Source: Phenylobacterium sp.
GTDB taxonomy: Bacteria; Pseudomonadota; Alphaproteobacteria; Caulobacterales; Caulobacteraceae
Assembly: GCF_030651755.1 (NCBI RefSeq)
Contig: NZ_JAUSBZ010000161.1
Coordinates: 1-54,003 of the forward strand
Length of the DNA: 54,003 nucleotides
Direction of reading: 5' to 3'
The stretch's first letter is position 1. The number at the start of each line of letters is the position of its first letter. Both the position numbers and the translations under genes were made by a program. Shown here in pieces: positions 1-54,003 of this stretch. The notes beneath the pieces were generated by a model. The model was not told the DNA's origin, made no database searches, and saw nothing but the letters and a program-made list of their open reading frames with translations.

Positions 1-1283
1 GACAGCGCCCACATGACATCCTTCCAGTCGCGGGCGTCGATGTCGTCGTCCACGACGATCACCCACTGGGTGTACATGAACTGCCGCAGATAGCTCCAGA
101 CGCCCATCATCACGCGCTTGGCGTGGCCGGGATAGGCCTTCTTCATGGAGACCACGGCGATCCGATAGGAACATCCCTCCGGCGGCAGCCAGAAGTCGAC
201 AATCTCCGGGAACTGCTGGCGCAGCAGGGGGATGAAGACCTCGTTCAGAGCCTCGCCCAGCACGCTGGGCTCATCTGGCGGGCGGCCGGTGAAGGTGGTC
301 AGATAGATCGGGTCGCGGCGCATGGTGATGGCGCTGACCTGGAAGACCGGGAACTTCTCCACCGAATTGTAGTAGCCGGTGTGGTCGCCATAGGGGCCTT
401 CGTCGGCGTACTCGTCCAGCAGGACATGGCCCTCGATGACGATCTCGGCCTCGGCGGGCACCATCAGCGGCACGGTCTTGGCGGCCACCAGCTCGGCCTT
501 GGCGCCGCGCATCAGGCCGGCGAACTGGTATTCCGACAGGGTCTCAGGCACCGGCGTCACCGCAGCCAGTATGGTGCCGGGATCGGCGCCCAGGACCGCG
601 CAGGCGGGCAGGGCGGTGGGCTTGCCCGCCGCCTTCCAGCGCCGGTGATGCTGGGCCCCGCCCCGGTGGGCCAGCCAGCGCATGATGGTGCGGTCCTTGC
701 CCAGCACCTGCATGCGGTAGATGCCGAGATTGTAGTCGTCCTCCCGCTCGGCAGACGGCCCCTTGGTCACCACCAGCGGCCAGGTGATCAGGGGGGCGGG
801 CTCGCCTGGCCAACAGGTCTGGATGGGCAGCTTCGTCAGGTCGATCTGGTCGCCGGTCCAGACGATCTCCTGCACCGGCGCCTTCTTCACCGTGGCCGGC
901 CGCATGGCCATCACGGTCTTGGCCAGGGGCAGCATGTCCAGGGCGTCCTTCAACCCCCTGGGCGGCTCAGGCGCCCGCAGGAAGGCCAGCAGCTCGCCCA
1001 CCTCGCGCAGGTCGGCCGCCGTTGTCCGCTCGCGCCCCTCCAGCGTGACGCCCATGGCCACCCGCTTGACCGTGCCAAACAGGTTGACCAGGCAGGGCAT
1101 GGGCGAGCGCTCACCATCGGCGCGGATGACGTTCTCAAACAGGACCGCCGGGCCGCCCTGGCGCAGCAGGCGACGGTGGATCTCGGTCATCTCCAGGACG
1201 GTGGAGACCGGCTCGGTCACCCGCACCAGCTCGCCGGCGGCTTCCAGCTTGGCGATGAATTCCCGCAGCGACCGATAGGCCAT
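1..1283 (-). CDS. ubiD: UbiD family decarboxylase (3' part cut by window edge)
   Basis: The product is a UbiD-type prenylated-FMN decarboxylase. The founding member removes the carboxyl group of 3-polyprenyl-4-hydroxybenzoate in ubiquinone synthesis. About 427 residues are visible before the reading frame runs off the left edge; E. coli UbiD has about 497, so the C-terminus is missing. The translation starts [20 protein letters not shown], the typical UbiD N-terminus, and continues with family-typical stretches such as [40 protein letters not shown] and [16 protein letters not shown]. The start at 1283 is preceded by AGGAGGG with a 3-nt gap. A ubiA gene lies 7 kb away on the same strand, which supports a quinone role, but UbiD paralogues acting on other aromatic acids exist. 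Family assignment is firm; the substrate is inferred. Confidence 0.93.
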
Positions 1284-1343
1284 GAGCCCTCCTGGGTGTT
1301 CTCAGGCCCAGGACTTAGGGCGGCGCAGGCCCGGTGTCACCCT

Positions 1344-1371
1344 TTGCGCCGGGCGGGCTTGCCGCTAGATT
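1344..1371 (+). promoter_or_regulatory. candidate promoter for the 75-aa gene
   Basis: TTGCGC and TAGATT are separated by 16 bases in the 96-bp divergent gap between ubiD and the next gene. A start site about 7 bases past the -10 box would fall within 1-3 bases of the ATG at 1380. No Shine-Dalgarno sequence precedes that ATG, so the mRNA may be leaderless, as many Caulobacter mRNAs are. This is a consensus match by eye only. Confidence 0.3.
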
Positions 1372-1379
1372 TCGCGCCC

Positions 1380-1607
1380 ATGAAGCGCCTTGACCTCGAT
1401 GACCTGCCCCCCAAGATCGCCCAGCTGTTGTCCGGCCTTGCCGAGGGCGAAGAACTGATCCTCGTCCAGGGCGGCGCGGTGGCCGCTCGACTGCACGGAG
1501 GGGCTGCCCCTGAGCCGGCGGCCGAGGACGAGCCCGAGCCCTACAATAACCAGAAGGCCGCCGAGATTTTTGAGCAGTTCCGTTCGGCGATCGAAGACGA
1601 GTTCTGA
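1380..1607 (+). CDS. small protein, Phd/YefM antitoxin-like N-terminal half
   Basis: This is a 75-residue acidic protein. Its N-terminal 40 residues (MKRLDLDDLPPKIAQLLSGL, then AEGEELILVQGGAVAARL) resemble the fold that Phd/YefM antitoxins use to bind DNA: a helix over the sites where they space a loop, then a beta hairpin with a gene-product pattern like GEEVVITRRGKPVARL. The C-terminal 35 residues are rich in Glu, Pro and Ala and end in a helix (AAEIFEQFRSAIEDEF). No toxin gene follows: the next 270 bases carry only a repeat and the urcA leader. It stands divergently to ubiD with no visible ribosome-binding site. The antitoxin resemblance is a pattern impression; a stand-alone regulator or an uncharacterised conserved protein is equally possible. 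Confidence 0.6.
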   Translation: MKRLDLDDLPPKIAQLLSGLAEGEELILVQGGAVAARLHGGAAPEPAAEDEPEPYNNQKAAEIFEQFRSAIEDEF

Positions 1608-1639
1608 GGCTTCAGGCGCGCCGAAGGCGTCCGAAAGAG

Positions 1640-1734
1640 GGGACACGAAGGACACAAAGGGGAAGCCAAGGACACGAAGATGTCGCCGCTTTCTCCTTTG
1701 TGCTCTTTGCGACCCTTTGTGTCCTTCGTGTCCC
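1640..1734. repeat. inverted repeat of the GGACACGAAGGACACAAAG type
   Basis: Two 22-base arms at 1640-1661 and 1713-1734 are perfect reverse complements, built from the units GGACACGAAG and GACACAAAGG. Degenerate extra units lie inside (GGACACGAAG at 1669-1678; the complement of CAAAGAGCACAAAGGAG near 1694-1709). Repeats of this GGACACGAAGG/ACACAAAGG kind are scattered in intergenic DNA of many unrelated bacteria. It sits between the 75-aa gene and urcA, would fold into a long stem in RNA, and encodes nothing convincing. Confidence 0.8.
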
Positions 1735-1878
1735 TTCTTTTCCGGCGCTGCGCGCCCAGGGGCAGAGAGCCCGGGCCTTCCCCTGGCCCCATTTGCTCGC
1801 CATCTTCCTGAAGTGACCCAACGGAATCCGGGCGGCCGTCAGAGTCGTCGCCGTGGGTCAGTCATTAGGGAGACGACC

Positions 1879-2175
1879 ATGTTCAAGCTTGTGTCCGCCG
1901 CGCTCGCCGCGGCGGTTCTTGCGACTCCGGCCCTGGCCGAACCGGCCAAGACGGGGTCCGCCACCGTCATTGTCGCCAATCTCAACCCGGCCAACGCCGA
2001 TGACGCCAAGCGTCTGGAACGCCGGGTGGAGCGGGCCGCCTTCACCGCCTGTGGCGGCCACGAAGGCAGCGTGCGGATGCTCAAACAGACGGTGACCCGG
2101 TCTGACTGTTATCAGGAGACCCTGGCTGAGGCCCGGATCGCCGTCGGCATGAACCGGCAGTACGCCGCCCGTTAG
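1879..2175 (+). CDS. UrcA family secreted protein
   Basis: This 98-residue protein has a cleavable signal peptide (MFKLVSAALAAAVLATPALA). Its mature domain matches the UrcA pattern: a beta strand (SATVIVANLNPANADDAKRL), a helix RLERRVERAAFTACGG, then a second Cys in RSDCYQETLAEARIAV. The two cysteines (CGG and DCY) probably form the family's disulfide. UrcA proteins are common in Caulobacterales and sphingomonads, often in multiple copies, and have no established function. The start at 1879 follows GGGAGA. A longer frame open from 1570 is not used, because it would bury the signal peptide. The stop overlaps the stop of the convergent MmcQ gene by 4 bases. Confidence 0.85.
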   Translation: MFKLVSAALAAAVLATPALAEPAKTGSATVIVANLNPANADDAKRLERRVERAAFTACGGHEGSVRMLKQTVTRSDCYQETLAEARIAVGMNRQYAAR

Positions 2176-2519
2176 GGCGTCTGCGCCGCGTCATAGGCCT
2201 TGACCATCGCCTTGGTGGCCAGCTTGCGCCAGCGGCGCGCCAACAGACTGTGCAGCGAACCCGGATCGAGGGTCTCGATCCGGGCGAGCACGGTCGGATA
2301 GGTCTGATAGTGCGCCGTCAGGTGAAAGGTGGCGGGTTCCGCCGCCATCAGCATCTCGCGCTCATCGAAGCCGACATCGCTCAGGACCAGGCTCGCATCC
2401 TCAGCCCGCAGGCGAGTGAAGAACTTGCCACGCACCTTGAACGACGGATAGCCGTAGGACGTCCCGTCCTCTGCGCCGGGGAAGGCCAGGATGATGGCGC
2501 GCGCCTCGGCTTCGGTCAT
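2172..2519 (-). CDS. MmcQ/YjbR family protein
   Basis: A 115-residue protein of the MmcQ/YjbR family (CyaY-like alpha/beta fold, sometimes called DNA-binding). Typical features are the start TEAEARAIILAFPGAEDGTS, the KVRGKFFTRL strand pair and the C-terminal RRWRKLATKAMVKAYDA helix. Family function is not established. The start is fixed by GGGAGG five bases before the ATG. It begins 14 bases beyond the stop of the gamma-glutamyltransferase gene on the same strand, so the two are probably cotranscribed; no functional link is obvious. Confidence 0.85.
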   Translation of the reverse strand: MTEAEARAIILAFPGAEDGTSYGYPSFKVRGKFFTRLRAEDASLVLSDVGFDEREMLMAAEPATFHLTAHYQTYPTVLARIETLDPGSLHSLLARRWRKLATKAMVKAYDAAQTP

Positions 2520-2533
2520 GGGGACCTCCCTGC

Positions 2534-4309
2534 TCAGTAGGCCAATGCCACCCCGTCCTTGCGCATCTCGGTGGCAGCAGCATAGCGACCGGGCCAGCGC
2601 TCGATGGCCTGGTAGCCGCCGAAGCTGCCGTCGCTCTCGCCAATCTTCCAGCCCAGATCGACCAGGGCCTTGCGGGTGGCGGCCGGCACGCCGCTTTCCA
2701 GATGCAGCAGACCGGTTCCCGGCGTGACCTCGCCGGTGGGCTCAGAGCCGCCGCCGTGACGCCAGCGGGGGCTGTCGCCGGCCTCCTGCAGCGAGAGGTC
2801 GAAGTCGACCATGTTGGAGATGATCTGGGCCTGGCCCTGGGGCTGCATATCGCCGCCCATGACGCCGAAGGACAGCCACGGCGCCCCGTCCTTCACCGCA
2901 AAGCCCGGGATGATGGTCTGGAAGGGCCGCTTGGCTGGCGCATAGACATTGGGGTGGCCGTCGGTCAGGGCGAACATCTCGCCGCGGTTCTGCAGCATGA
3001 AGCCCAGGCCGTCGGGCGCCAGGCCAGACCCCATGCCGCGATAGTTGGACTGGATGATCGAAACCATCATCCCGTCCTTGTCGGCGGTGGTGAAATAGGT
3101 GGTGTCGCCCCGGGTCGGCGCCTGGCCGGCATAGACCGTCGGCAGGATCGAATCCGGGCGGATCAGACGGGCGCGTTCGGCGGCGTAATCCTTGGAGATC
3201 AGCCAGTCAGCCGGCGCGTCATAGAAGGACGGATCGGCGTAGTAGCGGGCGCGGTCCTCGAAGGCCAGCCGCTTGGCCTCGACCCCATGGTGGATGGCGG
3301 CCGCCGACTGGAAGCCCATGCCGCGGAGATCGAACCGCTCCATGATGTTGAGCTGCTGCAGGGTCGCCAGGCCCTGGCTGTTGGGGCCGAGACTGTAGAC
3401 GTCCACCCCGCGATAATTGCTGGAATAGGCCTTGGTCCATTCCGCCCGGTGGGCGGCGAGGTCCGCCTTGGTCATCCAGCCGCCGATCCGCTGGAAATAG
3501 CGCTCAATGGTTTCGGCGATCTCGCCCTCGTAGAAGGCCTCGCGGCCCCCCTCGGCGATCAGGCTGTAGGTGCGGGCCAGCGCCGGGTTCTTGAAGATCT
3601 CGCCTTCGCGGGGCGTGCGCCCCTCCGGCGCCCAGACGGATTTGAAGTTGTCGACCTCCTCGATCCCGAGCGTCCCGCCGGTGAAGTTGGCGTAGCTGCG
3701 CTGCAGGTAGTAGGCGACGTTCTGGCTGATGGCCGCGCCCTCGCTGGCGTGGGCGATGGCCGGCGCAAACAGATCCTTCCAGGGCAGCTTGCCGTAGCGC
3801 CCGTGCAGGGCCGACCAGGCGTCCACCGTTCCGGGCACGCTGACCGAGATGGCGCCGTGCGAGGGGATCAGGCCGTTCTTGGCGCGGGTGCGCACCGTCT
3901 CCAGGGACAGGCCCCGGGGGCTGCGACCCGAGCCGTTCAGGCCCACGACCTGCTTGGTCTTCGGATCCCACAGCATGACGAAACAGTCGCCGCCGATGCC
4001 ACAGGCGATGGGCTCGGCATAGCCCAGCACCGCATTGGCGGCGATGGCGGCGTCCACCGCCGAGCCCCCGGCCCGCAGAATGTCGATGGCCGCCAGGGTC
4101 GCCAGAGGATGCGCCGTGGCCGCCGCCCCGTGGGTCCCCCAGGCCGCGCTGCGGCTGGCGAAGGTCGCCCCGTCGATCCGGTCGCCCGGGCCTACGTCGG
4201 GCCGGTTGCGGTTGGGCGTCGCCTCCCGGCTCTGCCCAGCCGCCCCGCTGGCGAAGAGCGCACCGGGCAAGGCGGCGGGCAGGGCGGCCAGGAAGGTGCG
4301 GCGACGCAT
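2534..4309 (-). CDS. gamma-glutamyltransferase family protein, Tat-exported
   Basis: An Ntn-hydrolase precursor of 591 residues that would cleave itself and then hydrolyse or transfer gamma-glutamyl groups, for example from glutathione, in the periplasm. The N-terminus MRRRTFLAALPAALPGALFA has the twin-arginine export pattern. The autoprocessing site lies at RGDTTYFTTADKDG, with Thr403 as the likely nucleophile. The block FGVMGGDMQPQGQAQI is like the YwrD branch of the family rather than E. coli Ggt. The start at 4309 is chosen over an in-frame ATG at 4369 because GGAG lies 7 bases upstream and the signal peptide then becomes N-terminal. It precedes the mmcQ-like gene. The substrate is not predictable from sequence. 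Confidence 0.9.
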   Translation of the reverse strand: MRRRTFLAALPAALPGALFASGAAGQSREATPNRNRPDVGPGDRIDGATFASRSAAWGTHGAAATAHPLATLAAIDILRAGGSAVDAAIAANAVLGYAEPIACGIGGDCFVMLWDPKTKQVVGLNGSGRSPRGLSLETVRTRAKNGLIPSHGAISVSVPGTVDAWSALHGRYGKLPWKDLFAPAIAHASEGAAISQNVAYYLQRSYANFTGGTLGIEEVDNFKSVWAPEGRTPREGEIFKNPALARTYSLIAEGGREAFYEGEIAETIERYFQRIGGWMTKADLAAHRAEWTKAYSSNYRGVDVYSLGPNSQGLATLQQLNIMERFDLRGMGFQSAAAIHHGVEAKRLAFEDRARYYADPSFYDAPADWLISKDYAAERARLIRPDSILPTVYAGQAPTRGDTTYFTTADKDGMMVSIIQSNYRGMGSGLAPDGLGFMLQNRGEMFALTDGHPNVYAPAKRPFQTIIPGFAVKDGAPWLSFGVMGGDMQPQGQAQIISNMVDFDLSLQEAGDSPRWRHGGGSEPTGEVTPGTGLLHLESGVPAATRKALVDLGWKIGESDGSFGGYQAIERWPGRYAAATEMRKDGVALAY

Positions 4310-4371
4310 GGGCGGGCTCCAGATCAGATGTAACTGCGGCGTCACTATAGGCGCGACAGCCGTCGCCAAGG

Positions 4372-5640
4372 CTAGTCCCGGACCTGGATATTTAGCGCCG
4401 ACAGGGCGTCGGCGATCGGAATGAAAAGGTTGATGCCGGTGGGCGTGCGGCCCGGCTGGAAGCTCGCCACGGTGATGGCGATCACCTGGCCGCGGCTGTT
4501 CACCAGCGGGCCGCCGCTATTGCCGGGGTTCACTGTCACGTCGCTCTGAATGAACCTAAGGCCGTCCGTTACGCGGGTGGCCGAGACAATGCCCCGCGTG
4601 ATCGTCCCCTCAAACGCCTCATCCAGCGGCGTGCCGACCGCATAGACGTCTTCTCCTGCTTGTGGCGGGCTCTGTTCCAGGCGTAGGGGCGCGCGGCCTT
4701 CGGGCGGGGCGATCTTGATCAGCGCCACGTCACGACGAGGATCGCTGCGGACGACCTCGCCCAGGGCCTCGGTCCCGTCGGTCCAGCGAACCTTCACGTA
4801 TTTTGAGCGCCCGACGACGTGGGCGTTCGTCAGAATTTCGCCGTTCGAGGACACCAGGAACCCGCTGCCATGGCCGGCGTCAGAGAGGACCGAGACCGCC
4901 GACTGGGCGGCGGCGGCAGGGGGCCTCGGCTGCACGCCGGACGCGGTAAGCCGTAACGGCGGCCATTGCTGAGCGACTGAATGCGGCGTTCCGGGATCCG
5001 TGAGGACCTGCTGACGGAAATCGTCATCTGCCAGCAAGGCAAGGGCATTCTCGCGAAACGCGCCATGCAGCAACCTGTCGATTCCGTCCTCGTACCCTAG
5101 GTGGAGTCTGAACCCGGCCCGCGTTTTGACGCGGGAAACCAGTCGGCGCTGCAGCGGGTCGTAAATCTGCCACTCGATGGCCAGGATCATCTCGCCTCGG
5201 AAGCTATAGGCTCGGTCGGCTGGTTCCAAAACGCAAAGACGCGTCTCGACATTATCGACGGCGGCTCCGAGCAGAAGGCTATCCGCAGGCCGTGAGGCCT
5301 CGAAAAGGTTGTCGCCCTCTATGGGAAGACCCAGGCGCGCGGCCTCCTCGTTTAGGATGGCCGAGAATCGAGACAGGTCCCAATCCTGCTCTTCCGCTTT
5401 CCAGTAGAGCGATCTAGGCGCCACGTCGCAGAAGAGCCAAGTTCCGCTCGTGCCCCAGACTTGCCCATCGCGCAGGCGAAAAACCAACCGGTCGAGTTTT
5501 AACAGGCGCGCGCCGCCAGCGTTTTCGATTGGCGCAGGCACGATGGAGGGCGGCAGCGGCAAGGGCGCTGCAATGACGTCGCCAACCCAAATGGCGCCCA
5601 GCAGCACAGAAGCCCAGGCCAGCCGCAATCCCAACCTCAT
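4372..5640 (-). CDS. trypsin-like serine protease (HtrA type) without PDZ, novel N-terminal domain
   Basis: A 422-residue secreted protein: signal peptide at about 1-24, a roughly 210-residue region I do not recognise, then an S1C protease domain from about 255. The catalytic triad is complete: His274 in TNAHVV, Asp304 in RRDVALIK and Ser375 in NPGNSGGPLV. DegP/HtrA proteins normally carry one or two PDZ domains after the protease; here the chain ends right after it. The N-terminal region (residues 40-230) has alternating strands and helices, with two Cys (71 and 136), and might act as a sensor or substrate-binding module. A 62-base gap separates its stop from the gamma-glutamyltransferase start on the same strand. 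Role inferred: periplasmic quality control or regulated proteolysis. Confidence 0.88.
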   Translation of the reverse strand: MRLGLRLAWASVLLGAIWVGDVIAAPLPLPPSIVPAPIENAGGARLLKLDRLVFRLRDGQVWGTSGTWLFCDVAPRSLYWKAEEQDWDLSRFSAILNEEAARLGLPIEGDNLFEASRPADSLLLGAAVDNVETRLCVLEPADRAYSFRGEMILAIEWQIYDPLQRRLVSRVKTRAGFRLHLGYEDGIDRLLHGAFRENALALLADDDFRQQVLTDPGTPHSVAQQWPPLRLTASGVQPRPPAAAAQSAVSVLSDAGHGSGFLVSSNGEILTNAHVVGRSKYVKVRWTDGTEALGEVVRSDPRRDVALIKIAPPEGRAPLRLEQSPPQAGEDVYAVGTPLDEAFEGTITRGIVSATRVTDGLRFIQSDVTVNPGNSGGPLVNSRGQVIAITVASFQPGRTPTGINLFIPIADALSALNIQVRD

Positions 5641-5680
5641 GACGCCCCTCCAGTTCCCCCTCTGTTCTAGGAGGAGACGT

Positions 5681-6343
5681 CTAGCCCGGCAAGCTCCACA
5701 CCGCCGTCTTCTTGACCTCCTGGTCCTCGAGCTCTCGCGTCGTTGCGACCTGGTATTCGGCGAGTTTGACCAGGCCTTCGCGGGGGAAGTAGCTGCGGCC
5801 GGGGTCGCCGATCAGGACCTTGGCGCCGGCGGCCTTGGCCTCTCCCAGCCAGGCCATGACCCGGGCGGCCAGGGGCTTTTCGTAACAGATATCGCCGGCC
5901 AGGATCACGTCGGCTGCCGGCGGCGGGGCGTCCAGCAGATCGCCGCTGGTGAAGTCGCAGGCCACGCCGTTGGCGGGCGCGTTCAGGGCCAGAGCCGCGC
6001 CGCAATAGGCGTCGATGTCGGCGGCTAGCACATGGGCTGCGCCAGCCCTGGCTGCGGCGATGGCGACGATGCCTGAGCCCGAGGCGAAGTCGATCACCGA
6101 CTTTCCGGCCACGATGTCGGGATTGTCGAGGATGTAGCGGGCCAGGGCCTGACCGCCGGCCCAGGCGAAGGCCCAGAAGGGCGGCGGCAGGCCGATCTCC
6201 TCCAGCGCCTCTTCGGTCATCTTCCAGATCGGCGTGATCTCGTCAGCCAGATGCAGGACGAGTTCGGGGGTGTGCGGCGGCGCCTGCTGGCGGGTATTGG
6301 CCAGGATGAAGGCGCGGCGGCCCTCGGGGGTCTGCTCGATCAC
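5681..6343 (-). CDS. class I SAM methyltransferase, probable ETF-beta lysine methyltransferase
   Basis: This 220-residue enzyme has motif I VIDFASGSGIVAIAAARAGA, an acidic motif II (LAADID) and a DxxY motif (GDICYEK), the signature of the lysine methyltransferase group that includes human METTL20/ETFB-KMT and its alphaproteobacterial homologues. The N-terminus (FILANTR, then PPHTPELVLHLADEITPIW) is typical of that branch. Those enzymes methylate electron transfer flavoprotein beta and tune its partner binding. The start is placed at GTG 6343 because AGGAG lies 6 bases before it; a TTG at 6400 is in frame but has no such site. It follows the desaturase gene on the same strand. The substrate is inferred from family membership. 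Confidence 0.8.
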   Translation of the reverse strand: MIEQTPEGRRAFILANTRQQAPPHTPELVLHLADEITPIWKMTEEALEEIGLPPPFWAFAWAGGQALARYILDNPDIVAGKSVIDFASGSGIVAIAAARAGAAHVLAADIDAYCGAALALNAPANGVACDFTSGDLLDAPPPAADVILAGDICYEKPLAARVMAWLGEAKAAGAKVLIGDPGRSYFPREGLVKLAEYQVATTRELEDQEVKKTAVWSLPG

Positions 6344-6409
6344 GCCGCTCTCCTGCACCTTGCGTCCATGGCGAGTGACGAAGAACAGCCGTCCAGGCAA
6401 GGAGAATGA

Positions 6410-7360
6410 TCAGGCCGGCTCCAGCGTCGCCGGCGGCCGCTTGGAGGCGGCCATGCGCAGCACCTCCAGATAGCCGCCGCGGATCTCCATCTGCGGCCCC
6501 AGCCCCTTGGCCAGCAACAGGCGGTGGGCCCGGGGCAGGTTGTAGCAGGGCAGGTGCATGAAGATGTGGTGCTCGCAGTGATAGTTCACCCAGTAGGGCG
6601 CGATCAGGGCGCGCTCCACCGGGCCGGCATAGGTGGTGCGGGCGCAGCGGAAGGGGTCGCGCTCGTCCCTGGCCACACAGGCGTGCTCGGCGATGTTGCG
6701 CAGGCGGGTGATCATCTGCATCCAGGTGGCCTGGGGCAGGAGCCACAGGACGAACCAGGCCCACCACAGGCCGAACGGGGCGGTGAGCGCGATGGTCACA
6801 GCCGCGCCGATCAACAGGCGGCGCTTGCGCACGATCTCGGCCTTGAGGATCGGCCCGAGGGGCTCACCGGCCTTACGGGCGGCCAGCTGGCTGCGCACAA
6901 GACCGAAGCGCTGTTTGAACCAGGTCTGGCCCGTCAGGTCGCGGACGATCTTGCGGCGCAGGGAGACGGGCGTGATCGGGAAGGGGGCCGAGAGGACGAG
7001 GTCGGGGTCCTCCGCCTGCTGGACGAACTTGTGGTGGGTCAGGTGATAGGGGCGGTAGCGATGCAGGCCGCCGCCGGTCAGCCAGTCACCGGCCCAGTCA
7101 TTGATCTTGAGGTTCCTGTGCAGGGCCCCGTGGGCGGCGTCGTGCATCAGGACGGCCAGGCCCAGCTGCCGGCCGCCGATGATCATGATGGCCAGCGGCA
7201 GGGTCAGGGGCCAGATCACGGCCATGGCGCCTGCGGCCAGGATTACGCCCCAGGCGTGGGCGATCAAGGCCAGGCCCTTCCAGCTCGAACGATTGGACAG
7301 GCTCGCCCATTCCTGGGCGCTGAACAGGCTCTTGGGATCTATACGCGGGGCGACGGCCAT
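6410..7360 (-). CDS. membrane fatty acid desaturase
   Basis: A 316-residue di-iron membrane desaturase or hydroxylase. All three histidine boxes are present: HDAAH at 73-77, HLTHH at 106-110 and HCEHH at 261-265, with membrane segments at about 30-70 and 183-212. The family introduces double bonds or hydroxyls into acyl chains or related lipids using O2 and an electron donor. The 3' end lies only 66 bases from the methyltransferase start, so the two may be cotranscribed. The ATG at 7360 gives the usual family length. Regiospecificity and substrate (phospholipid acyl chain, carotenoid or other) cannot be read from the sequence. Confidence 0.9.
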   Translation of the reverse strand: MAVAPRIDPKSLFSAQEWASLSNRSSWKGLALIAHAWGVILAAGAMAVIWPLTLPLAIMIIGGRQLGLAVLMHDAAHGALHRNLKINDWAGDWLTGGGLHRYRPYHLTHHKFVQQAEDPDLVLSAPFPITPVSLRRKIVRDLTGQTWFKQRFGLVRSQLAARKAGEPLGPILKAEIVRKRRLLIGAAVTIALTAPFGLWWAWFVLWLLPQATWMQMITRLRNIAEHACVARDERDPFRCARTTYAGPVERALIAPYWVNYHCEHHIFMHLPCYNLPRAHRLLLAKGLGPQMEIRGGYLEVLRMAASKRPPATLEPA

Positions 7361-7408
7361 GAGCGCAGTTTGCCATGGTTTTTGACGCCCCGGTAGAATG
7401 ACGCTGCG

Positions 7409-8230
7409 TCAGGCGTTCTCCGCCCCGGCGGCCAGGCGCCGCAGGACCTGCTCGCTGGCGGCGTCGGCGGGGTAGAAGAACTCGATCCGCAGGTCATCGG
7501 CCGCCGTATCGGCCGGGGCGCCGAACCGCGCCACCGTGGAGACGAGGTCCAGCCGCAAGCCGGCCGCACGGATCTGCAGGATCAGGGCGGCGGCGGGGGC
7601 GGCGTGGACGCGCTCGGCCTCCGGGGCGGCGGACTTCAGCGCCGCAATCGTCGCGTCCAGCTCGGCGCGCATTGGCCCTGGCGGCGCGCGCCAGGCCTCG
7701 GCCTCGGCGAGGGCCTGGAAGTGGACGATCAACTGCGCCCAGTTGGCGACGGCGGCGCGGAAGGTCTGACTTTCGCAGGCGGCACGGATCAGGCTGACCT
7801 GGGGATTGAGCCCGTCCTCGCCGATCAAGGCGCCGAACAGGGTTTGGCCCGGTCCATTGGCCGCCAGCGGCCGCCAGGCGCGGTCGACGGCGAAGGCGGG
7901 AAACGGTTCGTGCGCGGCCAGCGCCAACTGGGTCACCCGTCGCACCATGGCCGCCCCCTCGTCGGTGAAAGCGCTCTCGCCATGGGCCGGGGCGAAGCCG
8001 GCGGCCAGGAGCAGGGCGTTCACATCCTGAAGAGCCAGGTCCAGCGCCTGGGCCAGACGACCGACCATCTCCCGTGAGGGGCGCGTGCGGCCCGTTTCCA
8101 GGAAGGAAATGTGGCGTTGGGACACCTCGGCCGACAATGCCAGGCCCAGCTGCGAGAGGCCGCGCTGCTGGCGCAGGCGCGAGAGCATGGCTGGAAATTC
8201 GCCGACGGGGCGTAGGGCGGTGACAGCCAT
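7409..8230 (-). CDS. XRE family regulator with MmyB-like ligand-binding domain
   Basis: A 273-residue transcription factor. An N-terminal helix-turn-helix (about residues 12-68: LRQQRGLSQLGLALSAEVSQ, then RHISFLETGRTRPS) is followed by the long alpha-helical/beta domain of the MmyB type (AGFAPAHGES, PFPAFAVDRAWRPLAANG, then DDLRIEFFYPADAASEQVLR), which in related proteins binds fatty-acid-like ligands. The start at 8230 has GGAG 5 bases upstream; an ATG 12 codons earlier lacks a site. The gene sits just upstream of the fatty acid desaturase on the same strand, a setting that fits lipid-responsive control. A palindrome lies 62 bases before the start (separate entry). Target genes are inferred. 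Confidence 0.88.
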   Translation of the reverse strand: MAVTALRPVGEFPAMLSRLRQQRGLSQLGLALSAEVSQRHISFLETGRTRPSREMVGRLAQALDLALQDVNALLLAAGFAPAHGESAFTDEGAAMVRRVTQLALAAHEPFPAFAVDRAWRPLAANGPGQTLFGALIGEDGLNPQVSLIRAACESQTFRAAVANWAQLIVHFQALAEAEAWRAPPGPMRAELDATIAALKSAAPEAERVHAAPAAALILQIRAAGLRLDLVSTVARFGAPADTAADDLRIEFFYPADAASEQVLRRLAAGAENA

Positions 8231-8292
8231 GCGGTCTCCAGACGGTGGCGGTTGGGGCCGCCCCATCCTGGCCGAGCTTCAGACCCCCCTCA

Positions 8293-8309
8293 ATGACCTG
8301 TCAGGTCAT
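8293..8309. promoter_or_regulatory. palindromic operator candidate upstream of the XRE gene
   Basis: ATGACCTG-T-CAGGTCAT is a perfect 8+1+8 inverted repeat in the 85 bp between the XRE gene and the end of ubiA. On the minus strand a possible -35 (TTGAGG) abuts it, with CAGGAT 17 bases further on as a weak -10. A regulator bound here would overlap the XRE promoter, suggesting autoregulation. It could in principle also be a short hairpin downstream of ubiA. Confidence 0.5.
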
Positions 8310-8315
8310 CGCCCC

Positions 8316-9248
8316 TCAGAACAGGCCCTGCGGACCACCCCAGGCGCCGGCCATGAGCGCCAGGAAGAGGGCCAGCCCGGCGAGGCTGTTGGACTTGAAC
8401 AGGGCCAGGGCGCCGGCGGGATCCTCCAGCCGCACCTGGGCCGCCTGGCGCGACAGATGCAGGCCAAACAGAGCCACAGGCGGCAGGAAGAGGGGCCCAA
8501 GCCCCCCGACCCAGGCCGCGGCCAGGGCGAGCACGAAGGCGATGACATAGAAGCCGAGCACCGCCTTGGGCGTCGCCTCGCCCAGCCGCCGAACCGAGGA
8601 CTTCACCCCGGCCAGCGCGTCGTCCTCAAGGTCCTGGATCGCGTAGATGGTGTCATAGCCCAACGTCCAGAAGATGCCGGCGGCGTAGAGCAGCAGGGCG
8701 GGCCACTGCAGGCCGCCGGTGACCGCGGCGAAGCCCAGCAGCGCGCCCCAGTTGAAGGTCAGGCCAAGCCAGGCCTGCGGCCACCAGGTGACCCGCTTCA
8801 TGAACGGATAGGCCGCCACCAGGGCCAGGGAGCCGACGCCGAGCGCGATGGCGAAGGGCGGCATGGCGAGCAGGATGGCCAGCGAGATGAGGCAGCAGCC
8901 GATAACGAAGGCCCAGGCCTGCCGCACGGTGATCTGGCCCGATGGGATGGGACGTCCGGCGGTGCGCGAGACCTTGGCGTCGAAATCCCGGTCGACGATG
9001 TCGTTATAGGCGCAGCCGGCCGCCCGCATCAGGGCCGCGCCGACGAGGAAGGCGATCAGCCAGCGCCAGTCAGGCAGCTCCCCCTCCATGGCGCCGGCCA
9101 GGGCGATTCCCTGCCAGCCGGGCAGCATCAGCAGCCAGATTCCCGTGGGTCGGTCAAAACGGCCAAGCTTGAGCCATGGGCGCAGGGCGGGCGGCGCGTG
9201 GCGGTCCACCCAGTTGGCGGGGGCCGCATCAGGCAAGGGGGCGATCAT
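8316..9248 (-). CDS. ubiA: 4-hydroxybenzoate polyprenyltransferase UbiA
   Basis: An integral membrane prenyltransferase of 310 residues that attaches the polyprenyl tail to 4-hydroxybenzoate, the first committed membrane step of ubiquinone synthesis. Both Mg-diphosphate motifs are present: NDIVDRDFD (residues 82-90) followed by TAGRPIPSG, and the second motif DLEDD (206-210) in YAIQDLEDDALAGVKSS. About eight or nine hydrophobic segments follow the family plan. The start at 9248 has AGGAGG four bases upstream; the frame stays open to 9566 but lacks a better start. It faces away from the ABC exporter pair. The ubiD gene at the left edge belongs to the same pathway. Confidence 0.95.
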   Translation of the reverse strand: MIAPLPDAAPANWVDRHAPPALRPWLKLGRFDRPTGIWLLMLPGWQGIALAGAMEGELPDWRWLIAFLVGAALMRAAGCAYNDIVDRDFDAKVSRTAGRPIPSGQITVRQAWAFVIGCCLISLAILLAMPPFAIALGVGSLALVAAYPFMKRVTWWPQAWLGLTFNWGALLGFAAVTGGLQWPALLLYAAGIFWTLGYDTIYAIQDLEDDALAGVKSSVRRLGEATPKAVLGFYVIAFVLALAAAWVGGLGPLFLPPVALFGLHLSRQAAQVRLEDPAGALALFKSNSLAGLALFLALMAGAWGGPQGLF

Positions 9249-9321
9249 GCCCCTCCTCCTACCAGATCGTGTCTTCGGCGCCTCAGTGAAAGCGGTTGGC
9301 AAACCGATGTTCAACGCGCGG

Positions 9322-9350
9322 TTGACTGCGATTCCCGCCCCGCCTAGCTT
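9322..9350 (+). promoter_or_regulatory. candidate promoter ahead of the leader ORF
   Basis: TTGACT and TAGCTT with a 17-base spacer lie in the 410-bp divergent gap between ubiA and the ABC exporter genes. Transcription would begin near 9357, about 33 bases before the leader ORF and 300 bases before the first exporter gene. The match was made by eye. Confidence 0.4.
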
Positions 9351-9389
9351 TCGGCCGTCCACCACCCGCGACCAGACAGGAGGGTTCGC

Positions 9390-9446
9390 ATGACAATGCA
9401 TCTTGCACCGAACCCCCACCGCTGCGTCGCCGCGACCCGAACCTAG
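9390..9446 (+). CDS. 18-codon leader ORF (candidate leader peptide)
   Basis: A short ORF encoding MTMHLAPNPHRCVAATRT begins with a strong ribosome-binding site, AGGAGGG five bases before its ATG, better than that of the exporter gene downstream. It lies 213 bases upstream of that gene and just after a candidate promoter. I recognise no family. Its position suggests a leader peptide that couples translation of itself to expression of the exporters. It could also be a chance ORF; only the ribosome-binding site and context support it. Confidence 0.4.
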   Translation: MTMHLAPNPHRCVAATRT

Positions 9447-9658
9447 CTCAGAGCCCCGCTCGAGCGGATCTTCCCGGGCCGGCGCCTCTCCAGGCTCCCG
9501 ACCCTCAGGAATTTCCCCGTGTTCGTCCGCACCCGCCGGGACGTCTGCTCCCGGCCCTCTCCGCATTCCGCCCCTTGCCGCGCCCCGTTCGCGCGCCTGC
9601 GGTCCTGCGCCCTTTCCGCCGGTCTTATGACCCGCGGCCCAGATGTTTGGCCTCTCCG
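9447..9658 (+). other. leader region before the ABC exporter pair
   Basis: About 210 non-coding bases follow the leader ORF. They contain the palindrome CCGCTCGAGCGG and a 7-bp hairpin at 9535-9555 (GCCGGGA / TCCCGGC, 7-base loop), but no T-run. The DNA is C-rich on the plus strand. I see no known riboswitch here. The length and structure fit an attenuation leader, but this is inference. Confidence 0.3.
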
Positions 9659-11452
<1,794 letters not shown>

Positions 11453-11471
11453 CCGCCAGATCGAGAAGACC

Positions 11472-13259
11472 ATGACTGAACACTATGACGACACCGACGA
11501 CCTGGCCGAGCGGACCCTCTCCAACCGCCAGGTCCTGGGATTCATCGGCGCCTTCTGGCTGCGGCGGCCGGTCCTGTTCTGGACCTCGGTCGTCCTGACC
11601 CTGGTGGCCATCGGCTTCGACCTCGCCCTGCCCTGGGCGGCGGGCCGGCTGATGGACATCGTGGCCGCCGGCCCCGACCAGGCCGACCTCGCCTGGCGGG
11701 CCTGGGCGATCTTCATCGGGGTCTTCTTCGCCTTCACCGTGGTGCGCAACATCGCCTTCCGGTTCTGGAATCCGATGGCCGCGGCCAACATGAAGGACAT
11801 GACCGACGAAGGCTTCCAGCGGGTCCAGTCCTATTCCTCTGACTGGCACGCCAACACCTTTGCAGGGTCCACAGTGCGGCGGCTCAGCCGCGGCATGTGG
11901 GGCTATGACATGGTGTCGGACGCGGTGATCCTGTGGCTGGGTCCGGCGCTGATCGTGCTGATCGGCCTGTCGGTGATGATGATCGCCCGCTGGCCGATGG
12001 TGGGGATCTTCTCCCTGGCGGTGGTGATCCTCTATCTGGTCTCCAACCTCTGGCTGACCACGGTCTATGTGCGGCCAGCCAACCTGAAGTCCGTAGCCCT
12101 GGACTCACGGATCGGCGGGGCGCTCTCGGACTCCATCGGTTCCAACCCGACGGTGAAGGCCTTCGGCGCCGAGGCCCGCGAAGAAGCCCGCATCGGCGGG
12201 GTCACCAGCCTGTGGCGGCGTCTGACCCTGATCACCTGGACCCGGTTCATCAATGTCTGGCTGTGGCACAACCTGCTGCTGGTGGGCCTGCAGGCGGGGC
12301 TGACCGGCCTGCTGCTGCGGCTGTGGGCGCAAGGGGCGGCCACAGCCGGCGACGTGGTCTTCGCCATCACCGCCTTCATGTTGATGAGCGGCTATCTGCG
12401 AAATGTGGGCGAGAATATCCGCATGATGCAGAAGGGCCTCGACGACGTGGAGGATGTGGCCCGCTACGCCGTCACCGAGCCCGAGGTGGCCGACGCCCCC
12501 GACGCCGCCATCTTCCGCGGCGAGCGGGGGGAGATCGCCTTCGACCGGGTGACCTTTGGCTACAAGGCCGCCGCCGGGCCGCTTTATGAGAATTTCACCC
12601 TGATCGTGGCGCCAGGCGAAAAGGTCGCCCTGGTGGGCGCGACGGGGGCGGGCAAGTCGACCTTCGTCAAGCTGCTGCAGCGGCTCTACGACGTGCAGTC
12701 GGGCCGCATCCTGATCGATGGCCAGGACATCTCCAAGGTGAGCCAGGCCTCGCTTCGGCGGTCCATCGCGCTGGTGCCCCAGGACCCGGCCCTCTTCCAC
12801 CGCACGATCGCCGAGAACATCGCCTATGCGCGGCCCGACGCCCGTCCGGAGGAGGTGGCCGCGGCCGCGCGACGCGCCCGGGCGCATGACTTCATCATGC
12901 GCCTGCCCAAGGGCTACGAGACCCTGGTGGGCGAGCGCGGGGTGAAGCTGTCCGGCGGCGAGCGCCAGCGGGTGGCCCTGGCGCGGGCCTTCCTGGCCGA
13001 TGCGCCGATCCTGGTCCTGGACGAGGCCACCTCGTCCCTGGACGTGGAGACCGAGCGGGACGTGCAGTCCGCCATGGAGGAGCTGATGGCCGGGCGCACG
13101 ACCATCGTCATCGCCCACCGGCTGTCGACCATCCGCGGCGCCGACCGGATCCTGGTCTTTGAGGGCGGCCGGGTGGTGGAGGAGGGGCGCCACGCCGAAC
13201 TGGTGGCCAAGGGCGGCGCCTATGCCCGGCTGCATGCGGTCACAGAGGGAGTCGGCTAG
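11472..13259 (+). CDS. ABC exporter half-transporter 2 (TMD-NBD)
   Basis: The 595-residue paralogue of the preceding gene, starting 19 bases after its stop, preceded by GAGAAG. It has the same layout: six membrane helices, Walker A GATGAGKST at about residue 389, LSGGERQ, ILVLDEATSSLDVETER and IVIAHRLSTI. Both nucleotide-binding domains have all catalytic residues, unlike heterodimeric exporters with one degenerate site, so either homodimers or a heterodimer with two working sites is possible. The membrane domains have diverged more than the ATPase domains. Operon with half-transporter 1; substrate unknown. Confidence 0.9.
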   Translation: MTEHYDDTDDLAERTLSNRQVLGFIGAFWLRRPVLFWTSVVLTLVAIGFDLALPWAAGRLMDIVAAGPDQADLAWRAWAIFIGVFFAFTVVRNIAFRFWNPMAAANMKDMTDEGFQRVQSYSSDWHANTFAGSTVRRLSRGMWGYDMVSDAVILWLGPALIVLIGLSVMMIARWPMVGIFSLAVVILYLVSNLWLTTVYVRPANLKSVALDSRIGGALSDSIGSNPTVKAFGAEAREEARIGGVTSLWRRLTLITWTRFINVWLWHNLLLVGLQAGLTGLLLRLWAQGAATAGDVVFAITAFMLMSGYLRNVGENIRMMQKGLDDVEDVARYAVTEPEVADAPDAAIFRGERGEIAFDRVTFGYKAAAGPLYENFTLIVAPGEKVALVGATGAGKSTFVKLLQRLYDVQSGRILIDGQDISKVSQASLRRSIALVPQDPALFHRTIAENIAYARPDARPEEVAAAARRARAHDFIMRLPKGYETLVGERGVKLSGGERQRVALARAFLADAPILVLDEATSSLDVETERDVQSAMEELMAGRTTIVIAHRLSTIRGADRILVFEGGRVVEEGRHAELVAKGGAYARLHAVTEGVG

Positions 13260-13336
13260 GTTGGGCGTGACGAAGAGTGACGAATAGGCGAGGGTCAACC
13301 CAGCTCGAAGCGGGCTCTGGCTGATCGGGGCGACCA

Positions 13337-14146
13337 TTGAACTATGCCGAAAATGTCGTGCGGTGGTTGCGGGAGCGGCTGGATCGCGGACCGCCCCTGG
13401 CTGAACCCAAGGAGCTCAACCTTGCCCTGCGCGTCCTGGCGCTCTGGCGCGCCTCGCTGATCGTCGACGCCTTCGTGGCGCGGCATGGGCGCAAGGTGCT
13501 GCAGGGTCCGTTCGCAGGTATGGCCTATGTGCAGGGCGCGACCGAGGGCGCCCTGGCGCCCCGGCTGCTCGGGACCTATGAGGCGGAGCTTCATCCCTAT
13601 CTCCTGGCCCTGGTCGCCGAGGGCCTGGACTGCGTGATCGATGTGGGTTGCGCTGAGGGCTACTACGCCGTCGGCATGGCGCTCCTGGCTCCGGGGGCAA
13701 AAATCCACGCCTTCGACACTTCGCCAGAGGCCAGGGCCGCCTGCGCCCAGATGGCGGAGCTGAACGGCGTCAGCGACCGGGTGACGATCGGCGAAACGGT
13801 GAAGCCCGAGGACTTCGAGGCCTTCGCCGGCCCTGGCCGGCTCGTGCTGATGGATGTCGAAGGCGCCGAGGACGACCTGCTTCGCCCGGATATCAGCCCG
13901 GCGCTGGCCCACATGCACATCATCGTCGAGGCGCATGAAGTCTATCGGCCCGGGGTGGCGGCCCGTCTCGCCGAACGGTTCGCAGCGACTCACCATGTCA
14001 CCGAACTTCCGCTGGGCGGCCGGACCCTGCCCCTGCCAGACTGGCTGATGGCGTCAAACCACCTGGATCAGTTGCTGGCGGTCTGGGAATGGCGGCTTGG
14101 CCCGACGCCCTGGCTGGTCATGCGGCCGAAGTCCCTCAACCCCTGA
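13337..14146 (+). CDS. FkbM-like SAM-dependent methyltransferase
   Basis: A 269-residue protein with a class I methyltransferase core at about 95-200: motif I CVIDVGCAEGYYAVGMALLA, motif II KIHAFDTSPEARAAC, and the acidic strand LVLMDVEGAEDDLL typical of the FkbM group, which methylates sugar or polyketide hydroxyls. The first ~90 residues are helical and precede the core. The start is TTG 13337 with GGGG six bases upstream; no in-frame ATG precedes the core. It follows the ABC exporter pair by 77 bases on the same strand, so it may modify the exported molecule, although this is only suggested by position. The last 11 bases overlap the convergent ycaQ-like gene. Confidence 0.75.
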   Translation: MNYAENVVRWLRERLDRGPPLAEPKELNLALRVLALWRASLIVDAFVARHGRKVLQGPFAGMAYVQGATEGALAPRLLGTYEAELHPYLLALVAEGLDCVIDVGCAEGYYAVGMALLAPGAKIHAFDTSPEARAACAQMAELNGVSDRVTIGETVKPEDFEAFAGPGRLVLMDVEGAEDDLLRPDISPALAHMHIIVEAHEVYRPGVAARLAERFAATHHVTELPLGGRTLPLPDWLMASNHLDQLLAVWEWRLGPTPWLVMRPKSLNP

Positions 14147-15374
14147 GGGCGGCGTCCAGGGCCGGCGCAAGGTCGCCGCGGGGCTCAGCCGTCACCTCGC
14201 CCAGACCCAGCCAACCCGCCATGCGGCGGAGCTCGGCCGCCAGCCGGTCCGGTGTCGCAAGCGTGGCGTCCGGCTCGGCATGGGCGGCCATGACGCGCAG
14301 GACGCCGGCCTTGCGGTCGGCTTTCAGGTCCACACGAGCGGTGATCGCCTCGTCCTCCAGAAAGGGCAGGACGTAATAGCCATGGGTGCGCTTTTCGGCC
14401 GGCGTGTAGATTTCCAGCCTTATCCGCACGCCAAACAACCGCTCCGTGCGTTCGCGAAACCAGATCAGATTGTCGAAGGGCGACAGGAGCGCGGCAGTGG
14501 TGATCTTCCGGGGCTTGCGGGCCTTGGGGTCGAGATAGGCGATCTGACTCCATCCCTGCACCTGCACGGGAACAAGCTCACCGCCCTCCACAAGGCTTGC
14601 GATCTGGCTGCGGGTTTCGCCCGGCGACATGCGGAAATAGTCGCGCAGGTCCCGCTCGGTGGCCACGCCCTGCGCCCGCGCGGCGATGCGCAGCAGTTCC
14701 CGTTGAGCGGTGTCGCGGGACGGGGTCGGCGCCCCATGAATGTCGGCCGGCAGGACCTCCTGGGGCAGGCCATAGACCCGCTCGAAGGTCGCCCGCCGGG
14801 TGGCCGTGGTCAGGCGGCCGGTCCAGAACAGGCATTCGGCCGCCCGCTTGGCCTCGCTCCAGCCCCACCAGCCCCCTGCCCCTTTGACGCCGAGCTCCAG
14901 CTCCGAGGCTGAGAGGGGGCCGCGGGCGGCGATGGCCTCAATGGCCCGGTCCATCAGGGCGGGGTGTTCGCGCAGAAACCGGGCCACGCCCTTCCAGACG
15001 CCGACGCCCTCGCGGGCGTCTTCCATCCGCCAGCGCAGCAAGGGTTGGGTCGCCAGGGGCAGGAGCGAAGCCTCGTGGGCCCAGTACTCAAAAAACCAGG
15101 GGCGCCGCCCCCAGGCCAGGCTCTCCAGGGCGTCGCGAGGATAGGCGCCCAGCCGGGAGAAGAAGGGCAGATAGTGGGTGCGCGAGACCACATTCACCGA
15201 GTCGATCTGGACCACCCCCAGGCGGTCCATGGTCTCAATCAGGTGGCGGCGGACCGGCTTAGCCGGGCGACTTCGCCCAAACCCCTGAGCCGCCAGGGCG
15301 ATGCGGCGCGCCTGGGCCGCGCTGAGCCGTTCGAGCGCGCGTTCGGGGAAAATGGAGCCTGGTCTGGGGGGCAA
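14136..15374 (-). CDS. winged-helix DNA glycosylase, YcaQ/AlkX family
   Basis: A 412-residue protein of the YcaQ (HTH_42) family. E. coli YcaQ is a DNA glycosylase that unhooks interstrand crosslinks and removes bulky alkylated bases. The catalytic QxD motif is present (VQIDSVNVV, Gln56 and Asp58), followed by the conserved HYLPFFSRLGAYP and the EYWAHEASLLP block; winged-helix repeats follow through the middle and a beta-rich C-terminus (LLSPFDNLIWFRERTERLFG). The start is uncertain: TTG 15374 gives a family-like N-terminus but has no clear ribosome-binding site. It lies 63 bases downstream of the histidine kinase gene on the same strand. Role inferred: repair of alkylation or crosslink damage, possibly self-resistance. 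Confidence 0.85.
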   Translation of the reverse strand: MPPRPGSIFPERALERLSAAQARRIALAAQGFGRSRPAKPVRRHLIETMDRLGVVQIDSVNVVSRTHYLPFFSRLGAYPRDALESLAWGRRPWFFEYWAHEASLLPLATQPLLRWRMEDAREGVGVWKGVARFLREHPALMDRAIEAIAARGPLSASELELGVKGAGGWWGWSEAKRAAECLFWTGRLTTATRRATFERVYGLPQEVLPADIHGAPTPSRDTAQRELLRIAARAQGVATERDLRDYFRMSPGETRSQIASLVEGGELVPVQVQGWSQIAYLDPKARKPRKITTAALLSPFDNLIWFRERTERLFGVRIRLEIYTPAEKRTHGYYVLPFLEDEAITARVDLKADRKAGVLRVMAAHAEPDATLATPDRLAAELRRMAGWLGLGEVTAEPRGDLAPALDAALRG

Positions 15375-15437
15375 GGCGCACCAACTCAGGAATCTAGTGG
15401 CGCCTGGCCGGGAGGCCCAGGCACGATGGTCTCTGAC

Positions 15438-16943
15438 TCAGCGATCACGCCAGTCGGCCCAATCCTCGGGCTTGGCGGAGGGGACTGCCGCCTCGACCTC
15501 GCAGACCAGGCCTGAGGAGAGAAACTCCATCCGCACTTCGCCGACAAATTCCGCGGCCAGACCCTGTTGGATGAGGCGCGAGCCGAAGCCTTTACGCTTG
15601 GGTGGGCTGACCGGCGGCCCGCCGGTTTCGCGCCAGACGAGGTGCAGTTTTAGCGGACTATGGTCGGTATCCAGGCGCCAGCCCAGATGAACCTGCCCTG
15701 TGTCGTTGCTTAAGGGTCCGTACTTGGCCGCATTGGTGGCGAGTTCATGGAAGGCCAGGGCCATGGCGATGGCGGTCCGTGGGGGCAGGGTCACCCTTGG
15801 GCCCTCGATTTTAAACCGATCAGCGCCATAGGGCTCGGCGGCCTGGGCGGCGATCTCCTCCAGCTCGGCGCCGGCCCATTTCGTATCGGTCAGGACGTCA
15901 TGCGCCCTGGCGAGGGCGAGCAGCCGCGAGGTCAGCGCCTCGCGAACCTCATGGGGCACGCCGCCGCTTCGCAGGGTCTGGGTGGCGATCGCCTGCACAG
16001 TCGCCAGGGAGTTTTTCACCCGGTGATTCAGCTCGTGGACCATCAGGCGCAGGTGATCCTCGGCCAGCTTCCGCTCAGTGATGTCGCGGAAGAAGATGGC
16101 CAGGCCCTCCTCGACGGGATTGCCGCGCACGTCGAGCCAGGTGATCCGTCCATCGGGGAATTCGTAGCGGTTCTCAATGGCGAAGGCCGTGCGTTCAGTC
16201 ATCGCCTGGCGATAGATGTGGCCGATCGACATATCGAAGGTGTCTGGCCAGACGTCCCAGTGGTTCTGGCCGATGAAAGTCTCCCGGGGGCGACCATCGA
16301 CCCGAACGCCTTCGGCGTTGATTTCGAGAATGGTGAAATCGTGCGCCAGCAGCAGGAAGCCATCGGTCATACCCGCCAGGACACTGTGCGCGCGATCGCG
16401 CTCGGCCTTGAGGGCGGCCTCAGCGCGCACCTGCTCGGTGACTTCCAGGACAAACGCAATCACACCGGCGGGACGACCGGCCTCGTCGAACACGGGCGAG
16501 TAGTCCAGGTTCATCACCACGGACTCGGGCAGGCCGTTTCGGTAGAGCACCAGCTCCTGATTCTTGTAGGACAGGGAGCCTCCCGCCAGGCCGACCTGCA
16601 TCACATGGCGGTTGAAGTCGGCCACTTCAGGCCACCCCTCCAGCACATTGCTGCCCAGCAGCCTGGGATGGCGGCCGCCCGCAAATACCGAATAGGCGTC
16701 ATTGTAGAGCATGACGCCCTTCGGCCCCCACAGCATGACGATCGGGGTCGGCGAGTGCAGGAGCATGCCCAGGGCGCTCAACAGGGTCTGAGGCCAGTCA
16801 CGGACGGGGCCAATTGGACTGTCGGTCCAGTCCATCTCCGCGATCAGGGCGCCGGTCTCGCCACCAGCCCGCAGGAAATCGATCCGATCAACAGTGTGGC
16901 CGGACCCTACGGGCTCGGGCGTGCTCCCACTTGATGATGACAC
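15438..16943 (-). CDS. HWE-family sensor histidine kinase with two PAS domains
   Basis: A 501-residue soluble kinase with no membrane segments. Residues ~45-170 and ~185-292 form two PAS folds (the second ends with the PAC-like IFFRDITERKLAEDHL). The phospho-acceptor box is MVHELNHRVKNSLATVQAIA with His307; the ATPase has FHELATNAAKYG, and WRE (Trp437, Glu439) defines the HWE class. The catalytic domain lacks classical F/G2 boxes, as usual in this class. The start is GTG 16943 with GGAG about 10 bases upstream. No response regulator is encoded nearby, so it is an orphan kinase. Such kinases often control general stress response or light and redox signalling in alphaproteobacteria; the signal here is unknown. 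Confidence 0.88.
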   Translation of the reverse strand: MSSSSGSTPEPVGSGHTVDRIDFLRAGGETGALIAEMDWTDSPIGPVRDWPQTLLSALGMLLHSPTPIVMLWGPKGVMLYNDAYSVFAGGRHPRLLGSNVLEGWPEVADFNRHVMQVGLAGGSLSYKNQELVLYRNGLPESVVMNLDYSPVFDEAGRPAGVIAFVLEVTEQVRAEAALKAERDRAHSVLAGMTDGFLLLAHDFTILEINAEGVRVDGRPRETFIGQNHWDVWPDTFDMSIGHIYRQAMTERTAFAIENRYEFPDGRITWLDVRGNPVEEGLAIFFRDITERKLAEDHLRLMVHELNHRVKNSLATVQAIATQTLRSGGVPHEVREALTSRLLALARAHDVLTDTKWAGAELEEIAAQAAEPYGADRFKIEGPRVTLPPRTAIAMALAFHELATNAAKYGPLSNDTGQVHLGWRLDTDHSPLKLHLVWRETGGPPVSPPKRKGFGSRLIQQGLAAEFVGEVRMEFLSSGLVCEVEAAVPSAKPEDWADWRDR

Positions 16944-17018
16944 GAAAGCGAGGCTCCACGCCGACGGACTTTCCGATCAATCTAGCCGTGTCTTCAGCAG
17001 AATATCCAACAAAATGGA

Positions 17019-17792
17019 TCAGTCACACAGTCGTCCGTCCGTTGTCGCGGCAATCTCGAATCGAAACAGCACGTCCGGATCCGGCGCTTCGACATCCTTG
17101 GCGACGGCCGGTGGGGCCAGAGTGTTTACGAGGTGGCGGATAACATTGAGCCGCGCGGCCTTTTTCTGATCGGCCTTGACGCAGACCCAGGGGGCGAGGG
17201 CGGTGTCGGTGCGCCGGAGCATCTCGTCGCGGGCGGCGGAATAGTCGTCCCACTTGGGCTGGGCGAAGGCGTCCAACGGACTGGTCTTCATGACTTTCAG
17301 CGGATCATTTTCCCGCTCGGCCAGACGTTCGGCCTGTTCCGACTTGGAGACGTCCATCCAGAATTTGACCAGTCGGATTCCCGAACCGACCAGCATCTCT
17401 TCGAACAGTGGGGCCTCTCGCAGGAAGTCCTCCTGCTCGGCGGGGGTGGAGAAAGCCATGACCTTCTCGACCCCGGCCCGGTTGTACCAGGAGCGGTTGA
17501 AGATCACGAACTGGCCGCCAGCCGGCAGGTGGCTGACATAGCGCTGGAAGTACCACTGGGTGCGCTCGATGTCGGAGGGCTTGGACAGGGCTACGACCCG
17601 GGTGGCGCGGACCGACATGTGCTCAGTGACCCGACGGATGGTCCCGTCCTTGCCCGCGGCGTCCCGGCCCTCGAATATGACCAGCACCTTTTCCCCTTCA
17701 GCCAGGGCGCGTTGCTGCATCTTGACCAGGGCCAGTTGCAGACGGGGCAGGGCCTCGTCATAGGATTCGTCGTCTCTGGAGGTCTTGCTCAT
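17019..17792 (-). CDS. ppk2: polyphosphate kinase 2 family protein
   Basis: A 257-residue PPK2-type phosphotransferase, which makes nucleoside di- or triphosphates from polyphosphate or the reverse. Walker A is GRDAAGKDG (residues 42-50), followed by QWYFQRYVSHLPAGGQFVIF and the lid motif ARDEMLRRTDTALAPWVCV. The Walker B block reads FNRSWYNRAGVE, with Asn99 where many class I members have Asp. The start at 17792 has AAGG six bases upstream; an ATG 12 codons earlier is less likely. It is divergent from rsmE with a 75-bp gap that must hold both promoters. Whether it prefers GDP/ADP or AMP is not certain from sequence. Confidence 0.92.
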   Translation of the reverse strand: MSKTSRDDESYDEALPRLQLALVKMQQRALAEGEKVLVIFEGRDAAGKDGTIRRVTEHMSVRATRVVALSKPSDIERTQWYFQRYVSHLPAGGQFVIFNRSWYNRAGVEKVMAFSTPAEQEDFLREAPLFEEMLVGSGIRLVKFWMDVSKSEQAERLAERENDPLKVMKTSPLDAFAQPKWDDYSAARDEMLRRTDTALAPWVCVKADQKKAARLNVIRHLVNTLAPPAVAKDVEAPDPDVLFRFEIAATTDGRLCD

Positions 17793-17867
17793 GGGAAACC
17801 TTACGCCGGTGGGCCACCTTGGCGCCACGGTCTATGCGGCTCGTCGATCCGCCCGCTAGAAAGCCCC

Positions 17868-18605
17868 ATGATCCGTCTGTTCGTCACCCATGATCTCACA
17901 CCGGGCGCCCGGCTCGGCCTGAACCCGGACCAAAGCCGCTATGTCGTCGCCGTCATGCGCCGGGCGTCCGGCGATCCCCTGCTGGTGTTCAACGGCCGGG
18001 ACGGAGAATGGCGCGCGGTGGTGGCCGAGAGCGGCAAGCGTGGCGCGGTGCTTCAGGTCGAGGCCCGGACGAAGCCTCAGGTCCAGGGGCCCGACCTCGA
18101 CCTTATCGTCGCCACCGTCAAGCGGGCGCGGCTGGAGACCATCATCGAGAAGGCCTGCGAGCTTGGCGCGGGCCGGGTGCGCCTGGTCGTCACCGAACGG
18201 ACCAATCCTGATCACATCCGTCTGCCGCGCCTGAACGCCATCGCGGTGGAGGCCGCCGAACAGACCGGACGGATCGACCTGCCAGAGATCACGGAACCGA
18301 CCCGCCTGGGCGCCGTGCTGGACACCTGGGAGGCCGACCGCAGGCTGTTGTTCTGCGATGAGGCAGGCGACGCCCCGCCGGTTCTGGACGCCCTGCGCGG
18401 ACAGCCGACGGGGCCGTGGGCCGTGCTGATCGGGCCGGAGGGCGGTTTTTCTCCGGCTGAGCGCGCCCGGCTGCGTGGCATGGCCCAGGCCGTGCCTGCA
18501 ACGCTCGGCCCCCGGATCCTGCGGGCCGACACCGCAGCCATCAGCGCGCTGACCCTGTGGCAAAGCGTCTGCGGGGACTGGCGCGAAGACGCCGCCTCTG
18601 ATTGA
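17868..18605 (+). CDS. rsmE: 16S rRNA (uracil1498-N3)-methyltransferase RsmE
   Basis: A 245-residue SPOUT methyltransferase that methylates U1498 of 16S rRNA in the 30S subunit. The N-terminal PUA-like domain spans about 1-70 (HDLTPGARLGLNPDQSRYVV, LLVFNGRDGEW). The knotted SAM-binding part contains the family signatures IIEKACELGAGRV, AVLIGPEGGFSPAE and LGPRILRADTAAISAL. The length is normal. The ATG at 17868 has only a weak upstream GAAAG. It heads a plus-strand pair with the glutamate-cysteine ligase gene 112 bases further on. Confidence 0.95.
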   Translation: MIRLFVTHDLTPGARLGLNPDQSRYVVAVMRRASGDPLLVFNGRDGEWRAVVAESGKRGAVLQVEARTKPQVQGPDLDLIVATVKRARLETIIEKACELGAGRVRLVVTERTNPDHIRLPRLNAIAVEAAEQTGRIDLPEITEPTRLGAVLDTWEADRRLLFCDEAGDAPPVLDALRGQPTGPWAVLIGPEGGFSPAERARLRGMAQAVPATLGPRILRADTAAISALTLWQSVCGDWREDAASD

Positions 18606-18717
18606 GGGGCCATTGCGCTTCGCCATCGTTGCGCCCACTTCAGCGAACGGCGTAAAGAACGCCGCCGCTATCGGGCCTCGGCCGTGGCGAGAATATTGGC
18701 GGGCTGGGGAGAGAGTC

Positions 18718-20076
18718 ATGGCCGACGTCATTTGCGACGAGCGTCGCTTGGTGTTCGAGGATCTCGTCGCCTGGTTCGCCGATGGCTCCAAGGCCAAGGC
18801 CGACTGGCGCATCGGCGCCGAGCACGAGAAGTTTCCCTTCTATCTCAAGGATCACTCACCGGTTCCCTATGAGGGGCCGAACGGCATTCATGCGCTGCTG
18901 ACCGGGCTGATGCGGTTTGGCTGGCAAGGCGTGTTCGAGGGCGACACCCTCATTGGCCTGGAGCGCCGGGGCGCCAATGTCAGCCTGGAGCCCGGCGGTC
19001 AGTTCGAGCTTTCCGGCGCGCCGCTGAACGACCTGCACGAAATCTGCGACGAGACCGGCGGCCACCTGTCAGAGGTCAAGGCCGTCGCCGACGAACTGGG
19101 CCTCGGCTTCCTGGGCCTTGGCTTCACGCCCACCTGGACCCGGGATCAGATCCCGGTGATGCCCAAGGGCCGCTACAAGATCATGCGCAACTACATGCCC
19201 AAGGTCGGCGGCATGGGCCTGGACATGATGTTCCGCACCTGCACGGTGCAGGTGAACCTCGACTTCGGGTCCGAGGCCGACATGGTCAAGAAGTTCCGGA
19301 CCAGCCTCGCCCTGCAGCCTGTGGCGACGGCGCTGTTCGCCAACTCGCCTTTCACCGAGGGCAAGCCCAACGGCTTCCTGTCGGCCCGGGCCAATGTCTG
19401 GACCGATGTCGACGCCGACCGAACCGGCATGCTGGACTTCGTGTTCAAGGACGGCTTCGGGTTCGAGACCTACGCCAACTATGCCCTCGACGTGCCCATG
19501 TACTTCGTCAAGCGCGAGGGCCGCTATATCGACGTGGCCGGGCGCTCCTTCCGAGAGTTCATGGAGGGCCGGTTGCCGGAGCTGCCGGGCGAGCGCCCGA
19601 CCATCAAGGACTGGGCTGACCACGTCACCACCATCTTCCCTGAGGTCCGCCTCAAATATTACCTGGAGATGCGCGGCGCCGACGCCGGTCCCTGGAGCCG
19701 CCTCTGCGCCCTGCCGGCCCTGTGGACGGGCCTGCTCTATGATCAGGCGGCCCTGGATGCGGCCTGGGACGTCTGCAAGTCCTGGTCGGTGGAAGACCAT
19801 GAGGGCCTGCGCGCCCAGGCGGCCAAGGTCGGTCTGAAAGCTCAGATCGGCGGCCGCACCCTGCAGGACGTGGCCAAGGACGTCCTGGTCATCGCCCGCC
19901 AGGGTCTGAAGGCCCGCAACCGTCTCAGCGGCGGCATGGTCGACGAGACCGGCTACCTCGCGGAACTGGAAGACATCGCCGAGACCGGCCTCACCCCCGC
20001 CGAGCGGATGCTCGAGCAGTATCACGGGGCCTGGGGCGGGGATCTGTCCAAGGTCTATGAGACCATGGCCTTCTGA
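18718..20076 (+). CDS. gshA: glutamate-cysteine ligase
   Basis: A 452-residue ATP-dependent gamma-glutamylcysteine synthetase of the plant/alphaproteobacterial type, catalysing the first step of glutathione synthesis. Typical blocks are DWRIGAEHEKFPFYL, GVFEGDTLIGLERRGANVSL, EPGGQFELSGAPL, FLGLGFTPTW, MPKGRYKIMRNYMPKVG and RTCTVQVNLDFGSE. The start at 18718 follows GGGGAGAG; the frame is open from 18613 but the extra N-terminus has no family match. It ends 10 bases before the convergent DUF427 gene. A plausible downstream consumer of its product, gamma-glutamyltransferase, is encoded elsewhere in the window. Confidence 0.94.
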   Translation: MADVICDERRLVFEDLVAWFADGSKAKADWRIGAEHEKFPFYLKDHSPVPYEGPNGIHALLTGLMRFGWQGVFEGDTLIGLERRGANVSLEPGGQFELSGAPLNDLHEICDETGGHLSEVKAVADELGLGFLGLGFTPTWTRDQIPVMPKGRYKIMRNYMPKVGGMGLDMMFRTCTVQVNLDFGSEADMVKKFRTSLALQPVATALFANSPFTEGKPNGFLSARANVWTDVDADRTGMLDFVFKDGFGFETYANYALDVPMYFVKREGRYIDVAGRSFREFMEGRLPELPGERPTIKDWADHVTTIFPEVRLKYYLEMRGADAGPWSRLCALPALWTGLLYDQAALDAAWDVCKSWSVEDHEGLRAQAAKVGLKAQIGGRTLQDVAKDVLVIARQGLKARNRLSGGMVDETGYLAELEDIAETGLTPAERMLEQYHGAWGGDLSKVYETMAF

Positions 20077-20086
20077 GGCCGCCGTC

Positions 20087-20566
20087 TCAGCCCTTGGGCT
20101 CTTCCACATTGGTGGGCCAATGGGCCTTCTGGCTCTGGCCGCCGCCGGAATCGGTATGCTGCACCACCGCATCGACATCGGTGTGATGGTCATGGGGCGC
20201 GACATCGTCCCCGACCCCATAGACCTCGACCCGGTCGGCATAGAAGGCCACTCGCCCATCAATCTGGACGGCGCCGGGCAGGGGGTCCTCATAGGTCCAG
20301 GCGACGTTTTCCAGAACCTCGCCCTCCAGGGTGACGGTGTAGTAGGCCGCATCGCCCTTGAACGGACAATGGGTGGACCGGTCAGTCCGGGCGAAATAGC
20401 CCATTTCAATGTCGTCCCTGGGGAAGTAGGCGACCGGCGCCATGGCGCCTTCCTTCAGCATCAGGACATTGTCGCTGTCGGCGATGATGTGCCCTTGGAC
20501 AGCGGCGCGCATGCGCGTGGCGGCGGGGCGGATTTCCAGGGCGTGGTTGGAGCCGGGGGTGGACAT
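20087..20566 (-). CDS. DUF427 domain protein
   Basis: A 159-residue protein with one DUF427 domain: ATRMRAAVQGHIIADSDNVL, PVAYFPRDDIEMGYF, RSTHCPFKGDAAYYTV and WTYEDPLPGAVQIDGRVAFY. The domain is a small beta fold of unknown function found in bacteria and fungi. The C-terminal tail is hydrophilic and His-rich (DDVAPHDHHTDVDAVVQH). The start at 20566 follows AGGAGATGATCTC; the upstream in-frame ATG at 20650 is less likely. It is divergent from the peptide transporter gene, with a 206-bp gap that contains no other clear feature beyond a CCCGGG-rich stretch. Confidence 0.85.
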   Translation of the reverse strand: MSTPGSNHALEIRPAATRMRAAVQGHIIADSDNVLMLKEGAMAPVAYFPRDDIEMGYFARTDRSTHCPFKGDAAYYTVTLEGEVLENVAWTYEDPLPGAVQIDGRVAFYADRVEVYGVGDDVAPHDHHTDVDAVVQHTDSGGGQSQKAHWPTNVEEPKG

Positions 20567-20772
20567 GAGATCATCTCCTCTAGACCTGGAGAGAACGCGC
20601 CAGCCCGCCCCATGGCTCCAGATGTCACCCTGACCGCGGTTCGCGGGCAAGCCTTGCTTGTCTCACGGCCAGACGCGTGATCTTCTCCCCGCTTTCCCGG
20701 GCCGCCCGGGTCGAATGAACCTCGGCGCAGGCCTGATGGCCGGCTCAACGCAGATCAAGCGGAAGTCGATTC

Positions 20773-22722
20773 ATGAACATCGTCGTTGTGCTCGGCGTGA
20801 TCATCACGCTGCTCACGGGCCTTCCCGTGTTGCTGCAGCTGTTGCGCAATCATCCAAGGGGCCTGATCGTCCTGTTCTTCGCCGAGATGTGGGAGCGGTT
20901 CTCCTACTACGGCATGCGAACCATCCTGATCTTCTACCTGACCCAGCACCTGCTGTTCGACGACAATATCGCCAATAGCCAGTACGGATCCTACACGTCG
21001 CTGGTCTATCTGTTGCCCCTGATCGGCGGCGTTCTGGCCGACCGATATCTTGGCACCCGCAAGGCCGTGGCGTTTGGCGCCCTGCTGCTGGTCGCCGGGC
21101 ATCTGGCCATGGCGGTGGAGGGCGAGCCGACCCGCGAGACCCTGACCTATGCCGGCCAGTCCTACGAATTCGCCACCGAAGGCCGCATGGATGACCGCCA
21201 GGTGCGGCTCATGGTGGAGGGCGAGCCCTACGCCTTCGCCCTGAAAGAGGGTGGCGGTCTGCAGATCATCGACCTGCCCGCCACCGCGTCCCTCCCGGCG
21301 GTCCTCGCCGATGGCAGCTACCAACTGGCCAAGACGGCTGATCCGGTGGGGATCAACGTCTTCTATCTGGCATTGTCGCTGATCATCCTGGGGGTCGGCT
21401 TCCTGAAGCCGAACATCTCCACCATCGTGGGACAGCTCTATCCGCAGGGCGATCCGCGGCGGGATTCAGGCTTCACCCTCTACTATTACGGCATCAATCT
21501 TGGCGCCTTCTGGGCCTCGGTTCTTTGCGGACTGCTCGGGCAGCAGTTCGGCTGGAGCTATGGCTTTGGCCTGGCCGGGATCGGCATGGCCCTGGGCTGG
21601 GTCGTCTTCGTCCTGGGCAAGCCGCTGCTTCAGGGCAAGGGCGAGCCTCCCAATCCCGAGCTGCTGGCCAAGCCCGTGGTGGGGCCGTTGAACCGGGAAT
21701 GGCTGATCTACCTCTCCACACTTCCCGCCATCGCGGCGATCTGGTGGCTTGTTCAGCGTGAGGCGGTGGTGGGCCAGGTGCTGTCCGTCGCCATTGTCGT
21801 GTCCCTGGCCATCGTCGCCTATGTGATCATTCGGGTCTGCCAGACCCGGGTCGAACGCCAGCGGATGATGCTGGCCATGGTGCTGATCTTCGGCTCCGTG
21901 GTGTTCTGGACCCTGTTTGAACAGGCCGGGACCTCTCTCAACCTGTTCGCAGCCCGCAATGTGGACCTGTCCATCACGGGTCAGGCCAGCACCTTCCTGG
22001 GCATTCCGATGGGCACCCCAGACCAGCTGGCGGCGGCGGGCATGGCCCCGGGCGCCTGGTGGAGTTGGATCGACACCCGCTTTGGCGCCGCCCAGGTGCA
22101 GTCGTTCAACGCCGGCTTCATCCTCATCTTCGCGCCGATCTTCGCCGCGCTCTGGGCTTTCCTCGGCCGCCGCAATATGGACCCCGATCCGACCATGAAA
22201 TTCGGACTGGCCCTGCTGCAGGCCGGTCTTGGCTTCATGGTGGTGGTGTGGAGCGCGGGCTTCGCCGATCCCACATTCCGGCTGCCCCTGATGGTGCTGG
22301 GCCTGCTCTACCTGCTGCACACCACGGGCGAGCTTTTCCTCTCGCCGGTCGGCCTGTCGGAGATCACCAAGCTCTCCCTGGCCTCGGTGGTGTCCTTCAT
22401 GATGGCCGTCTGGTTCCTGTCCAGCTCCATCGCCCAGTTTGTCGGCGGGTGGATCGCAGGTCTGGCTGGAACGGCGACCCTGGGGGGCCAGGTGCTGGAC
22501 CCGGCCGCGGCCCTGCGCAGTTCCCTCGAGGTGTTCCAGATGCTCGGTTACTGGGGTCTGGGCGCCGGGGCGGTCTTCATCGTCCTCAGCTTCTTCATCA
22601 AGGGCTGGGCGCACGGGGTGGAGACCGGGCATGGCCCCTCGCCGGAGCCGATCGCCCCGACGGTCGATGGCGAACGCCAGGCGGTGAATCCCCAGACCCT
22701 GCGGGACGACCGCCTGTCTTAG
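20773..22722 (+). CDS. POT family proton-dependent peptide transporter
   Basis: A 649-residue inner-membrane di/tripeptide:H+ symporter. The family signature E-x-x-E-R-F-x-Y-Y-G is present (EMWERFSYYGMR), as is the PTR2 signature (FTLYYYGINLGAF), with about 12-14 hydrophobic segments. An unusual hydrophilic insert of about 80 residues (roughly 115-195: EPTRETLTYAGQSYEFATEG through LADGSYQLAKTADP) interrupts the N-terminal helix bundle before NVFYLALSLIILGVGFLKPN. The start at 20773 has GGAAG eight bases upstream. The gene converges on the TonB receptor gene, with a bidirectional terminator between. Likely role: peptide nutrition. Confidence 0.92.
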   Translation: MNIVVVLGVIITLLTGLPVLLQLLRNHPRGLIVLFFAEMWERFSYYGMRTILIFYLTQHLLFDDNIANSQYGSYTSLVYLLPLIGGVLADRYLGTRKAVAFGALLLVAGHLAMAVEGEPTRETLTYAGQSYEFATEGRMDDRQVRLMVEGEPYAFALKEGGGLQIIDLPATASLPAVLADGSYQLAKTADPVGINVFYLALSLIILGVGFLKPNISTIVGQLYPQGDPRRDSGFTLYYYGINLGAFWASVLCGLLGQQFGWSYGFGLAGIGMALGWVVFVLGKPLLQGKGEPPNPELLAKPVVGPLNREWLIYLSTLPAIAAIWWLVQREAVVGQVLSVAIVVSLAIVAYVIIRVCQTRVERQRMMLAMVLIFGSVVFWTLFEQAGTSLNLFAARNVDLSITGQASTFLGIPMGTPDQLAAAGMAPGAWWSWIDTRFGAAQVQSFNAGFILIFAPIFAALWAFLGRRNMDPDPTMKFGLALLQAGLGFMVVVWSAGFADPTFRLPLMVLGLLYLLHTTGELFLSPVGLSEITKLSLASVVSFMMAVWFLSSSIAQFVGGWIAGLAGTATLGGQVLDPAAALRSSLEVFQMLGYWGLGAGAVFIVLSFFIKGWAHGVETGHGPSPEPIAPTVDGERQAVNPQTLRDDRLS

Positions 22723-22727
22723 GTGAT

Positions 22728-22765
22728 CTGAGGGGGCGGGGGCCGATCTACCCCCGCCCGATCAG
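22728..22765. terminator. bidirectional hairpin between the POT and TonB receptor genes
   Basis: A 9-bp GC stem (GGGCGGGGG at 22734-22742, CCCCCGCCC at 22751-22759, 8-base loop) with an outer CTGA/TCAG pairing. It lies between the stops of two convergent genes and overlaps the receptor's stop codon. There is no clear T-run on either side, so termination may rely on the stem alone or on Rho. Confidence 0.7.
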
Positions 22766-24825
22766 GCGCCCAGGGTCTTGCTGATCCGCAGGCGGTACAT
22801 GCGGCCAAACTGGATGTCCCGGTCCTCCACATAGGCGATGGGGGCGACGTCCCTGGGGCCGGCATAGACGGTGCGGGTGCGGCGCACGCCGCGCTCGGTG
22901 ACATTGGGGATTTCGAACCGGATCACCCAGGTCGGCTGAGGCTTCCACTCCACGAAGGGCACGACGAAGGTCTTGAGCTTTCGCGTCGAAATCTCGTCAT
23001 AGCGGTAGTAGGTCTCCCGCCAGCCCCCGAACACATCGACCCCCCAGACCGACTTCCAGGCCGGCAGATCGTGGGTGTAGTGGGCCTCCCACTCCAGGGG
23101 GCGCAGGCCCGAAATCTCACGACTTTCGCCAGTGGTGGGATCCTCCACCTCCGACCATCGCCAGGTGGCCTCCCCGCGTAGCTGGGCGCCCTTCACGCCG
23201 AGCCGCTCCAGGGGCAGGTTGAGGTTCAGGGCCAGCTCCTCGCGCACCCCCGAACCGATATTGGCTGGCGCGTCATAGATTCCCCCGTCGATCAGGCGGA
23301 CGGGCGCCCGGTCAATGACGTCGGTGACCTCGGCCCGGCGGACGGTGACCACCAACGCGCCGCTGGTCCAGAAGCGTCGTTCAATGGCGGCCTCGGCCAC
23401 CCACTCCTGGGCGGGGTTCAGGTCGGGATTGCCCGCGGTCAACACGCCGGTGTTCAGGGCGGAGGAGGCGACAAAGTCGTCGAAGTCCAGCTGGCCGACG
23501 CTGCGCTCAAGGCTGAAACGCAGCTGAGTGCGCGGATCCTGCGCCCAGGCCAGGCTGAGGCGAGGCTTGGCGAAGGCCAGGGACTTCTCCAGGGCCAGAT
23601 CGCCCTCGGCGGTGATGTCGGAGGCCTCGTAGCGAAGCGCCCCGTCCACCGTCAGACGCGGGGTGGCCCGCCAGGCGGTCTTCAGGAACACCTCGGCCCG
23701 CCGCTCTTCGACCTGAACATTGGCCGCCGGCAGGGCGATGGGAACGCCGTTGCGGGCGAACCGGGTGCGACCGTCCAGGGTGTTCAAGGCGGCTTCAGCC
23801 CCCAGCTCCCAGGACAGGGTCTCGGTCTGGCGCCAGCGCAGCACGCCACGACCGATGGTCTCCACCGTGTCGCTTTCCAGGGCGAAATGGGCCTGTTCGA
23901 CCGAGTCGTTGAAAGTGGAGTCGATGACCTGTTCGGCGGTCTGACGCAGCCCGATCAATTCCAGGCTGGTGCGCGGCCCCAAGGGGCGGGTGAGGCTGGC
24001 GCCCAGTTCGGTTTCGGTCAGGTCGAACTCTTCGTGGGAAATCTGCAGCGGACCGCCGCCCCGCTGCAGATTTCGCTCGTCATACTCGAAGTGATCGACG
24101 AACAGGCGGCCATTGACCCGGAGCTGGCCCCCAAGGATCGGACGCTCCACGGCCCCCGTCAGGGCTCCATTGGTGGCCTGGCCCTGGCTGTCCACGTCGC
24201 TGAGAATGAGAGGAAGCCCCTGGCCATCGACGCGAACCCGGGGCCCCTGGCCGGCGCCGTCATCAGGACCCTGTCCGCCGACCAGACCCGCCTCCCAGGC
24301 CAGGTCGCCCATCCGGCCCGAGCCCTCGACCCGAAGGCCCAGGAGATTGCGTCCGTCATAGACCTGACGATCGGCCAGGGCGATCAACCCCTGTACGGCG
24401 CTGGTCTCTGCGCGGATCAGATTGGCCATCACCGCCTTGCCCTGCATGTCGATGCCGGGGGCGCCCCCGCGGATGAGGTCGATGCGCTCCACCTGCGAGG
24501 CCGGGATTCGGCGCAGGATTTCCTGCAGGCTGTCGGACTTCGAGGCCGGCCGTCGCCCGTTGATCAGCACATTGCCCGCCGCGCCCTCGAAGCCACGGAC
24601 ATTGTCACCGCCATCCAGCACGAAGCCCGGCAGGCGCTCGATCATGTCGAGGGCGGTGGTCGGCCGCGCCTGGGCGAAGAAGTCTGGGCGATAGGCCGTG
24701 ACCCCCTGCTGACCCGGCGCAACCGCCGCAGGGAGATCGGGCGCCTCGGTCTGGGCGAGGGCGGTTGCGGGAATCACCAGCGGGCACGCTACGGCGAGCG
24801 CGACAAGGTGTCGGGGGGTGTTCAT
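22762..24825 (-). CDS. TonB-dependent outer membrane receptor
   Basis: A 687-residue outer-membrane transporter with signal peptide MNTPRHLVALAVACPLVIPATALAQ. The plug domain spans ~45-150 (ALDMIERLPGFVLDGGDNVR, GNVLINGRRPASKSDSLQEI, IPASQVERIDLIRGGAPGID). The rest is a beta-barrel with alternating strand/turn pattern, ending RMYRLRISKTLGA. No adjacent gene hints at its ligand: neighbours are a peptide transporter (convergent) and tldD. Caulobacterales carry dozens of such receptors for sugars, siderophores and other solutes. The ligand is unassigned. Confidence 0.92.
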   Translation of the reverse strand: MNTPRHLVALAVACPLVIPATALAQTEAPDLPAAVAPGQQGVTAYRPDFFAQARPTTALDMIERLPGFVLDGGDNVRGFEGAAGNVLINGRRPASKSDSLQEILRRIPASQVERIDLIRGGAPGIDMQGKAVMANLIRAETSAVQGLIALADRQVYDGRNLLGLRVEGSGRMGDLAWEAGLVGGQGPDDGAGQGPRVRVDGQGLPLILSDVDSQGQATNGALTGAVERPILGGQLRVNGRLFVDHFEYDERNLQRGGGPLQISHEEFDLTETELGASLTRPLGPRTSLELIGLRQTAEQVIDSTFNDSVEQAHFALESDTVETIGRGVLRWRQTETLSWELGAEAALNTLDGRTRFARNGVPIALPAANVQVEERRAEVFLKTAWRATPRLTVDGALRYEASDITAEGDLALEKSLAFAKPRLSLAWAQDPRTQLRFSLERSVGQLDFDDFVASSALNTGVLTAGNPDLNPAQEWVAEAAIERRFWTSGALVVTVRRAEVTDVIDRAPVRLIDGGIYDAPANIGSGVREELALNLNLPLERLGVKGAQLRGEATWRWSEVEDPTTGESREISGLRPLEWEAHYTHDLPAWKSVWGVDVFGGWRETYYRYDEISTRKLKTFVVPFVEWKPQPTWVIRFEIPNVTERGVRRTRTVYAGPRDVAPIAYVEDRDIQFGRMYRLRISKTLGA

Positions 24826-24920
24826 CTGGGCGTCTCCTCAGACGCGCAGATCATCCAGGGTTGAGCTGAAGACCAGTTAAATCTCAGACAGGTTCGCCGA
24901 CCAAGGGTCGCCGCCTGGAT

Positions 24921-24960
24921 CCTGATGCGATCAGACGGAGTCGTCTGATCGTCGATCAGG
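24921..24960 (-). terminator. hairpin downstream of tldD
   Basis: A perfect 10-bp stem (CGATCAGACG / CGTCTGATCG, GAGT loop, 24928-24951) extended by an outer CCTGAT/ATCAGG pairing. It starts 16 bases past the tldD stop and ends 95 bases before the TonB receptor start on the same strand. No T-run follows on the minus strand, so it may be a Rho-independent terminator without a clear tail, a transcript-protecting stem or a protein-binding palindrome. Confidence 0.6.
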
Positions 24961-24975
24961 CTCCAAACTCAAAGT

Positions 24976-26406
24976 CTAGAGGCTCGTGCCGCCCACGGTG
25001 AGCCCGGTGATCTTCAGCGACGGCTGACCCACGCCCACCGGCAGGCTCTGGCCGGACTTGCCGCAGACCCCGACACCGGGATCGAAGGCGAAGTCGTCGC
25101 CGATCATGGTCACCCGGGTCAGGGCCGAAGGCCCATCGCCGATCAGGGTGGCGCCCTTGACCGGGCGGGTCACCTTGCCGTCCTCGATCAGATAGGCCTC
25201 GGTGCACTGGAAGACGAACTTGCCGTTGGTGATGTCCACCTGACCGCCGCCGAAATTGGCGCAGTAGAGGCCGCGCTTGGTGGAGGCGATCATCTCGGCC
25301 TGGGGGGTGGAGCCCCCCTCCATGGCGGTATTGGTCATCCGCGGCATGGGCATGTGGGCATAGGACTGGCGACGGCCATTGCCCGTGGCCGAGAGACCCA
25401 TCAGCCGCGCGCTCATCCGGTCGTGCATGTAGCCCACCAGGATGCCATCCTCGATCAGCACGGTGCGTTCGGTGGGGGTGCCCTCGTCATCGACGGTGAG
25501 CGAGCCGCGACGGCCGGGCAGGGCGCCGTCGTCGAATACGGTGACGCCCGGCGCAGCCACCCGCTGGCCGATCTTGCCGGAAAAGGCCGAGGTGCCCTTA
25601 CGGTTGAAGTCGCCTTCCAGCCCGTGGCCAACAGCCTCGTGCAGCAGAACGCCGTTCCAGCCCGGACCGAGCACCACGTCCATCTCGCCGGCAGGGCAGG
25701 CGACCGCGTCCAGGTTCACCAGGGCCTGGCGCAGGGCCTCCTCGCCCTGTTCGCGCCAAGCGTCGGGGGTGATCCAGGCCTCATAGCCCGCCCGTCCGCC
25801 GGCGCCGGCGAATCCCGCCTCGCGGCGGCCATCCTTTTCCACCGTCACCTGGATGTTGATCCGCGACAGGGGCCGGACGTCGCGGATCAGCCGGCCATCG
25901 GCTCGCAGGATCTCCACGATGCGCCGTTCGCCCGTCAGACTGGCCATCACCTGGACCACCCGGGGATCCCGGGCCCTGGCCCAGGCGTCGATCTCCTGCA
26001 GCAGGGCGACCTTTTCGGCGAAGTCGGGGGCGGCCAGGGGATCGTCATCGCCATAGTGGCGGATATTGGTGGCCCGCGGTCCTTCGGCGGCGACGCCCGC
26101 ATAGCCGCGCTTGGCCAGGGCGGCCGAGGACGCGGCCCGGCGCAGGGCGGCCTCGGAGATTTCGCTGGAATGGGCGTAGCCGGCGGTTTCGCCCGCCACG
26201 ACGCGCAGGCCGAAGCCTTCGGTCGAATCATAGGCCGCCGACTTCAGCCGCCCGTCGTCGAACAGGAAGGATTCGCTCTCCGACCGCTCAGCGAAAATCT
26301 CTCCGTCGTCAGCGCCGGCCAGGGCCTCGCCGAGGATTTCGCGGGCGCGCTCGGGCGCCACGCCACAGGAGTCCAGGATCGATGGCGCGGAGACGTGGGC
26401 GTTCAT
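24976..26406 (-). CDS. tldD: metalloprotease TldD
   Basis: A 476-residue TldD-type metallopeptidase (E. coli TldD is about 481). With its partner TldE/PmbA it degrades unfolded short peptides and processes some ribosomally made peptides such as microcin B17. The zinc motif HEAVGHGLEGDFNRKGTSAF is intact, with the downstream GGQVDITNGKFVFQCTEAYL and VTRPVKGATLIGDGP blocks. The start at 26406 (MNAHVSAPSILDSCGV) fits family length; an ATG at 26451 is in frame but has a poorer context. No tldE gene is in the window. It is divergent from coxB, an order common in alphaproteobacteria. Confidence 0.94.
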   Translation of the reverse strand: MNAHVSAPSILDSCGVAPERAREILGEALAGADDGEIFAERSESESFLFDDGRLKSAAYDSTEGFGLRVVAGETAGYAHSSEISEAALRRAASSAALAKRGYAGVAAEGPRATNIRHYGDDDPLAAPDFAEKVALLQEIDAWARARDPRVVQVMASLTGERRIVEILRADGRLIRDVRPLSRINIQVTVEKDGRREAGFAGAGGRAGYEAWITPDAWREQGEEALRQALVNLDAVACPAGEMDVVLGPGWNGVLLHEAVGHGLEGDFNRKGTSAFSGKIGQRVAAPGVTVFDDGALPGRRGSLTVDDEGTPTERTVLIEDGILVGYMHDRMSARLMGLSATGNGRRQSYAHMPMPRMTNTAMEGGSTPQAEMIASTKRGLYCANFGGGQVDITNGKFVFQCTEAYLIEDGKVTRPVKGATLIGDGPSALTRVTMIGDDFAFDPGVGVCGKSGQSLPVGVGQPSLKITGLTVGGTSL

Positions 26407-26717
26407 AGAGAGTCTTTCAGCATGTGCGGCGGGCTGGCGTCCCTTAGACATAGGGTCTCACAGGGGCGACGTCACGGGGCGCCGCCCTCGCCCCGGTGGC
26501 GGCGGCGTTTGGCCATGCGTCATTTGGTCCAAAACCACGCAACAAACGTGATGACCCTTGCGGCCGGCTATCGCCTTGGCAATTTGGGGGAGAGCGCGTA
26601 TGCACGCGCCTTGAGGGCCTGGCGGCGGACGCCTTTCGCTGCGTAAGCCTCGTTTCAGTCGCGTATTCGGACCAGGGGGAATCCCCGTTGCCGACGCGCC
26701 AAAGAGACCGAGGGGAT
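26407..26717. promoter_or_regulatory. tldD/coxB divergent intergenic region
   Basis: This 311-bp stretch separates tldD and coxB and must hold both promoters. An in-frame extension of the coxB frame to 26496 has no family-like sequence and was discarded. I see no convincing -35/-10 pair, no strong hairpin and no known riboswitch. GAGGGG lies 2 bases before the coxB ATG. Confidence 0.4.
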
Positions 26718-27689
26718 ATGAAGTCGAGCTTGCAGGGGATGCGGACGTTGGCGGCCGGGGCCGCAGCGGGCGCGACGACGGCGTTATGGGGCGTCCAGGC
26801 CCTGGCCCAGGACCTGATGGGTCAACCCACGCCCAAGGGGATTGCGCTTCAGCCGGCCGCTGCGCCGTTGAAGCATGACGCGATCTGGTTCCATGACTGG
26901 ATCCTGATGCCGATCATCACGGTCATCACCCTGTTCGTGGCGGCGCTGCTGATCTGGGTGATCGTGCGCTACAATGCGCGGTCCAACCCCGTGCCGGCCA
27001 AGTTCAGCCACAACACCACCATCGAGGTCATCTGGACCCTGGTGCCGGTGCTGATCCTGGTGTTCATCGCCATCTTCTCCTTCCGGCTGCTGTTCACCTA
27101 TCACGACATGCCGCGCCCCGACCTGACGGTGAAGGCGGTGGGCTATCAGTGGTACTGGGGTTATGAATATCCCGACCATGAGGTGGGTGAGTTCATCTCC
27201 AACATGCTGCCCGAGGAAGACGCCCGGGCCGCCGGCGTGCCCTACCTTCTGGCGGCGAACGAGCCGATGGTCGTGCCCGTGGGCAAGACCGTCCGCATCC
27301 TGGTCACCGCCGCCGACGTAATCCACTCCTTCGCCCTGCCGGCCTTCGGCCTTAAGACCGACGCCATCCCTGGCCGGGTGAACGAGACCTGGTTCACCGC
27401 CGAGAAGGAGGGGGTCTATTACGGCCAGTGCTCCGAACTCTGCGGTTCGGACCATGCCTATATGCCCATCGAAATCCGTGTGGTGAGCCAGGCCGACTTC
27501 GAGGCCTGGGTGGCGAGCAAGGGCGGCAATCCCGCCGGACTTGCGGCCAGCACCGCGGCCGAGGCCACCGCTCCGGCGGTCGACCAGACCGCCGCCGACG
27601 CCGCGGCCATTGAGGGTGAAACTGAAGACGCGGCTGCTTCGCCGCCGCAAGAGACCGCTGCGCCTGCTGCCGCAGCGGCCGCGAACTGA
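26718..27689 (+). CDS. coxB: cytochrome c oxidase subunit II
   Basis: A 323-residue subunit of the aa3-type oxidase that takes electrons from cytochrome c through its binuclear CuA centre. It has a signal-like first helix (1-31), two transmembrane helices (~61-83 and ~103-127), then a periplasmic cupredoxin domain with the aromatic YQWYWGYEY. CuA ligands are complete: His203, Cys238, Glu240, Cys242, His246 and Met249 (CSELCGSDHAYM). After residue 270 comes an unusual ~50-residue tail rich in Ala, Glu and Thr, probably disordered. The start at 26718 follows GAGGGGAT. First gene of the oxidase locus, 16 bases before ctaD. Confidence 0.96.
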   Translation: MKSSLQGMRTLAAGAAAGATTALWGVQALAQDLMGQPTPKGIALQPAAAPLKHDAIWFHDWILMPIITVITLFVAALLIWVIVRYNARSNPVPAKFSHNTTIEVIWTLVPVLILVFIAIFSFRLLFTYHDMPRPDLTVKAVGYQWYWGYEYPDHEVGEFISNMLPEEDARAAGVPYLLAANEPMVVPVGKTVRILVTAADVIHSFALPAFGLKTDAIPGRVNETWFTAEKEGVYYGQCSELCGSDHAYMPIEIRVVSQADFEAWVASKGGNPAGLAASTAAEATAPAVDQTAADAAAIEGETEDAAASPPQETAAPAAAAAAN

Positions 27690-27699
27690 CCAGGGGTAG

Positions 27700-29361
<1,662 letters not shown>

Positions 29362-29384
29362 TCGGCCGGCCCGGCCAACACCCT

Positions 29385-29423
29385 GGGGCGCGGTTGGGTC
29401 ACCGCCGAACCGCGCCCCTTCGT
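29385..29423 (+). terminator. hairpin between ctaD and ctaB
   Basis: A perfect 11-bp stem (GGGGCGCGGTT at 29385-29395, AACCGCGCCCC at 29408-29418) with a 12-base loop, followed by TTCGTC. It starts 24 bases after the ctaD stop and ends about 30 bases before the ctaB start. The short tail suggests a partial terminator or a 3' end stabiliser for the coxB-ctaD mRNA. Confidence 0.7.
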
Positions 29424-29454
29424 CATTGCGAGCGGCCCGATTAGGAGTATGTCT

Positions 29455-30444
29455 TTGGCGACCATGACGAGCGCCATTCCCGCGACCACCGACACCCCGG
29501 CCCGCTGGCAGGATTACCTCCAGCTGCTCAAGCCGCGGGTCATGTCCTTGGTGGTGTTCACCGGCGCGACGGGCCTCGTCTGCGCCAAGGCGCCGATTCA
29601 TCCGCTGTTGGGCGCCGTGGCCGTCCTGTGCATCGCCGTAGGCGCTGGCGCCTCAGGCGCGCTGAACATGTGGTACGACGCCGACATCGACGGGCAGATG
29701 CGCCGCACCCGCGGTCGCCCCGTGCCTGCCGGCCGCATTCAGGGGGTCGAGGCCCTCACCATGGGCGTCATTCTCTCGCTCCTGTCGGTCATGTTCATGG
29801 GCGTGGCTGTCAACTGGCTGGCCGCGGGCCTGCTGGCCTTCACCATCTTCTTCTACGCCGTCGTCTACACCATGTGGCTGAAGCGCTGGACCGCGCAGAA
29901 CATCGTCATCGGTGGGCTGGCCGGCGCCCTGCCGCCGGTGATCGGCTGGGCCGCCGCAGCTGGCGAGGTCCCACTCAACGCTTGGCTGCTTTGTGCGATC
30001 ATCTTCATGTGGACCCCGGCCCACTTCTGGGCGCTGGCCCTCTACACCAGTGAGGATTACGAGAAGGCAGGGGTGCCGATGATGCCGGTGGTGGCCGGAC
30101 CGGCCTCCACCCGCCGGCAGATCTTCATCTACAGCCTGCTGTTTGCGCCGCTGTGCCTTGTGCCGGCCTTCACCGGGCTGGGCGGACGGGTCTATCTGGC
30201 GGTGGCCGCGACGGGCGGCCTGATCTTCGTCATCCTGGCCTGGCGGGTCTGGCGCAGCCGGGCCGGCGACAGCGCCGATCCCCGCCGCGATAGCGGGCTC
30301 TATGATGTGCGGGCCGGCGCCAAGGATGCGCGCAATCTGTTCGCCTTCTCCATTCTCTACCTGACGCTGATTTTCGCCACTCTGTTGGCCGAGGCCGTCC
30401 TCGGCCTGCCGACCTTTCTCAACCTGCTCCCCGGAGGCGCCTGA
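29455..30444 (+). CDS. ctaB: protoheme IX farnesyltransferase
   Basis: A polytopic membrane UbiA-superfamily enzyme (about 329 residues) that adds the farnesyl group to heme b to make heme o, the precursor of heme a for this oxidase. Motif [20 protein letters not shown] carries the NxxxDxxxD metal site; the second site lies in [18 protein letters not shown]. The start is ambiguous: ATG 29449 is only one base past AGGAG, too close to use it, whereas TTG 29455 is seven bases past and fits well; ATG 29464 is a third option. The stop overlaps the next start by one base (TGATG), implying coupled translation. Confidence 0.94.
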
Positions 30445-30629
30445 TGAGCGAGCCTGAAGCGCCCCAGGACACCCCTGCTGAGGCGACATCGCCCCAGCCT
30501 CGCCTGATGTCCAAGGCTCACCGGGGCCGAAATATCGCCCTGGCCCTGGGCCTTGTGGCGTTCGCCATCCTCGTCTTCCTTGTCACAGTTGTCCGATTGG
30601 GCGCCAATGTCCTCGACCGACCTCTCTGA
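30444..30629 (+). CDS. 61-residue single-helix protein, CoxF-like
   Basis: A short protein with a Pro/Glu-rich cytoplasmic start ([20 protein letters not shown]), a basic KAHRGRN patch and one transmembrane helix (ALALGLVAFAILVFLVTVVR). It starts on the ctaB stop (TGATG overlap) after GGAGG and its last 23 bases overlap the ctaG start. Alphaproteobacteria often have such a small ORF between ctaB and ctaG, called CoxF in some annotations; its function is not settled. The overlaps on both sides argue that it is a translated member of the assembly operon. Confidence 0.75.
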   Translation: MSEPEAPQDTPAEATSPQPRLMSKAHRGRNIALALGLVAFAILVFLVTVVRLGANVLDRPL

Positions 30630-31254
30630 GCCTCTCCGTCCATCACCCGATCCCGCCCGGCGGAATCTGCGCCTGGGGTTGATCTGCGCGGGCGTGTTTG
30701 TCGGCATGATCGGCCTGGCCTACGCCTCAGTGCCCCTCTACCGGGCCTTCTGCCAGGTGACGGGCTTTGGGGGGACGGTCAGCCAGGCCGAGGCGGCCCC
30801 GACACAGGTGCTGGACCAGAGCCTGAACATCCGCTTCGACACCAATGTTCGCAGCCTCCCCTGGACCTTCCGCTCCGAGCAGGTGGCCCAGTCGCTGAAG
30901 ATCGGCGAGACCGGCCTGGCCTTCTTCGCCGTGACCAACAATGGCGCGACGCCGATGACGGGGCGGGCGGTCTACAACGTCGTGCCTGAGGCGGCCGGCG
31001 CCTATTTCCGCAAGCTCGAGTGCTTCTGTTTTTCCGACCAGACCATCGGTCCGGGGGAGACCATCAAGTTCCCCATGGTCTATTTCGTTGATCCCGAATA
31101 CGCCGAGGACTTCGAGACGCGAAACAAGGCCGAGATCACCCTGTCCTACACCTTCTATCCGTCCAGTGAGGACGCCGCGGTTCAGCCCGTCGCGCATGCG
31201 CCGGCCACGCCAGCGGCTTCCCCCCTTGGCGGATCGCAAGGGGCGGGGCTATAG
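30607..31254 (+). CDS. ctaG: cytochrome c oxidase assembly protein CtaG (Cox11)
   Basis: A 215-residue copper chaperone that delivers copper to the CuB site of subunit I. An N-terminal membrane anchor (~20-42) is followed by a conserved FCQVTGFGGT with Cys49 and a periplasmic beta domain containing the copper motif ECFCFSDQT (Cys139 and Cys141). FPMVYFVDPEYAED and ITLSYTFYPS close the domain; a Pro/Ala-rich tail of 25 residues follows. The start at 30607 is chosen because it gives the family-like MSSTDLSEPLR; there is no clear ribosome-binding site, so expression probably depends on coupling with the overlapping 61-aa gene. Confidence 0.94.
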   Translation: MSSTDLSEPLRPSPDPARRNLRLGLICAGVFVGMIGLAYASVPLYRAFCQVTGFGGTVSQAEAAPTQVLDQSLNIRFDTNVRSLPWTFRSEQVAQSLKIGETGLAFFAVTNNGATPMTGRAVYNVVPEAAGAYFRKLECFCFSDQTIGPGETIKFPMVYFVDPEYAEDFETRNKAEITLSYTFYPSSEDAAVQPVAHAPATPAASPLGGSQGAGL

Positions 31255-31269
31255 CACCACAAAGACCAC

Positions 31270-31301
31270 CTGCTGGCGGAGACACCAAGCTCAGCCAGCA
31301 G
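31270..31301 (+). repeat. hairpin between ctaG and ctaE
   Basis: An 8-bp stem, CTGCTGGC / GCCAGCAG, with a 16-base loop in the 75-bp gap. No T-run follows. It could be an mRNA processing or stability element separating ctaG from ctaE. Confidence 0.45.
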
Positions 31302-31329
31302 CACGATATCATGAGGGGTTAGGACCGAA

Positions 31330-32202
31330 ATGGCCCAAGCAGGCGTCAAGCACGACTATCACCTGGTCAATCCCAGCCCGTGGCCCCTGCTGGCCTCGTT
31401 GGGCGCCACTGTCATGGCCGTGGGCCTTGTCATGTGGCTCAAGGGCCTCTTCGGGGTTCCTGCGGGCACCTGGTGGCTGTTCGCCGCCGGCCTGACCCTG
31501 GTCCTGATCACCATGGCCGGCTGGTGGATCGACGTGACCAAGGAAGCCAACGCCGGCGACCACACCCCGGTCGTCTCCATTGGTCTCCGCTACGGCATGA
31601 TCCTGTTCATCGCCTCTGAAGTGATGTTCTTCGTCGCCTGGTTCTGGATCTTCTTCGAAATGGCGCTCTTCCATGAGGCCCGCACGCTGTCGAGCATCGA
31701 AGAAGTCCGTCTGGCCTGGGCGACCTGGCCGCCCCAGGGCATCGAAACCGTTCCGGCCTGGAACCTGCCCCTGGTCAACACCCTGACCCTGCTCCTGTCA
31801 GGCACCACGGTGACCTGGGCCCACCACGCCCTGCAGCAGGGCGACCGCAAGGGCGCTCAGTTCGCCCTGATCCTGACGGTGATCCTCGGGGTCTTCTTCA
31901 GCGCCATCCAGGCCTACGAGTACCACCACATTCTGTCGCACGGGTATTTCTACTCCGAGGCCGCGGCGAACTCGGGCCTCTATGGGTCGTCCTTCTTCAT
32001 GGCGACGGGCTTCCATGGCTTCCACGTGCTGGTGGGCACCATCTTCCTGCTGGTCTGCCTGATCCGCCTGATGCGCGGCGGCTTTACGCCTGAGAAGCAC
32101 TTCGGCTTCGAGGCGGCCGCCTGGTACTGGCACTTCGTCGATGTGGTGTGGCTCTTCCTGTTCGCCTTCATCTACGTGGTGTTCGGCGGCGCAGGACACT
32201 AG
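31330..32202 (+). CDS. ctaE: cytochrome c oxidase subunit III
   Basis: The 290-residue membrane subunit III, with seven helices, which stabilises subunit I and lines proton uptake. Typical sequences are YHLVNPSPWPLLASLGATVM, GMILFIASEVMFFVAWFWIF, TVTWAHHALQ, FFMATGFHGFHVLVGTIFL and FEAAAWYWHFVDVVWLFLF, the last including the conserved Glu/His pair. The ATG at 31330 follows GGGG eight bases before. A hairpin starts seven bases after the stop. It completes the three-subunit core set. Confidence 0.96.
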   Translation: MAQAGVKHDYHLVNPSPWPLLASLGATVMAVGLVMWLKGLFGVPAGTWWLFAAGLTLVLITMAGWWIDVTKEANAGDHTPVVSIGLRYGMILFIASEVMFFVAWFWIFFEMALFHEARTLSSIEEVRLAWATWPPQGIETVPAWNLPLVNTLTLLLSGTTVTWAHHALQQGDRKGAQFALILTVILGVFFSAIQAYEYHHILSHGYFYSEAAANSGLYGSSFFMATGFHGFHVLVGTIFLLVCLIRLMRGGFTPEKHFGFEAAAWYWHFVDVVWLFLFAFIYVVFGGAGH

Positions 32203-32208
32203 CGGCAT

Positions 32209-32242
32209 GGCGGGGCCAGCCGTGACCGGCTCAAGCCCCGCC
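32209..32242 (+). terminator. two-part hairpin after ctaE
   Basis: Outer stem GGCGGGG/CCCCGCC and inner stem AGCCG/CGGCT around a TGAC loop, seven bases after the ctaE stop. No T-run. It probably marks the 3' end of a processed ctaE message or a partial terminator before DUF983. Confidence 0.55.
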
Positions 32243-32265
32243 GCGTTGCTGAGGACTCACTCCTC

Positions 32266-32313
32266 ATGTCCGGTCTCGATGACCTGGCCCTTTCCGACCT
32301 GGAGGGCCGCTAG
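32266..32313 (+). CDS. possible 15-codon ORF upstream of DUF983
   Basis: An ORF encoding MSGLDDLALSDLEGR ends four bases before the DUF983 ATG. Its last codons contain GGAGGG, the ribosome-binding site for DUF983, so ribosomes finishing it could reinitiate. No strong site precedes its own ATG, and a GAGGA/TCCTC mini-hairpin covers it. It may be chance. Confidence 0.2.
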   Translation: MSGLDDLALSDLEGR

Positions 32314-32316
32314 CTG

Positions 32317-32676
32317 ATGGCCGGAGGTAATCCGCTTATCTGGGGACTGACGGGCCGCTGCCCCAACTGCGGGGAGGGACCTCTGTTCGAGGGCTTTCTG
32401 AAGGTGGCCACACGCTGCGCCGCCTGCGGCTATGACTTGGCCAAGGCCGATTCAGGTGACGGGCCGGCGGTTTTTGTGATCCTCATCGCCGGGTTCGTGG
32501 TGGCCTTCGCCGCCCTCTATGTGGAACTGGCCTTCACACCGCCCATCTGGCTGCACCTCATTCTCTGGCTGCCCCTGACGGTCATCTTCTCGATTGGCCT
32601 GTTGCGCCCCCTTAAGGGGCTCATGCTCGCCGCCCAGTTCTCCAATCGCGCAGCTGAGGCGCGCTCCGATGACTGA
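32317..32676 (+). CDS. DUF983 protein with zinc-ribbon and two membrane helices
   Basis: A 119-residue protein: an N-terminal zinc-ribbon with two CxxC knuckles (CPNCGEGPLF and CAACGYDL), then two transmembrane helices (~50-72 and ~76-97). DUF983 genes are regularly found among alphaproteobacterial cytochrome c oxidase assembly genes, which suggests an assembly role, but none is proven. GGAGGG lies ten bases before the ATG. Its last eight bases overlap the SURF1 start. Confidence 0.88.
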   Translation: MAGGNPLIWGLTGRCPNCGEGPLFEGFLKVATRCAACGYDLAKADSGDGPAVFVILIAGFVVAFAALYVELAFTPPIWLHLILWLPLTVIFSIGLLRPLKGLMLAAQFSNRAAEARSDD

Positions 32677-33400
32677 GCCGGCCCCCCCGCGGCGCATCCC
32701 GATCGGTCTGACCCTGGCGACCCTGATCTCCCTGGGCATTCTGATCACTCTGGGCGTCTGGCAAATCCAGCGTATGGACTGGAAGTCCGACCTTCTCGAC
32801 CAGATCGAAACCCGCTCGGAGGCGGCCCCGCGACCCGCTGGCGAGATACTGGCCCTGGCGGCCGGGGGCGAGGACCTTGGCTTCTACCGTGTCAGCCTGG
32901 ATTGCCCGGGACTCGCCACGGCCCCCTTCGTCCAGCTCTATGCGATCAAGGACGGCCAGGCGGGGCAGAGATTGATCTCAGCCTGTCCGGTGTCTGGCGG
33001 CGGCTATCAGACCCTGCTGGTGGATCGCGGCTTCGTGCCCGACACCGTCGCCGAGCGACCGCAAGTGTCCCCCGACGGGGACGCGCCGGTGGCTGTGATC
33101 GGCCTGTTGCGCAATCCTGATCCGGCCAACTTCGTCACCCCGGACAACCGCCCTGACGCCAATATCTGGTACTCCCGCGATGTGGCCGCCATGGCCCAGA
33201 CCCTGGGCGCGCCCGCGCCCGCTCCGGTCTTCCTGCTGGCGGAAAACACCAGCAACCCCGACTTCCCCGCCCTGGAGCCAACTCCGCTTCCCGGGGAGAT
33301 CGCCAATCGCCATCTGGAATACGCCCTGACCTGGTTCGGCCTTGCCGGCGCCCTGATCGCCGTCTATGCCGCCGTCCTCAGGCGCAGATGGAAACCTTGA
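32669..33400 (+). CDS. SURF1 family cytochrome oxidase assembly protein
   Basis: A 243-residue membrane protein with two transmembrane helices (~12-31 and ~219-238) flanking a periplasmic domain. SURF1 binds heme a and helps insert it into subunit I. Family signatures are LGVWQIQRMDWKSDLL, YQTLLVDRGFVP and the C-terminal NRHLEYALTWFGLAGALIAV. The start at 32669 overlaps the DUF983 stop. The stop overlaps the thrC start (TGATG), so translation of the three genes appears coupled. Confidence 0.93.
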   Translation: MTEPAPPRRIPIGLTLATLISLGILITLGVWQIQRMDWKSDLLDQIETRSEAAPRPAGEILALAAGGEDLGFYRVSLDCPGLATAPFVQLYAIKDGQAGQRLISACPVSGGGYQTLLVDRGFVPDTVAERPQVSPDGDAPVAVIGLLRNPDPANFVTPDNRPDANIWYSRDVAAMAQTLGAPAPAPVFLLAENTSNPDFPALEPTPLPGEIANRHLEYALTWFGLAGALIAVYAAVLRRRWKP

Positions 33401-34791
33401 TGCGGTATGTCTCCACCCGGGGTCAGGCCCCGGCGGTCGGCTTTGTGGACGCGGTTCTGGCCGGGCTCGCCCCGGACGGCGGGCTTTATGTGCCGGAGAC
33501 CTGGCCGCATTTCACGCCAGAGGCCCTCACCGCCTTCCGCGGTCGTCCCTATGCCGAGGTGGCCGCTGAGGTGCTCGCCAAGTTCGTTGGCGACGAAATC
33601 CCCCGCGATGTGGTCGACGCCATGTGCGAGGAGGCCTACGCCACCTTTGCGCACGCCGCGGTCGTGCCCCTGGTGCAGATCGCCCCGGACGCCTTCCTGG
33701 CCGAGCTGTTCCATGGCCCCAGCCTGGCGTTCAAGGACGTGGCCATGCAGCTCCTGGCCCGCCTCTATGAGCACGTGTTGGCCGGTCAGAACCGGACCCA
33801 GACCATTCTCTGCGCCACCTCGGGCGATACAGGCGGGGCGGCGGTGGAGGCTTTCCGCGGCCGGGCCCACGTCCGGGTCTGCGCCCTCTTCCCCGAGGGC
33901 CGGATATCGGAGGTCCAGCGGCGGTTCATGACCACGGCCAGCGAGGACAATGTCCGCTGTGTGGCCGTCCAGGGCACTTTTGACGACTGCCAGGCCATTG
34001 TGAAGGCCGCCTTCCAGGACCAGAGCCTCCGCCAGGCGGTGGATCTGACCGGGGTGAACTCGATCAATTTCGCGCGGATCGTCGCCCAAAGCGTCTACTA
34101 CTTCACCACCGCCGTAGCCGTCGGCGCGCCGGAACGGCCGGTGTCTTACTGCGTGCCCTCGGGCAATTTTGGCGACGCCTTCGCTGGCTATGTCGCCCGT
34201 CAGATGGGATTGCCCATCGCCCGCATCGTCGTGGCCACCAATTCCAACGACATTCTGGCCCGCGCCCTCCAGGAAGGCCGCTACGCCCGGGGAGATGTGA
34301 CCGCCACCCAGAGCCCGGCGATGGACATCCAGTCGGCCTCCAACTTCGAGCGACTCTATTTCGAGGCGGTGCGCCGGGAGTCAGTGGAGACCGCCCGAGC
34401 GTTCACGGCCTTTGGCGAGGCCGGTCATATCGACATCCCGCCGCAGGCCCTGGCCTATATGTCCGAACTGTTCACCGGGGTGGCCGTCAGCGAGGACGAG
34501 ACCAGCCGCACCATGCTGGCCACCCTGAATGAGACGGGGGAGCTGATCGATCCGCATACCGCCGTGGGGGTGGCGGCCCTGCGCCGCGTCAGCGACGTGA
34601 CCGGCCCGATCATCGTGCTGTCCACCGCCCACGCCGCCAAGTTCCCTGAGGCCGTGGCGGCGGCGACGGCGGTCACGCCCGACCTGCCGCGCTGGACCCA
34701 GAGCCTGGCCGACCGCCCAGAGCGTTTTGACCGCCTCCCGGCTGATGCAGACGCCATCAAGGCCTGCATCCGCGCCTTCGCCGAGAGCTAG
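33400..34791 (+). CDS. thrC: threonine synthase
   Basis: A 463-residue PLP enzyme converting O-phosphohomoserine to threonine in the cytoplasm. The start MRYVSTRGQAPAVGFVDAVL with PDGGLYVPE is the standard N-terminus, the PLP lysine lies in GPSLAFKDVAMQLLARL, and the phosphate-binding loop is CATSGDTGGAAVEAFRG. The start at 33400 overlaps the SURF1 stop; an ATG four codons earlier (33388) is possible but gives an atypical N-terminus. Location after SURF1 and before an M16 peptidase is the usual alphaproteobacterial order. Confidence 0.95.
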   Translation: MRYVSTRGQAPAVGFVDAVLAGLAPDGGLYVPETWPHFTPEALTAFRGRPYAEVAAEVLAKFVGDEIPRDVVDAMCEEAYATFAHAAVVPLVQIAPDAFLAELFHGPSLAFKDVAMQLLARLYEHVLAGQNRTQTILCATSGDTGGAAVEAFRGRAHVRVCALFPEGRISEVQRRFMTTASEDNVRCVAVQGTFDDCQAIVKAAFQDQSLRQAVDLTGVNSINFARIVAQSVYYFTTAVAVGAPERPVSYCVPSGNFGDAFAGYVARQMGLPIARIVVATNSNDILARALQEGRYARGDVTATQSPAMDIQSASNFERLYFEAVRRESVETARAFTAFGEAGHIDIPPQALAYMSELFTGVAVSEDETSRTMLATLNETGELIDPHTAVGVAALRRVSDVTGPIIVLSTAHAAKFPEAVAAATAVTPDLPRWTQSLADRPERFDRLPADADAIKACIRAFAES

Positions 34792-34794
34792 GGC

Positions 34795-36057
34795 TTGGCG
34801 TCGGTACATCGTCTGTCAAATGGCGTCCGGGTTGTCTGCGACCCTATGCCCGGCCTGGAGACGAGCGCGCTCTGCGTGGTCGCCGGGCGTGGCGCCCGGT
34901 TCGAGGACGAGGCCCGGTCAGGCTGGTCGCATCTCCTTGAACACATGGTCTTCAAGGGCGCGGGCCAGCGATCGGCCATGGAGATCGTCGAGGCGATCGA
35001 GGCCCAGGGCGGCCAGATCAACGCCGCAACGGGGTATGAACGCACGAGCTTTCAAGTCCGCTGCCTGGCCGGGGGTTTGCCGCTCGGGGCGGCGGTTCTG
35101 GCCGATCTGGTGCTGGCGCCCCGGCTGGACACCCAGGACCTCACCCGGGAAAAGCAGGTGGTTGGCCAGGAGATCGCCGAGGCCGCCGACACCCCCGACG
35201 ACCTGGTCTTCGAAATGGCCCAAACGGCGGCCTATGGCGATCAGCCCCTTGGCCGTTCCATTCTGGGCACTGTCCCTTCCATCGGAGGGGCCGAACCCCA
35301 AAGCCTCGCCGACTGGCGGGCGCGCCTCTATGACCCCGCCGCCCTGGTGGTCAGCGCCGCGGGCGCCGTGGAAGAGGCCGAACTCCTCGACTTGGCGGAG
35401 CAGCATTTTGGAGCCGCCACGGCGCCGGACGAGGGCGCCACATCCCCCGATGCGACCTTCCAGGGGGGGGAGTCGGTGGCCGCCAAGCCGCTGGAGCAGG
35501 CCAACCTGGTGTTCCTGCTGCCCGCTGTCGGGGTCAGCCACCCGGACTACTTCGTCCTAAGGCTCTTTGCGGAAATTCTCGGGGGCGGCATGGCCTCGCG
35601 CCTGTTCCAGGAGGCCCGGGAGAAGCGCGGCCTGGCCTACGCCGTCGACGCCTACAGCGAGACCTATGCCGATCAGGGCGTGCTCGGCGTGTTCGCCGGC
35701 TGCGCCGCCAAGGACGCGACCGAGCTCGCCAAGGTCGCCGCCGCAGAAATCGCCGGCCTTGGAGATTCGGTCACCGCTGTCGAACTGGCCCGCGCCAAGG
35801 CCCAGATCAAGGGCGCGATGTTCATGATGCGCGAATCGCCCCTAGCCCGGGCCGAACAGACCGCCGCTCAGCTCCTGCTGTTTGATCGGCCCCTGCCGCC
35901 TGCGGAGATCGCTGCAGGGATCGAGCGGGTCAGCCTTGAGGACCTCGCACGGCTAGGTGATGGCCTGCGCGCCAGTGGTCGAGTGGCGGTCTCGGTCCTC
36001 GGGCCCCGGCAGGCCGCCGGGGCGGCGAAGGCGTTCAGGCAGACCCTGTTTGGCTAG
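34795..36057 (+). CDS. M16 family zinc peptidase (processing peptidase-like)
   Basis: A 420-residue M16B peptidase, related to the mitochondrial processing peptidase beta subunit. The inverted zinc motif HxxEH is intact (His46, Glu49, His50 in GWSHLLEHMVFKG), and the more distal Glu lies in KQVVGQEIAEAADTPDD. The C-terminal half repeats the fold without the motif (FAEILGGGMASRLFQEAREK, GLAYAVDAYSETYADQG). No signal peptide is visible, so it is probably cytoplasmic. The start is TTG 34795, three bases after the thrC stop, giving the usual N-terminus VHRLSNGVRVVCDPMPGLET. Substrates are unknown. Confidence 0.93.
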   Translation: MASVHRLSNGVRVVCDPMPGLETSALCVVAGRGARFEDEARSGWSHLLEHMVFKGAGQRSAMEIVEAIEAQGGQINAATGYERTSFQVRCLAGGLPLGAAVLADLVLAPRLDTQDLTREKQVVGQEIAEAADTPDDLVFEMAQTAAYGDQPLGRSILGTVPSIGGAEPQSLADWRARLYDPAALVVSAAGAVEEAELLDLAEQHFGAATAPDEGATSPDATFQGGESVAAKPLEQANLVFLLPAVGVSHPDYFVLRLFAEILGGGMASRLFQEAREKRGLAYAVDAYSETYADQGVLGVFAGCAAKDATELAKVAAAEIAGLGDSVTAVELARAKAQIKGAMFMMRESPLARAEQTAAQLLLFDRPLPPAEIAAGIERVSLEDLARLGDGLRASGRVAVSVLGPRQAAGAAKAFRQTLFG

Positions 36058-36136
36058 GGTCTGGTCGATCAAGCTCCAGGTTGAAGGGCCGGTTCGCGCT
36101 TCAAGCCCGGCCCGGACCCGCCATCCTGTGGAACTC

Positions 36137-36172
36137 AGAGCCGGGTTGCGGGCGTTCGGCTCTCAAACCCGG
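36137..36172 (+). repeat. two mutually exclusive hairpins
   Basis: In the 192-bp gap before the acetyltransferase, AGAGCCG (36137) can pair with CGGCTCT (36157), or CCGGGTT (36141) with AACCCGG (36166). The two stems share bases and cannot coexist. The rest of the gap shows nothing I can identify. It may be a terminator for the thrC-M16 transcript or a switch. Confidence 0.4.
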
Positions 36173-36249
36173 CGGCTTTCGCACCCATAGTCGCCTTCTT
36201 CGTCCTCCTCTGACTTGACGGGCGAGCCAATCGGAGCGGCAATCGCATC

Positions 36250-36861
36250 ATGGCCTTGCTGGACTGGATTGCGCTGGAAGGCGGACTGCGGGTGAACGGC
36301 GAAGGGGTTCTCCTTCGTCCCCCTCGGGCCGCCGACTATAGCGAATGGCGCGAAGTGCGGGCCGCGTCCCGCGCCTTTCTGCAACCCTGGGAGCCGACCT
36401 GGCCGGCCGATGATCTCACTCGGGTCGCGTTCCGCCGCCGGCTGGCGGCCTACGCCCGGGATCGGGAGGCGGGTGTCGCCTACAGCTTCCTGGTGTTCCG
36501 GGAGTCCGACGGCGCCCTGACCGGGGGCATAACCCTTTCCAATGTCCGCCGCGGCGTCGCCCAGATGGGCACCGTGGGCTACTGGTGCGGCCAGGCCTTT
36601 ACACGCCGAGGACTGACCCTCGCTGCGGCAAGGGCGCTCAATGGATTCGCCTTCAACACCCTGGGACTCCATCGCCTGGAGGCCGCCTGCCTGCCGCACA
36701 ACGCCGCCTCCCGGAGTTTGCTGGCCAAGGCGGGGTTCGAGGAGGAGGGTTTCGCCAAGGCTTATCTGAAAATTAACGGCGTTTGGCGAGATCATGTCCT
36801 GTTCGGCATGACTACGCCCCGCTTGCGGGACGAGGGGCCGGAACTGAGAGTTTCTGTTTAG
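36250..36861 (+). CDS. GNAT acetyltransferase, RimJ/RimL type
   Basis: A 203-residue GNAT protein of the RimJ/RimL (ribosomal protein N-terminal alanine acetyltransferase) branch. Typical stretches are VLLRPPRAADYSEWREVR, FLQPWEPTWP, GTVGYWCGQAFTRRGLTLAA with the acetyl-CoA pyrophosphate-binding loop, and HRLEAACLPHNAASRSLLAK with GFEEEGFAKAYLKINGVWRD. It may acetylate a ribosomal protein or another amino group. It precedes pdeA by 32 bases, an arrangement I recall as shared with Caulobacter. No separate promoter is seen. Confidence 0.88.
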   Translation: MALLDWIALEGGLRVNGEGVLLRPPRAADYSEWREVRAASRAFLQPWEPTWPADDLTRVAFRRRLAAYARDREAGVAYSFLVFRESDGALTGGITLSNVRRGVAQMGTVGYWCGQAFTRRGLTLAAARALNGFAFNTLGLHRLEAACLPHNAASRSLLAKAGFEEEGFAKAYLKINGVWRDHVLFGMTTPRLRDEGPELRVSV

Positions 36862-36893
36862 CCGGCGTCCTACGCCGGCGCCCCAGAGAGGCC

Positions 36894-38552
36894 ATGGCGA
36901 GCGATCGTTGGATATGGGACGCCACGAGCACGCTGGAAGCGCTAGGCGCGGCCGATGTGGTGCTCTGGCATTGGGAGCCCGAGAGCGACCGCCTGCGTCT
37001 GACGGGGGCCTCGCGCGCCCTTGGCCTTGGTCCCCTTGCGCCGGAATGCTCTTCGGCCGCCATCCGCGCCCTGGCCCTGCCGCAGGACCGCGCCCGGGCC
37101 GAGGAAGTGTTGCGGGTGCAGGAGCCGGGAACCGAGATCGCCGTGCGTCTGCGGATGCGGGGCGGCGGAGTCTGCATCTGGCGGGGGATCTGGCTTGAGG
37201 AAGGCGTGCGCGCCGCGGGCGTGGTCGCCGCCGAGACCAAGTTCGCCGCTTCCGACCTCGACAACCTGACCGGTCTCCTGGACCGCAAGAGTTTCATCCA
37301 GCGCGCCCGCGAGCACCTGCAGCAGCCGGGCGAGTACGAACTGGTGGTCGCCGATCTCGACCGTCTGCGCCGCCTGAACGAAGCCCTGGGGCATGAGCGG
37401 GCCGACCTGGTCCTGGCCGCTCTCGGCTCCCGCCTGGCTGCAGCCTTCCCCCCAGGCTCCCTCCTGTCCCGGGTCGGCGAAGATGAGTTCAGCGTCCTGG
37501 CCAAGGTCGCCGAGGTGTCGGCCAGCGAGGTGCTGCGCAACGCCCTGGAGCGTCCCTTGCGGGTGGCCGGATTCGACATCCACCCGACTTTGTCCGTGGG
37601 CGCTGTGCGGGCGCGGGGCGGCGATGAGGCGCCGGAGGCGGCTGAACTCCTACGCCGGGCCGAGCTTGCGGTGGAAGCCGCCAAAACCGGGGGACGGGGC
37701 GGCGCGGCCGCCTATGGTCGCGCCCTGGAGAGCGATGGGTTGTCGCGGCTGGCCCTTGAGGGCGATTTGCGCGGCGCGATCGGCCGCGGAGAGCTGACGG
37801 CCTTCTACCAACCGATCGTACGCCTCTCGACCGGCGCCCTGTCGGGGTTTGAAGCCCTGGTGCGTTGGCGCCATCCCCGTCGGGGTCTCCTGATGCCCGA
37901 TCAGTTCCTGCCCCTGTGCGAAGAGATGGGGCTGATGAACGCCCTCGGCTCCCTGATGATGCGGGAAGCTGCGGCCCAACTTGCAGTCTGGCGCCGTGAC
38001 CACCGGGCGGCCGGAGAGCTGACCGTGGCGGTGAACCTCTCCACTGGCGAAATCGATCATCCCGATCTCATCGCCAATGTGGTCCGTATTTTGCGCGAAA
38101 CCGGCCTGCCTCCCGGCGCCCTGAAGCTGGAGGTGACCGAGGGAGACGTCATGCGCGACCCTGACCGCGCGGCTATCATTCTGCGCGACCTCCGCCAGGC
38201 CGGCGCAGCCCTGGCCTTGGACGATTTCGGCACCGGGTTTTCGTCCCTGTCCTATCTGACGCGTCTGCCGTTCGACACCCTGAAGATCGACCGTTACTTC
38301 GTGCGGACCATGGGCACCGATGAGGGGTCGGCCAAGATCGTTTCGTCGGTGGTCAAGCTTGGCCAGGACCTCGATCTTGAGGTCGTCGCCGAAGGGGTGG
38401 AGAACGCCGGCATGGCCCGTCAGCTACTCGCCCTGGGGTGCGACTATGGCCAGGGTTTCGGCTACGCCCCGGCGCTTTCGGCCCAAGAGGCCGAGGTCTA
38501 TCTCAACGAGAGCTATGTCGATGGCGCGGCGCCCGTGAAGGCCCGCGGTTAA
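36894..38552 (+). CDS. pdeA: c-di-GMP phosphodiesterase PdeA (PAS-GEDEF-EAL)
   Basis: A 552-residue protein: PAS-like N-terminal domain (~15-115), degenerate diguanylate cyclase domain (~122-275) with GEDEF at 195-199, and EAL phosphodiesterase domain (~285-540). The EAL active site looks intact: EALVRWRHP (Glu320), EVTEGDVM, DDFGTGFSSL (Asp443, Asp444), Lys464. In Caulobacter PdeA (CC3396) the same GEDEF variant binds GTP and activates the EAL domain, and the protein is degraded by ClpXP with the CpdR adaptor at the swarmer-to-stalked transition. The chain here ends in Arg-Gly, which matches my recollection of the Caulobacter degron. The start at 36894 follows AGAGAG. It is the last gene of the plus-strand run and converges with algH. 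Confidence 0.9.
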   Translation: MASDRWIWDATSTLEALGAADVVLWHWEPESDRLRLTGASRALGLGPLAPECSSAAIRALALPQDRARAEEVLRVQEPGTEIAVRLRMRGGGVCIWRGIWLEEGVRAAGVVAAETKFAASDLDNLTGLLDRKSFIQRAREHLQQPGEYELVVADLDRLRRLNEALGHERADLVLAALGSRLAAAFPPGSLLSRVGEDEFSVLAKVAEVSASEVLRNALERPLRVAGFDIHPTLSVGAVRARGGDEAPEAAELLRRAELAVEAAKTGGRGGAAAYGRALESDGLSRLALEGDLRGAIGRGELTAFYQPIVRLSTGALSGFEALVRWRHPRRGLLMPDQFLPLCEEMGLMNALGSLMMREAAAQLAVWRRDHRAAGELTVAVNLSTGEIDHPDLIANVVRILRETGLPPGALKLEVTEGDVMRDPDRAAIILRDLRQAGAALALDDFGTGFSSLSYLTRLPFDTLKIDRYFVRTMGTDEGSAKIVSSVVKLGQDLDLEVVAEGVENAGMARQLLALGCDYGQGFGYAPALSAQEAEVYLNESYVDGAAPVKARG

Positions 38553-38582
38553 GGCTCGCGCCGGGCCTCGGCGCAGGACGAT

Positions 38583-39179
38583 CTAGGCTCGGCCCGCCGC
38601 GGCCGACAGCAGGCCAGGATCGATGCCGAGTTTGGCCAGGGCGTTTGACCATTTGTGGTCGTGGTCGTCTCCAAACAGCAGGACTTCGTCGGCGGCGCAG
38701 GTCAGCCAGACATTGTCCCGCAACTCCTGCTCCAACTGTCCCGCGCCCCAGCCGGCATAGCCGAGCGCCATGACGCTGCGCCGGGGGCCCTGGCCGTGGG
38801 CCAGCACCTCCAGGACTTCGCGGGTGGCCGTCAGGGCCAGACCCTCGCCCACGGGCAGGCTGCTTTCGTTGCGGTAGTCCGAGGTATGCAGGACAAAGCC
38901 CCGCTCGCGCTCGACCGGACCACCGATCAGAATGGGATCATCCAGCCCTGAGGCCGATTCGGAGTCTGGCTCGATCTCCAGGCGCTCAAGGAGGTCGGCG
39001 AGCATCAGTCCGTCCACCGGGCGGTTCACCGTCAGCCCCATGGCATGCTCGTCATCATGGGCGCAGACCAGCACCACAGCCCGCTCGAACCGCGGATCGC
39101 CGATGCCGGGCATGGCGATCAGCAGCTGGCCTGAGAGGTAGGCGCCGTGCGTGGGGCCATGCGGGTCAATGTGAGCCAT
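38583..39179 (-). CDS. YqgE/AlgH family protein
   Basis: A 198-residue UPF0301 protein. Signatures are YLSGQLLIAMPGIGDPRFER, MGLTVNRPVDGLMLADLLER, GGPVERERGFVLHTSDY and GYAGWGAGQLEQELRDNVWL. AlgH of Pseudomonas affects alginate regulation, but the biochemical role of the family is unknown. It converges with pdeA across a 30-base gap, and is divergent from the peroxiredoxin gene by 126 bases. Confidence 0.9.
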   Translation of the reverse strand: MAHIDPHGPTHGAYLSGQLLIAMPGIGDPRFERAVVLVCAHDDEHAMGLTVNRPVDGLMLADLLERLEIEPDSESASGLDDPILIGGPVERERGFVLHTSDYRNESSLPVGEGLALTATREVLEVLAHGQGPRRSVMALGYAGWGAGQLEQELRDNVWLTCAADEVLLFGDDHDHKWSNALAKLGIDPGLLSAAAGRA

Positions 39180-39305
39180 GTCCTATAGTGGGTGGTCGAA
39201 GGCGGCCCTTTCAAGACCCATCCGGCGCCACGAGGTTGAAGGGACGGACCAAACCGCTATGTGCTTGCCTGGCGCCATCCCGGCGACTCATTCAGGAGCA
39301 CGGCC

Positions 39306-39794
39306 ATGACCATCAATGTTGGCGACAAGCTGCCCGCCGTCACCCTCACCCAAGCCACCCTGGACGGCCCCAAGCCGGTTTCCACCGACGACGTCTTCAA
39401 GGGCAAGCGCGTCGCCCTGTTCGCGGTGCCCGGCGCCTTCACCCCGACCTGCTCGGCGCGTCACCTGCCGGGCTACGTGGACAAGGCCGAGGCGATGAAG
39501 GGCCAGGGCGTTGATGTGATCGCCTGCCTCTCGGTCAACGACGCCTTTGTGATGAAGGCCTGGGGCGAGTCACAGGCGGTGGGTGACGACATCATGATGC
39601 TGGCCGACGGCAGCGGCGAATTCACCCGCGCCGTGGGTCTGACCATGGACGCGACCAAGTTCGGCATGGGCGAGCGGTCGCAGCGCTATTCCATGATCGT
39701 TGAGGACGGGGTGGTGAAATCCCTGAACGTCGAAGAGCCTGGTGAATTCCGCGTCTCCTCGGCTGAGTACCTGCTGGATCAGCTTGGCGGCTAG
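39306..39794 (+). CDS. peroxiredoxin, Prx5 type
   Basis: A 162-residue thiol peroxidase that reduces hydrogen peroxide and organic peroxides. The peroxidatic cysteine is Cys49 in PGAFTPTCSARHLPGY, with Arg at SQRYSMIVEDGVV and the KAWGES loop typical of Prx5. No second conserved resolving cysteine of the human type is at the usual place, and glutaredoxin/glutathione reduction is likely. The start at 39306 has AGGAG seven bases upstream; upstream in-frame residues from 39261 lack family similarity. A 13-bp hairpin follows the stop. Linked to glutathione synthesis by function, not position. Confidence 0.93.
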   Translation: MTINVGDKLPAVTLTQATLDGPKPVSTDDVFKGKRVALFAVPGAFTPTCSARHLPGYVDKAEAMKGQGVDVIACLSVNDAFVMKAWGESQAVGDDIMMLADGSGEFTRAVGLTMDATKFGMGERSQRYSMIVEDGVVKSLNVEEPGEFRVSSAEYLLDQLGG

Positions 39795-39813
39795 GCCGGA
39801 CGACCACAACGGC

Positions 39814-39849
39814 CCCTGACCAGCTTGCGAGGCGTTAAGCTGGTCAGGG
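39814..39849 (+). terminator. 13-bp hairpin after the peroxiredoxin gene
   Basis: CCCTGACCAGCTT and AAGCTGGTCAGGG pair perfectly around a 10-base loop, 20 bases past the stop. No T-run follows. It probably ends the peroxiredoxin message before the hydrolase-OsmC gene 39 bases further on. Confidence 0.65.
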
Positions 39850-39888
39850 AGAGCCTCGACACCGTTGGACACCGCCTGAGGAGCCGCC

Positions 39889-41172
39889 ATGCCCGCCGCG
39901 AGATTCGATTTCGAAAATTCCAGTGGGCGGCGGCTTTCGGGGGTCCTGGAGACCGGACTGTCGCCGCCGCGGGCCTACGGGGTCTTCGCCCACTGCTTCA
40001 CCTGCGACAAGCGCTCGCACGCCGCGGTTCGGATCAGTCGGGCCCTGGCGGAGGCGGGGATCGGGGTTCTGCGATTCGACTTCACCGGCCTGGGGGACAG
40101 CGAGGGCGCCTTCGGCGAGGGTCTGTCAAGCGATGTGGCCGATGTGGTCTGTGCGGTCGAGGCGATGAACGCCGCCGGTCATGAGGTGCAGGTGCTGGTC
40201 GGCCACAGCTTCGGCGGGGCCGCGGTTCTGGCCGCCGCAGGCGGGTGTCCCACCGTGCGAGCGGTCGCAGTGGTGAATGCGCCGGCCTCGGCCGAACATG
40301 TGCTGCGCCACGTCGAGGGCGCGCCTTCGGCTGCTGCGGGCGGGCCGGTTCCGGTGACGATCGCTGGCCGTAGCTTTGAGTTGGGCGCCGGGTTTATCAA
40401 CGACCTCGCCAAACAGGACCAGGCTCGCCGGATCGCTGACCTGAAGCGCGCCCTCTTGATCCTGCATGCGCCGCGGGATGAGGTGGTGGGGATCGACAAC
40501 GCCACCGAGATCTTCGTGGCCGCCCGCCATCCCAAGAGCTTCATCTCCCTTGATGACGCCGACCACCTGCTGACCGACCGGGCCGACTCCGACTACGCCG
40601 CCGGCGTGATCGCCGCCTGGGCCGCCCGCTACCTCACGACGGCGGGGACAGGAGACCAAGCGCCCACAGGTGAGGCCGTGCGCGTGGAGGAGACTGGCGC
40701 CGGCAAGTTTCAGGTCTTGGTTCAGGCGGGTACCGCCCGATTTGTCGCCGACGAGCCCCGCGACGTGGGCGGTCTGGATTCGGGGCCAAGCCCCTATGAC
40801 CTGCTCGGCGCGGCCCTGGGCGCGTGTACGGCCATGACGCTGCGCCTATATGCGGACCGCAAAGGCCTGCCGCTTGAGCGGGTCAGCGTCGAGGTGACCC
40901 ACAAGGCGCGCTCGGCCAAGGCCCGCGACCGTTTTGTCCGCGAGATCGGGCTGGAGGGCGACCTGGATGCAGATCAGACCTCCCGGCTCATAGAGATCGC
41001 CGAAAAGTGTCCGGTTCACCGAACCCTCGTGGAGGGCGCGGACATCGCCACCCGGGCGGCGGCCGCACCCGCACCCGTTCTGCAGGCCACTGATCGGGGC
41101 GATCACTTTACGCAGATGGACAAGGCTTGCGCCGACGACGATCCGCAGCCCCCTTGGCCCGAACAGAGCTGA
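39889..41172 (+). CDS. alpha/beta hydrolase fused to OsmC domain
   Basis: A 427-residue natural fusion known in proteobacteria. Residues 1-~250 form an alpha/beta hydrolase with Ser107 in GHSFGG, Asp197 and His226 (DADHLL). Residues ~262-410 form an OsmC/Ohr-like peroxidase domain with its two redox cysteines, Cys313 ([12 protein letters not shown]) and Cys374 (EKCPVHRTL). The hydrolase may act on esters or thioesters while OsmC removes organic hydroperoxides; true substrates are unknown. The start at 39889 gives a family-like N-terminus ([16 protein letters not shown]). The stop abuts the convergent sirtuin stop. Confidence 0.9.
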
Positions 41173-41919
41173 TCAGCTGTCGCCCAGCACGATCTGGCTC
41201 AGGGTGGGGCCGATCTCGGCGTGGACCACAAGGTCGGCGACATCATCCTGGTCGGTGGGTTCCCGGTTGACGATGGCCAGGGCGGCCCCGCGCCGCTTGG
41301 CCAGCAGGGGAAACTCCGCGGCCGGATAGACCACCAGGGACGAGCCCAGCACCAGGAAGAGATCGCAGGCGAGGGTGGCGGCGCGGGCCCTTCGCATCTC
41401 GTTCTCGGGCATGGCCTGACCAAAGGAGATGGTGGCGGTCTTCACCAGTTCGCCACACTCCCGGCAGGTCGGGACGTCGCCCGTGGTCTCAAACTCATGC
41501 TTCAGCTGAGGCAGTTCGTGTCGCAGGCCACAGGCCAGACAGGTGGCGTAGCTGGCGTTGCCATGCAGCTCGATGATCTTCTCATCCGGCACCCCGGAGG
41601 CCTGATGGAGATTATCGACATTCTGAGTGATGACCGCGCCGACCTGGCCCCGCGCCACCAGGCGGGCGACGGCGTGATGGCCGGCGTTGGGCTCGCGCCC
41701 GGTCCAACCGGCGCGGCCGGCGAAGGCGCGGGTCCAGGCCTCCCGGCGCCTCTCTTCACTGGCGACGAAGTCCTGGAAGTAGATGGGTTTCATCTTGCTC
41801 CAGACGCCCCCAGGACTGCGGAAATCAGGAATGCCAGACTCCGTCGAAATACCGGCGCCGGTGAAGACCACGATGTTGCGGGCCGTCCCGATCAACGCCG
41901 CGAGTTCGGGGCGACTCAT
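41173..41919 (-). CDS. NAD-dependent protein deacylase (sirtuin, CobB type)
   Basis: A 248-residue sirtuin that removes acetyl or other acyl groups from lysines using NAD. Motifs: VVFTGAGISTESGIPDFRS, QNVDNLHQ (Gln99, Asn100, Asp102), catalytic His119 in ELHGN, and zinc cysteines Cys127, Cys130, Cys152 and Cys155. The start overlaps the antiporter stop by four bases (ATGA), so translation is coupled. It converges exactly on the hydrolase-OsmC stop. Confidence 0.93.
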   Translation of the reverse strand: MSRPELAALIGTARNIVVFTGAGISTESGIPDFRSPGGVWSKMKPIYFQDFVASEERRREAWTRAFAGRAGWTGREPNAGHHAVARLVARGQVGAVITQNVDNLHQASGVPDEKIIELHGNASYATCLACGLRHELPQLKHEFETTGDVPTCRECGELVKTATISFGQAMPENEMRRARAATLACDLFLVLGSSLVVYPAAEFPLLAKRRGAALAIVNREPTDQDDVADLVVHAEIGPTLSQIVLGDS

Positions 41920-43184
41920 GCGGTTGTCTCCTCACCCTTGGCGACCGGCGGCGAGGCGGGCGGGGCCTCGGCCTTTGGCGCTTTTGACGCTGTCTTGCGG
42001 TCCAGGCCGAGCCGCTTGGCCAGCAGGCCGATTGTGGGTCCCTGAATCACGCTGGAGGCGAGCACGACGAAGAAGACAATGTTGAACATCGCCTGGGCGT
42101 CCGGCACGCCGGCCACGATGCCGAAAGTCGCCAGGACAATGGGTACGGCGCCGCGCAGACCTGCCCAGGAGACGAACAGCTTGGCCCGCCAGTCAAATCG
42201 GCGGAACGGGGCCAGACTGATGAAGACGCTGGCTGGTCGCGCCACCAGCATCAGCACCGCCGTGATCGCCAAGCCCTCGAAGGCGACTCCTGGCAACTGA
42301 TGGGGAAACACGACCAGACCCAGGGTCAGGAACATCACCACCTGAGCCAGCCAGGCCAGGCCATCCTGAAACTGCGACACCGCCTTGCGGCCCGGATAGT
42401 CGCGATTGCCCGCAAGCACCCCGGCCACATAGGCGGCCAGGAATCCGCTCCCGGTCAGGACCCCGGCCAGTCCGAAGGCGAGCAGGGCTGCGGCCACCGA
42501 AACCACCAGGAACAGGCCGCCCTGTCGAAGCTTGGCCCGGGCCAGGATGACGGTGAAGGCATATCCGATCAGGAGACCGACCATCGCGCCCAGGAACATC
42601 TGCAGCATGAAGTCGGGCACAAAGTTCAGCAGGGGCGTAGTGGGAACCGCGATGAGGGCCAACGCCATGCCGACCAGGAAGATGGCCATCGGATCGTTGG
42701 AGCCGCTCTCCAGTTCGATCAGGGCCAGGACGTCTTCGCGAAGCTTGGTTTCCTGATTGCGCAGGACGGCGAAGACGGCCGCCGCATCGGTCGACGCCAC
42801 GACGCTGCCTAGCAGGAAGCCCTGCAGGAGGCTGAAGTCCAGCAGCAGAATGGCTGTCAGGCTGACGACGCCGGCGCTGATGGTGACCCCCACCGTGGCC
42901 AGGACCAAGGCTGGCGTCAGGACGGGCCGGACCGCCTTCCAGGGGGTGTCGAGCCCCCCGGAGAACAGGATGAAAATCAGGCAGGCCACGCCGATGGTCT
43001 GGGCGACCTGGTAGTCGGCGAAGCCGATGCCGCCTGGTCCGTCCGATCCCGCCAGCATGCCGAGCGCCAGAAAGCCGATCAGAGCGGGCACCCCGAACCG
43101 GCTGGAAAGGGTGCCCGCCAGAACGGTGGTCAGGAGGAGCACGCCCGTGACGAGCAGGAAGAGTTCAGGCGTGACAGCAGGCAT
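41916..43184 (-). CDS. CPA1-type cation/proton antiporter without C-terminal RCK domain
   Basis: A 422-residue membrane antiporter with about 12 helices, most like NhaP2/CvrA potassium or sodium/proton antiporters. Family-typical stretches are FGVPALIGFLALGMLAGSDG, CLIFILFSGGLDTP, GSVVASTDAAAVFAVLRNQE with the ion-binding Asp, and ESGSNDPMAIFLVGMALALI. Full-length NhaP2 proteins extend to ~570 residues with a TrkA-C regulatory domain; here the chain stops after the last helix with a short polar tail. Ion selectivity is not determined. It is the first gene of a two-gene unit with the sirtuin. Confidence 0.88.
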   Translation of the reverse strand: MPAVTPELFLLVTGVLLLTTVLAGTLSSRFGVPALIGFLALGMLAGSDGPGGIGFADYQVAQTIGVACLIFILFSGGLDTPWKAVRPVLTPALVLATVGVTISAGVVSLTAILLLDFSLLQGFLLGSVVASTDAAAVFAVLRNQETKLREDVLALIELESGSNDPMAIFLVGMALALIAVPTTPLLNFVPDFMLQMFLGAMVGLLIGYAFTVILARAKLRQGGLFLVVSVAAALLAFGLAGVLTGSGFLAAYVAGVLAGNRDYPGRKAVSQFQDGLAWLAQVVMFLTLGLVVFPHQLPGVAFEGLAITAVLMLVARPASVFISLAPFRRFDWRAKLFVSWAGLRGAVPIVLATFGIVAGVPDAQAMFNIVFFVVLASSVIQGPTIGLLAKRLGLDRKTASKAPKAEAPPASPPVAKGEETTA

Positions 43185-43240
43185 GGACCCCTAGTTCGGT
43201 CATGAACCGCCTGGTCGCAAGGCCCTATGGAGTCGAACCC

Positions 43241-44542
43241 TCACTCGACAGGCTTGGCGAGATAGGATTCCTCATCCAGTTCACCTTCCCACTTGGCGAC
43301 GGTGACGGCCACCGCCAGGTCGGAGGTGACGTTGGCGACCGTGCGGGTCATGTCCAGCAGGCGGTCGAAGGGCAGGACGAAGCCCACCACAAGGGCGGTC
43401 TGCTCAGGTGAAACGCCCATGGTGGTCAGTACGGCCGCCAGCATGAAAAGCGAGGCCGACGGGATGGGAGCCGTGCCCACGGAAACCAGGATGGTGGTCA
43501 GGGCGGCCAGGAAGTACTGGCTGAGGGTCAGCTCGATGCCGAAGGCCTGGGCGGTGAACATGGCCAGCAGGCCGATATAGAGGGCCGTGCCGTCCATCGA
43601 AACGGTGGTGCCCAGGGGCAGGGCCGTGGAGGCCACCGTATGGCTGACCCCCAGGTTCTTCTCAGCCACCCGCATGGACACCGGCAGGGTCGCCGCGCTG
43701 GAGGAGGTGGAAAAGGCCACCATCACCGCATCGGGGATGTCGCGGAAGAAGGGCCAGATCGGCAGGCCGGCCAGCAGCCTCAGCATGCCGCCGTGGACCA
43801 GGACGATATGGAGGATGCAGCCCAAGAGGAGGGCCGCCGCCATCAGGAAGATGTTGTAGAAGACGCCAAGTCCCGCTGTCCCCATGACCCAGGCCATCAG
43901 GGCGAAGACGCCGAAGGGCGCGACCTCCATCACCACGCGGGTAATGTAGAGGATGACGTCGACACCGGCGTCGAACAGTTTGCGAATCGGGTCGGCCTTT
44001 TCCCCGAGCGCCAGGATCGCGGCGCCCACAAGGAACGAGAAGAAGATCACCGCCAGGATATCGCCGCTGGCCAGGGCCCCGATCGGGTTGAGCGGCACGA
44101 TGCCCAGCAGCTGGTCACGGACCGGCGGCGCTGAACCGACGACCTCGGGGGCCACGCCTTGGAAGTTGACGCCCTGGCCTGGCCCAAACAGCAGCCCCAT
44201 GGCCATGCCGACGCCGACGGCGATGGCGGTGGTCAGCAGGTAGAGGAAGATGGTCTTGCCGCCGATGGAGCCCAACCGTTTGGGATCACCCATGCCCGCC
44301 ACGCCGGCGACGATGGAGACGAAGACCAGAGGCACGACGATCATTCGGATCAGGCGTACGAAGAGATCGCCGACCCACTTGATGGCGTTGGCCTGTTCCC
44401 CGAGCAGCAGCCCGGCGATCACCCCAAGGACCAGGGCGAGCAGGATGCGCTTCCAGAGGACGACATCGAACCACCACCGCTGAATCAAGGTGCGCCTTTC
44501 GGGCGCCTCGGCGGTAGGGCTCGTCGGCGGCGAATCGGTCAT
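43241..44542 (-). CDS. dicarboxylate/amino acid:cation symporter (GltP/DctA family)
   Basis: A 433-residue DAACS-family symporter that takes up C4-dicarboxylates, glutamate or aspartate with H+ or Na+. Signatures include VDLFVRLIRMIVVPLVFVSI-like residues (DLFVRLIRMIVVPLVFVSIV), the serine-rich AFSTSSSAATLPVSM, the NMDGT-like VSMDGTALYIG, and the C-terminal FDRLLDMTRTVANVTSDLAV. Eight membrane segments and two re-entrant loops are expected. AGAGAG precedes the start by four bases. It is divergent from the regulator of the nitrogen cluster, but its substrate does not obviously relate to it. Confidence 0.92.
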   Translation of the reverse strand: MTDSPPTSPTAEAPERRTLIQRWWFDVVLWKRILLALVLGVIAGLLLGEQANAIKWVGDLFVRLIRMIVVPLVFVSIVAGVAGMGDPKRLGSIGGKTIFLYLLTTAIAVGVGMAMGLLFGPGQGVNFQGVAPEVVGSAPPVRDQLLGIVPLNPIGALASGDILAVIFFSFLVGAAILALGEKADPIRKLFDAGVDVILYITRVVMEVAPFGVFALMAWVMGTAGLGVFYNIFLMAAALLLGCILHIVLVHGGMLRLLAGLPIWPFFRDIPDAVMVAFSTSSSAATLPVSMRVAEKNLGVSHTVASTALPLGTTVSMDGTALYIGLLAMFTAQAFGIELTLSQYFLAALTTILVSVGTAPIPSASLFMLAAVLTTMGVSPEQTALVVGFVLPFDRLLDMTRTVANVTSDLAVAVTVAKWEGELDEESYLAKPVE

Positions 44543-44700
44543 GCGACTCTCTTGAAAACTGTGCCGCGCTACGGCGGCGGTTCGGCGCAGGGTAGGGGGG
44601 TTATTGGCCTACGCCAATCACTCTCGCCCGACTGAGCCTGGCGGGCTTATCGAACAAGTCCGACAAGAGCCTGCGCCGGGCCGATGGGCTGTCCTGCGAA

Positions 44701-44725
44701 GCGGCGCCCGTCTGCTAGGCGCCGC
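44701..44725. repeat. GC hairpin in the divergent gap
   Basis: GCGGCGCC and GGCGCCGC pair perfectly (8 bp, 9-base loop) in the 281-bp gap between the symporter and the regulator. The function is unknown; it could be a 3' end for a transcript entering from the right or part of a promoter region. The rest of the gap up to 44777 shows nothing I can identify. Confidence 0.4.
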
Positions 44726-44777
44726 AGCGGCCGGGGCGCCCAAGTCGCAGGCGCGGCCTGGACCGTCGGGGCAATCG

Positions 44778-44805
44778 GTATTACGAAAATTGACGAACGT
44801 AATAC
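44778..44805. promoter_or_regulatory. NikR-type operator: GTATTACG-N12-CGTAATAC
   Basis: A perfect inverted repeat of 8-base arms at 44778-44785 and 44798-44805. Read as GTATTA-N16-TAATAC it has the same half-site spacing as the E. coli NikR operator GTATGA-N16-TCATAC. It ends 18 bases before the start codon of a NikR-fold regulator, which makes that protein the natural binder. It is AT-rich in an otherwise GC-rich region. Confidence 0.75.
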
Positions 44806-44817
44806 TAGAGCCAAGAT
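44790..44817 (+). promoter_or_regulatory. candidate promoter overlapping the operator
   Basis: TTGACG (44790-44795) and CAAGAT (44812-44817), spacer 16, place transcription at or next to the ATG at 44824. No ribosome-binding site precedes that ATG, so a leaderless mRNA would fit. The -35 box lies inside the operator, so a bound regulator would block transcription. Confidence 0.4.
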
Positions 44818-44823
44818 CGCCTC

Positions 44824-45306
44824 ATGACCGTGGAACCGATTTCCCAGCTTGCCCGCCTCAGTGTCAGCCTGCCGGCCGAACTCCTGGCCCAGCTCGATGC
44901 GATGGTGGCCGAGCGCGCCCTGCCCAGCCGTTCGCAGATGATCGCCGAGCTGATTCGCCATGAGCTGGCCGAGCACAGCGAGGGCCGGGACGGGGCGATC
45001 CTGGCCGGGACCATCACCCTGATCTATCGGGCCGAGAGCGGCCGGGTGCGCCAGGCCCTGGCCCAGGCGCAAGGGCTGTTCCTCAAGGAGGTCATCTCCT
45101 CGCAGCACGTCTTCCTGGAGGACGACCAGTCCCTGGAGGTGCTGCTCGTCCAGGGACCGTCTGAGCGACTGCATATGCTGTGCGACGAACTCCGCCGGAT
45201 CCGTGGGGTGCATCAGATCCGCCTGGTCACCACCCGCGCCCTGCTGCCCCCGCTGCACGCCCACGGGCGCGGCGGCAAGAGCGCCCTCGCCGGAGGCGCG
45301 GCATGA
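44824..45306 (+). CDS. NikR-like ribbon-helix-helix regulator lacking nickel ligands
   Basis: A 160-residue protein with an N-terminal ribbon-helix-helix (RLSVSLPAELLAQLDAMVAE, SRSQMIAELIRHELA) and a C-terminal ACT-type domain (LIYRAESGRVRQALAQAQ, SSQHVFLEDDQSLEVLLVQG). It aligns gap-free in the second domain with E. coli NikR at an offset of 8. Of the four Ni ligands (His76, His87, His89, Cys95) only His87 is kept (His95); the others are Gly84, Phe97 and Ser103. It is therefore unlikely to sense nickel like NikR. It begins the guanidine/urea operon, its stop overlapping the next start by four bases (ATGA). The ligand may be a pathway compound; this is inference. Confidence 0.88.
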   Translation: MTVEPISQLARLSVSLPAELLAQLDAMVAERALPSRSQMIAELIRHELAEHSEGRDGAILAGTITLIYRAESGRVRQALAQAQGLFLKEVISSQHVFLEDDQSLEVLLVQGPSERLHMLCDELRRIRGVHQIRLVTTRALLPPLHAHGRGGKSALAGGAA

Positions 45307-46133
45307 CCGGCTCGTCCACCGCCGATCCCAAGGGCGCCCAGACCCATGCCCGCGCGCAAGGCGCCACCCGCATTGAGGCGATGCCGACCCTGCCGCCGAG
45401 CGCGGCGAGCGACCTCCCGGCCGGCGTGGCGGCTGACGACATGCTCTGGGAAGAGACGATCGGGGCCGGGGGCTACGCCGCCAAGCGGCTGAACCGCGGC
45501 GCGCGGCTGCGCCTGGTCGACCTGCAGGGCGACGCCTGCGCCTCCATGCTGGTGTTCAACGCCGAGAACCCCGTGGAGCGCCTGAATGTCGCCGACACGG
45601 TCAAGGTGCAGTGGAACGCCTATCTGGGCCAGGGCCGCCTGCTGCTGTCGGATATGGGGCGGGTCATGATGAGCCTGCTGGAGGACGGGGCTGAGACCCA
45701 CGACGCCTTCTGCGGCGCGTCCAATGCGGCCTCCAATGCCCGACGCTATGGATCAGGTGACAACTGGGGTCCCCACCCCAACGCCCGGGACCGCTTCTCC
45801 CTGGCGCTGGCCAAGTTCGGTCTGGGCCGTAAGGACATCCATCCCTGCATCAACTGGTTCAAGGGCGTTAAGATCGACGCCGACGGCGCGGTGGAGACCC
45901 ACGTCGGTCCCTATCCGCCCGGTCGCAGCCTGACCCTGCGAGCGGAGATGGACGTCATCGTGGTGCTGGCCAACTGCCCGCATGTTCGCGACCCCCGCCC
46001 TGAGTACAGCGTCACCCCGCTGCGGGTCAGCGCCTGGCGCGGGCCGGTGACAGCGCAGGACGATCCCATCCGCAATGCGACGCCGGAGGGCCTGCGGGCC
46101 TTTCTGAATGTCGAAGACTATTTCTGTCGCTAA
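45303..46133 (+). CDS. urea amidolyase-associated protein 1 / carboxyguanidine deiminase subunit
   Basis: A 276-residue protein of the UAAP1 family (DUF1989 superfamily). Those proteins, next to urea carboxylase genes, were shown in Pseudomonas to form with UAAP2 a carboxyguanidine deiminase that produces allophanate and ammonia. Typical blocks are LWEETIGAGGYAAKRLNRGA, LRLVDLQGDACASMLVFNAE, DAFCGASNAASNARRYG, DIHPCINWFKGVKID and TLRAEMDVIVVLANCPHVRD, with conserved Cys that may bind zinc. The start overlaps the regulator stop by four bases. It precedes UAAP2 by 14 bases. Confidence 0.9.
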   Translation: MTGSSTADPKGAQTHARAQGATRIEAMPTLPPSAASDLPAGVAADDMLWEETIGAGGYAAKRLNRGARLRLVDLQGDACASMLVFNAENPVERLNVADTVKVQWNAYLGQGRLLLSDMGRVMMSLLEDGAETHDAFCGASNAASNARRYGSGDNWGPHPNARDRFSLALAKFGLGRKDIHPCINWFKGVKIDADGAVETHVGPYPPGRSLTLRAEMDVIVVLANCPHVRDPRPEYSVTPLRVSAWRGPVTAQDDPIRNATPEGLRAFLNVEDYFCR

Positions 46134-46147
46134 GAGGGGCCGCCGCC

Positions 46148-46780
46148 ATGACCGACACTGCTCTGGCCGGACTGCCTGGTCCTGTGCTGCATGACGAGAT
46201 CGTGCCCGCCCTGGCCCCCTGGGACCATGTGGTGCGCAAGGGCGAGGTGCTGCGAATCATCGACCTGGAGGGCAACCAGGCTGTGGACTTCCTGATGTAC
46301 GCGCTCGCCGACGACGCCGAGCGCTACAGCGCCCAGGACACCATCGCCGCCCAGGGCAACATCTTCCTGCGCACGGGCTCGGTGCTGTTGTCGAACGAGG
46401 GAAACCCGATGGCCACGGTGCTGGGCACCTCGGTGGCCTATCACGACACCATCGGCGGGGCCTGTTCCTGCGAGAGCAACACCCTGCGCTATGGCCATCA
46501 CACCAAGGGCCAGCACGCCTGTGTCGAGAACTTCCTGCAGGCCAACGCCCGCCACGGGCGGGGCAAGCGCGACATGGTCTCCAACATCAACTGGTTCATG
46601 AATGTCCCCGTTGAGGCGGACGGCGCGCTCGGCATCGTGGACGGCATCTCTGCCCCAGGCCTCTATGTGGACATCCGCGCCGAGATGGATCTGGTGGCGG
46701 TGGTCTCCAACTGCCCGCAGATCAACAACCCCTGCAACGGCTTCAATCCGACGCCGGTGCGCATGATCATCGCCGCCTGA
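46148..46780 (+). CDS. urea amidolyase-associated protein 2 / carboxyguanidine deiminase subunit
   Basis: A 210-residue UAAP2-family protein, paralogous to the preceding product. Shared pattern: a binding block (RIIDLEGNQAVDFLMYALAD), a CSCESNTLRYGHHTKGQH stretch with His and Cys, SNINWFMNVPVEADG and DIRAEMDLVAVVSNCPQINN. With UAAP1 it forms the deiminase that acts on carboxyguanidine in the guanidine pathway. The start ATG at 46148 has GAGGGG upstream. It ends 14 bases before the carboxylase GTG start. Confidence 0.9.
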   Translation: MTDTALAGLPGPVLHDEIVPALAPWDHVVRKGEVLRIIDLEGNQAVDFLMYALADDAERYSAQDTIAAQGNIFLRTGSVLLSNEGNPMATVLGTSVAYHDTIGGACSCESNTLRYGHHTKGQHACVENFLQANARHGRGKRDMVSNINWFMNVPVEADGALGIVDGISAPGLYVDIRAEMDLVAVVSNCPQINNPCNGFNPTPVRMIIAA

Positions 46781-46794
46781 GCAGGGTCGTTCCA

Positions 46795-49700
46795 GTGTTC
46801 ACCAAGGTTCTCGTCGCCAACCGCGGCGCCATCGCCTGCCGCATCCTGCGCACGCTCAAGGAGATGGGCGTGGCCTCGGTGGCGGTGTTTTCCGACGCCG
46901 ACGCCGGCTCCCTCCATGTCAGCCAGGCCGATGAGGCGGTGCGGATCGGGCCGGCGCCGGCGGCCCAGTCCTATCTGGACGTCGAGGCCATCCTGGCCGC
47001 CGCCCGCGCCACAGGCGCCCAGGCCATCCATCCCGGCTATGGCTTCCTGAGCGAGAACGTGGCCTTCGCCGAGGCCTGCGAGGCCGCCGGGATCGCCTTT
47101 ATCGGTCCGACGCCGGACAATATCCGCGCCTTTGGCCTTAAGCACACGGCGAGAGACCTGGCCCAGGCCCAGGGTGTGCCGCTGGCGCCGGGAACTGACC
47201 TGCTCACCGACGCCGACGCGGCGCTGGCTGCAGCCGGGGCGATCGGCTTCCCGGTGATCCTGAAGGCGACCGCCGGCGGCGGCGGCATCGGCATGCGGGT
47301 CTGCGAGGACGCTGCCGCCGTGGCCGAGGCCTTCGCCGCGGTCAGCCGCCTGGCGGGCAGCAACATCTCCGACGGCGGGGTCTTCCTGGAGCGCTATGTC
47401 CGCCAGGCCCGGCATATCGAGGTCCAGGTCTTCGGGGACGGCCAGGGCCATGTGGTCGCGCTCGGCGAGCGGGACTGCTCCCTCCAGCGGCGCAACCAGA
47501 AGGTCATCGAGGAGACGCCGGCCCCGCATCTGCCGGCCGCCACCCGACAGGCCCTGATCAAGGCCGCCGTGCGCCTGACGTCAGCGGCCCGCTACCGCTC
47601 GGCCGGCACGGTGGAGTTCCTCTATGACGCCGAGCGCGACGACTTCTTCTTCCTGGAGGTGAACACCCGCCTGCAGGTCGAACACGGGGTCACCGAGCAG
47701 GTCACCGGCGTCGATCTGGTGGCCTGGATGATCCGCGGCGCGGCGGGGGACTATGGGTTCCTGGAGGGCTTCGAGGCCAGACCCCAGGGCGCCTCGATCC
47801 AGGCCCGCCTCTATGCCGAGGACCCGGGCCAGGACTATCGGCCCAGTTCCGGGGTTCTGACAGAGGCGCATTTCCCCGACGGGGTCCGCGCCGACTCCTG
47901 GGTAGTGGACGGAACCGAGGTTAGCGCCTTCTACGACCCGCTGCTGGCCAAGCTGATCGTCACCGCGCCGGATCGAGAACAGGCCGTGGCGGCCCTGCAG
48001 CAGGCCCTGGACGACACGCGCCTGGCGGGGCTGGAGACCAATCTGGAATGGCTGCGCCAGGTGGCCCGCAGCGCGGCGTTCGTGTCAGGCCAGGTTTCGA
48101 CCCGAGCCCTCGCCGACATCGCTTTCCAGCCTCAGACCATCCGTGTGCTAAGCGGCGGGCCGGCGACCACGGTCCAGGACTATCCGGGCCGCCAGGGCTA
48201 CTGGGATGTGGGCGTCCCGCCATCCGGCCCGATGGACGCCCTGGCCTTCCGACTGGGCAACCGCCTGCTGGGCAATATGGAGACCGCCGCGGGGCTGGAG
48301 ATCACCGCCCTTGGCCCCACCCTGCTGTTCAACCGCACCGCCTCGGTCTGCCTGGCCGGCGCCGCCCTTGAGGCGAGCCTGGATGGCGCGCCGATCGAGC
48401 CCTACGTCCCGTTCCAGATCGCCGCCGGCCAGACCCTGAAGCTCGGGCGGGTGAAGGGGGCGGGGCTTAGGGCCTATCTCCTGGTTCGCGGCGGGCTGGA
48501 CGTGCCGGCCTATCTGGGCAGCCGGGCGAGCTTCACCCTCGGCGGGTTCGGGGGCCATGCCGGCCGCACCCTGGCGGCTGGCGACGTCCTGCGGGTCGGC
48601 GATGGCCTGATTGGGCCGCCGCGGGCGTCGCTTGCGTGGGATCAGCGGCCGTCGCTCGCCAAGGCCTGGAGCCTGCGCGTGCTGGCCGGTCCCCATGGGG
48701 CGCCGGACTTCTTCACCGAGGCCGACGTGGCGATGATCGCCAGCGCCCCGTGGAAGGTCCACTACAACTCCAATCGCACCGGCGTGCGGCTGATCGGGCC
48801 AACGCCGCAGTGGGCGCGCCGGGACGGGGGGGAGGCGGGTCTGCAGCCCTCCAACATCCACGACAACGCCTACGCCATCGGCGCGGTGGATTTCACCGGC
48901 GACATGCCGATCATCCTGGGGCCGGACGGCCCGTCCCTGGGGGGCTTTGTCTGTCCCTTCGTGATTATCCAGGCCGATCTGTGGAAGGCCGGTCAGCTGG
49001 CGCCCGGCGATACGGTGACCTTCCAGGTGGTCAGCGACCATGAGGCCGTGGCCGCAGAGAAAGCTCAGGACGCTCTGATCGCCGGCGCCCCGCCGCCGGC
49101 CCCGTCGCAGACGCCTGCGCCCGCCGTGCTTTCCAGCGACAGCCCGATTCTCGGGGTTATCGAGGCCGCCGGCCATCGACCCCGCGCCGTCTATCGTCGC
49201 CAGGGGGACCGCCACCTGCTGGTGGAGTACGGCCCCATTGTGCTCGACCTCGAGCTGCGCCTGCGCATCCACGCCCTGATGCTCGAGCTGAAATCCATGG
49301 CGCTGCCAGGCGTCATCGACATCACCCCGGGCATCCGCTCGCTGCAGGTCCACTATGACAGCCGGGTGCTGTCGCAGGCCGAGCTGCTGCGGGCGCTCAC
49401 CGACGCGGAAGACCGGCTGGGCGGGCTCGACGACTTCGAAATCCCCTCCCGGGTGGTCCATCTGCCGCTCTCGTGGAAAGACCCGGCGATCTACGAGACC
49501 ATCGACAAGTACATGGCCTCGGTGCGGGACGACGCCCCCTGGTGCCCGGACAACATCGAGTTCATCCGGCGGATCAACGGCCTGGCCAGCGAGGACGATG
49601 TCCATCGCATCGTCTTCGACGCGCGCTATCTGGTGATGGGGCTGGGCGACGTCTATCTGGGCGCGCCGGTGGCCACCCCCATCGACCCGCGCCACCGGCT

Positions 49701-50409
49701 GGTGACCACCAAGTACAACCCCGCCCGCACCTGGACCCCGCCCAATGTGGTGGGTATCGGCGGAGCCTATATGTGCATCTATGGGATGGAGGGGCCGGGC
49801 GGCTACCAGCTGTTTGGCCGCACCATCCAGGTCTGGAACACCTATCGCCAGACGAACGCCTTCACCGAGGGCAAGCCCTGGCTGCTGCGGTTCTTCGACC
49901 AGATCCGGTTTTTCCCCGTGTCTCACGAGGAGCTGACCGAGTGGCGTCGGGACTTCCCGCTGGGGCGGCGCGAAATCCGCATCGACCACGAGACCTTCCG
50001 CCTGTCAGACTACCGCCGCTTCCTGGCCGACAACGCCGCCAGCATCGCGGCCTTCCAGACGACCCGCGAAACCGCCTTCGACGCTGAACGCGCCGAGTGG
50101 GAACGCCGCGGCGAGTTCGCTCGGGTCGAGGCCCTGGCCAGCGCCGCCGATGATGTGGCCGAGGCGCCGGAAATCATCGTCCCCGACGGCGCAGAACTGG
50201 TCGAAGCGCCGCTCGGCGGCAGCGTCTGGAAGATGCTGGTCCAGCCCGGCGACCGGGTCGAGAAGGGCGCGGTCATCGCCATCATCGAGGCCATGAAGAC
50301 CGAGTGCGATGTGACGAGCCCCACCGCCGGCGTCGTCCGCCAGGTCTACGCCCAGGAACGCCAGGCCATCGCGCCCGGCGCACCGATGATCGCCGTCGAA
50401 CCCACCTGA
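46795..50409 (+). CDS. urea/guanidine carboxylase (biotin-dependent)
   Basis: A 1204-residue multidomain enzyme that carboxylates guanidine or urea using ATP and bicarbonate. Domains in order: biotin carboxylase (~1-445) with ATP-grasp (VILKATAGGGGIGMRVCE, FFFLEVNTRLQVEHGVTEQV); carboxyltransferase part B/AHS2 from ~450 (RVLSGGPATTVQDYPGRQGY, GVPPSGPMDALAFRLGN); part A/AHS1 from ~796 (DRHLLVEYGPIVLDLELRLR); a core with MGLGDVYLGAPVATPIDPRH and GIGGAYMCIYGMEGPGGYQL; and a biotinyl domain with EAMKTE, Lys1168. The start is GTG 46795. Bacterial enzymes clustered with UAAP1/2 prefer guanidine; allophanate hydrolase is separate here, unlike fungal DUR1,2. Substrate inferred from the cluster. Confidence 0.93.
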   Translation: MFTKVLVANRGAIACRILRTLKEMGVASVAVFSDADAGSLHVSQADEAVRIGPAPAAQSYLDVEAILAAARATGAQAIHPGYGFLSENVAFAEACEAAGIAFIGPTPDNIRAFGLKHTARDLAQAQGVPLAPGTDLLTDADAALAAAGAIGFPVILKATAGGGGIGMRVCEDAAAVAEAFAAVSRLAGSNISDGGVFLERYVRQARHIEVQVFGDGQGHVVALGERDCSLQRRNQKVIEETPAPHLPAATRQALIKAAVRLTSAARYRSAGTVEFLYDAERDDFFFLEVNTRLQVEHGVTEQVTGVDLVAWMIRGAAGDYGFLEGFEARPQGASIQARLYAEDPGQDYRPSSGVLTEAHFPDGVRADSWVVDGTEVSAFYDPLLAKLIVTAPDREQAVAALQQALDDTRLAGLETNLEWLRQVARSAAFVSGQVSTRALADIAFQPQTIRVLSGGPATTVQDYPGRQGYWDVGVPPSGPMDALAFRLGNRLLGNMETAAGLEITALGPTLLFNRTASVCLAGAALEASLDGAPIEPYVPFQIAAGQTLKLGRVKGAGLRAYLLVRGGLDVPAYLGSRASFTLGGFGGHAGRTLAAGDVLRVGDGLIGPPRASLAWDQRPSLAKAWSLRVLAGPHGAPDFFTEADVAMIASAPWKVHYNSNRTGVRLIGPTPQWARRDGGEAGLQPSNIHDNAYAIGAVDFTGDMPIILGPDGPSLGGFVCPFVIIQADLWKAGQLAPGDTVTFQVVSDHEAVAAEKAQDALIAGAPPPAPSQTPAPAVLSSDSPILGVIEAAGHRPRAVYRRQGDRHLLVEYGPIVLDLELRLRIHALMLELKSMALPGVIDITPGIRSLQVHYDSRVLSQAELLRALTDAEDRLGGLDDFEIPSRVVHLPLSWKDPAIYETIDKYMASVRDDAPWCPDNIEFIRRINGLASEDDVHRIVFDARYLVMGLGDVYLGAPVATPIDPRHRLVTTKYNPARTWTPPNVVGIGGAYMCIYGMEGPGGYQLFGRTIQVWNTYRQTNAFTEGKPWLLRFFDQIRFFPVSHEELTEWRRDFPLGRREIRIDHETFRLSDYRRFLADNAASIAAFQTTRETAFDAERAEWERRGEFARVEALASAADDVAEAPEIIVPDGAELVEAPLGGSVWKMLVQPGDRVEKGAVIAIIEAMKTECDVTSPTAGVVRQVYAQERQAIAPGAPMIAVEPT

Positions 50410-50420
50410 AGGAGTCTGGG

Positions 50421-52199
50421 ATGGACCGCCTCTCCGTCGCCGCCATCGCCGCCGAGGTCCGGTCAGGCCGCCGAACGGCCGAGGACGTCGCCCGCGACAG
50501 CCTGGCGCGGATCGCCGCCTATGACGCGGTTCAGCCCCAGGCCTGGATCGAACGTCAAAAGGCCGAGGCCGTCCTCGCCGCCGCCCGGGCGGTGGACGCC
50601 CGGCTGGCCGCCGGCGAGGACCTGCCTTTGGCCGGTGCGCCCTTTGCGGTGAAGGACAATATCGATGTGGCCGGTCTACCCACCACCGCAGCCTGCCCCG
50701 CCTATGCCTATGCCCCGGAGGAGACCGCCACAGTGGTGGCGCGCCTGCAGGCGGCGGGCGCGGTTCTGATGGGCAAGACCAATCTCGACCAGTTCGCCAC
50801 GGGCCTGGTGGGCAGCCGCACGCCCTATGGCATCCCGGCCTGCGTGTTCAATCGCGACTATGTGAGCGGCGGCTCCAGCTCGGGCAGCGCCGTGGCGGTG
50901 GGGGCGGGGCTGGTGGCCTTTGCGCTGGGCACCGACACGGCCGGCTCTGGACGGGTGCCGGCCGCCTTCAACGGCTTGGTGGGCCTCAAGCCCACCAAGG
51001 GCAGCTGGAGCACCGCAGGGCTCGTCCCGGCCTGTCGGTCGCTGGACTGCATCACAGTCTTCACCGCCACCGCCGCCGATGCAGCCCTGGTGGACTCCGT
51101 GGCCGCAGGCTTTGACCCCGCCGATCCTTATTCCCGCCAGCCCGGTCCGGCCGCGCCGGCTCTGGGAGCCGCCTATCGCATGGGCGTGCCGCGCCTCGAC
51201 CAGCTCAACTATCTGGGCGATGCGGCGTCTGAGCGGTTCTACGACCAGGCCATCGCCCGCTTGGCCGCCACCGGCGCGACCCTGGTGGAGGTGGATATCG
51301 CCCCCCTGCTGGAGGCCGCGCAACTGCTCTATGCCGGGCCGTGGGTGGCCGAGCGCACCGCCGCCATCGAGGACCTGCTGCGCACCCGGCCCGCCGCCGT
51401 CCACCCCGTGGTGCGGGCCATCGTCCAGACCGGCTTTGGCGTCTCAGGCCTGGAGACCTTCAAGGGCCTATATGCGCTGCAGGACCACGCCCGGACAGCC
51501 CAGGCCCTGTGGGAGACCATCGACGTCCTGTTGCTGCCCACGGCGCCGACCATCTACCGGATCAGCGAAGTGCTCGCCGAGCCCTTCGCGCTGAACGCCA
51601 ATCTGGGCCTCTACACCAACTTCGTGAACCTGCTCGACATGAGCGCCATCGCCGTGCCGGCCGGCTACCGGGACAACGGGACCGGCTTTGGCGTCACCCT
51701 GATCGGTCCGGCTTGGGCGGACACCGCCCTGCTCGACCTCGCCCGTCGCTATGAGGAGATCCGTCCCATGCCCGCCGTCCCTGAGCTCGACACCGCCGGA
51801 AAGCCGCAGACCGTGAAGCTGAGCGTCGTCGGCGCCCATCTGGCCGGCATGCCCCTGCACTGGCAACTCACCTCCCGCGACGCCCGTCTGGTGGCCCGCA
51901 CCCGCACCGCGCCGGCCTATAGGCTTTATGCGATGGCCGAGACGACGCCGCCGAAACCAGCCCTGATTCACGTGGGCGAGGCCGACGGCGCCGCCATCGA
52001 GGTCGAGGTCTATGAGCTGGATGTGGCGGGCTTCGGCGGGTTCACCGCCGAGGTGCCCGCGCCCCTGGCGATCGGCACGGTGAGCCTGGAGGATGGGACC
52101 ACGGTGAAGGGCTTCGTCGCCGAGCCCCGGGCGCTGGCGGGCGCGACGGACATCACCCACCTGGGCGGCTGGCGCGCCTATATCGCCAGCTTGGCCTAA
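50421..52199 (+). CDS. atzF: allophanate hydrolase
   Basis: A 592-residue amidase-signature enzyme that hydrolyses allophanate to two ammonia and two CO2, the last step of the pathway. Catalytic residues: Lys78 (FAVKDNID), cis-Ser152 (GGSSSGSAVAV) and nucleophile Ser176 (TDTAGSGRVPAAF). The C-terminal ~120 residues form the allophanate-hydrolase-specific domain (MPLHWQLTSRDARLVARTRT, GFVAEPRALAGATDITHLGG). GGAG lies seven bases before ATG 50421. A candidate terminator starts 27 bases after the stop, inside the converging ABC gene. The symbol is for the homologous family and does not imply an atrazine pathway. Confidence 0.93.
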   Translation: MDRLSVAAIAAEVRSGRRTAEDVARDSLARIAAYDAVQPQAWIERQKAEAVLAAARAVDARLAAGEDLPLAGAPFAVKDNIDVAGLPTTAACPAYAYAPEETATVVARLQAAGAVLMGKTNLDQFATGLVGSRTPYGIPACVFNRDYVSGGSSSGSAVAVGAGLVAFALGTDTAGSGRVPAAFNGLVGLKPTKGSWSTAGLVPACRSLDCITVFTATAADAALVDSVAAGFDPADPYSRQPGPAAPALGAAYRMGVPRLDQLNYLGDAASERFYDQAIARLAATGATLVEVDIAPLLEAAQLLYAGPWVAERTAAIEDLLRTRPAAVHPVVRAIVQTGFGVSGLETFKGLYALQDHARTAQALWETIDVLLLPTAPTIYRISEVLAEPFALNANLGLYTNFVNLLDMSAIAVPAGYRDNGTGFGVTLIGPAWADTALLDLARRYEEIRPMPAVPELDTAGKPQTVKLSVVGAHLAGMPLHWQLTSRDARLVARTRTAPAYRLYAMAETTPPKPALIHVGEADGAAIEVEVYELDVAGFGGFTAEVPAPLAIGTVSLEDGTTVKGFVAEPRALAGATDITHLGGWRAYIASLA

Positions 52200-52207
52200 C
52201 TCAGAGC

Positions 52208-52981
52208 TCAGACCTCACCCGCCATGGCCGCGATCTCCCTGGGGATCGCGGTCTTTTGCTTGTCGTCCAGCGGGAAATCATAGACCGCCGTGGAGCCATA
52301 GCGCTGCGGCGCGTGGGGATCGTGACGGCGCTTGTCCACCGCGATGACCCGGGTGCCCAGCTTGAAGGCCTCCTTGATGTCGTGGGTGACCATCAGGATG
52401 GTCAGACCGTGCTCGCGCCACAGGCCGGTGATCAGCTCGTGCATGTCCAGGCGCACCCCCGGGTCTAGCGCACCGAAGGGTTCGTCCAGCAACAGGATGC
52501 GCGGCCTGGTGATCAGGGCCTGGGCGATGGCCAGGCGCTGCTGCATGCCGCCTGACAGCGCCCGCGGGAAGGCCTTGAGCGAGGCGGAGAGACCCACCTG
52601 CTCCAGGATCGCCAGGGCCTCGGCCTTGGCTTGGCGGCGCTTGGCGCCGGTGAGCAGGCCGGTGAAGGGCGCCTGGTCGCACCGGGCGCCGAACATGACG
52701 TTCTGAAGCACGGTCATGTGCGGAAAGACCGAGTAGCGCTGGAAGACCACGCCGCGGTCAGGGCCGGGCTCGGCCGGGATGGGCTGCCCATCCAGCAGTA
52801 TCTCCCCGCGGCTGGGCGCTTCCTGGCCCAGCGCCAGGCGCAGGAAGGTGCTCTTGCCAGCGCCGGAGGGTCCGACAATGGAGACAAATGAGCCGGGCGC
52901 CACGTCCAGGCTGACCTTCTCCAGTACAACATGGTCGCCGTACTCGACCCAGACATTGCGGAACGACAGGGCCGGGGTCAT
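52208..52981 (-). CDS. ABC importer ATPase (urea/guanidine-type, TauB-like)
   Basis: A 257-residue ATPase of the nitrate/sulfonate/taurine import class. Walker A GPSGAGKST, signature ALSGGMQQRLAIAQAL, Walker B LLLDEPFGALDP and the switch His in MVTHDIKEAF are intact. A distinctive C-terminal extension (VDKRRHDPHAPQRYGSTAVY through PREIAAMAGEV) is typical of the ATPases clustered with urea carboxylase genes. The start overlaps the permease stop by four bases. Its 3' end converges on the allophanate hydrolase gene with only eight bases between, and its final codons contain the plus-strand terminator. Confidence 0.92.
   Translation of the reverse strand: MTPALSFRNVWVEYGDHVVLEKVSLDVAPGSFVSIVGPSGAGKSTFLRLALGQEAPSRGEILLDGQPIPAEPGPDRGVVFQRYSVFPHMTVLQNVMFGARCDQAPFTGLLTGAKRRQAKAEALAILEQVGLSASLKAFPRALSGGMQQRLAIAQALITRPRILLLDEPFGALDPGVRLDMHELITGLWREHGLTILMVTHDIKEAFKLGTRVIAVDKRRHDPHAPQRYGSTAVYDFPLDDKQKTAIPREIAAMAGEV
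52226..52257 (+). terminator. Rho-independent terminator of the carboxylase operon, inside the ABC ATPase coding end
   Basis: Stem CCGCGATC (52228-52235) with GATCGCGG (52244-52251), loop TCCCTGGG, extended outward by G-U and G-C pairs, followed by TCTTTTGC on the plus strand. It lies 27 bases past the allophanate hydrolase stop but within the last codons of the opposite-strand ATPase gene. Confidence 0.75.
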
Positions 52982-53802
52982 CGGCGGCCCCCTGGGGCAT
53001 GGGCCCAGCGGAAGGCGGTGCGGCTCCAGGTCAGCAGCAGAAGGTCGATGATCACCGCCAGCAGGGAGATCCAGGCGACGTAGGGCAGGATGATGTCCAT
53101 GGCCAGGTAGCGGCGAACCAGAAAGATGCGGTAGCCGAGACCCACGTCCGAGGCGATGGCCTCGGCGGAGATCAGGAACACCCAGGCCGGGCCCAGCGAG
53201 AAGCGCACGCTGTCGATCAGCCGCGGCATCGCCTGGGGCAGGGCGACCTGCAGGGCCACCAGCCAGGTGGAGGCGCCCAGCGTCTGGGCCTTGACGATCT
53301 GCTCCTCGGGGATGGCCGCCACGTGGGAAGCGAGGTCGCGGACCATGAAGGGGGTGATGCCGACGAAGATCAGCACGATCTTGGCGGTCTCGCCTAAGCC
53401 AAAGACAATGAACAATATGGGCAGGACGGCGATGGGCGGGATCACCGATATGGTGGCCACCAGGGGACCAAGGCCTGCCCTCGCATAGGGCAATAGGCCG
53501 ATGGAAAGCCCGAGCACCAGGGTCGTGGCGGCCGCGGCGCCGACGGCGATTCCCAGCCGGGTGAGGCTTGCCTGGGTGTCGGCCACCAGGGGAATCCGGT
53601 CGGTTCGGGGATCCTTCTGCAGGGCCATGATCTGGATGGACTGAGCCATGGCCGCGGGCGTCGGCAGGATCTTATCGCGGGGGTTTTCCGCGTGGCGGGC
53701 CTGCGAGGCCACCAAATAGACCAGGACCAGGATCGCGATGGGCAAGAGGCCCAGAAGGAGGCGACCGCCGCCACGCGGCCTAGCGTTCAGCAATCGGCGC
53801 AT
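52978..53802 (-). CDS. ABC importer permease
   Basis: A 274-residue binding-protein-dependent permease with about six membrane helices. The EAA loop reads EEQIVKAQTLGASTWLVALQ, followed by VALPQAMPRLIDSVRFSLGPA. It belongs to the SsuC/TauC group. The start at 53802 has GAGG upstream. Its stop overlaps the ATPase start by four bases, so the two are translationally coupled. With the partial binding protein upstream it forms one import operon pointing toward the carboxylase operon; the substrate (urea or guanidine) is inferred from this neighbourhood. Confidence 0.92.
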   Translation of the reverse strand: MRRLLNARPRGGGRLLLGLLPIAILVLVYLVASQARHAENPRDKILPTPAAMAQSIQIMALQKDPRTDRIPLVADTQASLTRLGIAVGAAAATTLVLGLSIGLLPYARAGLGPLVATISVIPPIAVLPILFIVFGLGETAKIVLIFVGITPFMVRDLASHVAAIPEEQIVKAQTLGASTWLVALQVALPQAMPRLIDSVRFSLGPAWVFLISAEAIASDVGLGYRIFLVRRYLAMDIILPYVAWISLLAVIIDLLLLTWSRTAFRWAHAPGGRR

Positions 53803-53852
53803 GGGGCGGTCACCTCGATCAGGGGTACTCAGCTACGGGGGCGAGCGGGGCG

Positions 53853-54003
53853 CTAGAGGGCGCCGTCGACCGCCATCTGGGTATAGGTCGGATCAAAGCG
53901 CAGCGTGACGTTCTCGGCGTTGCCCAGGATCTTGCCGCCAGGGAAGCTGATGCCGATGTCATCCACCGACCGGGCGCCTTGGCCAAACAGCCCGGCCTGG
54001 AAG
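53853..54003 (-). CDS. ABC importer substrate-binding protein (C-terminal fragment at window edge)
   Basis: The last 49 codons of a periplasmic binding protein, running off the right edge: SVDDIGISFPGGKILGNAEN, then VTLRFDPTYTQMAVDGAL and a stop. The ending is like that of binding proteins annotated as putative urea transporters next to urea carboxylase genes. It is followed 50 bases on by the permease on the same strand. Most of the gene lies outside the window, so the ligand-binding residues are not visible. Confidence 0.8.
   Translation of the reverse strand, partial: FQAGLFGQGARSVDDIGISFPGGKILGNAENVTLRFDPTYTQMAVDGAL

Follow-up and report, generated by a model that had tools for sequence, protein, structure and literature searches.

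A NikR-like regulator that lacks the nickel ligand set is the first gene of a guanidine carboxylase operon in Phenylobacterium

Introduction

Guanidine biology has been found largely by way of riboswitches. In other bacteria the guanidine-I and guanidine-II riboswitches (ykkC and mini-ykkC), which are RNA aptamers, control guanidine carboxylase operons (available parts of PMC12186494 and PMC12508155), and one carboxylase residue separates the guanidine type, with Asp, from the urea type, with Asn (available part of PMC12186494). On the protein side, the closest described regulator is NikR, a nickel-responsive repressor of the ribbon-helix-helix type. Its nickel ligands are His76', His87, His89 and Cys95 in E. 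coli numbering, and the E. coli operator is GTATGA-N16-TCATAC (both from the available part of PMC7055735).

Here we analyse a stretch of 54,003 nucleotides of Phenylobacterium DNA (the window), in which a relative of NikR precedes a set of guanidine carboxylase genes. All four enzymes of the described guanidine carboxylase pathway are there, as is the Asp of the guanidine-type carboxylase, and only the regulation differs. Within the literature searched, chiefly the main texts of open papers, no paper was found that joins guanidine carboxylase with NikR or CopG. Both PMC2667541 and PMC12153308 mention urea carboxylase and NikR together, and the available part of the former describes no such regulator.

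Results

The regulator has lost three of the four nickel ligands

The features of the regulator are as follows.

44824..45306, + strand: NikR-like regulator of 160 aa that lacks the nickel ligand set, ATG start (open reading frame, Pfam, alignment to structural relatives, ligand comparison)
44854..44970, + strand: ribbon-helix-helix DNA-binding domain, residues 11-49 (Pfam RHH_1)
45004..45234, + strand: NikR_C (ACT-like) regulatory domain, residues 61-137, in which the nickel positions of NikR correspond to G84, H95, F97 and S103 (Pfam NikR_C, structure comparison, ligand columns)
45244..45258, + strand: C-terminal motif LPPLH, residues 141-145, common to most rows of the sister subfamily described below and found in none of the canonical NikR rows compared

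The protein resembles the NikR proteins of E. coli, H. pylori and P. horikoshii in its N-terminal ribbon-helix-helix domain and its NikR_C domain, both of which exceed the Pfam gathering scores (31.3 bits for RHH_1 and 68.7 bits for NikR_C). Among solved structures the best match is P. horikoshii NikR (2bj1, 82 bits), to which residues 8-137 align without a gap, in keeping with the gap-free alignment claimed for the second domain in the preliminary description, and a structure comparison of the C-terminal domain only also matched the NikR fold. Nevertheless, the regulator remained below the cut-offs of all five NCBIfam NikR models that it touched (91 versus 105, 79 versus 111, 63.4 versus 119, 55.2 versus 83 and 52.4 versus 175.45 bits). 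The four columns that hold H, H, H and C in P. horikoshii NikR hold G84, H95, F97 and S103 here, so that the equivalents of H76, H89 and C95 are lost. The 2bj1 alignment and the ligand columns thus bear out the earlier claim that three of the four ligands are replaced and only His95 is kept. Because the defining ligand set was tested for and is not there, this protein should not be filed as NikR; judged by its sequence, it would be a NikR-derived regulator with a new role.

The nickel set HHHC was found in none of the 75 rows of the window type, which are redundant, and in none of the 17 rows of a second set, which partly overlap the first in their genes. Position 84 shows no constraint (G, S, L, Q, A, C, V, T or H in the 75 rows, and also R in the 17-row set), Asn replaces His95 in 13 of the 75, and the Cys is lost in every row. 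Among 20 rows, 14 of the 23 residues of the former nickel loop (89-111) are invariant, as are 65 residues in the protein as a whole. Gln94 and Glu99 are invariant, Phe97 and Asp101 nearly so (74 of the 75 rows have Phe97), and position 103 is Ser or Ala. The conservation of the former nickel loop argues for a new pocket and against decay.

A palindromic operator precedes the regulator gene

44778..44805, no strand assigned: operator, perfect inverted repeat GTATTACG-N12-CGTAATAC, which includes GTATTA-N16-TAATAC (pattern search, footprint in relatives, genome-wide association)

The full site reads GTATTACG-AAAATTGACGAA-CGTAATAC. The perfect palindrome with NikR spacing that had been noticed upstream of the gene is therefore real, and its arms, free of mismatches, are 8 bp long and not 6 bp as first stated. 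The site shares its spacing and outer bases with the E. coli NikR operator, with GTATTA-N16-TAATAC in place of GTATGA-N16-TCATAC, and the regulator is expected to contact it. It ends 18 bp before the start codon of the regulator, so that binding should block transcription of the operon. The site is the sole match in the 54 kb at up to one mismatch, 100 shuffles of the window gave none, and together with the footprint in relatives this rules out a chance palindrome.

The 3.24-Mb genome as a whole holds just one further GTATTA-N16-TAATAC site with at most one mismatch. At two mismatches this pattern is no longer special (3 sites versus 9 for the reversed control), and ATTACG-N12-CGTAAT gives 12 sites versus 9; this level does not discriminate in the own genome, and only sites with 0-1 mismatch are informative.

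The suggested overlap with a candidate -35 box did not hold. The hexamer TTGACG (44790-44795) sits in the 12-bp spacer, and a sigma-70 -35 box as a conserved element of the spacer is ruled out because the spacer diverges among relatives. No clear promoter hexamers were identified, and no promoter is assigned with confidence. In many of the promoters in which the regulator is followed by UAAP1, a second conserved element, approximately GCCYAA...GGCG, precedes the operator core by about 43 bp, with little variation in this spacing. In the window it falls at about 44735-44760, and it may be an activator or a terminator element.

The operon carries a guanidine-type carboxylase

The genes that follow the regulator, and the transporter genes on the opposite strand, are listed here.

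45303..46133, + strand: UAAP1 (DUF1989), TIGR03425 at 302.9 bits against a cut-off of 205.95
46148..46780, + strand: UAAP2 (DUF1989), TIGR03424 at 329.2 bits against a cut-off of 284.7
46795..50409, + strand: urea/guanidine carboxylase, TIGR02712 at 1807.9 bits; Asp699 pairs with K. lactis Asn1330
50421..52199, + strand: allophanate hydrolase, TIGR02713 at 774.3 bits against a cut-off of 511.05
52208..52981, - strand: ABC transporter ATPase of the nitrate/taurine type (profile match; in relatives the operator lies at the promoter end of its operon)
52978..53802, - strand: ABC transporter permease (profile match and gene order in relatives)
53819..54003, - strand: end of a coding frame that runs off the window, at the place of the transporter binding protein (putative, by position)

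The ATG of UAAP1 at 45303 overlaps the TGA stop of the regulator at 45304-45306 in an ATGA, and these coordinates, together with the four enzyme profile matches, confirm that the regulator heads the operon. UAAP1 and UAAP2, which together form carboxyguanidine deiminase, exceed their NCBIfam cut-offs, as do the carboxylase and the allophanate hydrolase. Asp699 of the carboxylase aligns with residue 1330, presumably the specificity position, which is Asn in the K. lactis urea enzyme (5i8i). Asp occupies this column in 53 of 54 carboxylase matches of a redundant set (window-type loci plus L158, L163, L183 and L184) and in all 15 matches from sister-type loci, L158 belonging to both sets. The lone Asn belongs to L184, an unlinked second carboxylase of genome G124. 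Its 14 kb of surroundings contained no regulator and no UAAP match, only an allophanate hydrolase match beside it, and it is a useful internal control for reading the column as guanidine versus urea. The Asp at the specificity column thus supports an enzyme set that would handle guanidine rather than urea.

The remainder of the frame that runs off the window is probably at C48:1-945, on another contig of the same genome. The gene order in relatives makes it probable that the end of the window (54003) continues into the first position of contig C48, with the junction falling within the gene for the transporter binding protein.

The operator accompanies the regulator in relatives

The relatives comprise 53 named loci (833,406 bases), which partly overlap and are related to each other. 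Those nearest the window are Phenylobacterium and Caulobacteraceae MAGs, and related genes are also present in named Caulobacter isolates, including C. vibrioides DSM 9893. In class A (n = 39) the regulator is followed by UAAP1, in class B (n = 12) it comes after a 267-aa protein in a Pot-type operon, and three regulators remain unclassed where contigs end. The operator score in class A is 12/12 in 33 loci, 11/12 in five and 10/12 in one, and the 32 distinct 28-mer sites have nearly invariant arms around a divergent spacer.

Altogether, 76 operator matches of at least 11/12 were found in the 53 loci. Forty precede the regulator and 36 lie about 1.2-1.4 kb beyond the linked transporter permease, where they adjoin a dioxygenase gene in all 17 cases in which the locus reaches that far; none of the 76 falls inside a gene mapped by our query set. 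NikR targets nickel uptake or nickel enzymes, whereas the sites in these 53 loci precede the guanidine operon or the linked transporter and dioxygenase genes. None of the 12 class B regulators has a site of at least 9/12 within 260 bp upstream, in our reading because they sit inside the Pot-type operon. In sphingomonad-type loci the site before the regulator scores only about 10/12, and in L163 it is missing at that place. Across the 47 distinct promoters with a site of at least 10/12, the core is separated from the first in-frame start by 4-22 nt.

The same association was seen at the level of genomes. Among 199 Caulobacteraceae genomes, 32 contain a strong regulator match (E < 1e-40) and nine others only distant matches of the canonical type. 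The exact operator core is present in 29 genomes, namely in 27 of the 32 regulator-positive and 2 of the 167 negative ones (Fisher p 4.6e-26), and a carboxylase at E up to 1e-200 is found in 30 of 32 versus 0 of 167 (Fisher p 1.4e-33), although both values overstate significance as related genomes are not independent. The reversed-pattern control gave matches in two of the 199 genomes. The palindrome is thus present in related genomes and strongly associated with the regulator. Of the regulator-positive genomes without a near-complete carboxylase, G018 has only a piece of the gene and the G030 contig ends in UAAP1. Five of the 32 lack an exact site; G023, G032, G053 and G062 have one of 11/12 and G124 has none.

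The two exact sites in regulator-negative genomes are of different kinds. That of G188 has unmatched flanks and looks like chance. The one of G170 (L178:4985-5008) has full flanks and lies between the 3' ends of two frames; its 10 kb of surroundings contained no regulator, no guanidine genes and no nameable gene start downstream.

A sister subfamily keeps part of the metal site

Twenty canonical-group NikR rows from the same searches provide the comparison. The ligand set is HHHC in 19 of them and HQHT in one (L176), and no carboxylase or UAAP gene was found near any of the 20 in fetched stretches of 6 to 20 kb. In a tree of 44 rows, which carries a long-branch warning, the window-type rows group together (100/99). 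Three intermediate rows fall with them, to the exclusion of canonical NikR (97/95), and the next branch is archaeal NikR. The intermediates share 37-42% identity with the window regulator.

Searching two families with the three intermediates yielded further rows, which we call the sister subfamily; 20 loci were read, 17 newly fetched plus L158-L160, and L272, L274 and L275, being canonical HHHC, were counted with the canonical group. A carboxylase is present in 15 of the 20 loci and UAAP genes at the end of the stretch in two more, while L256, L159 and L160 show only transporter, creatininase-like and/or type III glutamine-synthetase genes. The ligand sets are [Y/R/L]HHT, with YHPT once and YHNT once. 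Thus, 18 of the 20 rows keep HxH and two lack the second His, and position 84 and the Cys are lost. No homologue with intact ligands was found in a carboxylase context, be it among the 75 and 17 window-type rows or the 20 sister rows. The C-terminal motif P[PQ]xH occurs in 18 of the 20 sister rows, in all 10 window-type rows of that comparison and in none of 18 canonical rows (of 20); it is also invariant in the 20 rows compared for the former nickel loop. On these comparisons it is a shared derived feature of the window-type and sister clade.

In 18 of the 20 sister loci, GTATTA-N16-TAATAC with at most one mismatch precedes the substrate-binding gene (21 matches in total, three of them elsewhere or overlapping; 20 mononucleotide shuffles gave a mean of 0.7 and a maximum of 4). 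L159 instead carries GTATGA-N16-TCATAC, the exact E. coli NikR operator, and no operator was found in L270.

A creatininase-like protein and a relative of type III glutamine synthetase are encoded in or beside sister-type guanidine operons (L158:12594-14836, L160:7307-9489, L159:9921-12079).

Half of the sister loci contain a guanidine riboswitch

All 20 sister loci were scanned with Rfam, and 10 of them contain guanidine riboswitches. Guanidine-II precedes the carboxylase in L257, L259, L263, L264, L266 and L273 and UAAP1 in L158, L270 and L271, and the matches in L257 (32.4 bits) and L266 (34.7 bits) exceed the gathering score of 32 by a narrow margin. Guanidine-I occurs in one locus, L261, where the operator (3261-3288) ends 16 nt before the aptamer (3305-3412).

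In contrast, the window gave no Rfam match, in the leader or elsewhere, which rules out a guanidine riboswitch as its regulator, and none was found in 16 further window-type loci scanned (a part of those fetched, including L163 and L071). In these loci the protein may replace the RNA. No guanidine-I match was obtained in the 199 Caulobacteraceae genomes with stricter filters that can lose weak matches; of 14 control genomes in that scan, B. subtilis alone scored.

Discussion

From the fold family, ligand loss, operator, regulon conservation and co-occurrence observed here, we propose, with a probability of roughly 0.6, that this protein is a nickel-independent, NikR-derived autorepressor of guanidine assimilation, the likely inducer being guanidine or a very close guanidino compound. 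As a transcription factor that no longer senses nickel, it would form a tetramer, by homology to NikR, and its two ribbon-helix-helix dimers would clasp the half-sites of ATTACG-N12-CGTAAT. Binding would block, by occlusion or as a roadblock, its own operon of regulator, UAAP1/2, guanidine carboxylase and allophanate hydrolase, and would act likewise at the promoters that serve the linked ABC transporter and the 2-oxoglutarate dioxygenase. The inducer, once accumulated, would bind the retooled regulatory domain, and the protein would release the DNA.

Repression is suggested by the geometry of the operator, which ends 4-22 nt before the start, and by the layout of L261. As the operator of L261 lies 16 nt before the aptamer, the start of transcription must lie within about 16 nt downstream of the operator, in the operator itself or ahead of it. 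Such a position fits occlusion or a roadblock, and an activator site upstream of the promoter would not have the space. Guanidine as the inducer is suggested by the targets, by the riboswitches of the sister operons and by their absence from the window family as scanned; those riboswitches are an independent sign that guanidine is a signal of these operons. The proposal that a NikR-derived switch was re-purposed for a nitrogen compound is thus supported by the regulon and by these riboswitches, with guanidine itself as the probable signal.

The same repressor may instead respond to carboxyguanidine, allophanate, urea, ammonium status or the guanidino compound of the linked dioxygenases. We consider this unlikely, if deserving of serious attention. 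Uptake and dioxygenase genes belong to the regulon, a second copy in the own genome sits in a Pot-type transporter operon beside dioxygenase and aldehyde dehydrogenase genes, and half of the sister operons already sense guanidine by riboswitch, so that the sister NikR-like protein might report another signal. However, uptake genes are usually induced by the substrate that is taken in, and the stricter-filter scan of the 199 Caulobacteraceae genomes offered no guanidine-I riboswitch to sense guanidine in the place of the protein.

A residual or altered metal sensor would repress a nickel-free alternative to urease-type enzymes as long as nickel, or some other metal, is in good supply. The idea has a biological logic in that urea carboxylase works without nickel, and descent from NikR and the HxH of 18 of the 20 sister rows speak for it. 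Against it, the equivalent of His76 varies freely, the Cys is always lost and His95 is Asn in 13 of 75 rows; the sister rows also lack position 84 and the Cys, two of them the second His as well, whereas 19 of 20 canonical rows keep all four ligands. A metal sensor therefore appears improbable, even if some metal contact may persist, given that His95 is kept in most window-type rows and HxH in most sister rows. Still less probable is a constitutive, ligand-free autorepressor or a DNA-architectural protein, in which the regulatory domain merely holds the tetramer together. Ribbon-helix-helix proteins can indeed act without small ligands, but the conserved former nickel loop (14 of 23 residues invariant) and the new conserved C-terminal motif suggest a functional pocket. 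Finally, the second conserved element about 43 bp upstream of the operator would suit an activator, which we regard as very improbable because the core lies 4-22 nt before the first in-frame start, and 16 nt before the aptamer in L261, with no room for a downstream promoter.

If the autorepressor responds to guanidine, it is a candidate for the first known guanidine sensor made of protein rather than RNA. A more specific proposal, which we hold only tentatively and at somewhat below even odds, is that it is the first protein guanidine receptor in transcription, the square-planar nickel pocket of NikR having been remodelled into a guanidinium pocket (Gln94, Glu99, Phe97, Asp101, Ser/Ala103 and the C-terminal Pro-Pro-x-His). 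It would have arisen in a single NikR-family clade with two subfamilies, and these would now govern the assimilation of guanidine in Alphaproteobacteria and another class of Pseudomonadota, either as a substitute for guanidine riboswitches or alongside them. The series HHHC, [Y/R]HHT, xHFS is a graded replacement of a metal site in an intact allosteric fold. For guanidine biology the family provides a tangible small protein whose operator is defined and for which clean controls exist; it could also serve as a guanidine biosensor, and the sister operons with both a protein operator and a guanidine aptamer allow a direct comparison of protein and RNA control in one pathway.

Second regulator copy and linked genes

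In the own genome only two NikR_C proteins were found, the window regulator and a 70%-identical copy at C48:7850-8293, whose pocket, THFS, matches that of the window regulator save at position 84. This copy ends an operon with a PotD-type binding protein. On the same contig, a pair of neighbouring sites with 0-1 mismatch is located between a frame on the reverse strand, taken to be the binding protein of the transporter, and a 2-oxoglutarate dioxygenase gene. A weaker site with two mismatches (C48:13171) lies between the PotD-type binding protein and a second dioxygenase, followed by an aldehyde dehydrogenase; since only 0-1 mismatches are informative, it is suggestive by position alone. Elsewhere in the genome a site with one mismatch is found at C115:1586.

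In several relatives these genes are arranged in one contiguous cluster. In L008, two 2-oxoglutarate dioxygenases and an aldehyde dehydrogenase (1190-2203, 13314-14507 and 14504-15958) stand at operator-bearing promoters. Among solved structures, the one nearest to the second dioxygenase is that of an ethylene/succinate-forming enzyme (9ovh), and the ethylene-forming class also frees guanidine from arginine (available part of PMC12508155). A plausible guess is that the dioxygenases and the aldehyde dehydrogenase might together release guanidine from some guanidino compound and then oxidise the aldehyde.

The 267-aa family, which has no Pfam match, is represented at L008:8353-9156 (- strand) in the Pot-type operon with the second regulator. 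A 32%-identical relative lies at L261:3547-4239 (+ strand), relatives occur in the sister loci L260, L261, L263 and L268, and the family looks guanidine-linked. Adjoining the second regulator, a 414-aa protein (L008:6446-7690, - strand) has by its look two TetR-type halves, the first of which alone matches TetR_N.
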